DNA from: Syntrophomonas sp.
Lineage (GTDB): Bacteria > Bacillota > Syntrophomonadia > Syntrophomonadales > Syntrophomonadaceae
DNA length: 64,000 nucleotides
NCBI GenBank assembly: GCA_016841425.1
Contig: JAENZE010000007.1
Location: 124,001 to 188,000 of the forward strand
Direction: 5' to 3'
Part shown: positions 1-64,000 of the stretch, piece by piece
Layout of the letters: every line of letters begins with the position of its first letter
How positions within the stretch are numbered: the first letter of the stretch is position 1
Translations under genes and position numbers: made by a program
Notes under the pieces: model-generated
Seen by the model: the letters and a program-made list of their open reading frames with translations, nothing else
The model's database searches: none
Told to the model about the DNA's origin: nothing

Positions 1-190
1 TTAAGGCAGCAGCATCAAAGGAACTTACCCCATCCGCCTGATGAATGGTATCAAGGATTTTGCGCTCCTCCACCCAGCTGTCCAGTGGAACGCCGGCAAT
101 GGCATCCCGGGCAATACCTTTCTTTTCTAAATCCGATATGGCCAGCTCCAGATGAAGGCTATAATTAAAGGCTCCTATTATAAACACCAT
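1..190 (-). CDS. hypothetical protein, N-terminal part only (runs off left edge)
   Basis: An open frame starts with ATG at 188-190 after a clear GGAGGTG ribosome site and is still open at base 1, giving about 63 residues. It begins MVFIIGAFNYSLHLELA and continues with an acidic, charged stretch (DSWVEERKILDTIHQADG). I do not recognise a characterised family; the pattern recalls small conserved hypothetical membrane proteins of clostridia, but the part that would hold the membrane segments is outside the window. It lies 10 bases after the 264-residue membrane protein and is probably the third gene of the same minus-strand operon. Confidence 0.6.
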   Translation of the reverse strand, partial: MVFIIGAFNYSLHLELAISDLEKKGIARDAIAGVPLDSWVEERKILDTIHQADGVSSFDAAAL

Positions 191-200
191 TTCACCTCCG

Positions 201-995
201 TTAATTAATGGAATTAACCAGTCTTGAGTGAAAGTTGGGCTGTTGATAATTGTCTCTTATAAACCTGGCCTGTTCCTGTTCGAATAATTTGTTATATTCT
301 ACGGTATTGACATAAGCATCGTAGATGGCAAAACCATAAAGGGAGGGAATAAACAGCAGCCAGTGAGGATCCAGGACCGCTGCGGCCTGGCTGAAAGCCC
401 CGGTAAAGGTATATTGAACAGCCTCCAGCAGGTGGGACAAATATACCAGACTGATAATCAAAGTCAGCACAAAAAAACTGGTAGGAATACGATGGGTATA
501 AAGGTGCCCCAATCCCGGTGAAAGCACTGAAAAGCCCACGGCAACCCAGGGTTGTCTTTTGTCCAGGAAAGCTATATCCAAGGACCCTATATCAGTCGGC
601 GGAACAGTAGAGTCCTCCCTGGTACCGAGGATGGCAAGCTTATTGATATCTATAGTAAGTGTATAGCTATTCCATATGCTGAATACCCATACTGCAAGAT
701 ACAACAAGGTCCACCTAATATCCATCACCTCTCGGGCTAAATCAAATTTACCCAGGAACGAATAAAAAATAGCCATATTAATATGGCTCTCGGTGTTAAT
801 TATCAGCTCCCAGATAATCAGCAGAAATCCCTTGATGTAGCTGCCCATAATAATATGTCCGGATCCCGGCAAAAGAGCCGACCAAACGGCGGTAACCCAG
901 GGGTTTCTTAAATGGATAAAATTAATGTTAATGGTGCTTATAGTTCCAACCGGACGACGCTGCTTGCGGATAGATACCGGCTGTTTACTTTCCAT
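201..995 (-). CDS. membrane protein with two repeated halves
   Basis: A protein of 264 residues, rich in hydrophobic segments, function unknown. Its two halves are visibly related: residues about 31-122 and 148-240 both open with a Pro-Trp-Val motif followed by S-x-L-x-PG-x-GH (ALLPGSGH in the first, VLSPGLGH in the second) and both end in an Asn-Lys-Leu segment (INKLA, YNKLF). Each half has about three hydrophobic stretches, so six in total is a reasonable guess. The PG-x-GH-x-Y type motif recalls small TM2-like or DUF5683-like membrane domains, but I would not assign either. The start overlaps the end of the upstream CBO0543-like gene by 11 bases, implying translational coupling. Confidence 0.75.
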   Translation of the reverse strand: MESKQPVSIRKQRRPVGTISTININFIHLRNPWVTAVWSALLPGSGHIIMGSYIKGFLLIIWELIINTESHINMAIFYSFLGKFDLAREVMDIRWTLLYLAVWVFSIWNSYTLTIDINKLAILGTREDSTVPPTDIGSLDIAFLDKRQPWVAVGFSVLSPGLGHLYTHRIPTSFFVLTLIISLVYLSHLLEAVQYTFTGAFSQAAAVLDPHWLLFIPSLYGFAIYDAYVNTVEYNKLFEQEQARFIRDNYQQPNFHSRLVNSIN

Positions 996-1596
996 GCGAG
1001 AACCTCCGGTAGCGGAAATCCTGACCTATAATTACCAGGCTTACCCATCTCATCGCGCTGGCCATTAGAATGAAGGTTATAAAAGACAGACCTAAATTCC
1101 ATCTGAGGGGTTCATACAGGTTAAGCCAAATAAGAATAGGATCTCCAATAAAGGCCAGGATTCCGCTTACTGTTATGTTGGCAATGGTAAAGGATTTCCA
1201 GTTATTATATTTCTGATAAATAAGCATAAAAACTACTGGAATAGTCACATAATCTATCGGGAAAAAGTTAGGTAAATATGCTACCAGCTTATCCGGATAC
1301 TGCCATAAACCTGTAAAGGCACCTGCTGTATCGAGAATTCCTGCTAAAATACTCATCGTGGTGCCAAAAAATGATATTTCCAGGAAACGATTACGGTCAG
1401 TATATCTCCACCATATCCATAAAGGGAAAATGGTCCAAAATATATTAAAGAAGAAGGTCCAGCGATGAATATCATGCATAAGCCAGTCCTTTATTTCAAG
1501 TCGATACAATTGATGCCTGGCTTCTGTGATAATTTTATAATCAGGTTCACTTATTAACCTGGAAGGCAAATGAAGTAACTTAAACAAGGCTTCCAT
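985..1596 (-). CDS. CBO0543-like integral membrane protein
   Basis: A 203-residue protein with a roughly 40-residue soluble N-terminus and then five hydrophobic segments. The arrangement of Trp-rich helices (PLWIWWRYTDR, GLWQYPDKL, NLYEPLRWN) resembles the CBO0543 family of Firmicute membrane proteins, which has no known function. It is the first gene of a three-gene minus-strand cluster and overlaps the next gene by 11 bases. A GGAGAAGCC-type ribosome site precedes the ATG. The family name is from memory of the sequence pattern and needs a profile search; that it is a real membrane protein gene is much more certain. Confidence 0.7.
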   Translation of the reverse strand: MEALFKLLHLPSRLISEPDYKIITEARHQLYRLEIKDWLMHDIHRWTFFFNIFWTIFPLWIWWRYTDRNRFLEISFFGTTMSILAGILDTAGAFTGLWQYPDKLVAYLPNFFPIDYVTIPVVFMLIYQKYNNWKSFTIANITVSGILAFIGDPILIWLNLYEPLRWNLGLSFITFILMASAMRWVSLVIIGQDFRYRRFSHGK

Positions 1597-1944
1597 AAGG
1601 CTTCTCCGTTCTTTTCACCCATCAATTGTTTTACTGTGATGTTAATTGAGGCAGTCTAGTTGCAATTTCTGACCATAAGCTGCTCTTTCGATACCGCTGG
1701 CAACAGGTAATTTGAAATATTACCCCAGCTTTAAATAGAATTGATATTTACTCTTCCAAAAGACCGGTAATCTCTATAGAATTAATTACTATGTACTAAT
1801 ATTCCCATCCGAAAAGTAATCATGCACCCGGGCCAGTCATAAATGCTGTCTTAATCCGATCAATAATTGCAGCGCAGCTCTTGTAAATAAGTGCATTCCA
1901 ATACGAACAATGTTAACATTATTTACACAAAACACCGCTAAAAT

Positions 1945-1980
1945 AGCAAAAAACCTGCCTTCATTACCAGGGCAGGTTTC
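1945..1980 (-). terminator. rho-independent terminator
   Basis: Stem AAACCTGCC (1951-1959) pairs with GGCAGGTTT (1971-1979). Read on the minus strand it is followed by a run of T. It lies about 90 bases after the end of the 281-residue gene. The rest of the 1597-2066 gap shows no gene. Confidence 0.8.
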
Positions 1981-2066
1981 CATAACTCTAGTAAAACAAT
2001 TGCCATAATATCGCTTGAGTCCACAGATTCTGCAGCTGTGCTTCTCTACCTTTACAAAAGTGCTAA

Positions 2067-2912
2067 TTAAAGAACTTCAGGCCGGTTATACTTTAAATCA
2101 GTCACCTCGAATTGAAACCAGCTGAAGTCCCCATTGGACAGTTTCCATATTAACTCGCCCCTGGCCGGTACACGAATTCCTTCGAATTCCTTATGTTCGA
2201 AAGCCTTAAAATGCCAGTCGTCCAGGGTGTATTTTCCGCCCTGTTCCCGGTACCTGGGAGCGGAAAAACTGACCACATCACCTTTCTGATCAAACTCAAA
2301 TATTCCTGCAGCAGTTACTCCCCGGTAACTAATGGTTGCCCGGACCAATTGTTCATTAACCTTTTCCCATTGGATATATTTATTTAAAGCAGCGGCAGGC
2401 TGGCTGACTATTTCAGCCAGGTACCTGACCAGGGACCCCTGGTTTATTTCACTGCCGGATGCATCAGATACCTTGAAGATAGACATGAATTTTATCAGCA
2501 TATTCCCTTGACCGTCAAAGTACTTGTCTCTTCCGGTGATATGAACCAGCGGGGCGGCCTTAATTCTTGCATACCATAAAAACCCGGGTTCGGCAAAATT
2601 AAAGTACTGCACAGCAGTAAAGGGCATCCATGCAGCTTCTGCTGCGGTTCTCATCTGGCCTTTCTGTTTCAGACAGGCCGTCTGAATCTTCTCTTTACCA
2701 ACCACTTTGGAAGACCTTAACCACTTCTGTACCGGGGCAGGCAAAGCAGCCAGATCTTCCTCACTAATTACTTCCCTATTTTCAAAACTGATGTCCCGGT
2801 ACAGCTGCTTAACTTCATTCTCAATCTGCCGTTTGAATAGATACCCGGCGCTTATCAGGATAGTGATTACAATCAAAAAAAGATCCAATAATATAAACAA
2901 AATGTATTCCAT
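2067..2912 (-). CDS. DUF6544-like membrane-anchored protein
   Basis: A 281-residue protein with one N-terminal hydrophobic segment (residues about 3-25) and a soluble domain. The soluble part has a Leu-Pro-x-Pro-Val-x-x-Trp-Leu motif near residue 58 and a strand-rich stretch with YFNFAEPGFLWYARI around residue 103. This agrees with the DUF6544 (DUF6920-related) pattern, a family with no established role that looks like a lipid-binding or lipocalin-like beta fold. The single membrane anchor would place the domain on one face of the membrane. It is transcribed alone, with its own terminator. Function unknown. Confidence 0.7.
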   Translation of the reverse strand: MEYILFILLDLFLIVITILISAGYLFKRQIENEVKQLYRDISFENREVISEEDLAALPAPVQKWLRSSKVVGKEKIQTACLKQKGQMRTAAEAAWMPFTAVQYFNFAEPGFLWYARIKAAPLVHITGRDKYFDGQGNMLIKFMSIFKVSDASGSEINQGSLVRYLAEIVSQPAAALNKYIQWEKVNEQLVRATISYRGVTAAGIFEFDQKGDVVSFSAPRYREQGGKYTLDDWHFKAFEHKEFEGIRVPARGELIWKLSNGDFSWFQFEVTDLKYNRPEVL

Positions 2913-3613
2913 CTAGTAAACACCCCTTTTTATAAGGTCGGAGAGTACCCCGCCTGCTACTTAATTATAATATATACATTTGATTTTAATAGTCTCTATT
3001 ACAATATGTCTGCTTCTTGTCTTAGATATACAGCAGACGGCACTCTATTACATTATCTTCTGCCGGGCAGTATGACTGGTTTATGTTTTTATGAGACGCA
3101 AATACAGGAACCGGGGGTTTCCCCCGGTTCCTGTACAGGTGATCAGATTATGTATCTCACTCGGTAATAATAAATTACTCAACTTTCGCACTTGTCCCGC
3201 TAGCGAGTTTTATGCTTTGTCTTAGCAAGGATGGTAAGGCGCTTAACAGCGTGCAAATAGCTGAATAACAAGCATTGCGTATTTAGGAAATATTTCTCCA
3301 TTTGCTAATCTAAGACCGGCTGACGGCGGGACAAAGCATAATGCTCGCCAGGCCAAGTAACCGTTATCATAATGTGAACTGGAGTAAATTATTTATTGTT
3401 TCTTCTCATTATGAGCCCGCTTGCGGTCCGTATGAGTCCGATTTCGCTGCTGATCGGTGATGCAGGTTGACCAGTTCAGGCCCCGCCTTCCTTATATGTG
3501 CTGCCAGCGGATCAATAGCCATCAGTCTAATGTAATAATAATCAGGTATAGTTACAAATGAGTTACAAGTTAAAGATAAATTTAATAGCACCGCTCGGGT
3601 AATCTGAATAAAT
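2913..3613. other. 700-base non-coding stretch with two inverted repeats
   Basis: No convincing gene. Two structures are visible. A perfect palindrome with 15-base arms and a 3-base loop lies at 3103-3135. A longer inverted repeat has arms at 3203-3221 and 3330-3348 (17 of 19 bases complementary) separated by 108 bases. A 60-codon minus-strand frame at 3409-3591 has no ribosome site or recognisable motif and I do not call it. Confidence 0.5.
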
Positions 3614-3640
3614 AAAAAACCTGCCCATATGGCAGGTTTT
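3614..3640 (-). terminator. rho-independent terminator of the HesB-like gene
   Basis: Stem AAAACCTGCC (3616-3625) and GGCAGGTTTT (3631-3640) enclose a 5-base loop and are followed on the minus strand by TTTTTTATTTATT. It is 33 bases past the stop of the HesB-like gene. Confidence 0.85.
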
Positions 3641-3672
3641 ACACATCTTAACCTTATCAGCTTGTCTTGTAA

Positions 3673-4002
3673 TTAGTCACAGGATGAACAGGAATCACAG
3701 CCCCCACTAAATGCTGGCTGTTTTTCTCCCTTCAACTGCAGGAATACCTGGGGACCACTTCTAATCGAAGTAAGGACGAAAGGTCCAAACTGATTAAAAA
3801 TATCATTTTCTACGGCAAATCTGATACCGTCATGTTCTTCTACCTGGTCACCTTCTGCTGGTCCATCCAGAACCAGATTAAATGTCATGCCCCCTCAGCC
3901 AATCCTGGCTGTAATCCGCAGATCGTTGGTGTTTATGTTTTGTTCTTTCATCACCTGTTTTAAATCCTCGATGGTTGACGATTCAGTCTTAATAATTTCC
4001 AT
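3673..4002 (-). CDS. HesB/IscA-like selenoprotein with in-frame UGA (Sec36)
   Basis: Read from ATG at 4000-4002, preceded by TAAGGAGTG at good spacing, the frame runs 35 codons to a TGA at 3895-3897 and then continues in the same frame to TAA at 3673-3675, 109 residues in all. The first part ends DLRITARIG; after the UGA comes GGMTFNLVLDGP. Together they align with the A-type Fe-S carrier motif in which IscA has a conserved Cys followed by SG (GLRLGVRTSGCSG in E. coli IscA), so the UGA sits exactly at the first conserved cysteine. The C-terminus is Cys-rich (GGCDSCSSCD) where IscA has its CGCG motif. HesB-like selenoproteins are known from bacterial selenoproteome surveys. A SECIS-like hairpin follows the UGA. 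The ATG at 3886 after the UGA lacks the first motif and is unlikely to be the true start. Likely role: Fe-S or redox protein, precise function unknown. Confidence 0.85.
3858..3876 (-). promoter_or_regulatory. bacterial SECIS-like hairpin
   Basis: On the transcript the element begins 19 bases past the UGA codon and reads CUGGU-U-CU-GGAU-GG-ACCAG: a 5-bp stem, an unpaired U on the 5' side, two more pairs (C-G and U-G) and a GGAU tetraloop. The E. coli fdhF element has the same layout (bulged U, apical loop opening with GG). The loop starts 27 bases after UGA, inside the window usually accepted for bacterial SECIS. Confidence 0.75.
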
Positions 4003-4444
4003 ATTTATCACTCCTTATGGTTGTTTAACTATGACAACATAACTTTATGCTTATATCTTCAAATGGTACAAGCAATTCCTCAATATCATCACACACAACT
4101 TTATTAAAATTCCACCACTAAATTCTAACATGCTTTCTGCTAATAAATAAGGTCCTAAAAAACATTTACCCCAAAATAGATATTGATATAATCTGATTTA
4201 CATTCTAACTGCGATACGAAGCTGTACTTCAGGAGTTGCGCTCCGATAAACTTTATAACCCTTAAGATTAATATTAGCTCTACAGATTTATATTATACTT
4301 ATGAGAAATAGAATGATAAATGGGCTTTGATGTTCTTCCTTGCCTTTATTCGCTAATCCGATTGTCAAAATAATTAATATAGGGGGACTTTTATAGTTTT
4401 AGCGTGTCTGGTTTAGGTATTATGATCTTGGTAATCCGGCCTTA
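4003..4444. other. intergenic stretch, nothing recognised
   Basis: About 440 AT-rich bases between the HesB-like gene and the crotonase. I see no gene, RNA or clear promoter on either strand. Promoters for the leftward HesB-like gene must lie at the left end of this gap. Confidence 0.4.
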
Positions 4445-5224
4445 TTATCGGCCCCTAAACTGCGGGTTACGCTTCTCCATAAAAGCATCTATGGCTTCTT
4501 TTAGGTCCTCGGTTCCACAACAAAATGTGGATTGAGCCTGTTCAAAAAGCAATCCGGCTGCTACACTGCTTTCATCGGCTAGATTTATTCCTTTCTTGGC
4601 AAAGTTTATAGCTGCAGGTGGGAGCGAAACCATCTTGTGGGCCAATTTCAATGCACGTTCCATCAGCTTTTCCCTGGGCACAACAATTTCAACTAACCCA
4701 ATGCGCAATGCTTCTGCAGCATCAATTTCTTCACACCCTATTATCAAACGTTTGGCCTGGCCGGAACCTACCAATTTGGTCAGACGGGTAGTTCCCCCCA
4801 TATCCGGCGAAAGGGCAAAACGCACCTCAGGTATGGCCAGCCGGGAATCTTCTGCTGCAATCCTGATATCACACCCCAAAATGAGCTCTACTCCAGATCC
4901 ATAACAAATCCCATGGATTGCCGCAATTACGGGTATGGGCCACTCCTGCCAGCGACTATAGAGTTTTTGCAGCCAGGTGAGATTTTCTAATACGTACTCC
5001 GAACTGGCCAATCTCAACATTTTAAGGTCAATACCAGCTGAAAAATGATCACCATTAGCATTGATAACTACCGATCGGATAGATTTATCCTTTTCAATAT
5101 ATTGCTGAATTTCTTCCAACGCTTCAAGCAATTCCGGGTTAACCGTGTTTAACGCTTCCGGTCGATTCAAGGTGACTATTCCTACGCTATCCTCTCTTGA
5201 AAACAATAAAGTATCATTTTGCAT
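4445..5224 (-). CDS. enoyl-CoA hydratase/isomerase family protein (crotonase)
   Basis: A 259-residue crotonase. The CoA-binding and oxyanion-hole signatures are present: SAGIDLKML near residue 65 and GICYGSGVELILGCDIR near residues 104-120, followed by PEVRFALSPDMGG. It ends with the usual AFMEKRNPQF tail. Enzymes of this size hydrate or isomerise enoyl-CoA esters in the cytoplasm. The ATG at 5222-5224 follows GGGAGG at normal spacing; an earlier in-frame TTG is less likely. It is the last gene of the minus-strand acyl-CoA block, 263 bases after the acyl-CoA dehydrogenase, so it may have its own promoter. Exact substrate cannot be told from sequence. Confidence 0.85.
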   Translation of the reverse strand: MQNDTLLFSREDSVGIVTLNRPEALNTVNPELLEALEEIQQYIEKDKSIRSVVINANGDHFSAGIDLKMLRLASSEYVLENLTWLQKLYSRWQEWPIPVIAAIHGICYGSGVELILGCDIRIAAEDSRLAIPEVRFALSPDMGGTTRLTKLVGSGQAKRLIIGCEEIDAAEALRIGLVEIVVPREKLMERALKLAHKMVSLPPAAINFAKKGINLADESSVAAGLLFEQAQSTFCCGTEDLKEAIDAFMEKRNPQFRGR

Positions 5225-5487
5225 CTTTTCATAACCTCCCAAATAATAGTTGTATTTTGGAAACTACTCCTGCTATGACTTACAGCCTGACCTTTGCAGC
5301 ATTAAACCCAGCCCTCATATATTTGTTCCAAATATATGAAGGCTGGTTGACTGGAAATTCAATGGTATCTCGACATATCAAAAAACATCACCTAACCCCG
5401 GTTTCCTTAAAAGTTAAAAGCATAATATAATTTCACTTGTTTGCATCACAAGTCACGGATTGTTTTTGACAACTATAGCTACCGAGT

Positions 5488-7305
5488 TCAATTAGGCTGT
5501 AAATACTTGGAGTCCATTTCTACTGTTATGATATCATTACTCATCAGTCTCCTGGAAAGACCATAAATCTTGTTAAGTTCATAACTGAAGAAAAATCTGC
5601 AGGTGTATAGTTTGCCATGATAAAAAATCTCGTCGCTTTTAAGCATGTCCTCATGGTTATCAAGAGCCTTCTGGGCAGTAATTCCTTGAAGCAGCCATTG
5701 CCACGCTATAGTGATAATACCGAACATCTCCAAATACAAAACTGAGTCGGCCAGGAATTCTTCCGTCTTACCCTGCCCGGCCAAACCGGCCAGATATTTG
5801 GTGACCCGGTCCAGTTCCTGCATGGCATCAATGAGTTCATCTGCCCTTGGTTTTAAGTTATCAAAGACCTGGGCCTCATCTAGAGTCTTGTTTACCTCTA
5901 GAATAAATAGGCTCAGAGCTTTTCCGTTTTTCATGCTTACCTTTTTACCCAGCAAATCCTGACCTTGTATACAGGTGGTTCCTTCATGTATCGCATCAAT
6001 ACGTATATCCCTGAAATACTGCTCAACTGGGAAGTCCTGGCAATAGCCATATCCACCCAGGCACTGGATGGCAGCACTGGTGGCAAGAATGCCTGCTTCT
6101 GATGGATAAGTCTTGACAACTGGAACCAGCAATTCTACCAGCAGGGCGTATTTTTCCTTTTCCTCTTCACCGGGCAAAACCTTCTGCAGATCCAGGTATT
6201 TGGCAACCTGCAGGCATATTGACAGCCCGCCCTCGGTAATTGATTTCTGCATCAGCAGCATACGCTTCACATCGGCGTGTTCAATTATGGGAATCATCGG
6301 TGAATTAGGGTCTTTCTCAGCAGGCTTTCTTCCCTGGAGGCGCTGGCTGACATACTCAAGGGCAGCGTAATAGGCGGCAGTGGCTTTACCTACGGCTCCA
6401 ATTCCTACATTTATACGTTCTTCATTCATCATATGAAACATATAGGCCAGACCCATACCTGGCTTGCCTACCAGATAGCCGCGGCAATCATTGCTCTCTC
6501 CCATGCTTAGCTGGCCAATGGGACTGCCTTTATAACCCAGTTTGTGTTCAATCCCATCACAGCTGATATCATTAAACTCCAGGTTTTCACTATCATCGAC
6601 CCGGTATTTCGGTACCACAAACAGTGATATTCCTTTAACCCCTTTAGGTGCTCCTTTAATTCTGGCCAGTAACATGTGCACGGTGTTCTCACAGGCACTG
6701 GTATCTGCTGCCGATATAAATATCTTCTTGCCTTTAATCAGATAATAACCTTTATCGCTTTCTTCCGCACTGGCAGCAATATCACCCAGAGAACTGCCCA
6801 CATCAGGTTCGGTCAGAGCCATGGTACCCTGCCACTCTGCTGTACATAATTTGGTCAGATATTTGTTCTTCAGGTCCTCTGAAGCAAAAGTTTTCATGAT
6901 ATTAGCTGCTCCTGCAGTAAGCATTTCATAAGCACTAAGCGAATAGTTAGAGGCTGTAAACAAAAATCCATAAACAAATTTAATAATATTAGGAATCTGC
7001 TGCCCTTCTAATTCGTAATCCCAGTCCGCATTAATCCATCCGCCTTGACCTATTTCATCCAAAAAGATTCTGACCGCAGGATGCACCTTGGCCTGTCCAT
7101 CTTCATAGCGAGGCGGATTCTTGTCCATTTCCTGAAGTACGGGATAACACAAGTCTGTTCCCATTTTCCAGGCAGTATCAATTATCATATTGAAGGTATC
7201 CATACTGTGGTCCTGGTAATATTCATATTCTGTAAGTGATTCAACCTGGAATACTTCTTCCAGCAAGAATTTAATGTCTCTCCTGTTTGCATAACGATCT
7301 GCCAA
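5488..7305 (-). CDS. acyl-CoA dehydrogenase, large type
   Basis: A 605-residue FAD acyl-CoA dehydrogenase of the long form that carries an extra C-terminal helical domain (residues about 460-590). Seen: ALTEPDVGSSLGD in the middle domain (flavin and substrate contact), MNEERINVGIGAVGKA, GGYGYCQDFPVEQYFRD, and IHEGTTCIQGQDLLG, the region holding the catalytic base in this family. The gene begins with TTG after AAAGGACG; its paralogue at 14041-15897 begins with ATG at the matching place and shares the early RDIKFxL motif, which supports this start. It should introduce the alpha,beta double bond into an acyl-CoA, passing electrons to ETF. Neighbours are an alcohol dehydrogenase upstream and a crotonase downstream. 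Confidence 0.92.
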   Translation of the reverse strand: MADRYANRRDIKFLLEEVFQVESLTEYEYYQDHSMDTFNMIIDTAWKMGTDLCYPVLQEMDKNPPRYEDGQAKVHPAVRIFLDEIGQGGWINADWDYELEGQQIPNIIKFVYGFLFTASNYSLSAYEMLTAGAANIMKTFASEDLKNKYLTKLCTAEWQGTMALTEPDVGSSLGDIAASAEESDKGYYLIKGKKIFISAADTSACENTVHMLLARIKGAPKGVKGISLFVVPKYRVDDSENLEFNDISCDGIEHKLGYKGSPIGQLSMGESNDCRGYLVGKPGMGLAYMFHMMNEERINVGIGAVGKATAAYYAALEYVSQRLQGRKPAEKDPNSPMIPIIEHADVKRMLLMQKSITEGGLSICLQVAKYLDLQKVLPGEEEKEKYALLVELLVPVVKTYPSEAGILATSAAIQCLGGYGYCQDFPVEQYFRDIRIDAIHEGTTCIQGQDLLGKKVSMKNGKALSLFILEVNKTLDEAQVFDNLKPRADELIDAMQELDRVTKYLAGLAGQGKTEEFLADSVLYLEMFGIITIAWQWLLQGITAQKALDNHEDMLKSDEIFYHGKLYTCRFFFSYELNKIYGLSRRLMSNDIITVEMDSKYLQPN

Positions 7306-7405
7306 GTGAGCACGTCCTTTCTTTACTATTAGTTAACAATGTTCCCTTGAGAGTTTAAAGAAGAAATTAGCCTCGTGACTGCTAGCTTTGTCCTGTACAT
7401 GCACA

Positions 7406-8470
7406 CTATCTTTCATAAGGTGTAATTAGATACTTAATGCATCCGTCTTTATTACCACCAAAAGTATCCATGGCCTTTAAAATATCATTTAAGGGACTGC
7501 TATGAGTTTGCATAAAACTGGTATTTATTTGACCTGACTTAATCAGATCCAGCATTATATCCAGGCCATCACATTTCTGGATTCCGGTTCTCAGCTGAAT
7601 ATTCCTATAGGTCATAAAATGTATCGGAACTTCAATGGGTTTAGGAAAAATAGCTACAGTAGCAACAATTCCATAATGTCCGGTTGAACGTATTGCCGCA
7701 TTAATGGTATTTGCTGCCCCGGCAGTATCTATAGCTGCATTGGCCCCATGCCCGCCAGTTATATCCCGTATTTTTTTGATCACATCTCCATCATTGGCAT
7801 TTATAATGTAATCGGCCAGTCCCTCCTTAAAAAGGGTATCTAACCTATACTGCAGCAAGTCAACGGCAATAACTGTTTTTGCTTTAAAAACCTTTTTAGC
7901 CAGCAGACATGCGCACATTCCCACCGGTCCAACCCCAAAGACGCTTACAGTATCACCCTTTTTTACTTCCGCGTTGCTTACCCCGTACCACGCAGTACCA
8001 AGCATATCAGCCAGCAGTATTACCTCTTCTTCCTTTAGACCTTCCGGGATTGGTATCAATACCTGAGAAGCATACGGAATCCGGATATATTCAGCCAGAG
8101 CGCCATCAATACCCTTGACAGTTCCAAAAACCCCGCCATTTTCGCAATAGCTAATATATCCCTTTTGGCACATGGTGCACTTACCGCAAAATATCGCCGA
8201 TATACAGTGAACCCGGTCTCCCACCTGGTAGCCTTGCACTGCTGTGCCCATTTCCACGATTTCTCCGCAAAACTCATGCCCTAAAATACTCGGTGGCTGG
8301 ACAAAAGGCATATGTCCTACTGCCAGATGAACATCAGAAGTACATGGTGTTGCCAGAGTTACTTTCAGAATAACGTCTTCCGGATGCTCTATTTGTGGTA
8401 TGGCTACATCATCAAGACTTAGCTGGTTGGGACCATGGTAGACGAGTGCTTTCATGGTGTTATTTTCCAT
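7406..8470 (-). CDS. zinc-dependent medium-chain alcohol dehydrogenase
   Basis: A 354-residue MDR-family enzyme. Catalytic-zinc ligands are visible as CTSD (residue about 43) and the GHEFCGE segment (His and Glu near 65-66). The structural-zinc Cys cluster is CGKCTMCQKGYISYC near 95-109. The cofactor fold shows VFGVGPVGMCA. It is closest in pattern to bacterial secondary-alcohol, butanediol or sorbitol dehydrogenases. Lying directly after the FadH-type reductase and close to the 4-hydroxybutyryl-CoA dehydratase, it could oxidise a hydroxy acid or reduce a semialdehyde, for example 4-hydroxybutyrate and succinate semialdehyde, but this is inference. GGGAGGT precedes the ATG. Confidence 0.9.
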   Translation of the reverse strand: MENNTMKALVYHGPNQLSLDDVAIPQIEHPEDVILKVTLATPCTSDVHLAVGHMPFVQPPSILGHEFCGEIVEMGTAVQGYQVGDRVHCISAIFCGKCTMCQKGYISYCENGGVFGTVKGIDGALAEYIRIPYASQVLIPIPEGLKEEEVILLADMLGTAWYGVSNAEVKKGDTVSVFGVGPVGMCACLLAKKVFKAKTVIAVDLLQYRLDTLFKEGLADYIINANDGDVIKKIRDITGGHGANAAIDTAGAANTINAAIRSTGHYGIVATVAIFPKPIEVPIHFMTYRNIQLRTGIQKCDGLDIMLDLIKSGQINTSFMQTHSSPLNDILKAMDTFGGNKDGCIKYLITPYER

Positions 8471-8571
8471 AGATTAATACCTCCCAAACTATAACTCTTT
8501 AATTTGACCTGCCCTGCCCACCCTGGCTCACAAACAAAAAATTCTACTCATAGCTGGGTGGGTATCCGAAA

Positions 8572-10575
8572 TTACAGATGATCCATCACTGCCTGGTAAG
8601 CCTGGTGAATAGCATCTATTATCTGTCCGGGATGAAGGCTGTCACCAATAATCGCGAATGGTATTCGAGTCTCCTCCAAAGCATTGGCCAGTTTTCGCAG
8701 CGATTGTGATCCAGTGGCGTTGATTATATTATCAAAAGACTCGCTCCTGCGCTCACCAGCTAATTCATAATTCAAAATCCCGTTATGAAACGAGTGGACA
8801 GTTGCCCCGGTATTAATGTTTACTCCATACTTCCTTAAACTGCTTAACAGCCCCCACTTGCTGCTTTTGCCTATGCCCTTTCCCACCTGCGGCATCATTT
8901 CAAAAACAGTTACTTTCTTATTGCCTTGAAAGATCAATTGACGAAGCCTTTCTGGACTCTCGGCATTATTGCTGAAGAGAAAATGGAGCGTTTCTGGAGT
9001 AATGGTACCCTGAGCAGCAATGAAGTGCGCGGTCTCCAAACCGACAGCACCTCCACCGATTACCGCAATTTTCTTGCCCAATGCTATATTGTGTTTGAGA
9101 ATGTCCCAGGCCGAGATTATCCTTGAATCGTCAAAGCCGTCAATAGCTGGAGTAACAGCCTCGGCCCCTTCAGCTGCAATAAGATATTCAGGGCTTCTTT
9201 GTTTTACAAGTTTAATGTCAACCTCAGTATTAAGAAACACCTGAACCTTATGGTGCTTCAACATCTCCTGGTAGTAAGGTATCAGTTTTAGTAATTCTTG
9301 CTTATAAGGCGGTGCACCAGCTATCCAAAGCTGACCACCTATACGATCAGCTTTTTCATATAACTCAACCTGATGGCCGGCCTGGGCAGCTCGAAAAGCT
9401 GCCTCCATTCCTCCAGGTCCAGCCCCGACCACCATAACCCGTTTTGACCGGTCGGTCCTGGCTATTCTTCTTTCCCCTTCAAAACCAAGCCGGGCATTAA
9501 CCATGCACTTGACAGGTTTCATATTCACAATTTCGTCCATGCATCCCTGAAGGCAGGCAACGCAAGGAGTAATCTGTTCAGGATGACCGGCCTGGGCTTT
9601 TTGGGGCCAGTAAGGATCTGCCATTAGAACACGACCCAGACTAACCATATCAGCCCACCCATCATGAATAATTTTCTCGGCCAGCCAGGGTTCGGAAATG
9701 CGGTTGGATGCCATTACCGGAATGGAGACGACATTTTTTATATTCTGAGCCAGGTAGGTAAACGCACCTTGAGGTACACTCATGGTCATTTGCGGAACAT
9801 TAGTTTCATGCCAACCGCCAGTGACGTTTATGGCATCTATACCTGCTTTTTCATATACCCTGGCGAATTCTGGTGTTTCAAGATCGGTATTGCTGCCGGG
9901 AACAAAGTCATTTCCTGCCATACGAATTGTAATAGGATAATCAGTGCCCAATCTGAGCCTCATCTTTTCGATTATTTCTTTCACAAACCGAATCCTGTTT
10001 TCGAAACTTCCCCCATATTCATCGGTTCGCTGGTTTCTTAAAGGAGATAGAAACTGGCAGATTAGATACCCGGCCGAAGCTATAATCTCCACCCCATCGA
10101 AACCAGCCCATTTAGCTCGTTCAGCACTATTGACAAAGGCCTCCTGGATATCGTGAATGTCATCCCGAGTCATTTCTCTTGCTTGGGCCTTGCTCCATTC
10201 CGAATATATAGAGGAAGGTGCAAGGGCTTGCTGGTCACCAATCTGAATGGGTCTTACATACGCTCCCCCATGGAAAAGCTGAATCCAAGCCTTTGCCCCG
10301 GCCCTTTGAATTGCTTTGGTAAGTTTATAAAAAGATGGAATGGCTTGATCGTTCGCTATAGAAAGGCCTGCGGTACCAAGACCCAGGGTATCTACACCTA
10401 CGGGACCAACTGTAACTATTCCCGCTCCACCTTGAGCCTTCTCAATATAGTAATGAAAGTAACGGTCATTTAACTCACCATTCCAGGAATACAATAATCC
10501 CATAGAAGGATAGACAATCCGGTTTTTGATTTTAGTTTGATTAATACAGATGGGGCTAAAAAGTGTTTTGAACAT
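8572..10575 (-). CDS. fadH: 2,4-dienoyl-CoA reductase (FadH-type, FMN/Fe-S/FAD)
   Basis: A 667-residue three-domain flavoenzyme. Residues 1-330 form an Old-Yellow-Enzyme barrel with the FadH-like GYLICQFLSP (catalytic Tyr) and GGWHETNVPQ (catalytic His). Residues about 338-357 give the 4Fe-4S ligands C-x2-C-x3-C and a later Cys in VKCMVN. The rest is an FAD/NAD(P)H two-dinucleotide fold with VVGAGPGGMEAAFRAAQAGH and IAVIGGGAVGLETAHF. The FadH form of the Tyr motif favours dienoyl-CoA reductase over enoate reductase. Such an enzyme removes double bonds from polyunsaturated acyl-CoA or enoates. It sits 45 bases after the 4-hydroxybutyryl-CoA dehydratase gene and is probably co-transcribed with it. 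Confidence 0.88.
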   Translation of the reverse strand: MFKTLFSPICINQTKIKNRIVYPSMGLLYSWNGELNDRYFHYYIEKAQGGAGIVTVGPVGVDTLGLGTAGLSIANDQAIPSFYKLTKAIQRAGAKAWIQLFHGGAYVRPIQIGDQQALAPSSIYSEWSKAQAREMTRDDIHDIQEAFVNSAERAKWAGFDGVEIIASAGYLICQFLSPLRNQRTDEYGGSFENRIRFVKEIIEKMRLRLGTDYPITIRMAGNDFVPGSNTDLETPEFARVYEKAGIDAINVTGGWHETNVPQMTMSVPQGAFTYLAQNIKNVVSIPVMASNRISEPWLAEKIIHDGWADMVSLGRVLMADPYWPQKAQAGHPEQITPCVACLQGCMDEIVNMKPVKCMVNARLGFEGERRIARTDRSKRVMVVGAGPGGMEAAFRAAQAGHQVELYEKADRIGGQLWIAGAPPYKQELLKLIPYYQEMLKHHKVQVFLNTEVDIKLVKQRSPEYLIAAEGAEAVTPAIDGFDDSRIISAWDILKHNIALGKKIAVIGGGAVGLETAHFIAAQGTITPETLHFLFSNNAESPERLRQLIFQGNKKVTVFEMMPQVGKGIGKSSKWGLLSSLRKYGVNINTGATVHSFHNGILNYELAGERRSESFDNIINATGSQSLRKLANALEETRIPFAIIGDSLHPGQIIDAIHQAYQAVMDHL

Positions 10576-10619
10576 GGTTTACCTCCTAAAGCAGCGTAAA
10601 AAGGGGTGTATTATATTGT

Positions 10620-12053
10620 CTAATCTTCCTTAATGCCTGCCAAATACCTGGCCAGTTTCTTTTTTGATTTAACATCATAGGTGCTCATTATAGCTATGTC
10701 CTCCATAATTGGGGAACCACCGCCATGAACCCCGCCAACCAGCAATGCCGATCCAACTTCACCGGTCAATATATCGCTGGCCAGATGGTAGGCCCGATAA
10801 TGGTTTTCTTCGGAAACTCCTGCTCTACGTTTGGAATATTTCCTTACAAAATCGCCCACGATTGGGCTGTTGTACTCTTTGGAAAGAGGTAAGGTGGCCG
10901 GAAGTCCACCTGCTATATCACATAAAATATCATACTCATGATAAATGTTTTGCCCGGCATGCCTTCTTCCGACGTTGGCATAAATGATGTTGGGAATTTG
11001 AGTACCTGAGGGAGCCTTCATCGATTTAACACTGGCGGCAATCCCGGCGGCGTATACCAGCTCAGCTACACTGATCATATCCGCAAGTTTTTCCCGGGTA
11101 TGACCTGTCTTCTCCACCCCGTTATAATCTGCCAGCAGAGCCGTTGTTCCCATCATCACATCACCTATGCCAGGTTTGCATCCGCAGTAGCTGTGGCGGT
11201 GGTACAGGGCAAACATAAGCGCTAATTCCCCGCCAAATTCGGTTTCTCCATTGATAAATATCCTGTCGTTGGGCACAAAAACATTGTCAAAAACGGTAAA
11301 GCTCTCAATATCACCAAGATCAGTATAGGGCGCTTCCATTCCCTTCTCCCGCGGGGGTGAAAATGCCTCCCGCCCGATCAGGTAAACACCTTCCGTATCG
11401 GCCGGAATAGCAAAGGCAATGGCATAATCCTTCTCATCTTTGCCCAGAGCACGAGTCGGGATGGCAATAAGTTCATCAGAATAAGGAGCCATGGTATTAT
11501 GAAGCTTGGCACCTCTTACTACAACTCCATCCGGTCTCCTCTCTACTACGTGCAGGTACATGTCAGGATCCGGCTGGTCTCCAGGTCTGAGACTCCGGTC
11601 TCCTTTGGCATCGGTCTGTGAACAGGCTGCTACGAGATCATTCTCCTGGAAGTATTCCAGATATTTCAGCCATCGTTCGTGATAATTAGTTCCATACTTA
11701 ATATCAGCGTTTTTGGTAGTCACAGAAAGACCATTCATAACATCAATGCCCATGCAGCGCTGGATACATCCGCCTACTCGATTGCACATCAGTCGTGTCA
11801 TTTCCTGCTTTTTAAGCAAGTCTTCCGGTGTTTGGTGGATGTGGGTGAATCTATTAATAGGTTTGCCAGTAATATGAGAAGTTGTCTTTAGTACGTGGCT
11901 GTATTCAGGATCTTCTGCTAAATCAAAGGTCAATTGAATGGCTTTGCTGGCATTAACCACCTTGGGATGATCTCGTCCAATGACTTCTCCATCCAAATAT
12001 ATGTTCTTTCTCATGCCAGCTAATTTTTCAAGATATTCCTGTGTAGTCCTCAT
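10620..12053 (-). CDS. abfD: 4-hydroxybutyryl-CoA dehydratase / vinylacetyl-CoA delta-isomerase
   Basis: A 477-residue member of the 4-hydroxyphenylacetate-3-hydroxylase fold. The 4Fe-4S ligands of the Clostridium aminobutyricum enzyme (Cys99, Cys103, His292, Cys299) have counterparts with the same spacing: Cys96 and Cys100 in GGCIQRCMG, and His285 and Cys292 in YHRHSYCGCK. Keeping all four ligands separates the dehydratase from the flavin hydroxylases, which lack the cluster. The reaction is oxygen-sensitive radical dehydration of 4-hydroxybutyryl-CoA to crotonyl-CoA. A sigma-54 promoter lies 30-60 bases before the ATG, and GAGGAGG gives a strong ribosome site. With the CoA-transferase gene just upstream and beta-oxidation genes around it, it feeds 4-hydroxybutyrate into acetyl-CoA formation. 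Confidence 0.93.
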   Translation of the reverse strand: MRTTQEYLEKLAGMRKNIYLDGEVIGRDHPKVVNASKAIQLTFDLAEDPEYSHVLKTTSHITGKPINRFTHIHQTPEDLLKKQEMTRLMCNRVGGCIQRCMGIDVMNGLSVTTKNADIKYGTNYHERWLKYLEYFQENDLVAACSQTDAKGDRSLRPGDQPDPDMYLHVVERRPDGVVVRGAKLHNTMAPYSDELIAIPTRALGKDEKDYAIAFAIPADTEGVYLIGREAFSPPREKGMEAPYTDLGDIESFTVFDNVFVPNDRIFINGETEFGGELALMFALYHRHSYCGCKPGIGDVMMGTTALLADYNGVEKTGHTREKLADMISVAELVYAAGIAASVKSMKAPSGTQIPNIIYANVGRRHAGQNIYHEYDILCDIAGGLPATLPLSKEYNSPIVGDFVRKYSKRRAGVSEENHYRAYHLASDILTGEVGSALLVGGVHGGGSPIMEDIAIMSTYDVKSKKKLARYLAGIKED

Positions 12054-12092
12054 TATTAATCCTCCTCGTATATTTCATGTAATAAGCCATTG

Positions 12093-12110
12093 ATGCAAAA
12101 ACAGTGCCAC
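12093..12110 (-). promoter_or_regulatory. sigma-54 (-24/-12) promoter of abfD
   Basis: Minus strand GTGGCACTGTTTTTGCAT: both the -24 element TGGCAC and the -12 element TTGCA match the consensus, with exactly ten bases between GG and GC. The predicted start is near 12083, 30 bases before the abfD ATG. A terminator upstream (12479-12516) isolates this unit. Confidence 0.9.
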
Positions 12111-12371
12111 TCCCTGCCCGATATATTTATACATAACAAAACCGCTTACGCCCACAGGACAAAAGCACAAAGGTCAAAGTACAGATAACACCGATTTTTA
12201 GGGAAGAATTAACCTGTTCTATTCATGAATTTAATGCAAAATTTCTTATAATTCTGTAACTCCCCACCCCCCTATATACTGGTATAGCCCGGGACCGTGA
12301 CACTTTGCCCTGCAAAAACGAAAGCAAGTTATTATTTTTGTGACCCATATTGGTACCTGAAGTTACAGTCT

Positions 12372-12385
12372 GACACACAATGTCC
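12372..12385. promoter_or_regulatory. candidate enhancer palindrome for a sigma-54 activator
   Basis: GACACACAATGTCC on the plus strand (12 of 14 to the window motif GKYACAWWWTGTMC), about 270 bases upstream of the abfD sigma-54 promoter. A weaker match lies at 12297-12310 (10 of 14). Related sites precede other sigma-54 promoters in the window. Confidence 0.45.
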
Positions 12386-12478
12386 GCTTGTTATCGGGTG
12401 CCTGATTAACAATCGATTACCGAGAGGTGCCACCTGAATCAAGCGTATGCTTCCGCTCTGGAGATTCTCAAAATAAAG

Positions 12479-12516
12479 AAGAAACTCCCCTAACTCGATA
12501 GTTAGGAGAGTTTCTT
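12479..12516 (-). terminator. rho-independent terminator after the CoA-transferase gene
   Basis: AAGAAACTC pairs with GAGTTTCTT, and the inner CCTAACT with AGTTAGG, around a CGAT loop. On the minus strand the stem is followed by CTTTATTTT. It ends the transcription unit that includes the gene at 12561-13892. Confidence 0.8.
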
Positions 12517-12560
12517 GGCAGCATAACCTTTAAGGCCCTGGTTCGGCTGGTATTATATTT

Positions 12561-13892
12561 TTACCGCAAATAGTTCATCTTTTTAGCTTCAAAGGTCAGC
12601 TCATCTCTAAAATCTGGATGGGCAATAGCAATCAAATCCTTAACCCGTTTTCTTATTTCATTTCCCTTTAGATGCGCAACTCCATATTCAGTTACAATTT
12701 TATCTACTTCACTTCTGGCCGTTGTAACAACTGCTCCAGGTGACAGCATCGGCTTTATGCTGGAGTGCATTTTGCCTTCTTTATCGGTATAGGTTGAATA
12801 GAGGGTCAAAAATGATTGTCCTCCTTGGGACCTCCAGGCACCCTGAACAAAATCAAGCTGACCACCAACTCCAGAGTATTGCTTGTACCCTATCGACTCA
12901 GAACAGCATTGTCCGGTCAAGTCTACTTCCAGGGTTGCATTAACTGATATAAAATTGTCATTCAGACCAATATAATAGGGTTCATTTACATATGAGGTAC
13001 AGTGCATTTCCACGAATGGATTATTATTAATAAAATCGTAAAGCTTTTTGGAGCCTAAAGCGAAAGACCCAATCATCTTATATCTGTTGAAGTTCTTTTT
13101 AGCGCAGGTAATTACTCCATCATTATACAGATCAACCATGGAGTCAGTCAGCATTTCAGAATGAACACCCAGATCTTTTTTGTCCTTTAAATATTTGGCC
13201 ACAGCATTAGGCATTCCACCGATTCCAATCTGAATACAAGCTCCATCTGGTACTCTTTCCGCTATAAATTGCCCGATCATTTCATCTTCCTTGCTAATTG
13301 GTTCAACAGGCAGTTCAACCAGAGGTGCATGATATTCACATAGTGCACTTACTTCGCTGATGTGATAGTGGTTGTTGCCAAAAGTCCTCGGCATGTTTTC
13401 ATTAACTACGAGAATAAGATCCCGGAACTTGCCGCTTTTCCATGAACCCCATGCTAAATCCGCATGACTTCCAGAACTGAAGAATCCATGCTCGTCCATC
13501 GGGGAAACAACCGCTGCTATAATTGATTTCTTCATATGGGCGCACAGATCGCAGATGATATCGATACTGTGTCCTAAACGATTCGAAGTATAATTATATA
13601 ATCCAGCCTGGCATCCCTGTCGAACTGCAACGCCTACAAATCCGCTGTTCATTAGCATTCTATCCTGAATATCGGGGCTAAGAGTATCCACCCATTGCAG
13701 GTCTACTCCTGCAGTCAATACAATATCTTTTAAATCATTTGCCCTGATCCTTTTAGCCATAGCATTCATAAAGGGAACAGGTTGTCCATTTCCCAGGGGC
13801 GCTTGAATTCCATCACCGTCTTGAACAAGTTTCGCACAATCGTCAGCACTACATAGTTTTTCCTGATATAGTTCCTGCCATTTTTGCTTCAC
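12561..13892 (-). CDS. abfT: 4-hydroxybutyrate CoA-transferase (acetyl-CoA hydrolase/transferase family)
   Basis: A 443-residue family I CoA-transferase of the Cat2/AbfT type. Visible are the two-domain layout, GIGGMPNAVAKYL, and GVHSEMLTDSMVDLYNDG, whose Glu matches the catalytic glutamate that forms the glutamyl-CoA thioester in AbfT. Near the C-terminus come GGQLDFVQGAWRSQGG and ARSEVDKIVTEYGVAHLKG. It would move CoA from acetyl-CoA to 4-hydroxybutyrate. The GTG start follows GAGGGGG. The gene lies between an acyl-CoA dehydrogenase (upstream) and a strong terminator, so it is the last gene of the fadN-thiolase-dehydrogenase unit while abfD has its own promoter. Strict specificity for 4-hydroxybutyrate is inferred from the neighbouring abfD. 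Confidence 0.85.
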   Translation of the reverse strand: MKQKWQELYQEKLCSADDCAKLVQDGDGIQAPLGNGQPVPFMNAMAKRIRANDLKDIVLTAGVDLQWVDTLSPDIQDRMLMNSGFVGVAVRQGCQAGLYNYTSNRLGHSIDIICDLCAHMKKSIIAAVVSPMDEHGFFSSGSHADLAWGSWKSGKFRDLILVVNENMPRTFGNNHYHISEVSALCEYHAPLVELPVEPISKEDEMIGQFIAERVPDGACIQIGIGGMPNAVAKYLKDKKDLGVHSEMLTDSMVDLYNDGVITCAKKNFNRYKMIGSFALGSKKLYDFINNNPFVEMHCTSYVNEPYYIGLNDNFISVNATLEVDLTGQCCSESIGYKQYSGVGGQLDFVQGAWRSQGGQSFLTLYSTYTDKEGKMHSSIKPMLSPGAVVTTARSEVDKIVTEYGVAHLKGNEIRKRVKDLIAIAHPDFRDELTFEAKKMNYLR

Positions 13893-14040
13893 AAGTGAAA
13901 CCCCCTCTAAATTAATATTTTTTAATCAATTTACCGGGCAGGTGATTCAAAGGTGCCCGCTCTTGTAATAAGATGCAGGTCTTTGTTTACACCCACCCGC
14001 ATTTGCCAGACTTTATTTAAACCATACACTTTTTTATGTT

Positions 14041-15897
14041 TTAGTAATCAAAGATCTCATCAGGAGCTTCCAATACCGATGTATCACCTATTTTAATGAG
14101 ATCCGCCACATGCCATACATTGGGAACTGCGTTATTCAAGTAATAACGAGCCGAAAGGACTTTGCCCAGGTAGAAATTATAATCGTAGTGATCTGGACCC
14201 AGTTCAGCTATCTTTTTGCTGGCAATAACAGCCTGTTCCATAAGTAAGAATCCGCAATATAATTGTGCAGTAGCAGTCAGTATCCGCCGGGCATAAACAG
14301 CCATCAGGCCAATCTTTCCAGATTGAACATACCCGCCAATCATCATCTGTATTCCCTGGTAGGTTTTCAAGGCTTTTTCAAGGTGTTCCATCTCTTTTTC
14401 CAGCCCCAGGGGACATTGCCCGTCAGGGGTATATCCCCTTTCTTTATATGTTGCAATGAAATCTTCAATTTCTTTTAAGGTATCAGCAAATATGGCCCCT
14501 TTACCCTGCATCCATTTACGTCCAATCAAGTCCATGGACTGAATATAGTTGGTGCCTTCCCATATGGACCAGATTTTGCAGTCCCGGGCAGAGTTGGCGG
14601 CCGGATAGTCTTCGCAGTAGCCATATCCACCATAGGATTGCAGGGATTCAGCAATCAATCCCCAGGCTTCATCACTGGGATAAGCTTTGCATAGAGGAGT
14701 TAACATGTCCAGTTTATTCTTAGCCCATTTTCTGCGCTCCTTATCGGAAGCAAATTCCCTGACATCTTCGTAATAATAGCACTTGGCCAGCAAAGCCCGG
14801 CAAGCTTCGGTGGTAGCTTTATTGAGCAGATACATGCGCTTGACATCTTCATGTTTATTGATAGTAACGCGTCCTGATTTAGGATTAGTCAGCAGCCGGC
14901 CTTGAATGCGTTCTTTTCCATAATCCTTGGCATTCCAGTAAGCATTGGCTGCGACGCAAGTAGCCAGACGGCCTGTATCCAGACGAGCTTCGTTCATCAT
15001 ATGAAACATCTGCATTATTCCTTGACCGACCCCATTCTCATCGGGAGGGTCACCAATCAAGTAACCGCGGCAGTTATTATTCTCGCCAACTACCAGCTGA
15101 GCAGTGGCCTGGCCTTTTAGGCCCATTTTGTGCTCAATTCCAATACACTGCACATCATTGTCAGTAAAGCTGCCATCTTCATTTATCCAATACTTGGGCA
15201 TAATAAACAGCGACAATCCCTTGGTTCCAGGTGCAGCACCTTCGATCCGGGCCAGATAAAGGTGGATGATATTCTCCACGTCATCCCGGTCGCCAACCGT
15301 TATAAATATCTTTTGGCCTTTAATTTTATAAATTCCAGGGTCATCCGTGGGATAGGCTTTAGAAAGCAGGTCCCCTACATCACTTCCCACAGTAGGTTCG
15401 GTCAGGCACATGGTTCCTCCCCATATGCCGCTGAGCAGATTGGGCATAAATTTTTTCTGTAGTTCTTCATTAGCACAGAGGCGTATTACATTAGATACTG
15501 CTGCCGCGTTGCCCACATAAGGCATCAGAGCCGGGTTGGCCGCTGACATCATTTCCCACAGCAAACCGAAAATAGTATAAGGAAGCGCTCCTTCACCTTC
15601 AACGTCATAGTTGCTGGCTCCCCATCCCTGGTCTTGCAAAAAGCGATGAGCTTTATGGAATGAAGGGGGGATATATACCTGGCCGTCCTCCCAGCGTGCT
15701 CCGATAGTTTCCCCATCATCGGCAGTAGGCGCTATGACTTCCTCGGCAACTTTTCTCACCTGGTCTACAATAGTATCCACATCATCTTTGCTGTAGTATT
15801 CTTTATATCTATCAAAGCTTAATACTTCATCAAGAGGCAGCCATTCTTTTAAAATAAATTTTATGTCTCTGGTGTTATAGGCGTATCTGTAAGACAT
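14041..15897 (-). CDS. acyl-CoA dehydrogenase, large type
   Basis: A 618-residue FAD acyl-CoA dehydrogenase with the extended C-terminal domain, a paralogue of the gene at 5488-7305 (same RDIKFxLxE start region and same order of motifs). Seen: CLTEPTVGSDVGD, MNEARLDTGRLATCVAANAY, GGYGYCEDYPAANSARDCK and IWEGTNYIQSMDLIGRK. The strong ATG follows GGGAGAC. It sits between the thiolase and the CoA-transferase genes. Two such genes in one block suggest two chain lengths or two different acyl-CoA substrates. Electrons would go to ETF, whose genes are not in the window. Confidence 0.92.
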   Translation of the reverse strand: MSYRYAYNTRDIKFILKEWLPLDEVLSFDRYKEYYSKDDVDTIVDQVRKVAEEVIAPTADDGETIGARWEDGQVYIPPSFHKAHRFLQDQGWGASNYDVEGEGALPYTIFGLLWEMMSAANPALMPYVGNAAAVSNVIRLCANEELQKKFMPNLLSGIWGGTMCLTEPTVGSDVGDLLSKAYPTDDPGIYKIKGQKIFITVGDRDDVENIIHLYLARIEGAAPGTKGLSLFIMPKYWINEDGSFTDNDVQCIGIEHKMGLKGQATAQLVVGENNNCRGYLIGDPPDENGVGQGIMQMFHMMNEARLDTGRLATCVAANAYWNAKDYGKERIQGRLLTNPKSGRVTINKHEDVKRMYLLNKATTEACRALLAKCYYYEDVREFASDKERRKWAKNKLDMLTPLCKAYPSDEAWGLIAESLQSYGGYGYCEDYPAANSARDCKIWSIWEGTNYIQSMDLIGRKWMQGKGAIFADTLKEIEDFIATYKERGYTPDGQCPLGLEKEMEHLEKALKTYQGIQMMIGGYVQSGKIGLMAVYARRILTATAQLYCGFLLMEQAVIASKKIAELGPDHYDYNFYLGKVLSARYYLNNAVPNVWHVADLIKIGDTSVLEAPDEIFDY

Positions 15898-15983
15898 TTA
15901 TTTGTCTCCCTTCAATAGTATTTTCATCTTAACAAGAAATAGATTAGAAGGCATCCATTACCCTTCTGGATTTGACAATATAC

Positions 15984-16017
15984 CCGAAGATCAAGCCTTT
16001 TGGGGCGTGATCTTCGG
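15984..16017. other. intergenic hairpin
   Basis: CCGAAGATCA (15984-15993) and TGATCTTCGG (16008-16017) form a 10-bp perfect stem between the thiolase and acyl-CoA dehydrogenase genes. There is no T-run on the minus strand, so it is more likely an RNA processing or stability element than a terminator. Confidence 0.5.
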
Positions 16018-16059
16018 CATATTATGAAAAGAGGGGAATTTAATAAAGGTTTAGCTTAA

Positions 16060-17244
16060 TCAGCATAACTCAAATATCCCAGCTGCCCCCTGGCCGCCGC
16101 CGATACACATGCTTACCATACCGTATTTAACCTGGCGTCTTTCCATTTCATTCATAAGGGTAACTGTCAATTTGCTGCCGGTAGAACCCATGGGATGTCC
16201 CATGGCAATAGCTCCGCCGTTCACATTGACGATGTCCGGATTAATACCCAGTTCTCTTATGCAATATAGTGATTGAGAAGCAAACGCTTCATTTAATTCA
16301 ATAAGACCAATGTCTTTTAATTCCAATCCAGCCTGCTTCAAGGCCTTGGGAATAGCAAAAACAGGTCCAATTCCCATCTCATCTGGTTTACAGCCATGAA
16401 CAGCGAAGTTTATAAATTTCAGGCGAGGCTTAAGTCCCAATTCCTTGGCTTTGTCAGCCGACATAACCATTACCGCTGATGCACCATCAGTGGTCTGGGA
16501 CGCATTTCCTGCGGTTACTGTTCCTCCTGCTACAAAGGCCGGCTTTAATTTGGCTAATCCTTCGACAGTAACGTCATACCTTATACCTTCTTCATAATCA
16601 TAAATAATTTCTTTGGTAATAGGTTTTCCGTCAGCGCCCAGGGTTGTCATATTGACTGGTACTGGAACGATTTCTTCTTTAAATTTGCCGCCTTTCATAG
16701 CAGCGGCACATTTCTGGTGACTGGCAACAGCAAAGGCATCCTGATCTTCCCTGCTTATCCCATATCTTTTGGCTACATTTTCTGCGGTCTGTCCCATGCT
16801 GGTATATAAAGTAGCTAACCATGGATCTGCTACAATATCTGCATTAGGCCTGATTACTCCACCCATTGGAATTAAGCTCATATGCTCAATGCCGCCGGTT
16901 AATACCACATCACATCGACCGCTTATAACAGCTTCCGCTCCAAATGCTATGGCCTGCAGACCTGATGAACAAAAACGGTTAATAGTTACCGCAGGAACAC
17001 TTTCTGGAATACCGGCATACATGGCCGTGATTCTGGCAGTATTCATCCCGCAGGACTGCTCAGGGGTTGCACATCCCCATATTACGTCATCTATCATTTC
17101 AGCTGAAAAATCTGGTCCCAGTCTTTTAATGGCTTCTTCCATACATAATTTCCCTAAAAACTCCGGTCTGGTATCTCTTAAGGTGCCCCGGGGAGCTTTT
17201 CCCCCCGCTGTACGGACTCCTGAAACTATTACAGCTTCTCTCAA
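16060..17244 (-). CDS. acetyl-CoA acetyltransferase (thiolase)
   Basis: A 394-residue thiolase of normal length. Cys92 in INRFCSSGLQA is the acyl-carrying nucleophile. NEAFASQ, GGAIAMGHPMGSTGSK (His) and SMCIGGGQGAAG (second Cys) complete the active site. It cleaves 3-ketoacyl-CoA with CoA, giving acetyl-CoA, or runs the reverse condensation. The TTG start is supported by GGGAGGT seven bases upstream. It begins 41 bases after the FadN-type gene, so the two are co-transcribed from the sigma-54 promoter at 19.8 kb. Confidence 0.95.
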   Translation of the reverse strand: MREAVIVSGVRTAGGKAPRGTLRDTRPEFLGKLCMEEAIKRLGPDFSAEMIDDVIWGCATPEQSCGMNTARITAMYAGIPESVPAVTINRFCSSGLQAIAFGAEAVISGRCDVVLTGGIEHMSLIPMGGVIRPNADIVADPWLATLYTSMGQTAENVAKRYGISREDQDAFAVASHQKCAAAMKGGKFKEEIVPVPVNMTTLGADGKPITKEIIYDYEEGIRYDVTVEGLAKLKPAFVAGGTVTAGNASQTTDGASAVMVMSADKAKELGLKPRLKFINFAVHGCKPDEMGIGPVFAIPKALKQAGLELKDIGLIELNEAFASQSLYCIRELGINPDIVNVNGGAIAMGHPMGSTGSKLTVTLMNEMERRQVKYGMVSMCIGGGQGAAGIFELC

Positions 17245-17284
17245 ATTTATTACCTCCCTAAATATTAGTACCGCCTTTACTTAC

Positions 17285-19675
17285 TTAATTGCGTAATGGC
17301 TTGCCAGTTTTCAGCATATGGGCAATTCTATCCTGAGTCTTCTTCTCTCCACAAAGGCCGATAAATACTTCTATTTCAAGAGCATCCAGATATTCTTCAG
17401 TGATCATAGTACCCCGGGTAATATTTCCTCCTGCCATTACATCTAATATCCGGCAGACGATATGCCAGTCATGTTCACTGATGACTCCAGCCTCCAGCAT
17501 CTGATGGGTCCCAACTTTCAGCAAAGCTACAGCTGATTGTCCAAAGGCAGGAATACTCTTTTTTACTGGAGGTAAATAGCCTTCTTCAATCATATCAAGA
17601 ACCCGTTTCTTAGCATCAGCTATCAGGTATTCAGGATTCAAGGTAATTCCATCTGTAGAGCGAAGATAACCCAGTTTCATAGCTTCTTTAGCACTGGTTG
17701 AGACTTTGGCCATGGCTATATTTTCAAAATAGGGCATAATAAAATCAACTGGAGCGGCATTGGTTCCTTTTATCTTTTCGTAGGTCCTCAGAACAGCTTC
17801 TCTGATTCCTCCACCAGCTGGAATCAGCCCTACGCCAACTTCCACCAGGCCTATGTAGCTCTCTCCGGCAGCCTGGATAGCAGATCCCTGCATGATCATT
17901 TCGCATCCGCCACCCAGGGCCATACCATGGACAGCCATAACTACAGGTTTGGCAGAATACTTATTGGCGCGGTATACTTCCTGGGTTCGAGCCAGCAGCT
18001 GGGCACCAAGATCCCAATTTTTTTCTTTTATTATGTTAGTAACTCCGGTTAAATCTGCTCCTACACAGAAATTCTTACCAGCCCCGGCTATTACCATTCC
18101 CTCCCAGTTTCCAGCCAGTTCTTCCTGGGCTAACTTCATAAAATCAATTAACTCCGGGCTTATCGCTGATGTTCTGGTATGAAGTTCCAGGCACAGTACA
18201 CCATCTCCGATATCAAAGAGGGTACCTACATCACTGCTTTTCACTACCTTGTTTTGTCCTTTTAGTTCCTTCAGAACAATGACTTCCGGCTTATGTTGGA
18301 TTGGAAGATATCTCTTGTCAGGTATGGAGTAGTAGTAATCAATTCCAGCTTCGGTCTTATAGAAAGACTTAATTCCAGCGCCCAGCATTTCTTTAATCCA
18401 GGACGGTATTACTTTACCTTCAGCTTCCAATCGATTAATGTATTTCTCCAGGTCCAAACCGTTCCACAATTCAAAGGGACCCTTGGAATGGTTGTAGCCC
18501 CAGCACAGAGACCGGTCCATATTAACAATATCATCTGCTACTTCCGGTATCTTGGAGGCCGCATAAAGGAACAGCCCGGTAAGATTTCTCCAGGTAAACT
18601 CGGCGGCTTTATCATCCCCTTCGTAAAAAGCGGCTATCTTCTCCGGCAAAGTTTTAGCTTTTTTTGCTGCATCCAGGCTGGCAAATTGAACCGGTTGTAT
18701 GGGGCTGTATTCAAAGGTATTGAGGTCAAGAACCTGTTTTTCTTTACCAATTCGCTTATAAAAACCACCTTTGGTCTTGGCTCCCAGCAATCCTCGATCA
18801 AGCATTTGCTGACAGAATTCAGGAAGAGTATACATCTCCTTTTCTGCCGGATCATCAACATTGTGTTTAACCTCTTCTGTGGAGGCTACTCCGATATCCA
18901 GCCCTACCAGATCATAGAGCCCAAATGTACCGGTACCCGGACGGCCGATGGCGCTTCCCGTTATAGCATCTACTTCAGATATGCTCAGGCCCAATTCCAG
19001 CATTAGTTTGAGAGCCGAAGGACCACCATAATTCCCCAGGCGGTTGGCAACAAAGGCCGGGGTATCCTTGGCCCAGACGATTCCTTTACCCAGAACTCTT
19101 TCTCCGAAATCAGCCATAAAACTGACTACTTCGGGAAGGGTGTCCTGGCCAGGAATTAGTTCCAATAACTTCATATATCTTACCGGGTTAAAAAAATGGG
19201 TTCCCATCCAGTATTGTTTAAATTCCAGGGGCATCTCTTCTACGATACTATTAATAGAAATACTGGATGTGTTACTGGTTACAAATGTTCCCGGCTTAAT
19301 AAATGGTGCAATCTGCTTCAGTACTGACTTTTTTATAGAGATATTTTCCGGAACCACCTCAACCACCCAGTCACACTCGCTGAGCCAGGCCAGGTTGTCC
19401 GTCATATTGCCTGCTGTAATGAGGTCTGCATCATCCTTGTTCATAAGAGCAGCCGGTTTAGATTTCACCAGGATCGCTTTGTTTGATTCAGCAATCCTGT
19501 TTCTGAAGGCCAGGCTGTCTGTTGTCAAACCCTGGGCCTTTTCTTTATCCGTCAATTCATTGGGAACAATATCCAACAGGTAACTGGGAATACCGGCATT
19601 AGCTAATTGCGCCGCAATGCCTCCGCCCATTGTTCCTGAACCTAGTATGGCGACTTTCTTAATTCTCTTCTTCAC
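17285..19675 (-). CDS. fadN: 3-hydroxyacyl-CoA dehydrogenase / enoyl-CoA hydratase fusion (FadN type)
   Basis: A 796-residue bifunctional enzyme with the dehydrogenase first and the crotonase last, the order of Bacillus FadN rather than E. coli FadB. The NAD fold begins VAILGSGTMGGGIAAQ; GTHFFNPVRYMKLLEL carries the catalytic His. The second 3HCDH domain covers residues about 190-420. The C-terminal crotonase part (about 480-700) has FCVGADLTGV and MALGGGCEMIMQG. It performs hydration and NAD-dependent oxidation of enoyl-CoA esters. GTG start after GGGAGG. It is the first gene after a sigma-54 promoter, with thiolase, acyl-CoA dehydrogenase and CoA-transferase genes following. Confidence 0.92.
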   Translation of the reverse strand: MKKRIKKVAILGSGTMGGGIAAQLANAGIPSYLLDIVPNELTDKEKAQGLTTDSLAFRNRIAESNKAILVKSKPAALMNKDDADLITAGNMTDNLAWLSECDWVVEVVPENISIKKSVLKQIAPFIKPGTFVTSNTSSISINSIVEEMPLEFKQYWMGTHFFNPVRYMKLLELIPGQDTLPEVVSFMADFGERVLGKGIVWAKDTPAFVANRLGNYGGPSALKLMLELGLSISEVDAITGSAIGRPGTGTFGLYDLVGLDIGVASTEEVKHNVDDPAEKEMYTLPEFCQQMLDRGLLGAKTKGGFYKRIGKEKQVLDLNTFEYSPIQPVQFASLDAAKKAKTLPEKIAAFYEGDDKAAEFTWRNLTGLFLYAASKIPEVADDIVNMDRSLCWGYNHSKGPFELWNGLDLEKYINRLEAEGKVIPSWIKEMLGAGIKSFYKTEAGIDYYYSIPDKRYLPIQHKPEVIVLKELKGQNKVVKSSDVGTLFDIGDGVLCLELHTRTSAISPELIDFMKLAQEELAGNWEGMVIAGAGKNFCVGADLTGVTNIIKEKNWDLGAQLLARTQEVYRANKYSAKPVVMAVHGMALGGGCEMIMQGSAIQAAGESYIGLVEVGVGLIPAGGGIREAVLRTYEKIKGTNAAPVDFIMPYFENIAMAKVSTSAKEAMKLGYLRSTDGITLNPEYLIADAKKRVLDMIEEGYLPPVKKSIPAFGQSAVALLKVGTHQMLEAGVISEHDWHIVCRILDVMAGGNITRGTMITEEYLDALEIEVFIGLCGEKKTQDRIAHMLKTGKPLRN

Positions 19676-19821
19676 AAATTATTGCCTCCCATCTTGTATC
19701 CTTAAAGTTTTATCCTGGCTTTTACAGCCCCGTTTTATAAAAGTGTCAGCTTTCCGGTCCGTCCTATAAGTTGGCCGTTTCAACCTCCTTTATTCTTTTT
19801 GGATATCCTGCAACAATGTTT

Positions 19822-19839
19822 TGCAACTTTCATGCCATA
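19822..19839 (-). promoter_or_regulatory. sigma-54 promoter of the fadN-thiolase unit
   Basis: Minus strand TATGGCATGAAAGTTGCA: TGGCAT and TTGCA with GG-N10-GC spacing. The predicted start is near 19811, giving a leader of about 135 bases before fadN. Confidence 0.82.
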
Positions 19840-19958
19840 CAGATAAATCCCCTGCTATCAGACCCCATGGTGTGGGTTATATCGATTATTCAGGCAGTTG
19901 AGATGCCTTTTATTAATAGAGAGCTTAAGATACTATCCAGTATGAATCTTTTCTCGCC

Positions 19959-19972
19959 GTACATAATGTAAC
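19959..19972. promoter_or_regulatory. candidate enhancer palindrome
   Basis: GTACATAATGTAAC fits the window motif GKACAWWWTGTRMC at all 14 positions. It lies about 120 bases upstream of the fadN sigma-54 promoter, the usual distance for activator binding. Confidence 0.55.
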
Positions 19973-20050
19973 GTCTCCTGTCACCAATAATCGATTCGTT
20001 TAACCGGTTTATCTCAGAGAATTTAGCTGCTGATAAACTAAATCTTACCC

Positions 20051-20064
20051 GGACATATTGTGCC
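20051..20064. promoter_or_regulatory. candidate enhancer palindrome
   Basis: GGACATATTGTGCC fits the same 14-base motif fully. It lies between the SDR gene and the fadN promoter, about 210 bases upstream of that promoter. The 420-base gap 19676-20095 otherwise holds no gene. Confidence 0.5.
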
Positions 20065-20095
20065 ATTATTTTTGTAACCCCAGTTCTATTTACTG

Positions 20096-20875
20096 CTATG
20101 GGACCATAGCCATTTTTCCTCCATCAAGATTGATAATCTGCCCGGTAATGTAATTGGAAGCCGCAGAACCCAGAAAAACGACTGCTCCTTTAAGATCGTC
20201 TCCTTCACCAAAGCGCCCCAAAGGAATTCTAGGCAGATATTGATCTTTATTTTTCTCTATAAGGTATTCACTCATGTGAGTGGGGAAAAACCCTGGTGCA
20301 ATAGCATTTACATAGATACCATAACGCGCCCATTTAACAGCCAGGTCTTTGGTTAAGGTGTTGACAGCTCCTTTGCTGGCATTATAGGCTGCCGCATTCA
20401 TTTCTTCCGGCAGGGTTCCGCCATAAGCGGACAGGGAGGTAACATTGATTATCTTTCCTCCTCCTTGTTCTTGCATGATTTTAGCTGCCATTGCAGACAG
20501 CTGAAAAAGGCCGGTAAGATTAACATTTAAAACCTGCTGCCACCGGTCCATCGGGAAGTTTAAGGAATCAGCCCCCCAGGTTATTCCCGCGTTGTTAACC
20601 AATATGTCCAGGGTTCCAAACCTGCTTAAAGCTTCCTCCACCAGTTGCCGGCAATCCTCTTCCTTACTTGCATCACAGGCTACCGGGAGTGCTTGAACCC
20701 CTATTGCTTCCAGCTGTTGACACAGTGTTATGCAACGTTCAATTTTGCGGGCAGCTATAACTACATTGGCCCCCGCTTCCGCTAACCCTGTTGCCATCTG
20801 AGCACCCAACCCGACTGATCCACCGGTTACTACTGCTGTTTTACCGCTTAGATCAAACATATCTCTGACATCCAT
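20096..20875 (-). CDS. short-chain dehydrogenase/reductase
   Basis: A 259-residue classical SDR. The nucleotide-binding glycine motif is TGGSVGLGAQMA near residue 17, followed by NNAGITWG, and the catalytic Ser-Tyr-Lys set is in NVTSLSAYGG and AAYNASKGAV. The C-terminus (GQIINLDGG) is standard for FabG-like and 3-hydroxyacyl-CoA or sugar-alcohol SDRs. It follows a crotonase gene by 21 bases and is the last gene of the MaoC-crotonase-SDR unit, so a 3-hydroxyacyl-CoA or 3-oxoacyl-CoA substrate is likely. Stereochemistry would differ from FadN if it acts on the R-hydroxyacyl product of MaoC; that is inference. Confidence 0.88.
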   Translation of the reverse strand: MDVRDMFDLSGKTAVVTGGSVGLGAQMATGLAEAGANVVIAARKIERCITLCQQLEAIGVQALPVACDASKEEDCRQLVEEALSRFGTLDILVNNAGITWGADSLNFPMDRWQQVLNVNLTGLFQLSAMAAKIMQEQGGGKIINVTSLSAYGGTLPEEMNAAAYNASKGAVNTLTKDLAVKWARYGIYVNAIAPGFFPTHMSEYLIEKNKDQYLPRIPLGRFGEGDDLKGAVVFLGSAASNYITGQIINLDGGKMAMVP

Positions 20876-20896
20876 GAAACTACCTCCTTGTTTCTT

Positions 20897-21694
20897 TTAC
20901 TTATCTTTAAATACCGGTTTACGACGTTCTACAAAGGCCTGCATACCTTCAGATTGGTCTTCCGTTTTAAAACATGCATTAAAACACTCTATTTCAAATT
21001 GCAGCCCCTGATCCAAATCCCTGTTGCATCCATAGTTAACTGCCATTTTAGCTAGCTTTAAAATCGCTAATGACTTGTTGGTCATTCTGGAGGCCAATCG
21101 CTTTGCCTCAGTGATCAGTTCTTCAGGTGACACAACTTGATCGACAAGCCCCAATTGGTAAGCTTGGTGGACATCAATAATATCTCCGGTAAATATCAGC
21201 TGCTTAGCCCTGCCGATTCCAATCAAGCGAGCCAATCTCTGTGTTCCTCCACCTCCCGGAATAATTCCCAGGTTAATCTCCGGCTGCCCAAATTTAGCAT
21301 TTGTGGCCGCAATACGAATATCGCAGGACATGGCTACCTCACACCCTCCGCCCAATGCCAGACCATTAACCGCAGCGATGATTGGAACTGGAAAGTCCTC
21401 AATTTTACCTTCAGCCCGTTTCACCAACTCGGCACGACCCCTTACTTCTGAAACTTCAAGACCTTTCATCATATTAATGTCAGTCCCCGCCGCAAAGGCC
21501 TTTTCCCCCTCACCAGTAAGTATGACTACCCGAAGTTTGTCTTCTTCTCTAAGTTCATCAAATAAGCTTTCCAGTTCCGTATACATTTCAAGATTCAAAG
21601 CATTGAGCGATTGTGGTCTGTTTAGCACCACCAGTCCTATACCATCATCATCGATACTGTATTTAACGGTTTGGTACTCTTTATTCATCTTCAC
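20897..21694 (-). CDS. enoyl-CoA hydratase (crotonase, Crt-like)
   Basis: A 265-residue crotonase closer to clostridial 3-hydroxybutyryl-CoA dehydratase (Crt) than the gene at 4445-5224: it has FAAGTDINMMK, LALGGGCEVAMSCDIRIA, FGQPEINLGIIPGGGG and GRAKQLIFTGD. It would interconvert crotonyl-CoA and 3-hydroxybutyryl-CoA, which fits the step after AbfD. GTG at 21692-21694 follows AAAGGATG at seven bases; an ATG two codons later is possible. Its start overlaps the end of the MaoC gene by 14 bases. Confidence 0.9.
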   Translation of the reverse strand: MKMNKEYQTVKYSIDDDGIGLVVLNRPQSLNALNLEMYTELESLFDELREEDKLRVVILTGEGEKAFAAGTDINMMKGLEVSEVRGRAELVKRAEGKIEDFPVPIIAAVNGLALGGGCEVAMSCDIRIAATNAKFGQPEINLGIIPGGGGTQRLARLIGIGRAKQLIFTGDIIDVHQAYQLGLVDQVVSPEELITEAKRLASRMTNKSLAILKLAKMAVNYGCNRDLDQGLQFEIECFNACFKTEDQSEGMQAFVERRKPVFKDK

Positions 21695-22112
21695 TGCTCA
21701 CATCCTTTTTAGTCATTCCTAATGCTTCACCATCCATTACGATGGTTCCATCCTGGTTTTCACACCACGTCCTAAAGGTGATCAAATACTTTTTCTCGTC
21801 CTTTTTAATAACTTGAGCCAGGGCTGTTATCGTATCCCCTATGAAAACAGGGTGAAGGAACTTAATAGTTTGACTTAAGTAAATTCCACCGGGCAATTCC
21901 CTGGCCATAACACCTGACAGCATTCCAACCCCGATGATTCCATGAGCTATAGGCTTATCAAACGGGGTACTTGCTGCATATTTCTTGTCAATGTGGATTG
22001 GGTTCATATCTGCGGTAATGCCTGCAAAAAGATAGACATCCGTTTCAGTTATGGTTTTTCTGAAGGAAGCCGTATCCCCGATCTTCATTTCTCGAATAGT
22101 TTTTCCCTGCAC
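21681..22112 (-). CDS. MaoC-like (R)-enoyl-CoA hydratase
   Basis: A 143-residue hot-dog-fold protein of the MaoC/PhaJ group. The hydratase signature is visible as YLFAGITADMNPIHID (Asp and His dyad in D-x-x-P-x-H) and continues AHGIIGVGMLSG. These enzymes hydrate enoyl-CoA to the R-3-hydroxyacyl-CoA. Here it is the promoter-proximal gene of a three-gene unit with a crotonase and an SDR. A sigma-54 promoter lies 66-83 bases upstream. GTG start after GAGGAGG. Confidence 0.9.
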   Translation of the reverse strand: MQGKTIREMKIGDTASFRKTITETDVYLFAGITADMNPIHIDKKYAASTPFDKPIAHGIIGVGMLSGVMARELPGGIYLSQTIKFLHPVFIGDTITALAQVIKKDEKKYLITFRTWCENQDGTIVMDGEALGMTKKDVSSEDE

Positions 22113-22177
22113 TTTTCTCCTCCTCTCGATGAAATATTAAGTTCAGATACGCTATTCGCCAGCTATAATCTGACTTG

Positions 22178-22195
22178 TAGCAATAAGCATGCCAA
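22178..22195 (-). promoter_or_regulatory. sigma-54 promoter of the MaoC-crotonase-SDR unit
   Basis: Minus strand TTGGCATGCTTATTGCTA: TGGCAT and TTGCT with GG-N10-GC spacing. The predicted start near 22168 gives a 56-base leader. Confidence 0.85.
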
Positions 22196-22276
22196 TCCCA
22201 AATTTGAGAGTACCAAGGTATATAAGTACCGGTATATTGGCAATAATCAGCCCAAGAATTTGTCTTCTATAAACTT

Positions 22277-22290
22277 GTTACATTTTGTCC
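22277..22290. promoter_or_regulatory. candidate enhancer palindrome between regulator and target
   Basis: GTTACATTTTGTCC (reverse complement GGACAAAATGTAAC) matches the 14-base motif fully. It is about 90 bases upstream of the leftward sigma-54 promoter and just before the -10 of the rightward regulator gene, so the regulator could also control itself from it. Confidence 0.6.
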
Positions 22291-22309
22291 GCTTATATTA
22301 GATTGTCTA

Positions 22310-22318
22310 TGCTATAAT
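22310..22318 (+). promoter_or_regulatory. extended -10 promoter of the sigma-54 activator gene
   Basis: TGCTATAAT is a perfect extended -10 element. No good -35 hexamer stands 17 bases before it. It lies 66 bases before the chosen ATG. Confidence 0.6.
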
Positions 22319-22383
22319 GTATTGAAAAGAAAACTGACTCTATGGAATGAACTTAAACTCAAGTATTGGAAAGGAAGGTTCCC

Positions 22384-24441
22384 ATGCCAAAGGGGATTTT
22401 ATCTGACGAACAAGCTATTGCAGGACCCAAAAACTTCTTGCACCCAGAAACAAAAAGTTTCGTGTCCTGGAAAGAAGTTAAGCAGGTTTGGAAAGACCTG
22501 CATGCAAATCCGGAGCTGCGCAGAAAATTGAGACCAGAAATCAATGACTCCTGGGAACGAAGCTATCTCTATAATGTACAGCATGATATGCGCGAGATTA
22601 CTCATCACTTCTGTTCCAAAAACGAGTTTAAGACTGCACGGGAGAATTCCAAGTACCTTATGGAAACCGCTATTCCAGTTATGGAACGTTTATTGGAATT
22701 CGTTAAAGGAACTGGATTCGTGGTCGCCTTAAGTGACGTTAACTGCGTTAGTTTAAAAATAATCGGGGATAAAGAATCGCTTGACTGGTCGAAGCGAGCA
22801 AATTTAGTAGAAGGTGCTATTTGGACTGAAGAAAAGGTAGGAACCAACGGCCTTCCCTTATGTATCTCATTGGTTAAACCTATCTCGGTATATGCTTACG
22901 AGCATTTCGGCCTGGTTTCCATAATGGCAGCCTCATCTTTCGCTCCCATAGTTTATAACGGTCGGGTTATAGGCAGTATAGGTATGGTTGCCCCTTATGA
23001 GAGAGTCAGTCATCACACTCTTGGTATGTCCGTAGCGGCGGCCGATCATATTCAATCTACCATGGTGTTAAATCGTGTTTCAAAATACCACCAGGTGATC
23101 ACCGATTCAATGTCGGATGGGGTAATGGTGGCAGACATAAATGGTACTATTACCTATTTAAATGATAAATGCGCAATGATTTTGGGACTTGGTTCTAACA
23201 ATGTCATCGGTTCCACCATACATAATATCTTTGGGAAAAATCCTAAAAACCAGTTTTTTATCAACATTGTAACGCAGGGCCAAACGGTAACTGATGATTT
23301 TATAGTTCTTTATCATGGGAAAAATCAAGTACGCTGCCATATCACCTGCACCCCTCTGCATACTTCAAATCCTACTGATATGGGATCGGTAATCATTTTC
23401 CGTGAAAGTGATCGAATCAATACCATTGTTGGAAAATGGATCGGCCGCAGTGCCAAAATGACCTTTGCTGATATTATTGGCAAAAACTCCAAACTTCAAG
23501 AGACAATAAATATTGCTAAAACCACTTCACAATCGGATTCCAATGTATTGTTATTGGGTGAAAGCGGAACTGGCAAAGATATTATTGCTCAAGCTATGCA
23601 TAACGAAAGTCCGCGAAAAAACAATCCTTTTCTGGCTATAAACTGTGCCGCCTTACCTCGCGAACTTATAGCCAGTGAGCTCTTTGGTTATGAGGAAGGT
23701 GCTTTTACTGGTGCTAAGAAAGGTGGTAATGTCGGGAAATTCGAACTGGCTAATCAAGGCACCCTTTTCCTGGACGAGATCGGTGATGTTCCTCTTGACC
23801 TGCAGGTATCTCTATTAAGGGTTTTGGAAGAGAAGAGTGTCATGCGGTTGGGAGGCAGTAATCTCATACCGGTAAATGTTAGAATAATTGCAGCCACCAA
23901 TAAGAACCTGGAGGAAGAAATTGCCCGTAATCGTTTTCGGAGCGACCTTTATTATCGCCTGGGAGTAATCAGATTAACAATTCCACCACTTAGGAACAGA
24001 CGTGATGATATACCACTTCTGGCTGAACACTTTTTAAAGCTGATCTGCAAAAGATTTGGCCAACCCCTAAAAAAGATGACTCCACAGGCAATCCAGGCTT
24101 TATTAAACTATCAGTGGCCAGGAAATATTCGGGAACTGCAAAATGTTCTGGAAGGTGCAGTTCAATTATCTCCCGGTGAAGAAATTGATAATGGATTTAT
24201 TGCGAATTATTTAGGCCTGGAAGGTTCGGTTCTACCATCAGTAAAGGCAGTACAGGAAGAGCAGGCAGAACCAGCAGCTTTAAATGAAGAACATAAACCT
24301 GAGCAGACCTGTGAAGATGAACTATTTATGATTGAAAAGTTACTTAAAAAAAATAAATATAACAAGAGCAAAACAGCCGAGGATTTAGGAATATCACGTC
24401 AATGTCTTTATCGGCGATTGCATAAATATAACTTGCTATAA
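22384..24441 (+). CDS. sigma-54-dependent transcriptional activator (GAF-PAS-AAA-Fis HTH)
   Basis: A 685-residue enhancer-binding protein. The N-terminal half is GAF-like (about 70-225) followed by a PAS domain (about 235-345). The AAA+ domain starts near 360 with Walker A GESGTGKD (about 391), the sigma-54-contacting GAFTGA, Walker [11 protein letters not shown] and the [10 protein letters not shown] arginine-finger region. The C-terminus is a Fis-type HTH ([17 protein letters not shown]). The ATG at 22384 follows AAAGGAAGG at seven bases and is preferred over an upstream TTG. It is divergent from the MaoC unit and is the obvious activator of the sigma-54 promoters in the block. Its effector is unknown; the GAF/PAS part presumably senses a pathway intermediate. 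Confidence 0.95.
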
Positions 24442-24455
24442 TCGATCACGAAATA

Positions 24456-24492
24456 GGGCGATTAACACAGTATGGTGTTAATCGCCCTTTTA
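24456..24492 (+). terminator. terminator between converging genes
   Basis: GGGCGATTAACAC (24456-24468) pairs perfectly with GTGTTAATCGCCC (24475-24487), followed by TTTT. It stops the activator gene and may also serve the converging membrane-protein gene. Confidence 0.85.
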
Positions 24493-24531
24493 ATTGAGGA
24501 GAGTATGTGATTTTAATTAGTCATTAACTAA

Positions 24532-25059
24532 TTAAATATCGGCTTTTGCCGGTCCTCCTTTAGTTAGTAAAGGAAGAATAAAATTCATACTTAAAAGGCA
24601 TGCTCCTACAAAGAATGCTCCTCCAAGGATTAAAGTCCCCAACCAGGGTATGGTTGCTTGCTCTGTGAAAATTACTGCTACAGTGAAGTATACAAACGTA
24701 TAATTGCTAAATAATATCGGAGCTACACCGCCAAGTGCAATGATAAGGAACACTACTAATCCTACTACCGCTAAAATAGCGGGCTGAAGTCCTAATCCAG
24801 CAGCCGTGACCAGAAAACCGATGACAGGTGCCAAAGCCGCAGCCAACAGTAAACCGACCGCTGCACCGACAAAAATGTTTATTAGCTGTTTCTTATCGGT
24901 TCCGCCAGTCATGAAAAAGAGAGGTAAGGTCAAAAATGCTGGCCAACCTTCATGAATACCCAGGGCTCCAAGTATAACCAGAGATACTAACAGCCAAAAT
25001 GCCACAATAACACCGATAACCATAAGAACTTTTGTAGGGGGATGTGCATGCTCACTCAT
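24532..25059 (-). CDS. small integral membrane protein (possibly DUF1097-like)
   Basis: From ATG at 25057-25059, after AAGGACGGTGG, the protein has 175 residues: a short soluble start (MSEHAHPPTK) and five to six hydrophobic segments. GWPAFLTLPLFFMTGG after the first helix recalls the DUF1097 group of inner-membrane proteins; I am not sure of this. An earlier in-frame GTG at 25101 lacks a ribosome site. Two sigma-54 promoters stand upstream and the gene converges on the activator gene, so it probably belongs to the same regulon. A role in taking up or exporting the acid substrate, or as a membrane partner of the pathway, is speculation. Confidence 0.75.
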   Translation of the reverse strand: MSEHAHPPTKVLMVIGVIVAFWLLVSLVILGALGIHEGWPAFLTLPLFFMTGGTDKKQLINIFVGAAVGLLLAAALAPVIGFLVTAAGLGLQPAILAVVGLVVFLIIALGGVAPILFSNYTFVYFTVAVIFTEQATIPWLGTLILGGAFFVGACLLSMNFILPLLTKGGPAKADI

Positions 25060-25186
25060 TTTTCCACCGTCCTTCAAAATTTTTGTTAGGTATTTTCCCA
25101 CAGGTTTTTACCTGGTCTAGAATTCACCTCCCATATAATTTCTTTACTGATAAAAAAAAGGGGTTCTATACCAAGCTATACTGAAG

Positions 25187-25202
25187 CAAATTCTGTGCCA
25201 AC
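25187..25202 (-). promoter_or_regulatory. sigma-54 promoter, proximal
   Basis: Minus strand TGGCACAGAATTTGCT, a near-perfect match with GG-N10-GC spacing. The predicted start is near 25176, about 117 bases before the membrane-protein ATG. Confidence 0.9.
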
Positions 25203-25264
25203 ATGAAAATAACCCACCCTCCGCCGCCAGCCAGTTCATCGTCATCAAAAAGTCGTCATCCTAA

Positions 25265-25300
25265 TGACAAACTGTAACGGATTAATGGCACATTTTGTAC
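25265..25300. promoter_or_regulatory. pair of candidate enhancer palindromes
   Basis: TGACAAACTGTAAC (25265-25278, 12 of 14) and GGCACATTTTGTAC (25287-25300, 14 of 14 in reverse) are 22 bases apart centre to centre, two helical turns. They lie 63-98 bases upstream of the proximal sigma-54 promoter and downstream of the distal one. Confidence 0.55.
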
Positions 25301-25387
25301 CAATAGGAGAATAGAAATCAAAAGCGTCCATTTTGCTTACTGATATATATATAAATAATCCTGGAGTTCCTTATTTTTGGAGGGGGG

Positions 25388-25447
25388 ACGCTTCCTGGAA
25401 GGCGATGGGTTCCTTCCAGAAAGCTAAGGTTGCTCAGTTGAGCAATA
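25388..25447 (-). ncRNA. possible structured leader or small RNA after a sigma-54 promoter
   Basis: A transcript starting near 25448 on the minus strand would immediately form two hairpins: TTGCTC-AACT-GAGCAA (25430-25445) and CTTTCTGGAAGG paired with CCTTCCAGGAAG (25391-25423). These are followed by a C-rich CCCCCCTCC that could pair with ribosome-binding sites. No terminator was found, so it could equally be a long 5' leader of the membrane-protein gene. Confidence 0.35.
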
Positions 25448-25458
25448 GAAATGCTTAG

Positions 25459-25474
25459 TGCAATAACTGTGCCA
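25459..25474 (-). promoter_or_regulatory. sigma-54 promoter, distal
   Basis: Minus strand TGGCACAGTTATTGCA matches both consensus elements with GG-N10-GC spacing. It lies 272 bases upstream of the proximal promoter, with no gene between the two. Confidence 0.85.
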
Positions 25475-25564
25475 GGCTAGCCTTCAATATTTTTTTATCA
25501 GCCCGTCGCAAGGAGTTGTTTATCGTTTCTAAATATATTTTTATTGTTTATCAATAAATTTATA

Positions 25565-25593
25565 TTGTTTTTCAGATACACTTCTGCTATAAT
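25565..25593 (+). promoter_or_regulatory. sigma-A type promoter of the exosortase K operon
   Basis: TTGTTT and TATAAT are separated by 17 bases, with TGC before the -10 (extended -10). It lies 33 bases before the ATG of the DUF2975 gene. Confidence 0.75.
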
Positions 25594-25625
25594 CCTATTT
25601 AATAAAGCTGCGGGGGGTCTTATCC

Positions 25626-26084
25626 ATGTACATGAAAAAACAAAAAACACTTCACTATTTTACCAAACTGCTTATTGATTTCATGTTCTACAGTGGTATT
25701 GTGGTCTGCGTACTGGTGCCGCTGATAATTTATCGTCTCATTCCCTGCACTTTAATGGCTGAAGGGGTACGTCTGCATATGATGGTGGTATTAATATTGT
25801 CAGGTATTGCGGCAGTGTATATATTGGGAACACTAAGAGGAATTTTTAAAACTCTTTTGAATGCCAACCCGTTCACCCTGGAAAATGTATATGCACTACG
25901 GAAAATGGCCGCTGCAGCTTTTGTCATTTCAGTTTTATACACAGTCAAATTTTGGTTCTGGTTTACCCTGGCTACAGCCATAATCGTTCTGGTGTTTACC
26001 ATAGCAGGCCTGTTCTCACTGGTTCTGGCCGATGTTTTTCAACAAGCGGTACAGTATAAGGAAGAAAACGACTTGACGGTTTAA
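25626..26084 (+). CDS. DUF2975 family membrane protein
   Basis: A 152-residue protein with four hydrophobic segments (about 14-38, 52-72, 95-112, 118-138) and the ILGTLRGIFKTLLNANPFTLENVYALRKMA stretch, here split as LNANPFTLENV then YALRKMAAA, which is typical of DUF2975. This family is usually found next to a small YozG-like HTH regulator, as it is here (13 bases away). It is the first gene of a four-gene operon continuing into an exosortase. Function unknown; pairing with an HTH protein suggests a membrane partner of the regulator. Confidence 0.85.
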   Translation: MYMKKQKTLHYFTKLLIDFMFYSGIVVCVLVPLIIYRLIPCTLMAEGVRLHMMVVLILSGIAAVYILGTLRGIFKTLLNANPFTLENVYALRKMAAAAFVISVLYTVKFWFWFTLATAIIVLVFTIAGLFSLVLADVFQQAVQYKEENDLTV

Positions 26085-26097
26085 GGAGTGAGGAATA

Positions 26098-26319
26098 GTG
26101 CCGATTATTGTTAATCTCGATGTAATGATGGCCAAACGAAAAATTGGGCTGACTGAACTCGCTGATCTGGTAAACATCACTCCAGCTAACCTGTCAATTC
26201 TTAAAAACAACAAGGCCAGGGCTATTCGATTTTCCACCCTGGAAGAAATCTGCAAAGCATTAAATTGTCAGCCAGGTGATATCCTGGAATTTACGGAGCA
26301 TGAAGGCCATGAAAGTTAA
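26098..26319 (+). CDS. small Cro/CI-type (YozG-like) transcriptional regulator
   Basis: A 73-residue XRE-family DNA-binding protein, almost entirely the HTH domain: LTELADLVNITPANLSILKN forms the helix-turn-helix and FSTLEEICKALNCQPGDILE the closing helices. GTG start after AAGGAGTGAGG. It is tied to the DUF2975 gene upstream and overlaps the exosortase gene by 11 bases. Likely an autoregulator of this operon; direct targets cannot be read from the sequence. Confidence 0.88.
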   Translation: MPIIVNLDVMMAKRKIGLTELADLVNITPANLSILKNNKARAIRFSTLEEICKALNCQPGDILEFTEHEGHES

Positions 26320-26821
26320 GTTAGTGAATATCGCTTATTATTTCCTGGTGGTGCTGGTTAGTGTGGGTTTAATATATGGGGTTAATAATGCACCGAATGA
26401 GTTTTTAAAAGTACTGCTTTATTTCCATGCCAGATCTGTGGAAGTCTATTATAACCTTCCCATGTTATACATAAATGGAATCGGATATACAGCTAACGAC
26501 TGTACATTTACTATTGGCCGGGAGTGTATGGGCACTAATTTTATTGTCTTGATGTTCAGCATGAATGCTTGTATGTTTACCAGTCATTTCGAAGGGTTTG
26601 GCAAGCTGTTATGGTTTTTGATCAGTCTTATTGGAGCTGCTGCAGCCGGGTTCTTAATCAACAGTTTCAGAATTATAGCCTCCATACCGTTTGTGACCCA
26701 CCAAAAATTTGTCCTTCTCCATTCTGGCCTTGGCATCTCTTTGTATTTTGCTGCTCTGGCCGCGAGCTATATTTTCATAAATACATTAATTAGGAGGCAT
26801 GGCCGTGAAAACATTTACTAA
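26309..26821 (+). CDS. xrtK: exosortase K (membrane protein-sorting protease/transpeptidase)
   Basis: A 170-residue polytopic membrane protein with the exosortase triad: Cys73 in GRECMGTNF, Arg121 in NSFRI and His138 in LLHSGLG, each within or next to a hydrophobic segment. Exosortases cut C-terminal sorting signals. The K type is a small Firmicute/Bacteroidete version found beside its single target. The ATG at 26309 gives the natural N-terminus (MKVKLVNIAYYF); the reading frame is open a little further upstream. It overlaps the HTH gene and the next gene, whose product ends in a matching sorting signal. Confidence 0.85.
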   Translation: MKVKLVNIAYYFLVVLVSVGLIYGVNNAPNEFLKVLLYFHARSVEVYYNLPMLYINGIGYTANDCTFTIGRECMGTNFIVLMFSMNACMFTSHFEGFGKLLWFLISLIGAAAAGFLINSFRIIASIPFVTHQKFVLLHSGLGISLYFAALAASYIFINTLIRRHGRENIY

Positions 26822-29522
26822 GCCTGTTTTCATATTGCTATTTGTTACCTTACCCCAGCTAGTGTTCTTTACTTATCTCTGCTTGGACGGCGGAGGGACA
26901 ACAGGTTCCAGTGCCCTGTCAGGTGCTGTCACTCTGCTGCTGATGGGCATATTCACCATTTATGCATTAACAAGACGCAGCCAGGATTCTACAGATACCG
27001 GGATATTCATAGCCATCTCAGCTGCCTATGCCTTGTATATTGCAGCTATGCTATTGTACTGTGAAACCTTGGATAATTTGACCGGTTCTATCAGCCCCAG
27101 ATTAATATTTATTATCCTGGCCATGATTCCTGTTCTGTACGGTATCTTCGGTACAGTACTTAATTCCACGGCTGATGAGAAAGGTGCTGGTGCACCCTTT
27201 TATGGTGCAGGATTAATTGCAGTGCCCCTCTTATGGTACACATCTATGAGTCTTTTCAACGGTACTAATTTAAATGCCATGCTTATGATTTTTATCATAG
27301 CCGGCTTGTACACCATGATGATGTTGACTATGAAAACTCTGCTGGCCTGGCAGCAGAAAAATCACGGGTATGAGCTAATCCATCCATCTAGTCCCAGATA
27401 CTATATTATAACGGTTTTGGTAATGCTGCTTCTCCCCTTAGGCGGCCTCACCATAAACCAAAACTTTTGGACTAGTGATGCTTCAGGTGGTATGTTCGGA
27501 GACTTTTCCAGTTCCGTTTTTTTTACTATTGCAGTACTAAACGGGCTGTTTATGCTGCTTCCACCAGTAGAAGATAAAAACCTCCGGCTTCTGGTGTTTT
27601 ATTTAAAAGCAGTCGGTTATACGTATATATTGTATTTCTTCATAGTATTCATCCCAATTCTTCCTCTGGGGGCCATTGGACTAATTTTTTATGGATTGGG
27701 AATCTTTATCTTTGCACCAACTCTGGCTGCAATCTGGCAGGGTGCACATTTAATCAAGGAATGGGCTGTTCTGACCAGTGCCTGGGGAAGGCCGCGAATA
27801 TTGGCGGTGTTTTGTGCCGGAATAATTACCCTGCCCCTGGGTCTGATATCTGTATTTTGGGGTGACGGGGATAATTTTGAAGCTGCGGTGCAGTATTTAG
27901 ATAAAAATAATATGGGGACAATTGAAGCAGTCGATATGACACGTCTGGAAAGAACATTAAGAAACATTAAGGGCAGTCATGATTTAAGAACAGATATGGC
28001 TGGTTTTAATTCTGAATCCACACCTATAATTTCAGCCCTCTATGCCAATCTGGTATTAGATGGGAAGGTTATATCCCAGCATAACATACTGACACTGGAA
28101 AACATGTTTTTGGATTCGGGACATATTTTAAATGAGATAAGTGGTACTAATTCCGATACTGAAAATAATGTACAGCTGAGAGCTGTGGACAGCCAAACAG
28201 AGTTTGATCAGGAATTGGGAGTGTACAGATCATGGATTGATCTGACCCTGGACAATGCTGCTGGAGTTGATAATGAAGAATATGTTACTAGTTTTAAGCT
28301 TCCAGAAGGGGCTTATGTTAGCGACTATTACCTTGATGTGTCCGGACATAGAAAAGAGGGTATCCTAACTGAACAACAGTCCGCCCTATCCATTTACCGG
28401 AAAATCTTGAACATCCGCCGTGACCCAGGCTTGCTCCGTTATACAGCCAGGAACACTCTGGAGCTTAGAGTCTTTCCCTTCAACAGATTGCAGATAAGAC
28501 AAACCGGCTTTGAAATACTTCACAATTACCCGTTTATTCTTAACCTGGATGACAAGACGATATCTTTGGGGGACAAGGATGCTAATGTACCACAAGAAAT
28601 AACGATTAAAGGTGTGACTCTTGTTACCCCGGAGCAGAAAGCGGCCTTAAAGCAGGTTAAGAGAAATCCAGAGTATTATTTTGTTATTGACTGCTCAGAG
28701 TCAAGCGACATAACCTGGCATACCGAGCAAATTGAAGCATATGCCAAAGCCCATAATATTACCCGGGCCGAAGTACTATTTACGTCCTATAAAGCTGAAT
28801 CCCATTCTTTGGCTGATATGAAGCAGATCGAGATTACGGCTGAATGCGGTTTTAACCTGGATAGAGCAGTAAGAATGATCCTGAGCCGGCAAAGTGATGA
28901 GCGTTATCCGCTGATTATTGTAGTATCCGATAATATGCCCGGAGCTGTTTTTCCTGAGAATATTTATCCCCTATCCGACAGGTTTCCTGAAAGTCCTTAC
29001 TATTATGCTTTGAATCATGATATGACCTTAACACCATACTCATTTGACAGCAACCAGTCTGGGAAGAGAATAAAAGATCCTATCCTGGAGCCTATCCTCG
29101 ACTTTAACGGAATGTATGTGTCAGATAATGATAAATTGGAACTGGTGCTGAGCAATAGGGAAATAGACAAGTTAGTTCTTACTGGCAATCGCTATAAGGA
29201 CGCTGTTCTTCTCAATGCGGCTCAGCAGGGATATCTGCTAAACGGGAAATTAAACTCACGGGAATTAATACGGGCTAGCTTCAGAGCCCGAATTCTAACC
29301 CCTCAGACTGCATTTATTGTAGTAGAAACAGCTGAACAGGAAAAAGAACTGCTGGATTTACAGGAGAAGGTTTTAAACAGCAATGAACAAACTCCCACCA
29401 TAACTCTGAATGAACCACCGCTGCTGATAGGTATAATCTTCCTGCTCGCTTTAATAATATTCAAAAGTAAGTCTTGTTTTAGATCCAGATATAAGGCGTA
29501 TGGTAAAAAATTAAATTATTAG
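26805..29522 (+). CDS. MSEP-CTERM-type exosortase substrate with VIT domain
   Basis: A large protein of about 905 residues. The first 350 residues hold roughly eleven hydrophobic segments. Residues about 460-570 look like a VIT domain (FKLPEGAYVSDYYLDVSGH, then a basic RKI and RDPGLL), and residues about 620-720 resemble a von Willebrand A-like fold (FVIDCSESSD, IIVVSDN). The C-terminus is a sorting signal: LNEPP, a hydrophobic stretch, then a basic tail. This has the layout of the MSEP-CTERM signal, with LNEP in place of MSEP. GTG at 26805 is seven bases after AGGAGG and is preferred to ATG at 26799. It is the probable sole target of the adjacent exosortase K. Physiological role unknown. Confidence 0.85.
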   Translation: MKTFTKPVFILLFVTLPQLVFFTYLCLDGGGTTGSSALSGAVTLLLMGIFTIYALTRRSQDSTDTGIFIAISAAYALYIAAMLLYCETLDNLTGSISPRLIFIILAMIPVLYGIFGTVLNSTADEKGAGAPFYGAGLIAVPLLWYTSMSLFNGTNLNAMLMIFIIAGLYTMMMLTMKTLLAWQQKNHGYELIHPSSPRYYIITVLVMLLLPLGGLTINQNFWTSDASGGMFGDFSSSVFFTIAVLNGLFMLLPPVEDKNLRLLVFYLKAVGYTYILYFFIVFIPILPLGAIGLIFYGLGIFIFAPTLAAIWQGAHLIKEWAVLTSAWGRPRILAVFCAGIITLPLGLISVFWGDGDNFEAAVQYLDKNNMGTIEAVDMTRLERTLRNIKGSHDLRTDMAGFNSESTPIISALYANLVLDGKVISQHNILTLENMFLDSGHILNEISGTNSDTENNVQLRAVDSQTEFDQELGVYRSWIDLTLDNAAGVDNEEYVTSFKLPEGAYVSDYYLDVSGHRKEGILTEQQSALSIYRKILNIRRDPGLLRYTARNTLELRVFPFNRLQIRQTGFEILHNYPFILNLDDKTISLGDKDANVPQEITIKGVTLVTPEQKAALKQVKRNPEYYFVIDCSESSDITWHTEQIEAYAKAHNITRAEVLFTSYKAESHSLADMKQIEITAECGFNLDRAVRMILSRQSDERYPLIIVVSDNMPGAVFPENIYPLSDRFPESPYYYALNHDMTLTPYSFDSNQSGKRIKDPILEPILDFNGMYVSDNDKLELVLSNREIDKLVLTGNRYKDAVLLNAAQQGYLLNGKLNSRELIRASFRARILTPQTAFIVVETAEQEKELLDLQEKVLNSNEQTPTITLNEPPLLIGIIFLLALIIFKSKSCFRSRYKAYGKKLNY

Positions 29523-29603
29523 AGCAAGATGTAATATTAGCAATCCCGTCTCTTTGTTTCTCTCGGGTTTAGCTTGAGAAAAATTTAACCGTAGCAGATT
29601 AGC

Positions 29604-29631
29604 GGGACGCGGGGACGGTCCTTTTGTCACC
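29604..29631 (-). repeat. REP-like element, GGGGACGGTCCTTTTGTCACC type
   Basis: Copy of a short intergenic repeat that also occurs at 33.67, 35.51, 36.72 and 52.67 kb. The 28-base block GGGACGCGGGGACGG... to ...TTTTGTCACC is identical to the copy at 35513-35540. Confidence 0.8.
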
Positions 29632-29688
29632 TGTCCTTATCTTCTCAGCTGTGGGTGTAACAGAGTAATCGTCCCTAGTTGCATATCA

Positions 29689-30477
29689 TTAAATCAATTG
29701 GCGCTTTTTATATATCGTAGATGCGAAACGCATCATGGCTTTGGTATTGGTGAGCCATGTTATATGAGCATTATTCCTGGTATTATTAAGTATACGCGGA
29801 ACAAAATATGCAGCGACTGTTTCCGGCTTATCGGCCAGGGTGTTGAATATTCTTTTGAACCTCTTGTCCTCCAGCACAGGAGATTTATCTCCATCTGGAG
29901 TTTGGGTAATGAAATCGGTCAGCATCATCCCGGGCGAGAGACGTCCTGCCAAAACCGAGGTTCCTTCCAGTTCTCGGGCCAGACCATGTGTAAAATAAGT
30001 CAATGCTCGCTTTGATGTACCATAAAGGATGGTTTTTATTTGTATCATATCATTGGAACCGAGACCTTCCATATTCCATATTTGACCGCTGCCCTGAGCA
30101 AGCATATTTTTGGCAGCCACTTGCGAACCGTAAATCAGGCCTTTGATATTAGTATCGATAACTGCATCAACATAGTACGGCTCAATATCATAAGCAAATT
30201 CATAGGGGGAGTTTTGCCCGGCGTTGTTGATCCAAACATCAACCCTTCCCCATTGCACCATGGATCTTTCCCAAAGGGTTTCAAGTTCGGTCTTTATCCT
30301 AACATTGCACGGAACATAACAGACCTGCCGGGTAAACCCGGCCAACTCTTTTTTCGCACGTTCAAAAGAGTTTTCACTCCTTCCCGAAACTGTAACATTA
30401 CATCCATATTTTAAGAATTCCTTGGTCATTGACAAACCTATACCTCTGGTGCTGCCTGTTATGATTATGTTTTTCAC
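29689..30477 (-). CDS. short-chain dehydrogenase/reductase
   Basis: A 262-residue SDR. The cofactor motif is TGSTRGIGLSM at the N-terminus, then NNAGQNSP. The active site Tyr and Lys are in LYGTSKRALTY; the usual Ser before them is replaced by an EGLGSND segment, so the triad is only partly clear. GTG start after GGGGTGATG. It is alone on the minus strand after a REP-like element. The product pattern resembles SDRs annotated as chlorophyll-b-reductase-like or general oxidoreductases; the substrate is unknown. Confidence 0.82.
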   Translation of the reverse strand: MKNIIITGSTRGIGLSMTKEFLKYGCNVTVSGRSENSFERAKKELAGFTRQVCYVPCNVRIKTELETLWERSMVQWGRVDVWINNAGQNSPYEFAYDIEPYYVDAVIDTNIKGLIYGSQVAAKNMLAQGSGQIWNMEGLGSNDMIQIKTILYGTSKRALTYFTHGLARELEGTSVLAGRLSPGMMLTDFITQTPDGDKSPVLEDKRFKRIFNTLADKPETVAAYFVPRILNNTRNNAHITWLTNTKAMMRFASTIYKKRQLI

Positions 30478-30571
30478 GTCATCACCCCATTTTTAAAACA
30501 CCAACTTGTTACCAAAAACCCAGGTGCTTTTCGAATAGTATTAACTATAGCATCCTTTCCTACCCATTTTG

Positions 30572-30683
30572 GGTGCCAGGCACCAACTATTAACTTACCC
30601 TATAATAATTATATATTACAATATTTTAATTAGTGCCTAGGTCCTGTAGACATGTTGGGCCTAGTTAATAAGTTGGTACTTGG
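30572..30683. repeat. REP-like inverted repeat, GGTGCCAGGCACC type
   Basis: Opens with the palindrome GGTGCCAGGCACC. The next arm ACCAACTATTAACTT (30582-30596) is complementary, with one shift, to AGTTAATAAGTTGGT (30663-30677). A short mobile-looking element of a type common between genes in Firmicutes. Confidence 0.55.
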
Positions 30684-30700
30684 AGCCATTACTCGGAAAC

Positions 30701-31588
30701 CTATATGGATAAATGGGGCTCTTTTTCTCTCAGGAATATTAACAGGTTTATTACTGCCAATACGATAAAACCGGCCAATCCAGTTACTCCTACCGTTAAA
30801 TCACTTCCCCCAACCAGCATAAGGATAGGAATCCCGGCAGTGGCATTAAGGCTTCCGTGCAGAACAGCTGCAGCTATGACTGATTTGGCCTTGACACGAA
30901 CATAACTTAAAATGGGAGCCAGGAGCAGACACCATATGACCATCATCAACACCCCAATAGTCGGATGCTGGGGATAATTATGGCCCTGCAGAATCAACGG
31001 TGCATGCCAGATACCCCATATAACCCCGATGGTATAAGACGATTTCCAGAATCCCAGAGGCATGAGCTCCTTCTGCAAAAATCCCCTCCAGCCCAGTTCT
31101 TCTCCAAAGCCGGCGACCGCATTTATAGTTGGCCCCGCTATAAGACCCTGCAGGAGGGCAATCCAGAAAGGATGGACAGGGAAATTGGCCGCCTGTTCCT
31201 GCATAACTTCCATTTGCTCAGGCGTAAGAACTCCCTTTAATTTTTCATAGTATCCTGCCATTTCTAACGAAAATTCCACACCTGGAAACATAAGGCTAAC
31301 TCCCATAGCGCATACAGCCAGAACTACCGGTAAGAACCAGGCCACCAGGAACCAGCGGTTAAGCTTGAAGCTGATCCCCAGGGGTTGAACTACAGGCTCC
31401 CTGTATATCACTTTTTGCACAAAAAGAGCTGCTAGCATGGGTACGAACATGTATCCTACTGCCATTATCAAGGCCGGGGCTGTATTATCATATGTCCCCC
31501 CCCGGGTCAAGAATATACCAACCAGCAGCCAATCGAAAAGAAATGTCAGGCCAATGAACCACAATACTTTCTTTACGTTTACTTTCAT
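30701..31588 (-). CDS. CPBP family intramembrane glutamic/metalloprotease
   Basis: A 295-residue membrane protein with about eight hydrophobic segments. The Abi/CPBP motifs are clear: motif 1 GFGEELGWRGFLQKEL (two Glu and Arg), motif 2 IWGIWHAPLIL (His) and motif 3 HGSLNA (His). Such proteins cleave prenylated or other membrane peptides, or act in bacteriocin self-immunity; nothing near it shows which. ATG after GGGGGTG. Single-gene unit. Confidence 0.9.
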   Translation of the reverse strand: MKVNVKKVLWFIGLTFLFDWLLVGIFLTRGGTYDNTAPALIMAVGYMFVPMLAALFVQKVIYREPVVQPLGISFKLNRWFLVAWFLPVVLAVCAMGVSLMFPGVEFSLEMAGYYEKLKGVLTPEQMEVMQEQAANFPVHPFWIALLQGLIAGPTINAVAGFGEELGWRGFLQKELMPLGFWKSSYTIGVIWGIWHAPLILQGHNYPQHPTIGVLMMVIWCLLLAPILSYVRVKAKSVIAAAVLHGSLNATAGIPILMLVGGSDLTVGVTGLAGFIVLAVINLLIFLREKEPHLSI

Positions 31589-31718
31589 TCTCTACACCCC
31601 CAGATTAATAATCTTTAATTTCACTCCTGGGATAAATTGCTGTACTAATAATATTAATACAGATAATACAAACGGTCAAGAGGAGATTATAATTCTATTG
31701 TTGATAGTCAATCAAGAA

Positions 31719-31748
31719 TAAAAAAACCGGGGTATTTAGCCCCCGGTA
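31719..31748 (-). terminator. rho-independent terminator
   Basis: ACCGGGG and CCCCGGT enclose a short loop and are followed on the minus strand by seven T. It ends the gene at 31771-33453. Confidence 0.85.
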
Positions 31749-31770
31749 TCCCTTTAAATACTTTTTCTTA

Positions 31771-33453
31771 TTATTCATTATTTAAGATTATCTTTGCTTC
31801 ACGGGTTAGTGGGTCCCAGTCAACCTGGCAACCCAGATTCTCGGAAATAAACCGAAGGGGAAGCATAGCCCGGCCTGGCGGCATGATAAAAGGCTTAACC
31901 TGAGCGTTGTCAGGATCAATTTTAACCTCCTGCCCGTTGACCAGGGCGGCATTGTTATCTATCCATAATTCGATCAGCTTATCATCCATTATAATCGTTA
32001 CTTTTCTGGCCGCGTTATCCCAAAGTATTTGGGCACCCAGAGCCTCCGTTACGTACCTGATTGGGAGCATGGTCCGTCCTTCACTGATGATGGGAGCTGT
32101 GTCCATTTGCTGCATTTCGTTGTTGACAAAATAGGAGGTCTGCCCAAGATTAAGTCTAATTTCAATCTGATTAGGGTTAATAATATTAAACTTGGGAGTG
32201 ACAGTCACCTCACTGGAATAATCGGAAGGAATCAAGCCATTCCAGGCCTGGACCCGGTAGGTATATTTTTGACCAGAGGATACAGAACTGTCGGCGTAAG
32301 CCAACTCCTCGGGATTGACCAGGTAGGCTACCTGAGCAAAATTGCTGCTGTCGGTTTTCCGTTCAATTGTAAAACACAGGGTATACATCGAATTACTGTC
32401 CCAGGTCATTCTAATAGTATTGCTATTGAGACCGGTCGCAGAAAGGTTAATTGGAGCAGGTGGACCCGTTCTGGCCTTGGTCTCGCTTATAAAACTGGAA
32501 AACCCGGCATTTTTGCTGATAATAATGTACCTGTAATCAGTCTCTGGTTTCAGCCCGCTGACAATTAATTCGGTTGTATTAGCCTCCAGCACATAATCCG
32601 GTGTTGAACTGTAGGTGCCGTCTGGGTTTTTATTGACGATCCAGAACTCGTCCTCATTATCAGCGGTATCAATCCAGAAGAGTCTGATACTGCTGGAATT
32701 CAAGGCTATCCCGGTAAACCCTTGGGGAGTACCGGGCGCGTAGGATGGTTTTGATACACTGCTATAATTTGAATAAGATGAACCATAATCATTGAATACT
32801 TCGATACGATACGTGTATTTGACATCTTCCTGCAGTTCCGAAGAATCCATATATTCCTTCGTGTTAGGCGGCAATTCCTTAACTATCTCAAATCCGTATC
32901 CTTCCTTTTGTCTTTGCACTACGAATTTGGTTTCATCACTGGAGTTATCATCCCAGGTAAGCTGAATTGGATGTCCCATGATTGATATAATAACTTGAGC
33001 CTTTAACATGCTGGGCGATGAAGGGGCGGAAAGTTTCTTTACTATAGCCCCGGCTTCATTGGAGTAAGCCGATTCCCCGGTATCATTATATGCTCTTACC
33101 CGGTAATAATATTTTTCTCCAGGATAAATGGGAAACATGCCAGATTCACTGTCAACAAAAGTAGTTGAATTTCTTGCCTGGAAAGCAACATTTGAAAATG
33201 CGGTGTTTTCCATCCTTCGCTCTACCATAAAACCCGTTTCCGCTGTAGAGTTATCTTCCCAGGTCAATGTAATCGTACCAGGGGTTTCAGACACAGCATT
33301 GAGATTCGAAGGTGCTGCCAGAGCATTTATTAAAATTGGCTTTGTTAAAGAAGGCACCGGCGTCACCTGTACAGCTGACGCAGTATCTATAAATAGGAGC
33401 AAAATAACCAGCACCCCAAAAGTTGTTAACAGCTTTCTATGCAGCTTTTTCAT
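31771..33453 (-). CDS. secreted FN3-repeat protein with copper-amine-oxidase-like C-terminal domain
   Basis: A 560-residue exported protein. Residues 1-27 are a signal peptide ending ASA. Residues about 48-420 form four fibronectin type III units, each with the TITLTWEDNS or similar strand and a YRVRAYN-type strand. Residues about 428-560 are the stalk domain often named Cu_amine_oxidN1, seen as MLPIRYVTEALGAQILWD and MLPLRFISENLGCQVDWD; despite the name it has no oxidase activity and is common on clostridial surface proteins. It probably binds cell wall or polysaccharide outside the cell. ATG after AAGGGGG. Confidence 0.9.
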   Translation of the reverse strand: MKKLHRKLLTTFGVLVILLLFIDTASAVQVTPVPSLTKPILINALAAPSNLNAVSETPGTITLTWEDNSTAETGFMVERRMENTAFSNVAFQARNSTTFVDSESGMFPIYPGEKYYYRVRAYNDTGESAYSNEAGAIVKKLSAPSSPSMLKAQVIISIMGHPIQLTWDDNSSDETKFVVQRQKEGYGFEIVKELPPNTKEYMDSSELQEDVKYTYRIEVFNDYGSSYSNYSSVSKPSYAPGTPQGFTGIALNSSSIRLFWIDTADNEDEFWIVNKNPDGTYSSTPDYVLEANTTELIVSGLKPETDYRYIIISKNAGFSSFISETKARTGPPAPINLSATGLNSNTIRMTWDSNSMYTLCFTIERKTDSSNFAQVAYLVNPEELAYADSSVSSGQKYTYRVQAWNGLIPSDYSSEVTVTPKFNIINPNQIEIRLNLGQTSYFVNNEMQQMDTAPIISEGRTMLPIRYVTEALGAQILWDNAARKVTIIMDDKLIELWIDNNAALVNGQEVKIDPDNAQVKPFIMPPGRAMLPLRFISENLGCQVDWDPLTREAKIILNNE

Positions 33454-33618
33454 TCGAATTTCCCCCTTAATATTATTTTGCTAAAGCAACGGACCCTACG
33501 GGAATCTCAGGCGCTTTCATTTTCTCTGGGCTGGTACATCATTGGACCTTCATCTTTTCCCGCATTCTACCACACTACCCATATATGTACAAGAAAGCTG
33601 TCTCACTGAATTTGGGTG

Positions 33619-33692
33619 GTAAAGAGGGGCATGAGACGTTCCCAGCGTCTCTCTTGCCAAAAATGAGGCAAAAGGATCGTCCCCGTGTCACC
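33619..33692. repeat. REP-like element, two-block form
   Basis: Contains the block TTCCCAGCGTCTCTCTTGCC, shared with 36601-36620, and the block AAAAGGATCGTCCCCGTGTC, a variant of the REP core. Lies in the gap before the ABC permease gene. Confidence 0.65.
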
Positions 33693-33702
33693 AGAGAGTA
33701 AT

Positions 33703-34443
33703 CTATGCATCGCTCCCTATGGCTGCAAACCGCCATATTGCTATACATAATACTATTGTGCCGATTAAAGCCATTATAATTAAAGCCAGGTTCCCATCAC
33801 AGCCATGTGAAACATTGAAGGCTATTCCGGTAAAAGAATGCATTGCTTGTGTAGCGGGGAAAACGGCTCCTACTGATCTAAGGAATCCAGGCAGCATAGA
33901 GGCTGGAAACATAATACCGCTAAGCAGTAAGGAAGGCAAGAATACTGCTTGTGACAGCATGGTAGCAATTCCCTGTCCGTTTGCTATTACCCCGATTATC
34001 AATCCTAAAGCTATACTGGTAAAAATGAAGACTAAAAGAACAATAAAATATGCTCCATAATTACCAGGTAAACCCGCGGAGAAAAGTAAAGGTGCGCTCA
34101 GAAAAATCATTATGGATACTAGAAGCAGATGTAGAAAGGCGCTTACCCCCTGAACCAACAATACAGCACCATTAGGTATACCATTTACCCGATAAGCCCT
34201 TAACACACCCGCTTCCCTTATCTTTACAATCGGTCCAGGAAGTCCCAGTACTGCCCCCATAGTAATAGCAAAAATAGTCATTGAAGCTGCAAGAGTCTCT
34301 TTTGTAGCAGGATTAATTGAAGAAAAAACCGCGCCCATAACAAGGTAAAACACCAACGGTATAATATAATAAGTTAACAATGTTCCTTTTTCGCGAACAT
34401 CCATCTTAAATTGAACCAAAAGATATTTAACAAAAGCCTTCAT
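33703..34443 (-). CDS. ABC-2 type transporter permease
   Basis: A 246-residue permease with six hydrophobic segments in the ABC-2 layout (segment 1 at about 22-42, then 58-75, 100-125, 135-160, 166-186 and 222-240). LPSLLLSGIMFPASMLP is the typical extracytoplasmic signature before the last helix. It follows the ATP-binding gene with one base between stop and start, so the two are one operon. Exported substrate unknown; this half-size pair usually carries drugs, antimicrobial peptides or polysaccharide. Confidence 0.88.
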   Translation of the reverse strand: MKAFVKYLLVQFKMDVREKGTLLTYYIIPLVFYLVMGAVFSSINPATKETLAASMTIFAITMGAVLGLPGPIVKIREAGVLRAYRVNGIPNGAVLLVQGVSAFLHLLLVSIMIFLSAPLLFSAGLPGNYGAYFIVLLVFIFTSIALGLIIGVIANGQGIATMLSQAVFLPSLLLSGIMFPASMLPGFLRSVGAVFPATQAMHSFTGIAFNVSHGCDGNLALIIMALIGTIVLCIAIWRFAAIGSDA

Positions 34444-34444
34444 C

Positions 34445-35353
34445 TTAACAGCCCCCTTTAATTAGCTCGAGAAATCTTTCTTCGAGTGAAGGACGCTGCA
34501 CGCGCAAATCTTCCACCACATCACCAGCCAATTGTACTTTTCTCAATATTTCAGTGAGAGAGGCGGCAGCATCTGACGATACCCACTCCCCATAACCCTC
34601 GGATTCTCTAATGAATCGGGCTGAGCCAATATCGTATCCGGGCAAGAGAATTCCATTTAAGGTTCTTATAAGAATTCGTGTATCTGAACTGCCGGTCGCT
34701 GTAACCTGTGCCGGCGTTCCTATAACCGCTATCTTGCCCTGTATCAGTATAGCCAGGCGGTCGCAAAGGGCTTCGGCCTCGGCCATATCGTGAGTAGCTA
34801 GAAGCACAGTTACGCCACTGGTTTTCAGTTCTCTTATGGCATCGTGAAGCTGCGCCCTGCCCTGCACATCTAATCCTGCGGTAGGCTCATCCAGGATAAT
34901 CACTTCCGGGTCATGGGCCAGGGCCAGAGCCAGGTGGAGCCGCCTTCTTTGCCCGGTTGATAACGTATGATATTGTTTTTTTAGGGAAGCTTCCAGTCCG
35001 AAGCGGATTAATAAATCCAAGCGCATTCCCCGACCATGCCAGGCACATACTAGCGCCATGGCCTCGTCAGTCCTCATGGAATCAGGCAGCGAAGAGGACT
35101 GCAGCTGCACCCCAAGTTTTTTTCGTATATCCCGGACATCAGTATGTGGATCATAACCGGCTATCCTCATTTGCCCATTATCAGGTTTGCGGATAGCTTC
35201 CAAGCATTCCAAAGTAGTAGTTTTTCCTGCACCATTTGGCCCTAACAGTCCAAACACTTCTCCCTTTTGAACGGCAAAGCTTATCTCGTTTACTGCCGTC
35301 AAATTTCCGTATTTCTTCACTAAACCTTTTACTAATACTTCTGCACCAGCCAT
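34445..35353 (-). CDS. ABC transporter ATP-binding protein
   Basis: A 302-residue ATPase with Walker A GPNGAGKTT, signature LSTGQRRRL, Walker B VIILDEPTAGL and switch His in LLATHDMAEAE. After residue 220 comes an extra C-terminal domain typical of ABC-2 exporters of the DrrA or Nod type. The ATG at 35351-35353 follows GAGGTGG. A TTG 16 codons earlier has no ribosome site. It works with the permease directly downstream. Confidence 0.93.
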   Translation of the reverse strand: MAGAEVLVKGLVKKYGNLTAVNEISFAVQKGEVFGLLGPNGAGKTTTLECLEAIRKPDNGQMRIAGYDPHTDVRDIRKKLGVQLQSSSLPDSMRTDEAMALVCAWHGRGMRLDLLIRFGLEASLKKQYHTLSTGQRRRLHLALALAHDPEVIILDEPTAGLDVQGRAQLHDAIRELKTSGVTVLLATHDMAEAEALCDRLAILIQGKIAVIGTPAQVTATGSSDTRILIRTLNGILLPGYDIGSARFIRESEGYGEWVSSDAAASLTEILRKVQLAGDVVEDLRVQRPSLEERFLELIKGGC

Positions 35354-35512
35354 CTCTTTCCACCTCGTTTCCAGGAAGTTCGATCCCTTCACTTGCCGCA
35401 AACACCATACTGGGGTCTTCTGTGCGAAGATAGGGGACGTTTTGAAGCAATAAAATCCCTTTGTTTCCTCTTATAGTATCCTTCGTTATTCTAGATTATC
35501 CTGGTTTCCAGA

Positions 35513-35540
35513 GGGACGCGGGGACGGTCCTTTTGTCACC
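35513..35540 (-). repeat. REP-like element
   Basis: Second copy, identical over 28 bases to 29604-29631. Lies in the gap upstream of the ABC transporter genes. Confidence 0.8.
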
Positions 35541-35675
35541 TATTGAAGTCTATCCAATTTTGAAATGATTCTCTCTACAACAATTTCCCTAGCCGCTATT
35601 ATATAATTTTAACTTAATATACATTTAATGGAAATTGCTAATCACAGCCAAAGGATAAAACAGATAAAAGAATAT

Positions 35676-36464
35676 CTATTCAACTACATGCAGTCTATGT
35701 AAATATAAAACGGCTATAACTAAAAAGAGAAACGATAAACTTAGAAACAAGTATAACCCAGCTGTATCTACCGGGAGATTATATAGCGGCTTTATCAGCT
35801 CACCAGCACCCACCGGGAAAAGCAAGGTAAAACCTAAAATAAATAAAGCTGGCGCTAGTAGTAACCCTAGAACCTGATTTTTAATAATTTTTATTGCGAC
35901 AATAATAAAAGCAGGCATGATAAAACACAGATCCAGGATGTATATAGAATATAAAAATTCGATCTTCTGGCCGGTTTTGATAAGGGGCAAGATCTGCATA
36001 GTCCAAAGGGGATAGAATACTACCGGCATAAGAAGGGAAAACCCCATGGAGATATACCGAATCAACCCCGGCACCATTACTGTTTTCTCTTGAGTATCCT
36101 GGCCAAGTCCAACCACACTGTATATCATGGAATAAAAAGATATGCCGAATATCGCCATATATACAAAATACAGCTCATTATATATTCGTTCTATCACATA
36201 AATCCCGTACGCATAAAATAAATACCCTGCCAGCCCAATAACAATTATCTGCTTTATCAAATCTCCCGCTCTTATTTTAAAGATAAGTATTATCATAATT
36301 GTAGATGCAATCAGAGTTGTTATATCCTGAGAGATAATTCCGGGCATCACCTTGGTATCAACTAAGTAATGGTAAATACCAGGATTCAGAATACCTGTCA
36401 ATGCCGCAATGAAAGATAACAGCGCAAGTAACATCCAGGCAATTTTTACTTGATTTAATTCCAT
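35676..36464 (-). CDS. hypothetical polytopic membrane protein
   Basis: A 262-residue, highly hydrophobic protein with about eight predicted membrane segments and few charged loops. I recognise no family motif. ATG follows TAGGGGTGA. It is transcribed alone between two REP-like elements. Function unknown. Confidence 0.7.
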   Translation of the reverse strand: MELNQVKIAWMLLALLSFIAALTGILNPGIYHYLVDTKVMPGIISQDITTLIASTIMIILIFKIRAGDLIKQIIVIGLAGYLFYAYGIYVIERIYNELYFVYMAIFGISFYSMIYSVVGLGQDTQEKTVMVPGLIRYISMGFSLLMPVVFYPLWTMQILPLIKTGQKIEFLYSIYILDLCFIMPAFIIVAIKIIKNQVLGLLLAPALFILGFTLLFPVGAGELIKPLYNLPVDTAGLYLFLSLSFLFLVIAVLYLHRLHVVE

Positions 36465-36579
36465 TTTTTCACCCCTATTACTTTTCCCAGATCGTGCCGA
36501 ATTAACCAGGGGGACTCGGGGACCTACGTCCGAGGGTAATAAAATTATTTCCTTTTCTGATTTGAACCAATTCTATGTG

Positions 36580-36742
36580 GTCAAGAGGAGCACGAGGCTG
36601 TTCCCAGCGTCTCTCTTACCTTAAGTCTATTAATTTAGAAATGGCTCTCGTCATAAAAAGGCAAGAATTTGGTGCAGGCAAGGAATTCCCCGGGCAAGTT
36701 TGGAAAGTAAAATCCGGTGACAAAAGGACCGTCCCCGTGTCC
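36580..36742. repeat. REP-like element with separated blocks
   Basis: Left block 36580-36620 resembles 33619-33658 (AAGAGG, then TTCCCAGCGTCTCTCTTACC). Right block 36716-36742 is GGTGACAAAAGGACCGTCCC followed by CGTGTCC. About 95 bases lie between. The right block ends eight bases before the MBL gene's stop. Confidence 0.65.
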
Positions 36743-36749
36743 CTGTCAC

Positions 36750-37730
36750 TCAGGCTTTCTGGTAGTATACCACTCCGTTTTGGAGACGATTGGTGACGGC
36801 TCCTTTAAACAGCAGGTGCGTCAGGTGAGACAAAGCTTCTCCCGCAGCAAAAAGCTTCTGAGCTAATGGGAATTGCTCCCATGATTTAACATTTATATCC
36901 CATTTCATTTTACTGGCTACCTCCGCGCCGGTCATGGATTCATTGCCTAAAATATCCATAATATTATTCAAACGATTATGGTGATGCTTTTTCAGTTCTT
37001 CGATTCTCTCGTAACAATTAGTCAAAGTTCCCCGGTGACTGGGCAGTGTAAGTTCGATATCCAAATTATTTATTATGTCCAGGCTTTTGAAGTATTCGGC
37101 CAAATAATCAACTTTAATATTCCAGGGCACACCCCAGATAGTATTGTTAGGGGTGATCTTACCCAGGATGTGGTCGCCGCTGAACAATATCTTGTGTGAC
37201 TTGTCGTAAAGGCACATATGGTCGGGGGCATGGCCGGTGGTATTGATGCACTGAAGGGAGAAATCTGCCACCTGGATTATATCACCATCCTGGACAACAG
37301 TCACATTACTCACTGGTATAGTCCGAAACCGATAACCCGGGTGTATGGAAAGATCTGTGCCTAGTCCCATCTCCATAAGGCCGCTCTGCTTAATCAAATC
37401 GCCAAAATAAGACATGCTGTTAGAATCACATAAACCCTGTTTGGTGTATTCCCCGGTATATACTCGTGTTCCTGGCCGAGCCAGATATCCTGCCAACCCG
37501 GAATGATCAGAATGGATATGGGTTATAAATATATCTGTATTTTCCAAAGAGAAACCTATCTCTTTTATGGCCTGATCCATGGCTTCCCTGCATTCGTCCC
37601 GATTGAAACCAGTATCTATCAGCAGATTTCTCTCACTACCCTGAATAAAATATGAGTTTAACGCTTTAAGAGGATTCTGCGGCAGTGGAATTTCGATGCG
37701 AAATAAATTTTCCCTTATGTTTTCAATCAT
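36750..37730 (-). CDS. MBL-fold metallohydrolase
   Basis: A 326-residue metallo-beta-lactamase-fold hydrolase. The metal motif is THIHSDHSGLAG (residues about 89-100), with further ligands in NTTGHAPDHMCLY and SGDHILG. A C-terminal helical domain follows (about 230-326), as in group B-like thioesterase and hydrolase members. ATG after GGAGGCC. It is not in an obvious operon. Substrate unknown; acyl-CoA or lactone hydrolysis would fit the local theme but this is not shown by the sequence. Confidence 0.9.
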   Translation of the reverse strand: MIENIRENLFRIEIPLPQNPLKALNSYFIQGSERNLLIDTGFNRDECREAMDQAIKEIGFSLENTDIFITHIHSDHSGLAGYLARPGTRVYTGEYTKQGLCDSNSMSYFGDLIKQSGLMEMGLGTDLSIHPGYRFRTIPVSNVTVVQDGDIIQVADFSLQCINTTGHAPDHMCLYDKSHKILFSGDHILGKITPNNTIWGVPWNIKVDYLAEYFKSLDIINNLDIELTLPSHRGTLTNCYERIEELKKHHHNRLNNIMDILGNESMTGAEVASKMKWDINVKSWEQFPLAQKLFAAGEALSHLTHLLFKGAVTNRLQNGVVYYQKA

Positions 37731-37966
37731 AATTGGCCTCCTTCAATTACCTCGAGCAATTTACATTAGCTGCAATTTAGCAGCAGGTACGTAAATTCCC
37801 TTACTAATGTGGTAAGTATATTGATTTTATTACTAAATTGCAATAGTTACCAGGTCTATAATCCTCTCACACTCTCTGCTCTTAGACACCTGTGATCGCG
37901 GCTTCTTAATACTAGATCTACAGTATCCACCATGAAAATACTCGGGTAAAAAAGAGGTAAGTGCCT

Positions 37967-38401
37967 TTATCTTTCCCTTTTAAAGAAGGTTCCTCTACTT
38001 TTGGCTACCAGCATCTTTTCTTCGTTTTGTATACTAGCTTCAGCGACCAGGGTGTTGCTTCCTGCATGCAGTACATGTCCCTGCGCGGTAAGTTTTGCTC
38101 CTATCTGAACCGGAGCCAGATAGTTTATGTTCAGCTCCAGGGTTACTCCCCTAAAATCAAGAGTTAACATAGACAATCCCATAGCTGTATCAGCCAGGGT
38201 AGCAATTAATCCACCATGGAGCATCCCCCGGGAGTTTTCAAAGTCCTGTGTAACCATCATTTCAAGCCAGGCACTTCCTGGTTCCAGGTGTTTGATATTT
38301 ATATTAGTAGTATCAAGGACCGGTATATTTTGCATCGCATTCACAATCGCTTTAAATACTTGTTCATCTACACCCCTGTTTTCAGGCAAAGATCCCTTCA
38401 T
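37967..38401 (-). CDS. PaaI-family acyl-CoA thioesterase
   Basis: A 144-residue hot-dog-fold protein. SRGMLHGGLIATLADTAMG is the PaaI/YbgC-like signature with the HGG turn and the catalytic acid in LADTA. It ends with ASIQNEEKMLVAKSRGTFF, the usual last strands. It would hydrolyse aryl- or acyl-CoA esters and release CoA. Single-gene unit close to the MBL hydrolase. Confidence 0.88.
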   Translation of the reverse strand: MKGSLPENRGVDEQVFKAIVNAMQNIPVLDTTNINIKHLEPGSAWLEMMVTQDFENSRGMLHGGLIATLADTAMGLSMLTLDFRGVTLELNINYLAPVQIGAKLTAQGHVLHAGSNTLVAEASIQNEEKMLVAKSRGTFFKRER

Positions 38402-38669
38402 TCTTCACTATCCATCCTTATTTATTTGCTGCTAAAGAATATATCTCAATAACTATAATGAATTCGCTGATAAACGTAATTATCCTGCTACAGTACAGCA
38501 AGCAGTCTTCTAGCTTCAGGTGTGCCCGGGATACTTAAGGACAGCGACTTCAACCGTGCTAACTGCAGACAGACTTTTGCAGGACGGGGTTTGAGAGCAG
38601 CAGACTAATAAATTCTATAACTTCGGCAAACAATAAAGTATTCCTGAAAACGAAAGCAAGGTATTGAAA

Positions 38670-39344
38670 ATGATTTTGGTGATTATTCGAACCCTAATTT
38701 TATATCTTACGACTGTAGTTGCTCTGCGGGTCATGGGTAAAAAGCAAATCGGCCAACTGCAACCTTATGAATTGGTAGTTATTATTATGATTGCGGAGTT
38801 AGCTGCTATTCCCATGCAAAACACTGATATACCTTTAATAAATGGCATTATTCCCATTTTTATATTATTTGCTTCTGAGATTACTCTATCTTATATATCC
38901 CTAAAAAGCGAAACAGCTCGTGGAATAATCTGCGGTAAACCCAGCATTCTGATAAAAAATTCTGAGATAATGGAAGATGAGCTACGACGATTGCGCTACA
39001 ACATCAATGATTTATTGGAGCAGTTACGACAAAAAAACGTAAACAATATATCCGATGTAGCTTATGCCATTTTAGAAAACGGCGGCCAGTTAAGTGTCAT
39101 ACTGAAATCTCAGAATAGGCCGCTGCAGCCCCGAGATATGAATATCTTCACTCCCCCTGAACTTTTACCGATAACCCTTATTATAGATGGCAGTGTTATT
39201 AAAGAGAATCTTAACAAAATAGACCTGAGCCTGGATTGGCTGAAGGGAGAACTAGAAAAAGACGGAATTAAAGACGTTAAGCAGGTACTTTTTGCCTGCC
39301 TGAACAGCCAGGGTGACCTATTCTACCAGAGTAAGTCTTCTTAA
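38670..39344 (+). CDS. DUF421 family membrane protein (YetF-like)
   Basis: A 225-residue protein: three N-terminal hydrophobic segments containing LRVMGKKQIGQLQPYELVV, which is diagnostic for DUF421, then a cytoplasmic domain with a repeated alpha/beta unit. ATG at 38670 is eight bases after AAGG; the in-frame TTG two codons earlier is too close. Followed after 24 bases by a DUF4363 gene, the partner commonly seen with DUF421 in spore-forming Firmicutes, where these proteins are linked to sporulation or germination membranes. Confidence 0.92.
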   Translation: MILVIIRTLILYLTTVVALRVMGKKQIGQLQPYELVVIIMIAELAAIPMQNTDIPLINGIIPIFILFASEITLSYISLKSETARGIICGKPSILIKNSEIMEDELRRLRYNINDLLEQLRQKNVNNISDVAYAILENGGQLSVILKSQNRPLQPRDMNIFTPPELLPITLIIDGSVIKENLNKIDLSLDWLKGELEKDGIKDVKQVLFACLNSQGDLFYQSKSS

Positions 39345-39368
39345 TAGATCAAAGGAGTAATATGACAC

Positions 39369-39749
39369 ATGCGACTATTAGTATCACTGTTGGTAATTCT
39401 TGCTTCCATTGTTGGTCTAAGTTTTTGGACCAATGACTCTCTGCAATCGTCTACTGAGCACTTAAGTGAACAGATTGATATGGTGCAGGCCGACATACAG
39501 GACGAACAATGGGAAACGGCTGCCAGGCAAACTGCTGATATTGAAAAATACTGGACAAAATCAGCCAGATGGTGGCCGGTCTTCCTTGATCACCAGGAGA
39601 TGGATAATATAGAATTTTCCCTTTCCAAGGTCAAAGCCTACGTCAATAGCCGTGATACCGCTCTCGCCCTGGGACAACTCGAGGAGTTAAAATTGATGTT
39701 GAAACATATCCCGGAAAAAGAAGCTTTGACTATAAAAAACATCTTATAA
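39369..39749 (+). CDS. DUF4363 family protein
   Basis: A 126-residue protein with an N-terminal membrane anchor (about 1-20) and a helical, charged remainder (ADIEKYWTKSARWWPVF, LGQLEELKLMLKHIPEKE). The pattern with WxxxW near the middle fits DUF4363. It lies directly after the DUF421 gene and is probably translated with it. ATG after AGGAGTAATATGACAC. Function unknown. Confidence 0.85.
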   Translation: MRLLVSLLVILASIVGLSFWTNDSLQSSTEHLSEQIDMVQADIQDEQWETAARQTADIEKYWTKSARWWPVFLDHQEMDNIEFSLSKVKAYVNSRDTALALGQLEELKLMLKHIPEKEALTIKNIL

Positions 39750-39850
39750 ATATACATATTTACAAATTTATCCCAATCATTAATATACCAATTATAATAA
39801 ACTGCGGCCAGGGAAAAATATTAGAGACTAATTATGAAGGAGGTTAATAT

Positions 39851-40318
39851 ATGAAAGGTGTTGGCTTTTTAGGCCTTTTCAATGAACACGATAAGACCAG
39901 GGATGAAGGAGAAAAAGTAAACAAAAATGAAAGCAGCGAAGAGAGAAAATTAAGGCTGCGTAAAGAAGAACTTGATGTCGCTAAGAACAGGGTTGATATT
40001 GGCAAGGTAGAATTTGGTAAAGAAATCATTGAAGAACAGCAGATAATAAACGTTCCAATAGTACATGAAGAAGTCGTTGTTGAAAGAAGATCCATAAACG
40101 AGCCCAGTGATAGCCCTATCGGTGAAGGTGATGATGAACATTTCAGTCTTTCGGTAGGCGAAGATAGAATTGAAGTGGGCAAACACACTATTGTGACCGG
40201 TGAAGTATCAGCCCACAAACGTGAAGTCGAAGAGAATCAGGAGATCAAAGAGACTGTTAAACACGAAGAAGCGCGTATAAATAAAGATGGAGATGCCAAT
40301 ATCGTTGATGAAAACTAG
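39851..40318 (+). CDS. YsnF/AvaK-domain (DUF2382) stress protein
   Basis: A 155-residue acidic, charged protein. It contains the DUF2382 unit: RLRKEELDVAKNRVDIGKVE, then VPIVHEEVVVERR, and a second copy of the theme near IEVGKHTIVTGEVSAHKREVEE. No signal peptide or membrane segment. The domain is seen in general-stress proteins and in cyanobacterial AvaK; no enzyme activity is known. GGAGG lies just before the ATG. It is adjacent to a shorter paralogue. Confidence 0.88.
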   Translation: MKGVGFLGLFNEHDKTRDEGEKVNKNESSEERKLRLRKEELDVAKNRVDIGKVEFGKEIIEEQQIINVPIVHEEVVVERRSINEPSDSPIGEGDDEHFSLSVGEDRIEVGKHTIVTGEVSAHKREVEENQEIKETVKHEEARINKDGDANIVDEN

Positions 40319-40400
40319 CTTCATTAGAAATTAAGTTTTAAACGCCTCACCAATGAATATTGGAGAGGTGTTTTTTGGTTTACGTATAGGAGGATTACCA

Positions 40401-40784
40401 ATGACAAACGAATCGCTGGATAAAATTACTATTCCTATCAGAGAAGAAGAGATGGATGTAAAAAGGAAATGGGTGCAGACTGGCGAAATAAACTGTCATA
40501 AAGAGGTGTTAACTGAGGAAAGAACTATAAGCGTACCAGTAAAACGCGAAGAGTTGATAATTGAGAAAAAAATCATAGATGCAGATTCCCCGGACCAATC
40601 AACCCGCACTGAAATTACACGGATACCCCTTAGAGAAGAGCGGGTAGACATTAATAAATATACTTATGATCTCGAACAAGTGGAAGTATACAAGCAGGAA
40701 TTTAATGAAAATCAATTAGTAGATGCAATGTTAAAAAAGGATATACTTATTATAAAAACTTCCGGGGATGCAGATATAAACTAA
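40401..40784 (+). CDS. YsnF/AvaK-domain (DUF2382) protein, second copy
   Basis: A 127-residue paralogue of the gene upstream: ITIPIREEEMDVKRKWVQTG, VPVKREELIIEKK, then IPLREERVDINKYTYDLEQVE. ATG at 40401 follows AGGAGG at seven bases; an open frame 16 codons upstream has no ribosome site. Tandem duplication of a DUF2382 gene. Confidence 0.88.
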   Translation: MTNESLDKITIPIREEEMDVKRKWVQTGEINCHKEVLTEERTISVPVKREELIIEKKIIDADSPDQSTRTEITRIPLREERVDINKYTYDLEQVEVYKQEFNENQLVDAMLKKDILIIKTSGDADIN

Positions 40785-40890
40785 ATGATAAAGGATATTG
40801 GTACAACAAATAACTTGCTGGTACCTGCCCTTACTGCCTCAATTTACTTTTTAAAGTGATACTATTTTGACTATCAAGAGGTGCTTTACT

Positions 40891-41415
40891 ATGATAAGCC
40901 AACCTTATTGCCCTTTACCAGATTACCTTAAACCAGGTTTAAAGGTTCTCTTTGTAGGATTTAATCCCAGTATCCGCTCGGGAGAGGTAGGCCATCACTT
41001 TGCCAGCCCCAGCAACCGCTTTTGGAAAATTATGTACCAATCCGGGTTAACACCGCATAAATACAGTCCGACCGAGGATGCTAGCCTCTTAGATCTGGGT
41101 TTTGGTCTTACCAACATTGCTGCACGTCCCACCCGAGCAGCCGCAGATGTGGATACCAAGGAATATGACCAGGGCCGGGAACTGCTTTTAGATAAAATAA
41201 ACCTCAACCTCCCTCAGGTAGTATGTTTTGTAGGGAAGGGAGTATACCAGATATATGCTCGCAAAAAGCAAGCTGAATGGGGATTCCAACCTATTGAAGC
41301 AGTGCCTGGAGTAATGGACTTTGTGGCGCCATCGAGCAGCGGATTGGTACGCATGAGCATGGAGCAGGTAGTGTCCATTTATCGGATCCTTGGTGATTAT
41401 TTGCAGGATTGCTGA
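40891..41415 (+). CDS. mug: mismatch-specific uracil/thymine-DNA glycosylase
   Basis: A 174-residue Mug-type glycosylase. LKVLFVGFNPSIRSG holds the catalytic Asn in the GxNPS motif, followed by HHFASPSNRFWKIM and the C-terminal recognition loop PSSSGLVRMSMEQ. It removes uracil or thymine opposite guanine in double-stranded DNA. ATG after AAGAGGTG. Single gene between the DUF2382 pair and the radical SAM operon. Confidence 0.92.
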   Translation: MISQPYCPLPDYLKPGLKVLFVGFNPSIRSGEVGHHFASPSNRFWKIMYQSGLTPHKYSPTEDASLLDLGFGLTNIAARPTRAAADVDTKEYDQGRELLLDKINLNLPQVVCFVGKGVYQIYARKKQAEWGFQPIEAVPGVMDFVAPSSSGLVRMSMEQVVSIYRILGDYLQDC

Positions 41416-41550
41416 AAGTTCTCTATTTCTTTAAGCATTATGCATTAAGGCAACCAAATTTTTTATTTTGATATATAACGAATACCAGGATTCAAGTATA
41501 GAGAGTGAGAATTATAACTTCATAGACAAGCGAAAAAAGGTGTGAAGAAA

Positions 41551-42744
41551 ATGTCTAAAACCTCAGATAAGCTATTATTAATTAAGACGATTCTATCAAA
41601 TCCACAAATAGTTAAAGTAAATCCATTCATCAATATGTTTCTCATTAAATACATGAAAAAATTTAATATTGTAAATGTAGGAGGCCATCTGGTTCTTCAT
41701 TCACATTTACCGCCTGTTAACAGCCAGGCTTTTTCCAGATTTATTGATGAACATTTATTAGCTAAGACACAAGGGCCTACCCATGCCCAGGTTGGTATCA
41801 CCAATATCTGTCCACAGAACTGCACTTATTGCTATAACAAAAATAGAACCGGCAGAATTATGGACAAGAATATAATTAAAGGAGTAATAAAAGATCTAAA
41901 GGATATGGGAGTTATATGGCTTGGACTTACAGGTGGAGAACCGCTGCTAAACAAGGATATTGTAGAAATTGTTGATACTATCGGTGATAATTGTACGGTA
42001 AAACTATTCACAGGCGGATACAATCTTACCAGAGAATTGGCATCTGATTTGAAAAAGGCTGGATTGTTTTATGTCTCAATTAGCCTGGATCATTGGATAG
42101 AGGAAGAGCATGACAAAATTAGAAGATGCAAGGGGTCATTTAGAACAGCAATAGAGGCAATCGATATTTTTAATGAAATTGGCGGTATTCATATAGGAGT
42201 ATCAACGGTATTATCCCGAAGTATGTTTAATACCGGTCATATCGAAGAATTTGTAGAATTTATGATTAAAGCAAATGTTCATGAAGTGTGGTTAAGCGAA
42301 GTAAAACCAGCTATAAATCCCCTCTGGGATAAAAATATCATTATTACTGAAGAAGAACGCATTGAATTAATAAAATTACAGGATTGGTATAATAAGCAAG
42401 GCCAAATAACTATCAATTATTTGGGGCACTTTGAAAGCGGTGAGCATTTTGGATGTAATGCAGGTCATAAAATGGTGTATATAGATCCATTTGGAGAGGT
42501 TAGCCCTTGCGTATTTGCCCCTATTACATTTGGCAATGTAAATGATGAATCGGTTAAAATATTATTTGCAGAGATGAAAAAACATTTTCCGCCCAATAAT
42601 TGTTGTTTCGTAAATAAAAACTATAAACTCTTTGCCAGGCATTATAAAGATCAGCTGCCTATTGGGAAAGAAGATACTCTTAAAATGATGAACGAAGTTC
42701 ATTTTGGACAAATGCCGGAATTTTTTAAGTTATTCTACAAATAA
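41551..42744 (+). CDS. radical SAM protein with additional C-terminal cysteines
   Basis: A 397-residue radical SAM enzyme. The SAM-cluster motif is CPQNCTYCYNK (Cys-x3-Cys-x2-Cys), with GLTGGEPLL as the next strand motif. The C-terminal part has FGCNAGHKMVYIDPFGEVSPC followed by NNCCFVNKNYK, resembling a SPASM-like auxiliary cluster region. The N-terminal 85 residues before the motif are not a standard domain. It is the first of four tightly packed genes. ATG at 41551 is preferred to the GTG three codons upstream. The substrate is unknown. The neighbours do not include a small precursor peptide, so a peptide-modifying role is not supported. Confidence 0.9.
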   Translation: MSKTSDKLLLIKTILSNPQIVKVNPFINMFLIKYMKKFNIVNVGGHLVLHSHLPPVNSQAFSRFIDEHLLAKTQGPTHAQVGITNICPQNCTYCYNKNRTGRIMDKNIIKGVIKDLKDMGVIWLGLTGGEPLLNKDIVEIVDTIGDNCTVKLFTGGYNLTRELASDLKKAGLFYVSISLDHWIEEEHDKIRRCKGSFRTAIEAIDIFNEIGGIHIGVSTVLSRSMFNTGHIEEFVEFMIKANVHEVWLSEVKPAINPLWDKNIIITEEERIELIKLQDWYNKQGQITINYLGHFESGEHFGCNAGHKMVYIDPFGEVSPCVFAPITFGNVNDESVKILFAEMKKHFPPNNCCFVNKNYKLFARHYKDQLPIGKEDTLKMMNEVHFGQMPEFFKLFYK

Positions 42745-42769
42745 GAATTATTACGGGGAGTAAAGCTAT

Positions 42770-43174
42770 ATGAAATCATATAAGTTAATCAGCCTATCTC
42801 TGGCAGTTGTATTTGCCATGGTGGGATTGATATTCCTGTTTATGCCGAATGATGTATTAGGTTTTTTCAATTATGTTTCAAAGTATGTGGGAATGCCCCT
42901 AGCACCTATGCAGGGTATCAACTTTTATCTTATTCTGGCTGTAGGATACATGTACCTGGTAACTTTGCTGGCATATTTTATGTATCGCTATCCTGAAGAC
43001 AGAAGATTTCCATGGCTATTGGCGAATGCTAAACTAGCATCTTCCATCTTATCTTTTTATTTATTTTTGCTGCATCAGCCTTACTTGATATATATTACCA
43101 ATGGTGTTATTGATGGTTCTATTGGTATTCTTGTGGTGGTTATTTATTTAACTATGAAAAAGGTGCCCGCATGA
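42770..43174 (+). CDS. hypothetical membrane protein
   Basis: A 134-residue protein with four hydrophobic segments (about 7-27, 45-68, 82-100, 108-128) and a Tyr-rich C-terminal half. I recognise no family. The GGGGAG site precedes the ATG. Its last codon overlaps the next gene's ATG (ATGA), so the two are coupled. It lies between the radical SAM gene and the ATC hydrolase-like gene in the same operon. Confidence 0.75.
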   Translation: MKSYKLISLSLAVVFAMVGLIFLFMPNDVLGFFNYVSKYVGMPLAPMQGINFYLILAVGYMYLVTLLAYFMYRYPEDRRFPWLLANAKLASSILSFYLFLLHQPYLIYITNGVIDGSIGILVVVIYLTMKKVPA

Positions 43175-43722
43175 ATGTAGTATTAAGACTCCTGCAGTTA
43201 TACTTTCCAGGATTTATCAAAAAGCAAAAACTCGAACAGCTGTTTACTATTACTGCCCATGCTTTTGGGTGTGAGGCACCTTCAACCCAGGGACTCACAT
43301 TTGAGCAATGTCTGCAAAAATATGCCCTGTTTACCCAGCAGCAGACCGAAAGACACCTTAAAGATTCCTCTGACATTAATAATCTAAAAAAAAATTTATA
43401 CCAGAAGGCTTATCAATTAGGAAAGGAACTCCGAAAGGAATTTGGTATTACTACCTCTAAAGAATTTATCCTAATGAGCAAAATAATTTATAATATGCTG
43501 GGAATAGACTTTAATAGCAGCAGTTCACAAAATGAGATTATAATTAATCACTGCTTTTTCAGCCAGTATTATTCTCCAGAAATCTGTCAGGTAATCTCTT
43601 CATTGGATGAGGGGATAGCAGCAGGGCTTTCAGGCGGAGGTAATCTTTGCTTTCATCAAAGGATTACGGAAGGATATAACTGCTGCCGGGCAAATCTGGT
43701 CTTCAAGGAGGAACTGAAATGA
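43171..43722 (+). CDS. L-2-amino-thiazoline-4-carboxylic acid hydrolase-like protein
   Basis: A 183-residue soluble protein. The C-terminal third has a Cys/Asp/Gly pattern: NHCFFSQYYSPEICQVISSLDEG, here split as HCFFSQYYSPEICQV and ISSLDEGIAAGLSGG, ending LCFHQRITEGYNCC. This resembles the ATC hydrolase domain (PF14196), whose members cleave a cyclic thiazoline and are often found in gene sets with radical enzymes. The assignment is from pattern only. ATGA overlaps at both ends couple it to the membrane protein before it and the flavoenzyme after it. Confidence 0.6.
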   Translation: MNVVLRLLQLYFPGFIKKQKLEQLFTITAHAFGCEAPSTQGLTFEQCLQKYALFTQQQTERHLKDSSDINNLKKNLYQKAYQLGKELRKEFGITTSKEFILMSKIIYNMLGIDFNSSSSQNEIIINHCFFSQYYSPEICQVISSLDEGIAAGLSGGGNLCFHQRITEGYNCCRANLVFKEELK

Positions 43723-45017
43723 ACAAAGCTATTGTAGTAGGCAGCGGAGCGGGTGGTGCTACCGTCGCCAAAGAGCTGCAGGGAATATTTGACGTTACTG
43801 TTCTTGAAGCAGGAAGAGCTTTTTATCCTTTTTCTTATAATTTGTCCACACTGGGAAAACTGAAAAAGACCGGTTTGTTCTTTGATGAACAACTGATTCA
43901 GCTTTTATTTCCGACTATGAAAATCAGAAAAACTAAAGATAAAATGATTTTAGTTAACGGTATCGGACTGGGCGGAACAACTACTATCTCTACTGGAAAT
44001 GCACTGCGTATGGACCAAGATTTGAAAAACATGGGCATCAATTTGGAAGATGAATTTGCGGAGATATATAAGGAAATTCCTATTACCACAGAGCATCAAA
44101 AATACTGGAACAAAACTACCAACCGCTTGTTTGAAATATGTACCCAAATGAATTTGCACCCTCAACCGACACCCAAAATGGGAGTATATAATCGGTGCAT
44201 TAGATGCGGGAGATGCGTACTCGGATGTCCGCGAGATGTAAAATGGGACAGCAGGCAATTCCTGCAGATTGCTATTAACCAGGGTGCACATCTCCATACT
44301 GATTGTAAAGCGGAAAGAGTTATTATTGAAGACGGCAAGGCAACTGGTGTGATGGCCCGACACGGATGGCAAACCATTTTTTATCCGGCAGATCTGGTAA
44401 TTTTGGCTGCCGGCGGTCTGGGAACCCCTATAATTCTTCAAAATTCTGGTATAGAATGCGAAAGCAATCTGTTTGTAGATCCGGTTTTATGCGTAGCTGC
44501 TGAATGGAAAGAATGCCTTCAAAATCGGGAAATTTCCATGCCTTTTGTGGTTCAAAAGGAGCATTTTATTTTATCTCCATATTTTGATTTTCTAAGCTTC
44601 TTTTTTAACAGAGATTGGGGATTTCCTGCCTCGAATATTATAAGTTTGATGATAAAACTGGCTGATGTTAATTCTGGAAGCATTACACATAAAAAGATTG
44701 ATAAGCCTCTTACAGATATAGACAAGCTAAGATTAAATGAAGGGGTTGAAATTTGTACCGAAATACTGACCCAACTGGGAGCAAAAAGGAAGGATATTTT
44801 TCTGGGAACCATAAATGCCGGACATCCAGGAGGTATGATGCCGCTAACTGTGCAGGAGGCAGATACTCTACATAATAATAGACTTCCTGAAAATCTTTAC
44901 ATTGCTGACGCAACCCTGTTTCCTGCTTCTCTGGGAAATCCACCTATAATCACCATTGTAGCCATGGCAAAAAAGATAAGTAAACTGTGCGCTGAGTTGA
45001 TGGAGACGAACAAGTAA
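43719..45017 (+). CDS. GMC-type FAD oxidoreductase with a Cys cluster
   Basis: A 432-residue flavoenzyme. The FAD-binding fold starts AIVVGSGAGGATVAKEL with VTVLEAG. The middle has CIRCGRCVLGCPRD, four Cys in a ferredoxin-like spacing also seen in long-chain alcohol oxidase relatives; whether it binds iron-sulfur cannot be told here. The C-terminus has NAGHPGGMMPL and ATLFPASLGNPPI, the GMC signature near the active site. It probably oxidises an alcohol, aldehyde or reduced lipid and passes electrons onward. Last gene of the radical SAM operon, followed by a hairpin terminator. Confidence 0.85.
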   Translation: MNKAIVVGSGAGGATVAKELQGIFDVTVLEAGRAFYPFSYNLSTLGKLKKTGLFFDEQLIQLLFPTMKIRKTKDKMILVNGIGLGGTTTISTGNALRMDQDLKNMGINLEDEFAEIYKEIPITTEHQKYWNKTTNRLFEICTQMNLHPQPTPKMGVYNRCIRCGRCVLGCPRDVKWDSRQFLQIAINQGAHLHTDCKAERVIIEDGKATGVMARHGWQTIFYPADLVILAAGGLGTPIILQNSGIECESNLFVDPVLCVAAEWKECLQNREISMPFVVQKEHFILSPYFDFLSFFFNRDWGFPASNIISLMIKLADVNSGSITHKKIDKPLTDIDKLRLNEGVEICTEILTQLGAKRKDIFLGTINAGHPGGMMPLTVQEADTLHNNRLPENLYIADATLFPASLGNPPIITIVAMAKKISKLCAELMETNK

Positions 45018-45088
45018 ATTGTCCAACATATCAAATATCCCGCTTTTGTTAGCAGGATAAATATCATCACCTCTATCGGATTAATAAC

Positions 45089-45125
45089 AAAAAAACAGAA
45101 GGTCTGCTTTAGAAGCCGACCTTCT
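45089..45125. terminator. terminator between converging operons
   Basis: AGAAGGTC pairs with GACCTTCT around a 13-base loop. On the minus strand it is followed by CTGTTTTTTTG, ending the 2-hydroxyacyl-CoA dehydratase unit; on the plus strand it may also stop the radical SAM operon. Confidence 0.75.
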
Positions 45126-45151
45126 AATCTATTTTATATTAATAATATCTT

Positions 45152-46393
45152 TTATTTGTTCTTAGCCTCCAGCATCTCAGCGAGAGCCTGCAGCTTCATA
45201 TTGTTTCTCTCTACGTTATAGAAGGTCTCATCAACCAGGTCACCTTCTATGATTGTCATAGGCGCACCCAGTTTTTTGTTTACGTAATCCGAAATATAGT
45301 GCATGCCGATAGACCCAGATTTACAGCCTATAGTATAAGCAAAGATACCGGCATCCAACTTAAAGTCTTTAAACATCTGTTCAGTGAACTTGGCTTTATA
45401 ATCTACTGAACGGCTGAAATAGGACAGAGCTGTATTGGCTGCCACACCTTCCAAAGGATCAAATGGATCGTTTCTATCAAATGCAAAAAGTTCGAAATAG
45501 CTGCTGATTACCAGGCACATTCCCAGGCTCTGGAGTTTTTCTGACAGTTCTCTTATAGCCACCCAGTAAGGGATACCATCCCAGTATAAGCGATATTTAA
45601 TGTCTGGCATGGAGACTATTCTATCAGCGATTCTTTGTTTTAACTCGGCGTTCATTAGTTCATAATGTTCTGCCGTCTCCGGTTTATGGCGCAGAACAAG
45701 ATTGGGGAAATTATGACCCATGATATCGAAAAAGGTAGCTGGCACCGGGACATTTTTACTCGTGTTGATCATCTCTCGGTAATTATCTCCGCTCCTTTTC
45801 GCATTGCCAGCTACTTCCTTAAATCGATCGTAATCAAATTTTTTACCGGTAAAGCCTTCTAATAATTTTATTAGATCCAGGCATTGATCTTTAACATGGT
45901 CAATTATTTCCCTCTCATCCACTCCCGAAAGGAGTACCGGGCAATCTATACTTACCATGGGGATTTTCCAGTAATAACTTAGATGTTCAAACCATTTTGT
46001 TATAAGGATACAAGTATTGTTAGTTACCAAAAGAAAATCCGGACGGGCCAGGGGTTCAAATATATCCTGTCCTTCCAGAACTCCGAGGGTTGAGCCCAGG
46101 CTATTGCGGCAGTAAGTACACAGATGGCGTTCATAACCATGCATCTCCGTAATTTCACAGTGAGCATGGGCAACATGTCGGGCGCCACAGGTGGCTGCGT
46201 ACGCCTCCGGATATTGAACACAAAAATCCATAGCCCATAATATTTCAGATGGTGACATGGTAGATACCCAGGCAACTGGCTGTGCCCTGGTTTCTTCTAA
46301 TTCACGAGCACCATTATAATGTTGATTAATCAATTTTCCGAGGCGTTTCTGACTATCCAGTCTTGGACTGACTTTCCATTCTATTTCTCCCAT
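45152..46393 (-). CDS. 2-hydroxyacyl-CoA dehydratase subunit (HgdB/FldB/BcrB family)
   Basis: A 413-residue subunit of the 2-hydroxyacyl-CoA dehydratase/benzoyl-CoA reductase superfamily. VAWVSTMSPSEILWAMDF is the family-typical N-terminal strand and helix, and YERHLCTYCRNSLG carries two of the Cys that bind the 4Fe-4S cluster. It pairs with the 383-residue subunit and is switched on by the activase gene between them. ATG after AGGAGGCAAGAGG. These enzymes remove water from R-2-hydroxyacyl-CoA by a one-electron ketyl radical, and are very oxygen-sensitive. Substrate (2-hydroxyglutaryl, phenyllactyl, lactyl and others) unknown. A separate DUF2229-like or BcrB/C role is less likely because only two subunits and one activase are present. 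Confidence 0.88.
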   Translation of the reverse strand: MGEIEWKVSPRLDSQKRLGKLINQHYNGARELEETRAQPVAWVSTMSPSEILWAMDFCVQYPEAYAATCGARHVAHAHCEITEMHGYERHLCTYCRNSLGSTLGVLEGQDIFEPLARPDFLLVTNNTCILITKWFEHLSYYWKIPMVSIDCPVLLSGVDEREIIDHVKDQCLDLIKLLEGFTGKKFDYDRFKEVAGNAKRSGDNYREMINTSKNVPVPATFFDIMGHNFPNLVLRHKPETAEHYELMNAELKQRIADRIVSMPDIKYRLYWDGIPYWVAIRELSEKLQSLGMCLVISSYFELFAFDRNDPFDPLEGVAANTALSYFSRSVDYKAKFTEQMFKDFKLDAGIFAYTIGCKSGSIGMHYISDYVNKKLGAPMTIIEGDLVDETFYNVERNNMKLQALAEMLEAKNK

Positions 46394-46498
46394 TCCTCTT
46401 GCCTCCTTTAATTAGAACATCCCAACAAATTTAAACTGCTTATCTTTCCACTTACACAGGGTATATATTTAACGGAGTTTCATCTAACAACCCCATCG

Positions 46499-47275
46499 CT
46501 AATTAACCTTCCTGGCCAGAATAGCAGCACCCAAGGCCGTTACGATCTGAGGGTTTTCCGGCACCATTACCATACGCCCTGTCATCCGCTCCAATAATTT
46601 TACTATGGCGATATTTCTTGCTACTCCTCCGGTTAATACTATCTCTGCCTTCGGTTCAGGATAAACCGAGTTAATTAATCCATAAATTCTGCTGCCTATG
46701 GATTCATGAAGTGCTGCCGCAATATCTTCCTTCTCTGTTTTTCTGGCTATCAGAGATACTATTTCGCTCTGAGCAAAGACAGTACAGGTATTGCTTATAG
46801 TGATTTTATTTTTCGATTCCAACGAAGTCTTACCCAGTTCCTCCACATCGACCCTCAGGGTCTGAGCAGCAACTTCCAGAAATTTTCCGGTTCCGGCTGC
46901 GCATTTATCATTCATAGCAAACTGCCGTACTCTGCCCTTTTTATCCATTTTTATTGCCTTGCTGTCCTGTCCACCTATGTCTACCACCAAGGTTGCGTTG
47001 GGAAATAAATGGTGAACACCTGCAGCATTACATGTGATCTCAGTAATTGTCTGGCTGCTGAAGGGAATACTGATTCTTCCGTACCCAGTTGATACAATCC
47101 CAGCAATATCCTCAAAAGATAAATTAGCCTGGGCCAGCGACTCCCCAAGCACCTGTTCAGTTGCTTCAGGAATATCGATCCCCGTCGCTTGTACCGAATA
47201 TGAATAAATACCGTCTTTTCCTAAAAGGACCGCCTTGGTAGTCGTGGACCCTACATCTATTCCTGCTGTAATCAT
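46499..47275 (-). CDS. 2-hydroxyacyl-CoA dehydratase activase (HgdC-like ATPase)
   Basis: A 258-residue archerase of the ASKHA fold. Starts ITAGIDVGSTTTKAVLL (phosphate-1), with VVDIGGQDSKAI as phosphate-2, NDKCAAGTGKFLE with the cluster-binding Cys, and NTCTVFAQSEIV with the second. VLTGGVARN is the adenosine motif. It binds a 4Fe-4S cluster at the dimer interface and drives one electron into the dehydratase with ATP. ATG at 47275 follows GGGGTGATGG; an ATG nine codons earlier overlaps the upstream gene and is also possible. It is placed between the two dehydratase subunit genes. Confidence 0.93.
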   Translation of the reverse strand: MITAGIDVGSTTTKAVLLGKDGIYSYSVQATGIDIPEATEQVLGESLAQANLSFEDIAGIVSTGYGRISIPFSSQTITEITCNAAGVHHLFPNATLVVDIGGQDSKAIKMDKKGRVRQFAMNDKCAAGTGKFLEVAAQTLRVDVEELGKTSLESKNKITISNTCTVFAQSEIVSLIARKTEKEDIAAALHESIGSRIYGLINSVYPEPKAEIVLTGGVARNIAIVKLLERMTGRMVMVPENPQIVTALGAAILARKVN

Positions 47276-47298
47276 TCCATCACCCCGCATTCCATGCC

Positions 47299-48450
47299 TC
47301 ATAATGTTTCTACAAATGCTTGAACTCTGGTTCTAACTGCTTCCATTGATCCGGAACCCTTCTCTATGAATAAAGCCAGGAAGGGAATATTCTCTTCCTT
47401 CAGCCTTTCCCTCAATAGAACAAATTCCATATCGAAGGGATCACAGTACATAGCTCTTAAAATCACTATTCCTGCTGCCTGACCCTTCTTTAGCATATCA
47501 ATCGTATAATCTGCGTAAGGTGAATATTTATCACTATCACCCCTCCAGCAATCTACATAATGATAAGTTGTACATGGAATCATATTCATATAATAATCAG
47601 CAAAAGATTCGATAGGATCTCCATCAGGATTCACATCCACCGCATAGTATCTGCCGCCGGTTATAAAATCATCATCTATCAATGATAATCCCTCATTTTC
47701 GATCAGGTTTAGAAGTCCCTCATCCGGAGCATCACACAGATGACCGATGATAACCATCTTAAATCTTTGATCCTCGGGTGTTAGAACGTTATCGATCCTG
47801 GACAACAATTCCCTCAATAATTGGTTATGTTCCTCTCGGGGTATAAGCATGCTGGAGGTCACCGTGCAAACCATATCACTGGCACTTATAATACCAGGGC
47901 GCTCTCTTCTAATGTCATTCAATTTCCGCATCATATATCGGGACTCGTTGTATATGCCGATGCTATTACGGATAGCTTCAATAGTTATCTCGGTCCCCGT
48001 GAAGCTTTCTAAATGTGATATCAACCTCTTCAATTCACTCGTAAGAAACGGCCGGTTTGTGTTATCCAGCCTATAGGGGCGCCACATCTCATGGAAGAAA
48101 GGAAATGGATGATCCAGCTGCCACACCTCCAGGAAAAACCTGACCTGGTCACATACATGGAGGGCTGCTACCCCATCAAGAAAGTCGTATTTACCCTTCA
48201 GGAGACTGTCAAACGTACTGCGAACCTGATGGCAGGCATTATTCATCAGATGATGTTCACCCATGGTAATTGGTTCGTCACTTCCATACAGAGTAACCGG
48301 CAGTACCCCGGCAGCATGCAGAATCTCCTCCGGGAAATACATGGGGATACAGCCAATGACTTTTCTATTGGGTTCAGCATCTTTCCATTCTACTGCTCTA
48401 TCGTATGGCTGCATACAAAACTCCTTAAACTTGTCCAGTATTTTCTCCAC
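47299..48450 (-). CDS. 2-hydroxyacyl-CoA dehydratase subunit (HgdA/FldC-type)
   Basis: A 383-residue second subunit. RKVIGCIPMYFPEEILHAAG is the conserved start of the family, and the Cys-containing CHQVRSTFDSLLKG and HVCDQVRFFLEVW regions follow the metal-binding layout. It is the first gene of the three-gene unit; the activase start overlaps or closely follows its stop. GTG after AGGAGGG. Together the unit forms a complete 2-hydroxyacyl-CoA dehydratase system. No CoA-transferase or 2-hydroxyacid dehydrogenase gene lies next to it, so the substrate cannot be guessed from neighbours. Confidence 0.87.
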   Translation of the reverse strand: MEKILDKFKEFCMQPYDRAVEWKDAEPNRKVIGCIPMYFPEEILHAAGVLPVTLYGSDEPITMGEHHLMNNACHQVRSTFDSLLKGKYDFLDGVAALHVCDQVRFFLEVWQLDHPFPFFHEMWRPYRLDNTNRPFLTSELKRLISHLESFTGTEITIEAIRNSIGIYNESRYMMRKLNDIRRERPGIISASDMVCTVTSSMLIPREEHNQLLRELLSRIDNVLTPEDQRFKMVIIGHLCDAPDEGLLNLIENEGLSLIDDDFITGGRYYAVDVNPDGDPIESFADYYMNMIPCTTYHYVDCWRGDSDKYSPYADYTIDMLKKGQAAGIVILRAMYCDPFDMEFVLLRERLKEENIPFLALFIEKGSGSMEAVRTRVQAFVETL

Positions 48451-48893
48451 CTATATCCCTCCTTAATGAATTACACCCAAAAGCACCAAAAACATATGCT
48501 TCTGATACCTACAGAACCCCTAATAATAAAAGACCCTCAATGGTTCATCGATGTACAAATATTTCTTTATATAAATATAACAGCAATCGTAATATAAAGC
48601 TAAAAATAATGATTAAAATTGTTATATTAACGAATTTCTTGGGAATCTTTGTCAAGTTGATAATTGCCTGTTAAGGCCGCACTTTATTAAAAGTATGATT
48701 TAATATATTGTAGTAAGCAAAGAAGCTAGTTGTACCAAATTTGGTCGTTCCCCATTAGCGCAGGCATGTTTTGGATGACATAGGTGACTAATATGTCATA
48801 CTTGGAACAAGGAAATAGCCGGGTTATATCGATAAAACACCACGATCACACATGGCTTAAGCTTAATGGAGTAAAAGGAAGGAAGGCATAAAA
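48451..48893. other. intergenic stretch between divergent units
   Basis: About 440 bases between the leftward dehydratase unit and the rightward metallopeptidase. It must hold promoters for both directions but I find no strong -35/-10 pair, no sigma-54 match and no RNA. Confidence 0.4.
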
Positions 48894-49253
48894 ATGACTA
48901 AACCATCTTTTGATGAATTTACCGATATGCTGGATAAGGCAGTAAATCGCATCCCACTCCGGTTTTATAGTGAATTGACCGGTGGTTTCAATGTGCAAAA
49001 GAAGAAAAACCGAGACGGCGACTATTATATTCTGGGTGAATACGTTGAGGGCGATCACCTGGGCAACTTCATTGTTTTTTATTACGGTTCCTTCGCGGAA
49101 GTGCTGGAGGATGAGCCGCGAGAAGCGTGGGAAGCAGAGATCCTGGACACGGTCTTGCACGAATTGCAGCATCACCTGGAAGCTCAGGCAGGAATAGATG
49201 ATTTAGCCCGTAAAGAGATAGAGGAATTAGCAAAGGCCTTGGGCCTGGACTAA
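48894..49253 (+). CDS. small zincin-like metallopeptidase
   Basis: A 119-residue protein with VLHELQHHLEAQAGID near the C-terminus: the HExxH zinc motif and a downstream acid, as in the short metallopeptidase family formerly DUF1025 (PF06262). No signal peptide, so cytoplasmic. ATG after GGAAGGAAGG. Its target is unknown. It stands alone. Confidence 0.88.
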   Translation: MTKPSFDEFTDMLDKAVNRIPLRFYSELTGGFNVQKKKNRDGDYYILGEYVEGDHLGNFIVFYYGSFAEVLEDEPREAWEAEILDTVLHELQHHLEAQAGIDDLARKEIEELAKALGLD

Positions 49254-49414
49254 TTGACTTCCCCAATACCTCGACATCTCGGGATAAAGGCAGCTGCAAT
49301 TATAATTGACATTGTGCTCAGGCATGGAGTAAAATTTTCCTTCCATCTTCCTCCTTGTCGACCCGGCCGCTTTTGCCAAGCTAATTCGCCTGGTTCTCAA
49401 GCAATTGTATTGCC

Positions 49415-49987
49415 TTAGCCAATAACCGTTACCATTTCCTCCAGGGGCTTTCTCTTAATCAGAGCAGCTGGCTCAGTTGGGTAACCCAGCACTATCATAC
49501 TTACAACATCCAATTCTGCAGGTATATTCAACAGCTCCTTGACTCTATCGGTTTCATATAAGGTGAACCAGAGGGTACCCAGTCCTAACGCATAAGCAGC
49601 CAGATGCATATTTTGCACGGCGGCGCAGCACGAAAAAGCATACCCCATACCACGACCGGGCAGGAACTGATCTGCCCCGGTTTTCTTGGGGTCCCCCGCT
49701 ACCACGATAATTATCGGGGCCTCGGTCAAGAACTCCAGGCTGAATTTATTTACCCACTTCCAGCCGCTGGCCTGGTAAATCTTCTGGAGTGTCTCATAAC
49801 AGGCCGCCTTTAACTGGCTTTTTACATCCTGGCTCTTAATAACGAAAAATTTCCAGGGCTGCAGGTTCATTACCGAGGGAGCCCATTGCCCTGCTTCCAA
49901 TATAGTGTGCAGCTTTTCCTCCTCAACAGGCTTTCCCAAATAGCTTCTATAGGAGCGTCTCTCCTTAATAGATTGAAAAATATCCAT
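49415..49987 (-). CDS. nitroreductase-family FMN protein
   Basis: A 190-residue nitroreductase. SIKERRSYRSYLGKPV is the FMN-binding N-terminal motif, followed by EAGQWAPSVMNLQPWKFFVI, and FSCCAAVQNMHLAAYALGLG. The C-terminus has IVLGYPTEPA. These are NAD(P)H-dependent FMN enzymes that reduce nitro-compounds, quinones or enones. ATG after GGAGGAG. Single gene on the minus strand. Confidence 0.92.
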   Translation of the reverse strand: MDIFQSIKERRSYRSYLGKPVEEEKLHTILEAGQWAPSVMNLQPWKFFVIKSQDVKSQLKAACYETLQKIYQASGWKWVNKFSLEFLTEAPIIIVVAGDPKKTGADQFLPGRGMGYAFSCCAAVQNMHLAAYALGLGTLWFTLYETDRVKELLNIPAELDVVSMIVLGYPTEPAALIKRKPLEEMVTVIG

Positions 49988-50153
49988 GTTATCTCCTCCT
50001 TCTTATGTCGTTTTTATTTATACGCCAAAGATCTAAAACAAAGTCCTTAACCATCAATATAATTTGCATTTCATATTTGGCATTATGTAATTTTACTATA
50101 ATATGTAAATTTAAATTTGTAAAATACTGGCTTAAGAAAATGGCTAGGAGCCA

Positions 50154-50391
50154 ATGTATCCTTCAGTGCTAATCGGCCAGGCTACCAGTATGGCCATTGT
50201 CAGCCTGATCATGGCTGGCCTGATAGGAAACGTGGAGCTGAGCCGCGCTTATTCAAAAGAAATCATACTTATCAATAAGGATACTGTTTATGATTTTTAC
50301 TGCCCTCAGTCTTCTGGGAATTTTTGCTTCCTGGCCCCGTAAGGATTCCCTTCCCCATCTGCAGAAAAGTGAGAATAAGGACTATTCCTAG
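50154..50391 (+). pseudogene. C-terminal remnant of an EmrB/QacA-type MFS transporter with frameshift
   Basis: Frame one (from 50154) reads ATSMAIVSLIMAGLIGNVEL then SRAYSKEIIL. A one-base shift near 50260-50275 leads into frame two, FMIFTALSLLGIFASWPRKD, ending in TAG at 50389-50391. Joined, they look like the last two helices and tail of a 14-helix drug-efflux MFS protein (pattern SMxI...IGxVxLxxxY then xFxIFxxLxxLGIFAS). No other part of such a transporter is nearby, so it is a decayed fragment. Evidence is by pattern only. Confidence 0.55.
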
Positions 50392-50528
50392 ATTTGTCAG
50401 ATCTTTATACTGCCTGTTCTGGAGTTAGTTTAATAAAGAAAGGTTAATACTGACATAATAACAACAAGGATTGGTCATTTATTCAGCCATATACATATAA
50501 ATACGGAACAGGCCAGAAAGGAAATGCA

Positions 50529-51797
50529 ATGTCAAGGAAATATAACGATATCCTGTTATGGAAAGATGTAAGCGATACAGATTGGAATGATTGGAAATGG
50601 CAGGTAAGAAACCGCATAACAACCGTTGAGGAATTGAAGCAAATTATCATGATCAGCGAGCAGGAAGAAGAAGGTATAAAAAGCTGTCTGGAAAACCTGA
50701 GGATGGCTATAACTCCTTACTATGCCAGTTTAATGGATCCCCAAAATTCCACCGACCCCATAAGGAAACAGGCCATCCCGGTTCCCATGGAGGCAGAACA
50801 GTCCAGCTGCGATATGCAGGACCCTCTGGATGAAGATAAAGATAAGCCAGTAAAGGGAGTTACCCATAGATATCCTGATCGGGTATTATTCCTTATTACT
50901 GACCAATGTGCCATGTATTGTCGGCACTGTACCAGACGGAGAATGGCTGGTGCTACCGACCAAATCATGCCCCGGGAGGATTTGGATAATGCCATTGATT
51001 ATATCGCTAAAACCCAGCAGATAAGGGATGTACTCATCTCCGGCGGAGACAGCCTGCTGGTTAAAGACGATATTATTGCTTATATATTGGAAAGATTGCG
51101 GAGGATCAAACATGTTGAGGTGATCAGATTCGGCTCCCGCACGCCGGTGGTATTACCTCAGAGAATTACCGATGATCTGTGTAATATCCTCAAAAAGCAT
51201 CACCCAGTTTGGTTCAATACCCATTTTAATCATCCCAGTGAGATTACTCCAGAATCTAAAGAAGCATGCAGGAAACTGGCAGACGCTGGAATCCCACTGG
51301 GAAATCAGACGGTATTATTGAAGGGGATTAATGACTGTCCCTATATTATAAGAAAACTGGTACATGAACTGGTAAAAATCAGAGTACGACCATACTACCT
51401 CTATCAATGCGATCTCTCTACCGGTATAGAACATTTCCGAACCCCGGTAAGCAAAGGTATAGAAATTATGGAATTATTGCGAGGGCATACCTCTGGATTT
51501 GCAGTTCCTACTTATGTTCTGGATGCTCCAGGTGGAGGAGGAAAAATTCCCGTTGCCCCTCAATATTTAATCTCTCAGTCCAGTGATAAAGTCATCCTGA
51601 GAAACTACGAAGGAATCATTTGTGCCTATGCTGAACCGGAGGATAAAACCAGTTCCTGTCAGGACTGTGCTTATTGTGATGAATACCGGGAAGTACCTCC
51701 CCGGGGAATAGAAAAACTATTCGCCGAGGATAGAATTAACCTGGTACCCAGAAGTAATATACGCATGCAGCAGCGCGACTTGATGGAGGTTACTTGA
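50529..51797 (+). CDS. ablA: lysine 2,3-aminomutase
   Basis: A 422-residue radical SAM/PLP enzyme. The cluster motif is CAMYCRHCTRRR, and DAPGGGGKIPVAPQYL holds the Lys that binds PLP. A Cys-rich C-terminal region (CQDCAYCDEY) contains zinc-ligand candidates as in KamA. It converts L-lysine to L-beta-lysine. The next gene overlaps by four bases and encodes the acetyltransferase, so the pair makes N-epsilon-acetyl-beta-lysine, a compatible solute. A glutamate 2,3-aminomutase cannot be formally excluded but the ablB neighbour argues strongly for lysine. Confidence 0.92.
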   Translation: MSRKYNDILLWKDVSDTDWNDWKWQVRNRITTVEELKQIIMISEQEEEGIKSCLENLRMAITPYYASLMDPQNSTDPIRKQAIPVPMEAEQSSCDMQDPLDEDKDKPVKGVTHRYPDRVLFLITDQCAMYCRHCTRRRMAGATDQIMPREDLDNAIDYIAKTQQIRDVLISGGDSLLVKDDIIAYILERLRRIKHVEVIRFGSRTPVVLPQRITDDLCNILKKHHPVWFNTHFNHPSEITPESKEACRKLADAGIPLGNQTVLLKGINDCPYIIRKLVHELVKIRVRPYYLYQCDLSTGIEHFRTPVSKGIEIMELLRGHTSGFAVPTYVLDAPGGGGKIPVAPQYLISQSSDKVILRNYEGIICAYAEPEDKTSSCQDCAYCDEYREVPPRGIEKLFAEDRINLVPRSNIRMQQRDLMEVT

Positions 51798-52657
51798 TTT
51801 TGAGTCTAGCATATAGTGATAAAAAGGAATTTACAGCTGCCGGCCATCACCTGGAATACTTATCAGATTACTATAGTCAAAGAATCATTTTGCTTAATAG
51901 AAGCGGCAACATAGATCAAATCATGCAACAACTTAAAACCATTTCTTATAAAGAAAAGGCCGGTAAAATTATAGCTTATACTCGAGAACAAGAAAAATCA
52001 TATTTCGAAGAGTACGGATTCGTCCAGGAAGGAATAATTGAGGGCTACTTTCGTGGCGAAAATGCTTTTTGTTATTCATACTTCAGCAATGTACAGCGCA
52101 AATATAGCTATCACTTGGTCGAAGAAAATAGGATAATAGAAGAAACCTTGTCCGCGGTTTATAAAGAAACTCCCTCATCAAAATTCAAAACATATGTTAT
52201 TAGGACCGCTTCTGAATCTGACGCAGAAGCCCTGGCTCACTTCCTGGGTGATAATTTTACCAGCTATCCTACCCCAGTTCATGATCCAGATTATATAAAA
52301 GAGATAATGAAGGAACGGGCCTTATTTAAAATAGCCCTGCATAATGGAGAAATAATATGTACAGCATCGGCAGACAGAAATATAGACTTGCTTAATGCAG
52401 AAATCACTGATTGTGTAACTCATCCTGGCTATAGAGGAAAGGGTTTGACAGGCCATCTTATTCATTTGCTGGAACAAGATTTGATGGCTTCTGGATATAT
52501 TACTCTCTACAGTTTGGCCAGAGCCATATCGCCAGCAATTAACCGGGCTCTAAGAAAAAATGGTTTTCAATATGGAGGCCGCTTGATAAACAACTGCTGC
52601 ATCATGGGCAATATTGAGGATATGAATATCTGGGTGAAAACCACGAATTATAATTGA
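51794..52657 (+). CDS. ablB: beta-lysine N6-acetyltransferase
   Basis: A 287-residue protein with a GNAT domain in the C-terminal half: VIRTASESDAEALAHFLG starts the fold and CVTHPGYRGKGLTGHLIHLL is the acetyl-CoA-binding motif. The N-terminal half (about 1-120) is the AblB-specific part, with EYLSDYYSQRIILLNRSG. TTG start overlaps the ablA stop. It acetylates the epsilon amino group of beta-lysine. A perfect palindrome 10 bases after the stop may end the transcript. Confidence 0.9.
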   Translation: MILSLAYSDKKEFTAAGHHLEYLSDYYSQRIILLNRSGNIDQIMQQLKTISYKEKAGKIIAYTREQEKSYFEEYGFVQEGIIEGYFRGENAFCYSYFSNVQRKYSYHLVEENRIIEETLSAVYKETPSSKFKTYVIRTASESDAEALAHFLGDNFTSYPTPVHDPDYIKEIMKERALFKIALHNGEIICTASADRNIDLLNAEITDCVTHPGYRGKGLTGHLIHLLEQDLMASGYITLYSLARAISPAINRALRKNGFQYGGRLINNCCIMGNIEDMNIWVKTTNYN

Positions 52658-52666
52658 TTGCAATTC

Positions 52667-52728
52667 AGGTGACAAAAGGACCGTCCCCTTGCCCCGCCCG
52701 GGGCAAGGGGACGGTCCTTTTGTCACCT
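52667..52728. repeat. 62-base perfect palindrome built from two facing REP cores
   Basis: Two 30-base arms are exact reverse complements around a CC centre. Each arm begins AGGTGACAAAAGGACCGTCC. This is the REP core also present singly at 29.6, 33.7, 35.5 and 36.7 kb. It follows the ablB stop closely and would form a very stable hairpin in RNA. Confidence 0.95.
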
Positions 52729-52954
52729 CGGTTATAAGCGGAATCGACAATATCAGGGTATTGGATAGTCTTACAGTGTTTTGCGAGAAATGTTCGTATA
52801 GGCCTCCGATGAAATATTGAACAGGTATTGCTAAACTGTAAATAAACTTATCGTGATTTAAGGAAATTAGGTTGTATTATAATACTGCTTTAACAGTATG
52901 AAGTACCATAACCATGTTGCTTAATAATTGAGAGAGGAAGAAAGGGGAGAGATT

Positions 52955-54637
52955 ATGAGTAACGAAGAGAATAAAAATGGAGTATCCAGAAGGGCATTTA
53001 TTAAGGGAGCGGCGGTTGGTACGGTAGTGCTTGCTTCCGGCAGCACTTTGATCGGCTGTGGCTCCAATGAGGAGACCCCCCCAGCAGAGACACCTGCTGC
53101 AAGTTCAACTCCCAGCTTTTTAAACAAACCAGACCCGATTCCAGACAGTGCGATTAAACAAACCGTCACTGCTGATGTAGTGGTAATTGGGGCAGGAATG
53201 TCAGGCTTATGCGCTGCCATGGCCGCCGCTGAAGAAGGTGCCAAAGTTGCCATCCTGGAAAAAACCGAAAGGGTTAACTTCCGCGGTAATGATTATGGAG
53301 CCATTGGATCCAAGATGCAAAAGCAGATAAACAACGAAATTAACAAAATGGACGCCGTCCAGGAAATCATGAGATACAGCGCTTACAAAGGCAACCAGAG
53401 AATTGTTTCCCTGTGGGCAGACAACAGCGGTGCAGTTGCGGACTGGATTATGTCCAAAGCAGAAGGCTATGGCTGCACCCCCAAACCGGTACCCTTGAAT
53501 GAAACCGTAACACCAGGAACCGTTATTAAAGGATATCCCACCTTAAGTTTTAGAATGGACCCCAGTGAAGCAGCGGTAGCAGATGCACCAACCGGAACCG
53601 ATCCATGGACAGCGTCAATGCGCTATGCTCTGAAAAAAGGCTGTGAGGATGCTGGAGTAGAATTCTATTACGAAACCCCTGCGGTCCAGCTGGTTAGAGA
53701 GGATCAGGGTCGGGTTACAGCAGTCATTGGCGGTCTCGAAGGAGCTTATACCAAGTTTGTTGGCAATAAAGGTATTATAGTCTGTTCCGGCGACTACAAT
53801 GCCAATCAGGAAATGCGTGAATACTATATTCCTTCCACTAAATATATGCACGCCAACATGTACGAGATGGTAACTGGTCCCTGCAATACTGGTGACGGGC
53901 ACTTGATGGGGATGTGGGTTGGCGCAGCAATCGACGAATTCCCCCATGCACCGATGTATTTTGACTTTGCAGTTCCAGGAGCCCCCATCCTGGCTGATGC
54001 CCTGATGCGTCAGCCCTGGTTGAGTGTCAATGTCCGTGGCGAGCGTTATTGCAACGAGGAACTTCCCTATGCCTACCTCAGCAATGCACAGCGTCAGCAG
54101 CCGGAACTGGGCAGATGGACAATTTGGGATGCCAAATGGGTGGAAGAAGCGCCGTCCTTTAAACTGGTTGCCTGCAAGGACATGCGGACCAACTTCCATA
54201 ATCCAGAAAACGTAAAGGCCTATATAGAAAAAGATTATATCAGAAGCGCTGAAACACTGGAAGAGCTAGCCAGCAAAATAGAGGTTCCCAAAGATGCCTT
54301 CCTGAAAACTGTAGCCCGTTACAATGAGCTGGCCCAACAGGGTGTAGACCTCGATTTCGGCAAGCGGGCCGACTGTTTGACCACTATCGAAAAACCAACT
54401 TTCTATGCAGCCCCACTGGGCACGGCTCTCCTGGTTACTCTGGGCGGTTTGCAGATCAACGAGCAATTACAGGTACTGGATGAAGAAAAGAATGTCATCC
54501 CGGGCCTTTATGCCGCCGGAAATGCCTCGGGAAGCTATTATGGCAATGATTATTGCGTTAACCTGCCCGGCAATAGTCATGGCCGTGCTTTTACCTTCGG
54601 TTATCTGGCTGGCAAAAACATCGTACAACTAGGATAA
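52955..54637 (+). CDS. Tat-exported FAD-dependent oxidoreductase (fumarate-reductase-like)
   Basis: A 560-residue flavoprotein. Residues 11-17 (SRRAFIKG) are a twin-arginine signal and the following LIGCG is a lipobox, so the mature protein is probably a lipoprotein outside the membrane. FAD fold: DVVVIGAGMSGLCAAMAAAE; then the substrate-binding dome domain and GLYAAGNASGSYYGNDY near the C-terminus. The family includes fumarate reductase, urocanate reductase and 3-oxosteroid dehydrogenase, all acting on an alkene or ketone next to a carboxylate or carbonyl. No heme-binding CxxCH motif in the protein, and no cytochrome gene beside it. ATG after AAAGGGGAGAG. Confidence 0.9.
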   Translation: MSNEENKNGVSRRAFIKGAAVGTVVLASGSTLIGCGSNEETPPAETPAASSTPSFLNKPDPIPDSAIKQTVTADVVVIGAGMSGLCAAMAAAEEGAKVAILEKTERVNFRGNDYGAIGSKMQKQINNEINKMDAVQEIMRYSAYKGNQRIVSLWADNSGAVADWIMSKAEGYGCTPKPVPLNETVTPGTVIKGYPTLSFRMDPSEAAVADAPTGTDPWTASMRYALKKGCEDAGVEFYYETPAVQLVREDQGRVTAVIGGLEGAYTKFVGNKGIIVCSGDYNANQEMREYYIPSTKYMHANMYEMVTGPCNTGDGHLMGMWVGAAIDEFPHAPMYFDFAVPGAPILADALMRQPWLSVNVRGERYCNEELPYAYLSNAQRQQPELGRWTIWDAKWVEEAPSFKLVACKDMRTNFHNPENVKAYIEKDYIRSAETLEELASKIEVPKDAFLKTVARYNELAQQGVDLDFGKRADCLTTIEKPTFYAAPLGTALLVTLGGLQINEQLQVLDEEKNVIPGLYAAGNASGSYYGNDYCVNLPGNSHGRAFTFGYLAGKNIVQLG

Positions 54638-54676
54638 TTAATCGTCATAATAAAGGTAACAGAAATGCCAGCTTAT

Positions 54677-54709
54677 GAGGAGGCTGTCCAGCAGGACAGC
54701 CTCCTTTTT
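54677..54709 (+). terminator. rho-independent terminator
   Basis: AGGAGGCTGTCC (54678-54689) and GGACAGCCTCCT (54694-54705) are perfect complements with a short loop, followed by TTTTTA. It ends the Tat flavoprotein gene and touches the 3' end of the converging regulator. Confidence 0.9.
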
Positions 54710-56744
54710 ATTTGGTGTCGAGCTGATATTCCTTAATTTTGCGGTACAGGGTGGAACGACTCATTTTGAGCAGGAGAGCTGCTTCCGATACATTATTATT
54801 GCTCTGCAGCAGTGCTTCGGAGATAAATATTTTTTCGATATCTTTCATGGGCAGACTCTTCGTCTCGGACAGGTTTTTGGATCTGCTTACGGTTAGATGC
54901 TTTATGGCTGTCTGTATATTTTCCGGCAGATGTTCAGGTCGAATCATATTGCCATTGCTCACATTCACCGCATAGAGCATGGTATTTTCCAGCTGCCGCA
55001 CATTTCCAGGCCAATCATAGTTTAACAAAGTGATAATCAGCTCATCACTTAGTTCTGGTACAGCCATACGCTGTTTATTAGCCACCCTCTGCACAAAATG
55101 CCTGGCCAGCAAAATAATATCTTCTCCCCGCTTTCTCAGCGGGGGGATATTGATTTGTAAAACCTGCAAGCGGTACAACAGGTCCTGGCGAAAACGCTCA
55201 CTTTCCACTAGTTCAGATAAATCTCGGTTGGTAGCAGAAATAAGCCGAAAATCGACGGGTAAGTAATGCCGGGAGCCAAGACGCATAACTCGTTTTTCAT
55301 CCAGTACCCGTAATAAAACGGGCTGCAATTCAAGTGGCATATCACCGATTTCATCCAGGAAAAGGGTACCTCCATTGGCCAGTTCAATTTTACCAGGGCG
55401 TCCTTGCCTTTCAGCGCCGGTAAAAGAACCGCCTTCATAGCCAAACAGCTCGCTTTCGATCAGAGTACTGGGTATCGCCGCACAGTTCACTGCCACAAAT
55501 GGGCCTTTGGGCCGACTCTCGTGGTGTATAGCATGGGCGAACATCTCCTTGCCGGTACCACTTTCCCCCTGTACTAAAATATTGGCATCTAACAGAGAGA
55601 ACTTCCGGGAAAAAGAAATACTGTCGGTAAAATCCCTGGACTTTCCCAGAATGTGATCAAATGTATATTTGGCTGGTAAACCGTGAGCCTGGGCAAGTTT
55701 ACGCGCACTGGGATTTCTTTTAAAGGTTAATACACAGCCCATGTTTTGTCCGGCTGTATCAAGCAGGGCCTGGACCGAGGTGATATTGATATGCTGGTTC
55801 CAGCGTTCCAGCAAAAATTCAGTATCAAACACTGCTTTTCCATCATTCAAAACAGAATCTATAAAAGAAAGGTGCCCAAACACGGTTTGGTAAGGCATCC
55901 CGATAAGGTCGTGTTCCAGAAGATTATTGAAAAAACTTTGTGCCATATTGTTAGCCTGAGTGATGATCCCGGCTTTATTGATCGTTAAAACACCTTTATC
56001 GGCCGAGTCCATGGTGACATGTAACAATTCCTTATTGAAACACAGTTGAAAATCCTTCTGTATAGCCCAGGCCATAGAAACAACCAGGCCCAGTGAATGA
56101 GCATTTTGCTGATGATAACTGGGACTTACGATGGAAAGCGTGCCGGCTAGATTCTGGTTGCCGTCAAATATGGGTGCCGCCGAGCAGAAAATATCATCAT
56201 ACTTTTCACAGTAATGTTCGGGTCCGCAAATCTGCATAGGAATGCCATGAATCAGACTTATGCCATGGGCACAGGTCCCAACCGTTTCTTCGTTCCAGAT
56301 AGAGCCGGTGACCAGTTTGAAGCGTTTGTTCTGATCCTCCAGTTTTTTGCTCCCCTCCAATACTCTGAGCATGCTGCCCACTTCATCACTGAGTAGGATG
56401 ATGCATTGCGAATCGGCCAACATGGTAGACAGCTGATGAATAAAAGGTTCAGATGATTCGAGCAGGGAAGCTTTTTCCTGACAACGCAGATGAAGGGCAT
56501 CCTTGTCCAGCGCAGGTGCATAATTATAGTCAAAAACATTGAGACCATGGTTGAATGAGCGAATCCAGGAATCAACCACTTCCGGCCGGAGCAGGCTCAT
56601 TTTCTTCTTATCTATCCGCTGGTTGATGACATCAAGTTTTAGCTGCTTAATCTGTTTGATCAGCTCCAGGTCATCTGCTTCAAAGTTCTGGCTCAGAATA
56701 CTGCGGTTTCGAATCATTGGGCTGAGAGCATGTTCCAGTTTCAT
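54708..56744 (-). CDS. sigma-54-dependent activator (AcoR type) with GSFTGA loop
   Basis: A 678-residue enhancer-binding protein. N-terminal GAF-like region (about 70-230), PAS (about 245-345), AAA+ from about 370 with Walker [20 protein letters not shown] and [11 protein letters not shown], and a Fis-type HTH at the end ([19 protein letters not shown]). The sigma-54 contact loop reads GSFTGA rather than GAFTGA, a natural variant known in other activators. The ATG at 56744 follows AAAGGAGG at seven bases; an upstream in-frame extension of 24 residues lacks one. It is divergent from the PucR-like gene, whose sigma-54 promoter it is best placed to activate, and it converges on the Tat flavoprotein. 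Confidence 0.92.
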
Positions 56745-56939
56745 CCATAATCCTCCTTTGCCAAGAAATGCCGTTGGCAGAATGAAATCATTATTTTCTA
56801 TAAGTTGAATTGTCAATTCTCATAATAACACAATTGCCCATGAGCGTCTCTGAGTATATTGTGCCATTTTGAGACTCAAGTCGTATGGGCATATGCTCTA
56901 AATCCCTAGCCGATGAGGTTAAGTAAGAATATTAACGGC

Positions 56940-56955
56940 TGGCACATTATTTGCT
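56940..56955 (+). promoter_or_regulatory. sigma-54 promoter of the PucR/CdaR-like gene
   Basis: TGGCACATTATTTGCT: full -24 element, full -12 element and GG-N10-GC spacing. The predicted start near 56966 is 30 bases before the GTG. The palindromic TGAGTATATTGTGCC region about 80 bases upstream could bind an activator. Confidence 0.9.
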
Positions 56956-56995
56956 AAATATATAATCAAATAAATAGGAAAGAGGGTCGGTTAAA

Positions 56996-58222
56996 GTGAT
57001 AACAGCAATAAAGAATATCGATATGTTGATAGAAGGAGTTTTGGATAATGGGCTGGTATTCATCGGCGAGTATCTGGAAAAGATACTACAGCATCCAATC
57101 ATTATTGCTGATCATTATGGTAAAATTTTCTTTCCGGAAAAGAGGAATTCGGCGTTAATTGACAGCCTGTTTATCAATATTTACGGGTTAATGGATAAGA
57201 ATGAATATTATCTTCTGGAAGAAGATAACAGCTTATATTACCGTATTGAAGTGAACCGTAAAAATGCCTATGTTATTGTTAAAGATTTAAAAAGGGAGAG
57301 CATCCCACAAATCATTCCCATCCTAAGGGAAAGCAGATTAGCGGTAAAATGCTTTTTTTCCAAAACAAATAAGGGCAGTGCCCTCTTTAAAAAGGAATTG
57401 ACCGAATATCTTTTTACACCGAGCCAGGCCAATATCAGGGACATTTTACAACTGAGTGATACTGAAATGGATATTAAAAGACCTTATTATGTGTTGCTGC
57501 TGCAGACCGAAAAAGGCCGGATAAAAGATGACCCAGCACTAATATGCGCTTATGCCAGTGAATACTGGCAGCTAAACAACCTGAAAGCAATCTCGCTTTA
57601 TCATCGGCATCAATTAGCTTTTATTATCCCAGTTAATTTTAAAGATAATCAGGCTGGAATCAATCTAGTTGATAATAATATTGATATGGCAGCTTTTGAG
57701 AAAACGATAGAAAACAGATTTAAGATTACCGCGATGCTTGGTCTTGGTCAAATATATCCTTTAATTGATTTGCGGAGAAGCTTTAGTGAAGCAAGAATAG
57801 CGATCATACTGAACCAATTGATGGGGCGAAGCACCATGATTCAGAGATTCTCAGATTTGGGCATCTATCAGCCGATATTTTCCCAGGAAATCCAGCAAAT
57901 TAATGAATACTGCAGCAATAAACTTGGCAGGTTAATTGAGCACGACTGCAAAAATGATGGTGAATTATTGCCTACCCTAAGAAGATTGCTGGATGCCTGT
58001 GTCAATATTAAAGCCACTGCCGACAGTCTTTTCATTCATGTCAATACACTATATTATCGTATGAACAGAATTGAAAAGATTCTGGATATCGATCTGGCTA
58101 AAATGGATACCAGAGTGGAACTATATACGGCTATAAAGGTATGGGATACACTGCAGATTCTAAATGGAGAAAACGAAATGTTATCAACTGCTCCAGTACC
58201 AACGATTGCTCTGCAAGCATAA
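56996..58222 (+). CDS. PucR/CdaR-family transcriptional regulator
   Basis: A 408-residue regulator. The C-terminal HTH is clear: LRRLLDACVNIKATADSLFIHVNTLYYRMNRIEKILDID, here quoted in parts as VNIKATADSLFIHVNTLYYR and MNRIEKILDID. This is the PucR/CdaR-type output domain. The central part (about 160-300) has a GGDEF-like fold found in this group, and the N-terminal 130 residues resemble a sensor domain. GTG start. Transcription is from a sigma-54 promoter, so this regulator is itself made on demand. Its targets are not obvious in the window. Confidence 0.85.
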   Translation: MITAIKNIDMLIEGVLDNGLVFIGEYLEKILQHPIIIADHYGKIFFPEKRNSALIDSLFINIYGLMDKNEYYLLEEDNSLYYRIEVNRKNAYVIVKDLKRESIPQIIPILRESRLAVKCFFSKTNKGSALFKKELTEYLFTPSQANIRDILQLSDTEMDIKRPYYVLLLQTEKGRIKDDPALICAYASEYWQLNNLKAISLYHRHQLAFIIPVNFKDNQAGINLVDNNIDMAAFEKTIENRFKITAMLGLGQIYPLIDLRRSFSEARIAIILNQLMGRSTMIQRFSDLGIYQPIFSQEIQQINEYCSNKLGRLIEHDCKNDGELLPTLRRLLDACVNIKATADSLFIHVNTLYYRMNRIEKILDIDLAKMDTRVELYTAIKVWDTLQILNGENEMLSTAPVPTIALQA

Positions 58223-58324
58223 ATAAGCTGTCTTACCCTATATATTTTTTTATCTATGAATTACCAATCATCTGATTTGTATTCCTTCAGGCAGGTTGGA
58301 GATAGAAAAATATGTTTACAAATA

Positions 58325-58972
58325 TTAATTACTTAACGTGATTTGATAATCCCGTTCTGCCCGAACCTTAATTCCTTTTAGCATCTGTGATTGCTGGATT
58401 CCTGCGCCACCCGGCTCAATAAGCAGAAAGTTAATTAGTTTAAGACCCAGTCCTTCATTCTGGTTTGATGTCCAGCGTACTAAAAGGCGGGTATCATCAT
58501 TGCCCAGGTCCTTAAGCCAATAAGACCATACCACTAGATATCTTCCTGCTTCTTTTCCAGATAGAATCAGGTTTTGGCTGGGCTGTACCACGTCTGCTTC
58601 CATACCCAATTGCGGTGTCAGATATACCACATCGCCTGCCTGTAATTGCTGCAGTTCAGGTATAATCCGATCGGCTGAGTGATTACCTTCATAAAAGTAA
58701 TTCCTATCCGACAAACGATTTATAAAATCCCAATTATACCACCCGGCTCTTCGATACCCAACCTGAACCAAATATTGCCATACTATTTTCCTGGGAGCAT
58801 GAATAGTGACTGCCTGCGTATATTCCATGTTAGGATTGGCTACTAATCCGTCACCGGGCATCGCATCCGCCGCTTCCTGACGGGTTGCTCCCATTTTTAA
58901 GATCCAGGGTCTTACTAGCATAGTGTATACCAACAGTGCGCAAACAATAAACAATAGTATTTTATTTAGCAA
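58325..58972 (-). CDS. membrane-anchored SRPBCC (START-like) protein
   Basis: A 215-residue protein: one N-terminal hydrophobic segment (about 4-22), then a polyketide-cyclase-like fold with HAPRKIVWQYLVQVGYRRAG and a glycine-rich C-terminal helix region (LLIEPGGAGIQQSQM). SRPBCC domains bind hydrophobic ligands; the function here is unknown. TTG start after GGAGGGG. Two fragments of a diverged copy lie about 3-4 kb to the right. Confidence 0.8.
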   Translation of the reverse strand: MLNKILLFIVCALLVYTMLVRPWILKMGATRQEAADAMPGDGLVANPNMEYTQAVTIHAPRKIVWQYLVQVGYRRAGWYNWDFINRLSDRNYFYEGNHSADRIIPELQQLQAGDVVYLTPQLGMEADVVQPSQNLILSGKEAGRYLVVWSYWLKDLGNDDTRLLVRWTSNQNEGLGLKLINFLLIEPGGAGIQQSQMLKGIKVRAERDYQITLSN

Positions 58973-59272
58973 AATATTCCCCTCCTTTGATACTCACTAC
59001 ACACTGCCCATCATTAGCTTCTCCTATTATTCCCATAAACGATATAAATGCATGGAATTATCCATATCTAATTATGGCATTATATCATTATTCCTTACAT
59101 GATGGTTATGTCGTTGCAGGGCTAATACAATATTATTATCTATCAAACGTATTCGTCATGAGCTTAGAAAGATAATAATATAGATTCACCTATCAATAAT
59201 AACTGCAATAAAGGGGGGTTATTTAATGCCCAATCTTATGGTTTAGCGGTGCATTTCCTTTCCCTTTATTGG

Positions 59273-59336
59273 ACAAAAAAAATAAAGATCGCATGCAGAT
59301 ACATGTAAAAATATGGTAAATTCTGCTTGCGACCTT
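59273..59336 (-). terminator. large imperfect hairpin, probable terminator
   Basis: AAGATCGCATGCAGA (59285-59299) pairs with TCTGCTTGCGACCTT (59322-59336) at 13 of 15 positions. On the minus strand it is followed by a run of eight T. It would end the MaoC-like gene, 200 bases away. The rest of 58973-59539 shows no gene. Confidence 0.6.
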
Positions 59337-59539
59337 CATTCCAGACATTAATACCTAAAATACCATTTGTCTGTAATACACGCTTACCCGGGAAGAGACT
59401 TTTTATTATATAAGGATGGTTTCTCTATTGTTTCTTTATTTCCGCCGCTCTTGTCTGCCGATATCCTGACAGTCATTCCATAATCGAATTATGCGTATTC
59501 GCCTAAATCACTTCCAACCTTGAACGTATAGAATCATCA

Positions 59540-59995
59540 TTAGTCCTTTTTCATGGCCATCATGGTGGTGGTGTACTCAATAACCTGCTCATCACGCTGA
59601 TTATAAGCCTTATTTTTGTATATCAGCAAGTTCATCTTGGGATTCTTGGTAGGACGAAAATCAACTACCTCTGCGTCTGCTCTAAGGGTATCACCAAAAA
59701 GGACCGGGGTGGTGATTTTTACGTTATCAATGCCAACATAGGCATAGATTTCATACCCATCTTTTGCCAATAGCTCCGCGACCGTGTCAGCGTGATGGAC
59801 CAAACCATCTGCGACAACAAAAATTACCGGAGCAGCAAGCGAACGTTCTTTAAACCAGGTGCCCTTGGCATACTCCGAATTGCTATGAACTGCCATATTG
59901 AACCAGGTGAGTTGGTGTAAGATAGAAAAGTCCCCCACATCGAGTGTCCGATTAACTCTACAAGGAATTTTAGTTCCAGGAACAACATTACTCAT
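59540..59995 (-). CDS. MaoC-like hot-dog-fold protein
   Basis: A 151-residue protein of the MaoC/FAS1-dehydratase-like group. The full D-x-x-P-x-H hydratase motif is not present (here it reads SEYAKGTWFKERSLAAPVI, then VADGLVHHAD), so activity as a hydratase is doubtful; a binding or thioesterase-like role is possible. ATG at 59993-59995 follows AAGGAGGAG. It is 650 bases from the nearest acyl-CoA dehydrogenase gene on the same strand. Confidence 0.75.
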   Translation of the reverse strand: MSNVVPGTKIPCRVNRTLDVGDFSILHQLTWFNMAVHSNSEYAKGTWFKERSLAAPVIFVVADGLVHHADTVAELLAKDGYEIYAYVGIDNVKITTPVLFGDTLRADAEVVDFRPTKNPKMNLLIYKNKAYNQRDEQVIEYTTTMMAMKKD

Positions 59996-60647
59996 AATTA
60001 ACTCCTCCTTCATTATGATTATTTCTTCTTACCTCCAGGGGATTCCAGCCCTTACATAAACAACCTTATCTACAACAAGCCGTTTCCATTATCAATGCAC
60101 TGTCATAAAGAAGAATGCTAAAAAAATAAATATATCGGTCTCTTAGTTACTGTCTTGCTGTATTATAATTAGGGCTAGTACTTCTCATAAACGCAAATCG
60201 ACAACAAGATTAATTAAATTATTGTTGCTTCATTGCACTATCCTTGCAGTATGCATAAATATAATTTGACCGCGATTGAAATAAGTTTGGATGTTCTACA
60301 AATAATGAAGCCCTCTCACGGGCATCCATTCTTCAAAATATATGAATCAGTGTATAATTTCCACGACATCTAATAGCTTCTCATTTACAAAGGCATGTCT
60401 TGCTCCTTTGAACTGTCGTTATTAAGTCTTATATATGGCTTACCTATGTATATGGGAAGCATGGAAACTTATGACACCAAATTCCTGCTAATAAACAATA
60501 ATGAAGGCATGGGGACGATTGCTTTAATACTGATTAGAATTTCATACATATCTCCTGCTATTCTGTAATCGGAAGCCTTTATAACCAGAGAGTTTCCTTC
60601 CTTGTTGACCGATCAGACTTTGCGGCAGTTCTTAATGCCGACAAAGT
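59996..60647. other. 650-base intergenic stretch, nothing recognised
   Basis: AT-rich sequence between the MaoC-like gene and the acyl-CoA dehydrogenase. No frame with a ribosome site, no family motif, no sigma-54 match. It may hold the MaoC-like gene's promoter at its left end. Confidence 0.4.
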
Positions 60648-61787
60648 TTAGCGAAGAACCGAACCGGCTATAATCATGCGTTGAGCTTCGGACGTGCCTT
60701 CACCGATTTCAGTTAACTTGACATCGCGGTAGAAGCGTTCAACCTTTGCCCCCTTCATGAAGCCGTAGCCGCCTTGAATCTGCACTGCTTTGGTACTGTG
60801 CCGGGCGGCGCATTCTGAACAGAACAACTTGGCCTTTGAGGCAGCCAGGCTGAATGGTTTCCCCTGGTCTTTTACCCAGGCAGCGTTCATATAAAAATAA
60901 CGGGCTGCGTCAATATCAACAGCCATGTCGGCGATAAACCATTGAATAGCTTGTTGACTGGCGATAGGCTTCTTAAACTGGACCCTTTCCTTTGAGTACT
61001 TGATGGATTCATCCAGGCAGCCCTGGGCGATGCCGGTGGACATAGCAGCAATGCCTATACGACCAACATCAAGCGCGCTCATGGCGATCTTGAAGCCATC
61101 TCCCTCCTTACCCAGCATGCAGTCAGCCGGCACGGCACAGTCTTTGAACACCACTTCAGAAGTCTGGGAGCCCCGAACCCCCATCTTTTCAAAATGCTCG
61201 CCTAAAATAAGCCCCGGGGTTCCTTTGGGAATTAGGAAGCAGCTCATTCCTTTAGCACCGGCTGAGCGGTCGGTGTAAGCGAAAACCACGAAGACATCAG
61301 CAATAATCGCATTGGTGATGAAAGTCTTGGTTCCGTTCAGGATATATTCATTGCCGTTTTTTACCGCTGAAGTAGTTGCCGCACTGACATCGGTCCCCGC
61401 TCCGGGTTCAGTTAGTGAAAAGGCTCCTATAAGCTTGCCGGCTGCCAGGCCGGGTATCCACTTTTGCTTCTGTTCTTCATTGCCGAAAGTAAGTATGGGA
61501 TGTCCAATCAGGCCAAAGCTGTATGAATGGAGAAAACCGGTGCTGGCACAGGCGCGGGCCAATTCTTCGGTAACAATCATGGTAGTAAGGAATTCTGTTC
61601 CACCGCCGCCGTATTCGGTCGGATAAGAAATGCCCATCATACCAAGTTCTCCCAGCTTTTCAAAGATTTCGACAGGTTGGCGACTGTTGGCATCGATTTC
61701 CGCGGCCACAGGTTCGATGTACTTTAAAGCGAACTCGCGGACATTTGACCTGATCAGTTCCTGTTCTTCCGAAAGCTTGAAATTCAT
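60648..61787 (-). CDS. short-chain acyl-CoA dehydrogenase (butyryl-CoA dehydrogenase-like)
   Basis: A 379-residue enzyme of the normal four-domain acyl-CoA dehydrogenase length: FKLSEEQELIRSNVREFA at the start, AFSLTEPGAGTDVS in the middle domain, and FYRDVKLTEIGEGTSEAQR at the end, which holds the catalytic Glu region of short-chain members. It would oxidise butyryl-CoA to crotonyl-CoA, or the reverse, with ETF. ATG at 61787 follows AGAGGTG. It stands apart from the main block and has no sigma-54 promoter, suggesting a constitutive role. Confidence 0.93.
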   Translation of the reverse strand: MNFKLSEEQELIRSNVREFALKYIEPVAAEIDANSRQPVEIFEKLGELGMMGISYPTEYGGGGTEFLTTMIVTEELARACASTGFLHSYSFGLIGHPILTFGNEEQKQKWIPGLAAGKLIGAFSLTEPGAGTDVSAATTSAVKNGNEYILNGTKTFITNAIIADVFVVFAYTDRSAGAKGMSCFLIPKGTPGLILGEHFEKMGVRGSQTSEVVFKDCAVPADCMLGKEGDGFKIAMSALDVGRIGIAAMSTGIAQGCLDESIKYSKERVQFKKPIASQQAIQWFIADMAVDIDAARYFYMNAAWVKDQGKPFSLAASKAKLFCSECAARHSTKAVQIQGGYGFMKGAKVERFYRDVKLTEIGEGTSEAQRMIIAGSVLR

Positions 61788-62018
61788 AAACACACCTCTT
61801 TCATCTTGAAATCTCATCAATATTTGTCACGATAAAAGCCGGTAGGAACCGGCGAATAAAAAGATATCTACTGATCTCAGTTTATCATGCACTCTTGCCC
61901 CAAATCCACATCCAAATTTCGTGGGAATCTGCGGATATCAGAATGATTTATGGCGGTTTAACGAAACTTTTGAAATAAAAAACATGATTATGTTGCTATG
62001 TGTTTTGAATTTCCCCTC

Positions 62019-62075
62019 ATCGCATCCGCCACTTCCTGACCGGTTGCTCCCATGTGCAAAATCCAGGATCTTGCC
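62019..62075 (-). pseudogene. fragment of an SRPBCC-protein paralogue (N-terminal part)
   Basis: 57 bases about 85 percent identical to 58861-58917. In the matching frame it reads SWILHMGATGQEVADAM against PWILKMGATRQEAADAM in the intact gene, so the differences are mostly conservative. Confidence 0.75.
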
Positions 62076-62270
62076 GGAATAATGTTAAGTAATAGTGGTA
62101 GCAATATGATATATAGGTAAATATTGGGTAACCTTTGGATTGCTTCAACATATATTGGACCAAGGGGAGGTGAATTTGTTTATTCTTGGCGAAATAGGCT
62201 TCTCTAATCCCAAATCGGCCAAGGCGCATAACACTTGAAGCAAAATAACAGATAAGAAAGGGTGTTCTTT

Positions 62271-62744
62271 ATGTATCAAAACAAAAAAATTGCACCAATA
62301 ACATGTAGATGTCCCCGATGTGAAAATTACCGTCAAATGCTAGAAGAATCAGTTCAGGATGAGATTTGCGATGCTGGTTTTTACGCTCAGATAGCTAATG
62401 AGGCTCCGACAAACATTCTGCGTGAACTCATCACGAGTATTGTAGGTGACGAGTATGGGCATGCACGATTACAAGCTTCCCTCTTAGGCATCTGTCCGCC
62501 TCCAGTATCATGTCCTCCCGATTGCCCGTCAGCGACTGGCAACTTTGAAGCGGATGTAAGAACCGCTATCCGTGGTGAATTAGATGCAATTCGCCGATAT
62601 GCAGAGCTAGCCGGATGTGCTCCCAACCTTGAAATCCGTTATTTGTTGACCTCAATTCTTGGAGATGAATACGCACACGCAAGGATTTGGAATGCAATGA
62701 TCCTAGCTTCTTCACTCTGCGACTGCGAAGAACCTTGCAGATAG
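62271..62744 (+). CDS. duplicated ferritin-like protein with terminal Cys motifs
   Basis: A 157-residue protein made of two related halves. Residues about 25-72 and 95-143 each contain a Glu-containing helix and end in the same GDEYxHAR motif (GDEYGHAR, GDEYAHAR), giving E-x2-H pairs for a di-iron site as in ferritin-like four-helix bundles. The N-terminus has CRCPRC and the C-terminus CDCEEPC, and a Cys/Pro-rich linker separates the halves. No signal peptide. ATG at 62271 follows AAAGGGTG. Likely an iron-binding or peroxide-protection protein; similar ferritin-like proteins are seen in spore-forming anaerobes. Confidence 0.8.
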   Translation: MYQNKKIAPITCRCPRCENYRQMLEESVQDEICDAGFYAQIANEAPTNILRELITSIVGDEYGHARLQASLLGICPPPVSCPPDCPSATGNFEADVRTAIRGELDAIRRYAELAGCAPNLEIRYLLTSILGDEYAHARIWNAMILASSLCDCEEPCR

Positions 62745-62968
62745 CTAGAACCCTTATTGTATATTAAGAGCATAACTAATAATTTTCTTAGCCAAAAGGT
62801 TGTAGGAATAAACACCAAATCAAAAATTCCTGTTATAGGGATATATATAACCTCATCCGACAAAGGTTAAATGGTTTTATTTTGGTAATAAGCTCCGTAC
62901 TGATGCAAAGAGATACGTTTTGTGATCATTTATGGCCCTCCTATGAATAGTTGTTAAACTTAAACATC

Positions 62969-63003
62969 AAGAGGCTATCCTTTTTGGGGACAGCCTCCTT
63001 TAA
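62969..63003 (+). terminator. probable terminator
   Basis: GAGGCTATCC pairs with GGACAGCCTC (one A-C mismatch) around TTTTTGG. The stem resembles the terminator at 54677. It is 225 bases after the ferritin-like gene. Confidence 0.5.
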
Positions 63004-63030
63004 GTAAAAATAAACAAAAATCCACAACTC

Positions 63031-63104
63031 TAATTCCTTTTAGCATTTGCGATTGCTTGATTTCTGGGCCACCAGGTTCCATAAACAGAAAGTTAATTAG
63101 TTAA
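63031..63104 (-). pseudogene. fragment of an SRPBCC-protein paralogue (C-terminal part)
   Basis: About 74 bases closely matching 58369-58442. In the matching frame it reads NFLFMEPGGPEIKQSQMLKG against NFLLIEPGGAGIQQSQMLKG in the intact gene. It lies upstream, in minus-strand order, of the N-terminal fragment at 62019, so the fragments are out of order. Confidence 0.8.
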
Positions 63105-63167
63105 ATTCATCGTTGCACCTTCTATAATCGAAATCCGGCAGGCGAACACAAGGAAGAACACGACTTG

Positions 63168-63977
63168 TTATTTCTGCCAGCGAAGCAGTCTTCTTTCAAA
63201 AAAGGAAACGACGAAGTAAATAATTGCTGCCATTGCTGCCAAAATGATAATACTGAGCATCACCAGATCCAGTTTAAAAACCTGGCTGCCGTAAACTATC
63301 AAATATCCCAAACCCGCTTTTGATACGAGAAATTCTCCCATGATTATCCCTACCAGGCTGAGCCCCACGCTTACCTTAAGTGTTGAAATGAGGGTCGGCA
63401 AACTTGAAGGAAGAACAACTTTGGTGAAGATTTGCGGGCGGGTAGCCCCAAATGATAGTAACAGTTTGATCTTGTCTGGGTCCACATCCTGAAAACCGCT
63501 TACCAGACTTATGATCGTAACGATAATAGAGATGAGGAGCGCCATGCCGATGATAGGTGCTGATCCATTTCCCAGCCAGACAATCAACAAGGGTCCCAGG
63601 GCAACTTTGGGCAAAGCATTGAGGACAACCAGATAGGGTTCGCTGATCTCATGCAAGAAACGGGACCACCAGAGCAAAACAGCGCAAAAAAAGCCTCCGC
63701 CTGTCCCCAGAATGAATCCCCAGAAAGTTTCAACAACGGTCACCCATACATGCAAATAGAGAGATCCATCCTGGTGAAGCCTCATTATCGCAGCAAGCAC
63801 ACGAGAAGGTTGGGAGGTGATGAAAGGGTCAATAAGCCTCGCATTGGCGGCCAATTCCCAGACCAAAAGGAAGGCTAGTAAAACCATGATTTGAGTTAGT
63901 AAAACGATAACCTTGTGGATGCGCATTTTTCGAAGGTAGGTTTTCCTCTCGATCGATGGTTCAGCTGAGGCTGACAT
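63168..63977 (-). CDS. ABC transporter permease (SsuC/TauC family)
   Basis: A 269-residue permease with six hydrophobic segments and the family's EAA-like loop (GATRPQIFTKVVLPSSLPTL). Preceding motifs LNALPKVALGPLLIVWLGNG and the closing LLRWQK are typical of the nitrate/sulfonate/taurine group. It imports an anion or small organic compound with a solute-binding protein and ATPase encoded outside the window to the right. ATG after GGAAGGAGTT. It is the last gene of its operon on the left. Confidence 0.9.
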   Translation of the reverse strand: MSASAEPSIERKTYLRKMRIHKVIVLLTQIMVLLAFLLVWELAANARLIDPFITSQPSRVLAAIMRLHQDGSLYLHVWVTVVETFWGFILGTGGGFFCAVLLWWSRFLHEISEPYLVVLNALPKVALGPLLIVWLGNGSAPIIGMALLISIIVTIISLVSGFQDVDPDKIKLLLSFGATRPQIFTKVVLPSSLPTLISTLKVSVGLSLVGIIMGEFLVSKAGLGYLIVYGSQVFKLDLVMLSIIILAAMAAIIYFVVSFFERRLLRWQK

Positions 63978-64000
63978 GAATGTCCAACTCCTTCCAGATA
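63961..64000 (-). CDS. C-terminal end of the upstream gene, possibly the ABC ATPase
   Basis: The minus-strand frame ending in TGA at 63961-63963 gives 12 residues, IWKELDIHVSLS, before the right edge. It overlaps the permease start by 17 bases, as often seen for an ATPase gene in this transporter type. Too short to confirm. Confidence 0.3.
   Translation of the reverse strand, partial: IWKELDIHVSLS

Follow-up and report, generated by a model that had tools for sequence, protein, structure and literature searches.

A short reading frame in the genome of a Syntrophomonas species raises a simple question. Is the single in-frame TGA that interrupts it a defect, a point of termination, or a codon for selenocysteine (Sec)? 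The analysis described here indicates that the frame is very probably a working selenoprotein gene, with Sec at UGA codon 36 of a protein predicted to adopt the fold of A-type carriers. The invariance of the TGA, the pattern of selection, a bacterial SECIS-type hairpin, the Sec machinery of the genome, alignment with a conserved Cys and the predicted fold together support a selenoprotein gene related to the HesB-like kind.

The interrupted frame

The window (the whole 64-kb stretch of DNA analysed) carries on its minus strand, at 3673–4002, a single frame that opens with an ATG (4000–4002), closes with a TAA (3673–3675) and is broken solely by a TGA at 3895–3897. The predicted product has 109 residues, with the TGA as residue 36. 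An earlier note on this DNA had described such an interrupted frame, a well-placed ATG and three C-terminal Cys, and all of these are borne out. A Shine–Dalgarno-like AAGGAGTG is located at 4016–4009 of the minus strand (read by eye). Cys102 (3697–3699), Cys105 (3688–3690) and Cys108 (3679–3681) form a CxxCxxC tail, and are invariant in a 14-member alignment and in motif tallies. Assignment of the whole region as coding draws on the frame, its homologues and substitution rates on both sides of the TGA. In a listing of open reading frames of at least 60 aa, the gene is represented only by a 71-aa piece from 3888, 3' of the TGA; truncation by standard gene callers, as the note had proposed, is thus plausible. 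An intrinsic-terminator-like stem-loop with a T-rich tail follows the gene (3616–3640, minus strand), and is weak evidence alone because one was found where 1.0 was expected in shuffles.

The surroundings hold further features. The non-coding stretch 3' of the gene contains a 22-nt inverted repeat (86%; 3200–3221 with 3330–3351) whose arms enclose 108 nt, together with a perfect 15-bp palindromic hairpin at 3103–3135. A run of genes at 4445–12053 (minus strand) resembles enzymes of fatty-acid and hydroxybutyrate degradation (by eye).

The bare TGA-bridged pattern is not rare, and is no proof by itself. Ten frames with at least 30 codons before a TGA and at least 60 after it occur in the 64 kb; the other nine were read by eye only. 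Folded as a single sequence, the 51-nt segment around the UGA and 3' of it is ordinary (z −0.36; 67 of 200 shuffles do as well). Taken by itself, the 19-nt hairpin reaches z −3.76, but this stretch was picked after the fact. What lifts the pattern above chance is comparison with relatives: the TGA is invariant in 26/26 rows, dN/dS is low on both sides, and stem pairing lies beyond 4000 synonymous recodings.

Distribution and selection

A first search found a match in 19 of 61 relative genomes, and 14 proteins from those 19 supplied the profile for a search of the bacterial family. The gene is present in 26 of 54 family genomes, the best match carrying a TGA in each, and is absent from the remaining 28. 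In a DNA alignment of the 26 carriers the TGA is invariant. Farther homologues have either Sec or Cys at position 36, the outcome that the note had named as support. A named relative, 76% identical, comes from a Syntrophomonas sp. MAG, and a single-protein scan of the genome contigs gave one locus. No match at E <= 1e-12 was found in nine genomes from other families of the same order (the order search and the class search drew on one set of 63 genomes). A phylum sample of 398 genomes, each of completeness 80% or more, yielded 37 matches at E <= 1e-8. Six of these lie in the family and 31 outside it, the latter comprising 16 with TGA and 15 without.

Both halves of the gene are under purifying selection, with dN/dS of 0.07–0.22 before the TGA and 0.10–0.16 after it (six pairs from four genus members). 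Invariant residues occur on both sides of the site in 14 members: LRI before it, G-Sec-G-G at the site and the three terminal Cys. Homologues that begin after the UGA and lack the first half would, according to the note, have counted against a selenoprotein; the homologues keep the pre-UGA half. A start downstream of the UGA, giving the 71-aa product, is rejected, since only 15 of 26 rows have the Met three codons 3' of it. Two carriers have broken copies. The gene of G031 is split between contigs. In G028 (L055 / L021, G028:C1) the gene end with CxxCxxC lies in another frame, through either a real frameshift or an assembly error.

The downstream hairpin

A hairpin of the bacterial SECIS type follows the UGA (3858–3876, minus strand), identified from SECIS criteria, covariation, recoding and folding. 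It begins 19 nt and ends 37 nt after the TGA, and consists of a 7-bp stem with the loop UGGAU (3869–3865), a folding energy of -8.9 kcal/mol and a UGA-to-loop spacing of 25 nt. The bSECIS model, as quoted in PMC13188914, specifies a loop of 3–9 nt with G in the first two bases, a stem of 4–16 bp, a UGA-loop distance of 16–37 nt and an energy <= -7.5 kcal/mol. The window hairpin fits every one of these terms. The hairpin lies where the earlier note had placed it. The bulged U described there is not seen in the folds; the stem is unbroken, and the loop opens with the U that precedes GG.

The model was applied to relatives with a script that counted unbroken stems only. It fits 24 of 26 family rows (the exceptions are L015 and L044), 7 of 16 more distant Sec rows and none of 11 Cys homologues. 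The non-family test covered 11 of 15 Cys-type and 12 of 16 TGA-type matches plus four paralogues from genus g17; four Cys-type and three TGA-type matches without a locus, the unreadable L068 and paralogue L107 were set aside. By eye, the folds of 14 of the 16 other Sec rows have a hairpin at the same place.

Conservation of the stem is visible at several levels. Across the 26 rows, 97.3% of stem cells are paired, and three pairs are altered on both sides, giving 11 compensatory cells. Three of five covariation measures exceed all 500 shuffles; the other two fall short of this (71 and 70 of 500). Observed pairing is 6.81 of 7, against 4.75 expected from synonymous recoding with uniform codons and 4.86 with window usage, and none of the 4000 recodings is as high under either codon model. 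About 5% of recodings of the window row alone retain all seven pairs, so the row set, not the window row, carries this test. Synonymous variation is reduced over the hairpin: Leu +9 is CTG in 26/26 rows, and six codons are used for Leu -8. In a Cys homologue, L060 of G048, a CTCTGGATGA stretch is kept at the position of the hairpin loop in Sec relatives, possibly a remnant of a Sec-to-Cys change.

Selenocysteine machinery of the source genome

The note had asked for selA, selB, selC (tRNA-Sec) and selD, and held that their absence would count against a selenoprotein. All four are present over their cut-offs. The tRNA-Sec scores 69.7 bits (gathering score 47) and has the anticodon tca, selB scores 366 bits (cut-off 242.25), selA 584.6 (cut-off 267.9) and selD 382.8 (cut-off 125). 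The complete set is located on one contig (contig 17), within approximately 10 kb (L040:3465-12984, minus strand), and selD has its own in-frame UGA, in GUAAK.

Across the family, selB is over cut-off in 49 of 54 genomes. Every carrier has part of the Sec-decoding apparatus, 25 of the 26 by selB and G069 by tRNA-Sec; this last genome (88% complete, an incomplete assembly) has the gene and tRNA-Sec without selA or selB. Four family genomes, two of them 76–80% complete, have neither the gene nor selB, selA or tRNA-Sec over cut-off. Co-occurrence of the gene with the Sec trait is nevertheless weak by itself, because the gene is also missing from 24 genomes that have selB.

Fold and family placement

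A-type carriers present a first thiol in a GCxG turn and two more in a C-terminal CxC. Compared with this layout, as seen in IscA and SufA, the window protein has Sec in the first position and CxxCxxC in place of the CGC tail. The clade profile matches AQ_1857, IscA, SufA and HI1723 in the PDB; a further match to ribosomal protein L29 (E 0.0065) was taken as noise. Aligned to AQ_1857, IscA and SufA, residue 36 falls on the first Cys of their GC-G turn, in agreement with the note, which had placed the TGA at the first conserved Cys of these carriers. The AlphaFold model (pLDDT 86.9, with a low-confidence tail) has the same four proteins as its nearest PDB folds and puts residue 36 in the turn between strands 27–35 and 38–44. 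The modelled protein can thus be assigned to the A-type carrier (IscA/SufA) fold.

Curated models recognize this protein poorly. The best NCBIfam models are IscA_HesB_Se (NF038090; 38.7 bits, cut-off 85) and HesB_rel_seleno (TIGR01911; 36.7, cut-off 66.35), and the window protein falls below both cut-offs. The two models match 14/14 members at E <= 0.01. These cut-offs discriminate poorly here, because among six UxGP Sec rows scored against them (L058 partial) one passes TIGR01911 and none NF038090. In contrast to ordinary A-type carriers, the window protein scores under the TIGR00049 cut-off, is unseen by PF01521 and belongs to a gene that more than half of the family genomes lack. A Pfam search of the protein gave no match of any kind, and Rfam at gathering scores gave none in the 64-kb window. 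No ordinary A-type carrier was found in the source genome by PF01521, which matched in 9 of 14 control genomes; this silence is weak since the model also misses the window protein. The clade profile detected no second copy in the source genome.

HesB-like selenoproteins (TIGR01911 / NF038090, for example that of Methanococcus maripaludis) resemble the window protein in length and have Sec at the same carrier Cys position, and the distant bacterial Sec rows fold a hairpin at the same place. Their motif is UxGP (PMC13188914). The proline is retained in 13/13 distant Sec rows, whereas it is absent in 26/26 family rows, where M, A, V, I, S or T replaces it. The tail also differs: CxxCxxC is found in 24/24 unbroken family rows and, for the two broken genes, in their detached ends, compared with 1/13 distant Sec rows. 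(The tally omitted L052, L056, L057 and L068; for L052, L020 and L021 the tails were inspected separately.) In a tree of 47 rows, 23 family sequences lie on one side of a branch with support of 100/99. Six of 53 rows were left out (L014, L052, L055, L056, L057 and L068), and a meeting of long branches was flagged. The note's designation as a HesB/IscA-like selenoprotein needs one correction: the protein is not a typical HesB-like selenoprotein but belongs to a clade of its own that lacks the UxGP proline and scores under curated cut-offs.

Other HesB-like genes were encountered in the family. Four genus g17 genomes (G020, G069, G067 and G070) have, alongside the divergent gene, a second one of the UGGP type (L058, L103, L104 and L106), which contains a UGA and a UGGAU-loop hairpin of its own; three of these four pass the SECIS test and L106 does not. 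Two profile-matching paralogues, L056 (G073) and L057 (G008), have neither Sec nor Cys at the site. L056 is cut by a contig end; L057 also lacks the Cys tail, and a MoeA-like frame (by eye) is near it.

Gene neighbourhood

Neighbours were compared at 21 loci, the window and 20 relatives, with carriers G026, G031, G061, G066 and G074 left aside. No broadly conserved neighbour was found: cluster 0 (seven loci) is a frame that overlaps the gene in antisense, and every other cluster is confined to 6/21 loci or fewer. Cluster 5 is downstream in all four genus-g1 loci, as the next same-direction frame in three and not adjacent in L085. Clusters 4, 7 and 12 are upstream in genera g12/g21, and other clusters are shared within g2 or g17. 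Cluster 12 is an MsrA-like frame (by eye), upstream in 3/21 loci (L092, L093 and L097) from two genera. The neighbours of the 21 loci indicate no function.

Proposed mechanism and alternatives

A general mechanism can be proposed. (i) SelB carrying Sec-tRNA(UCA), guided by the hairpin 19–37 nt downstream, would insert Sec at UGA codon 36. (ii) The selenolate of residue 36 would be placed in the turn that carries the first Cys of IscA and SufA. (iii) The flexible CxxCxxC tail would supply three further thiols. (iv) Selenolate and tail thiols may then serve, as in IscA, as ligands of iron or an Fe-S cluster, the protein being accessory rather than essential. The fold and the ligand positions make such a site the first guess, one we would give roughly even chances. 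Counted against this last step are the absence of the gene from 28 of 54 genomes, the lack of a broadly conserved neighbour, the low-confidence tail, and CxxCxxC instead of CGC. A stronger version is more doubtful: that this is a dedicated Sec form of the A-type carrier, for which the 26 clade members seen include no Cys version, whose Sec and CxxCxxC ligate iron or Fe-S and which is the sole A-type-carrier-like protein recognized in the genome by the two profiles tried.

The main rival to the Fe-S ligand reading is that Sec acts as a redox centre. Sec36 and a tail Cys would form a selenenylsulfide, and the protein, an IscA-like scaffold with no cluster, would serve as a thiol-disulfide or peroxide reductant. 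Most uncharacterized selenoproteins are likely redox proteins according to the review PMC13188914, as quoted; the CxxCxxC tail is retained in all rows read; and the MsrA-like frame mentioned above stands near three loci. The fold and the Sec position, on the other hand, match IscA and SufA, not the thioredoxin fold, and the redox reading is possible, though the less probable of the two.

The remaining alternatives concern the codon itself. A Sec UGA can terminate at low selenium. Here it might mainly yield a 35-residue peptide, with read-through as a selenium-dependent switch, but purifying selection is similar on both halves and the tail Cys are invariant, so regulated termination as the principal output is very unlikely. 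A pseudogene or a sequencing error at one codon could account for a lone TGA in a frame that is open elsewhere, and the displaced end in G028 and the split gene in G031 are of that character; the same TGA in 26/26 genomes, low dN/dS on both sides and reduced synonymous variation over the hairpin rule it out for practical purposes. Genome-wide reading of UGA as Trp or another residue, for which no support was found, is the least credible of all and is set aside by the 6/38 window ORFs of at least 200 codons that end in TGA (mechanical listing), the Cys at the site in distant homologues and the tca anticodon of the tRNA-Sec.

Significance

The HesB-like kind of selenoprotein is already known. 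It is among the commoner bacterial selenoproteins, with 86 organisms in a table of PMC5029168. Mutagenesis and 75Se labelling revealed the M. maripaludis protein, and PMC11097638 quotes an unpublished observation that nitrogen fixation was not impaired in the mutant; the function of these proteins is described there as unclear. A 2006 listing gave Syntrophomonas wolfei no HesB-like selenoprotein (PMC1794560). Literature searches, with supplements outside their scope, found no paper on the divergent clade. The novelty lies in a variant found only in this family within what was searched, with Sec in 26/26 members and with a motif and a tail that differ from the known ones.

Genes of this sort can escape curated cut-offs, and public gene models at these loci may therefore be truncated or absent. 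A clade in which every one of 26 members has Sec, together with a tail motif of its own, would offer a clean system for asking why selenium is used over sulfur in a carrier-type protein.

Follow-up and report, generated by a model that had tools for sequence, protein, structure and literature searches.

A set of four genes in Syntrophomonas sp., encoding a radical SAM enzyme, a membrane protein, a 183-residue protein and a GMC flavoprotein, is kept in six or more phyla, in bacteria that avoid oxygen. We tentatively read this set, at somewhat less than even confidence, as a mobile anaerobic cassette in which a carrier of the V4R fold would hold a hydrophobic molecule for membrane-associated radical and dehydrogenase chemistry.

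Layout of the operon

An ORF search of the window, the whole 64,000-nt stretch of DNA that was analysed, gave four plus-strand ORFs in the order radical SAM protein, four-TM protein, 183-residue protein and GMC protein. The features are as follows:

41551..42744, + strand: radical SAM/SPASM protein, 397 aa (ORF, Pfam, conserved Cys/His)
42770..43174, + strand: four-TM protein, 134 aa, outside any named family (ORF, structure model)
43171..43722, + strand: predicted TRAPPC3/V4R-fold protein, 183 aa (fold match; invariant Cys codons 43552-43686)
43719..45017, + strand: GMC flavoprotein dehydrogenase, 432 aa, predicted 4Fe-4S (Pfam, Cys motif, H369/N407)
44196..44228, + strand: C160-C170 motif of the GMC protein, CIRCGRCVLGC, predicted 4Fe-4S ligand set (alignment)

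The radical SAM ORF has an ATG start at 41551, its longest version beginning with a GTG at 41542. The radical SAM and membrane-protein genes are separated by 25 nt, and 4-nt ATGA overlaps are found at the junctions of the membrane protein with the 183-residue protein and of the latter with the GMC protein. ORF coordinates and sequence thus agree with the layout given in the initial annotation, and its claim that the genes act together is borne out by the same four-gene order across phyla, a recurrence that argues against chance. The operon contained no Rfam elements, and promoter- and terminator-like sites were no commoner than the shuffle level. No multiheme cytochrome c gene is present in the operon, which has no gene beyond the four.

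Distribution and mobility of the cassette

Another 18 genomes or contigs (two of them incomplete) have the four genes in this order; they are labelled Bacillota, Calditrichota, KSB1, Bacteroidota, Kryptoniota and Atribacterota, and the set is therefore not unique to this genome. The nearest relatives of the window lack it. None of the 53 further genomes in the family, four of them from the same genus, has the 183-residue protein; the radical SAM protein had an orthologue in none of the same-genus genomes, and no real orthologue of the GMC protein was found in the class.

Within an evenly drawn sample of 398 genomes of the phylum, the 183-residue protein turned up in three further ones, members of a single genus of another family; a search across the class to which that genus belongs added a fourth carrier. 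These four additional carriers all have the genes for the radical SAM and membrane proteins as well, in the order seen here. The 183-residue protein and the four-TM protein (strong matches) occur in exactly the same four of the 398 genomes, and these same four are the only ones in which the GMC profile exceeds 700 bits. The next-best GMC match in the sample, G269, scored 293 bits and has unrelated neighbours; the other three genes were not found on the short contigs of this and a second distant GMC relative (G437). A plasmid collection yielded one distant GMC protein in Photobacterium, with a similar Cys motif and the other three genes absent, and two weak Rhizobium matches.

A pattern scan of genome contigs from the window protein alone returned nothing, while an alignment-based scan gave 15 loci, 14 of them with the cassette in order (one, L030, breaks off inside the GMC gene, L026 has a shortened ORF for the 183-residue protein, and L028 contains masked bases). 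The fifteenth, L025, from a betaproteobacterial metagenome-assembled genome (MAG), has the genes for the 183-residue and GMC proteins behind a different upstream gene. The true spread is probably wider, since the scan relied on short patterns.

Flanking genes are shared between close relatives only, and no neighbouring gene recurs beyond them. The GC content of the operon is 37.4%, at the low end of the range for equal-length windows (42.4 ± 2.2%). In a tree of the GMC proteins, the window sequence forms a pair with that of a Clostridia MAG (99/99). A Calditrichales-labelled locus falls among Bacillota, a grouping that is only moderately supported. The unconserved flanks, the absence from the same genus and the AT-rich operon therefore argue for a horizontally moving, self-contained unit, and the history of the cassette fits horizontal transfer of such a unit. 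A neighbouring mug-type glycosylase gene is absent from the same-genus genomes too, so the region around the cassette may itself be accessory. The HGD/activator genes at 45152-48450 are convergent to the cassette and do not accompany the operon elsewhere, so that no nearby gene of a known pathway explains the set.

The 183-residue protein

The initial annotation had called this protein ATC-hydrolase-like and had suggested comparing its predicted structure with ATC hydrolase. The ATC_hydrolase family (PF14196) is indeed the only recurring Pfam family, weakly so in 12 of 16 members (best E 0.00087), and may for that reason be a distant cousin. On the window protein, however, the similarity, which covers residues 73-173, has an E-value of 0.0032 and reaches 18.7 bits, missing the cut-off of 28.1.

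The structure model, drawn from 16 sequences, is confident (pLDDT 92) and gave instead a ligand-binding fold of the TRAPPC3/V4R type. A fold search returned 22 PDB matches at E<=0.001, mainly TRAPPC3/Bet3, with TM-scores of about 0.5-0.57; the top match was TRAPPC3 with covalent palmitate (E 1e-5), and after TRAPPC3/Bet3 came a V4R protein and then the phenol sensors PoxR and DmpR. The cavities of TRAPPC3/V4R proteins hold hydrophobic ligands, palmitate or phenols. No Pfam V4R or TRAPP model matched any of the 16 members at E<=1. The likeness to V4R/TRAPPC3 proteins (Bet3, Thor-TRAPPC3, the PoxR/DmpR sensory domain, MJ1460) thus lies in predicted fold and Cys placement; there is no significant sequence match, and the protein is encoded in an enzyme operon, whereas its likenesses serve in trafficking or sensing.

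Four Cys residues are invariant: C128, C139, C171 and C172. In the model they map to the end of strand 122-128, to helix 136-154 and to strand 172-177. In Thor-TRAPPC3, Zn is bound by four Cys and tethers the beta-sheet to helix D (PMC10933270), and the four invariant Cys here are predicted to sit on the same secondary-structure elements as this tether. The zinc ligands of DmpR are Cys151, Glu172, Cys177 and Cys185 (PMC7264223). The four Cys are therefore likely to form a zinc site in the predicted structure. Because the modelled fold is that of TRAPPC3/V4R proteins, with their hydrophobic-ligand cavities and zinc-type Cys, a role as carrier or ligand-binding protein appears more likely than one as ATC hydrolase.

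The radical SAM protein

Both Radical_SAM (6.5e-24, 85.4 bits) and SPASM (27.1 bits against a cut-off of 21.5) match this protein in Pfam. The cluster motif is C87xxxC91xxC94 (codons 41809-41832), its Cys kept in 15 of 15 sequences. Among the auxiliary Cys, C302, C320 and C352 alone are invariant (codons 42454-42606), fewer than the full two-cluster set of a complete SPASM domain, and the protein therefore probably carries one auxiliary cluster. The N-terminus is His-rich and family-specific, with invariant H50, H52, H68 and H78 and an HSHLPPxNS segment. NCBIfam radical SAM matches were all far below cut-off, and a search for a defence role found nothing beyond generic viperin-type matches of this protein. 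A PDB profile search placed SkfB at the top, with MoaA and PqqE also among the solved relatives. These relatives do not fix the substrate; a protein substrate is possible, since SkfB acts on a peptide.

The GMC flavoprotein and the four-TM protein

The GMC protein matches GMC_oxred_N in Pfam (3.6e-22, 79.7 bits). A His/Asn pair is the canonical catalytic pair of the GMC superfamily; here H369 is invariant and N407 is found in the operon members that cover its position. The initial annotation had taken CIRCGRCVLGCP as a sign of an anaerobic electron path rather than of oxygen as acceptor. We confirm this sequence in the protein; its four Cys, C160, C163, C166 and C170, are kept in all 16 homologues compared and follow a CxxCxxCxxxC pattern of ferredoxin-like spacing. 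C160, C166 and C170 coincide with Cys of the FAD-dependent glucose dehydrogenase (FAD-GDH) of Burkholderia (6a2u), a 3Fe-4S enzyme (PMC9727119), and with Cys of GMC dehydrogenases of Bacillota. Since C163 adds a fourth ligand, 4Fe-4S is the natural prediction. The protein is thus likely, judging by this alignment of an invariant Cys cluster with Fe-S GMC enzymes, to have a 4Fe-4S cluster and an acceptor other than oxygen, in line with the earlier suggestion.

The known Fe-S GMC complexes (FAD-GDH 6a2u and the fructose and 2-ketogluconate dehydrogenases) resemble the cassette in the Fe-S cluster beside FAD as first acceptor, which for the cassette is predicted, in the three Cys positions and in a small-protein gene beside the GMC gene. 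The cassette differs in its fourth Cys, in a V4R-fold protein that replaces the Gluconate_2-dh3-type subunit (the 183-residue protein does not match this small subunit, at an hhalign probability of 0.2%), in lacking a cytochrome c gene and in the added genes for the radical SAM protein and a family-specific four-TM protein.

Many Bacillota have trios of a small membrane protein, a Gluconate_2-dh3 protein and a GMC protein (L067-L069). Their likeness to the cassette consists of the order membrane protein, protein of about 200 residues, GMC protein, of tight junctions and of a C-x5-C-x3-C pattern in the GMC protein; unlike the cassette, they have no radical SAM gene. We considered whether the four-TM and V4R-fold proteins are homologous to the small proteins of these trios and rejected this, there being no profile similarity, so the trio serves as an analogy only, one that would suggest a GMC dehydrogenase attached to the membrane and assisted by a small partner protein.

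The four-TM protein is modelled confidently as a helical bundle (pLDDT 90) with helices at 2-24/26-40, 50-73, 79-101 and 106-128. In Pfam the window protein matches nothing and its homologues show no consistent family; in a fold search there was no match below E 0.5, and no solved relative was found. In the sampled genomes it was found only with the cassette.

Substrate and alternative explanations

Clues to the substrate come from genes near some copies. In L025 the genes for the 183-residue and GMC proteins lie 3 nt behind a gene in which a thioester reductase is fused to a fatty-acid-type AMP ligase. This is the chemistry of carboxylic-acid reductases, which make aldehydes or alcohols, and it may be pointing to acyl-derived alcohols; L025 is a single MAG contig that ends inside the GMC gene, and it may have been joined in assembly. 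In L024 and L026 the cassette has a TonB-dependent receptor gene that overlaps or directly adjoins it, a CrtI-like flavoprotein gene precedes it in L020 and another lies 2.6 kb downstream in L027, and TetR, MmyB-type and ABC genes are near some copies. All of these neighbours are compatible with a lipophilic compound, and none is conclusive. The initial annotation had preferred a small-molecule or lipid modification to a peptide one; the preference fits the V4R fold, but the radical SAM enzyme may still modify a protein.

Protein modification would make the cassette a membrane-bound alcohol dehydrogenase plus its maturase, with the radical SAM enzyme modifying either the four-Cys protein or the GMC protein. 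There is precedent in QhpD, which modifies the small subunit of quinohemoprotein amine dehydrogenase post-translationally. Peptides are frequent substrates of SPASM-type radical SAM enzymes, as the SkfB match recalls, the gene for the 183-residue protein with its invariant Cys overlaps the GMC gene, and the order membrane protein, small subunit, GMC is also that of ordinary GMC dehydrogenases of Bacillota. However, a V4R/TRAPPC3 zinc site accounts for the four Cys, the V4R-GMC pair of L025 is directly preceded by a different enzyme (on a contig that ends inside the GMC gene), and neither the small protein nor the membrane protein of the ordinary trio has profile similarity to those of the cassette. 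We consider maturation unlikely, although it is the strongest of the alternatives.

A more improbable reading is that the ligand of the V4R-fold protein is no fatty lipid but a modified tetrapyrrole, a quinone or a cofactor of similar kind, and that the cassette converts this ligand. Bilin-linked gene clusters do combine V4R genes with an Fe-S protein (PMC10151467), and NirJ/AhbD-type heme enzymes are among the many radical SAM models with similarly weak scores; but all of those models are far below cut-off, and tetrapyrrole or quinone genes do not recur beside the cassette.

A ribosomal-peptide redox cofactor like mycofactocin, with its precursor gene elsewhere in the genome, seems very improbable. 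Mycofactocin clusters likewise combine a radical SAM/SPASM protein with a GMC oxidoreductase (MftC and MftG), and the best NCBIfam GMC scores came from MftG models, yet MftC reached 77.4 of 265 bits and MftG 47.9 of 400. No short ORF within 900 bp of the cassette, of MftA type or otherwise, is conserved except between close relatives, as expected from the earlier remark that the operon has no precursor peptide gene, and no precursor-recognition protein was seen. Least probable of all is that a genuine ATC hydrolase acts here on thiazoline or cysteine-derived compounds, for which the weakly recurring PF14196 matches speak and against which stand the sub-threshold score, the V4R fold and the fact that thiazoline and cysteine genes do not recur nearby.

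Discussion

As predictions, the fold and the cluster motif have good support; the chemical role is what we infer. In the preferred reading, a hydrophobic molecule would be held in the cavity of the V4R-fold protein, which a Zn(Cys)4 tether would close according to the model. The radical SAM enzyme may attack an unactivated position of the carrier-held substrate, and the GMC enzyme may oxidise an alcohol of the substrate to a carbonyl. Electrons would pass from FAD to the 4Fe-4S cluster and from there to ferredoxin or an acceptor in the membrane instead of O2. The four-TM protein would anchor the complex at the membrane, and the outcome would be a lipid in modified form or some other lipophilic metabolite.

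The initial annotation knew of no described pathway with this set, and among the open-licence literature that we searched no paper describes the gene set or such a pathway. Conservation in anaerobes of at least six phyla, with absence in the nearest relatives, indicates a selectable function that the literature searched does not name. It is possible, though doubtful, that a radical SAM enzyme, a V4R-fold carrier and an Fe-S GMC enzyme together constitute an undescribed mobile anaerobic pathway whose product would be a lipid or lipophilic redox cofactor of a new class. The best-known acceptors in alcohol oxidation by GMC enzymes are O2 and cytochrome c. The cassette suggests that it may also proceed without oxygen, by way of a 4Fe-4S cluster, and it places the predicted TRAPPC3/V4R ligand-binding fold in an enzyme operon.

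Convergent operon and intergenic hairpin

A second operon converges on the cassette from the opposite strand, and a hairpin lies between the two:

Window 45152-48450, minus strand: 2-hydroxyacyl-CoA dehydratase/benzoyl-CoA-reductase-like pair and activator ATPase
Window 45097-45125: hairpin AGAAGGTC...GACCTTCT and a minus-strand T-run

The hairpin is likely to be the terminator of the dehydratase operon. It was not picked up by the terminator scan, probably owing to its loop length. Distant paralogues of the activator ATPase were found in every same-genus genome, with a top identity of 48%, and none of these genomes carried a close orthologue. Upstream of the cassette, window 39851-40784 holds two neighbouring ORFs, apparently related as judged by eye; the second strongly matches DUF2382.

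Related loci in other genomes

The following genes were located elsewhere:

L067:6264-8909, L068:2269-4951 and L069:1377-4075: small membrane protein, Gluconate_2-dh3 and GMC trio, common in Bacillota
L065:2495-3784: GMC relative
L025:996-3953: 985-aa thioester reductase and AMP ligase fusion, betaproteobacterial MAG
L024:3325-5814 and L026:3655-5862: TonB-dependent receptor, Bacteroidota and Kryptoniota

The trio GMC protein carries a C-x5-C-x3-C motif, and its small membrane protein partner is unnamed and has no Pfam family. The L065 protein has the same four-Cys motif as the cassette GMC protein; its gene adjoins PAP2 phosphatase and PEP-utilising enzyme genes, with a putative serine recombinase gene immediately before it. 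The L025 fusion gene, directly 5′ of the V4R-fold and GMC genes, encodes the thioester reductase domain ahead of the AMP ligase domain, the opposite of the arrangement in carboxylic acid reductases. The TonB-dependent receptor gene overlaps or abuts the cassette in L024 and L026, which suggests that an external compound is taken up.
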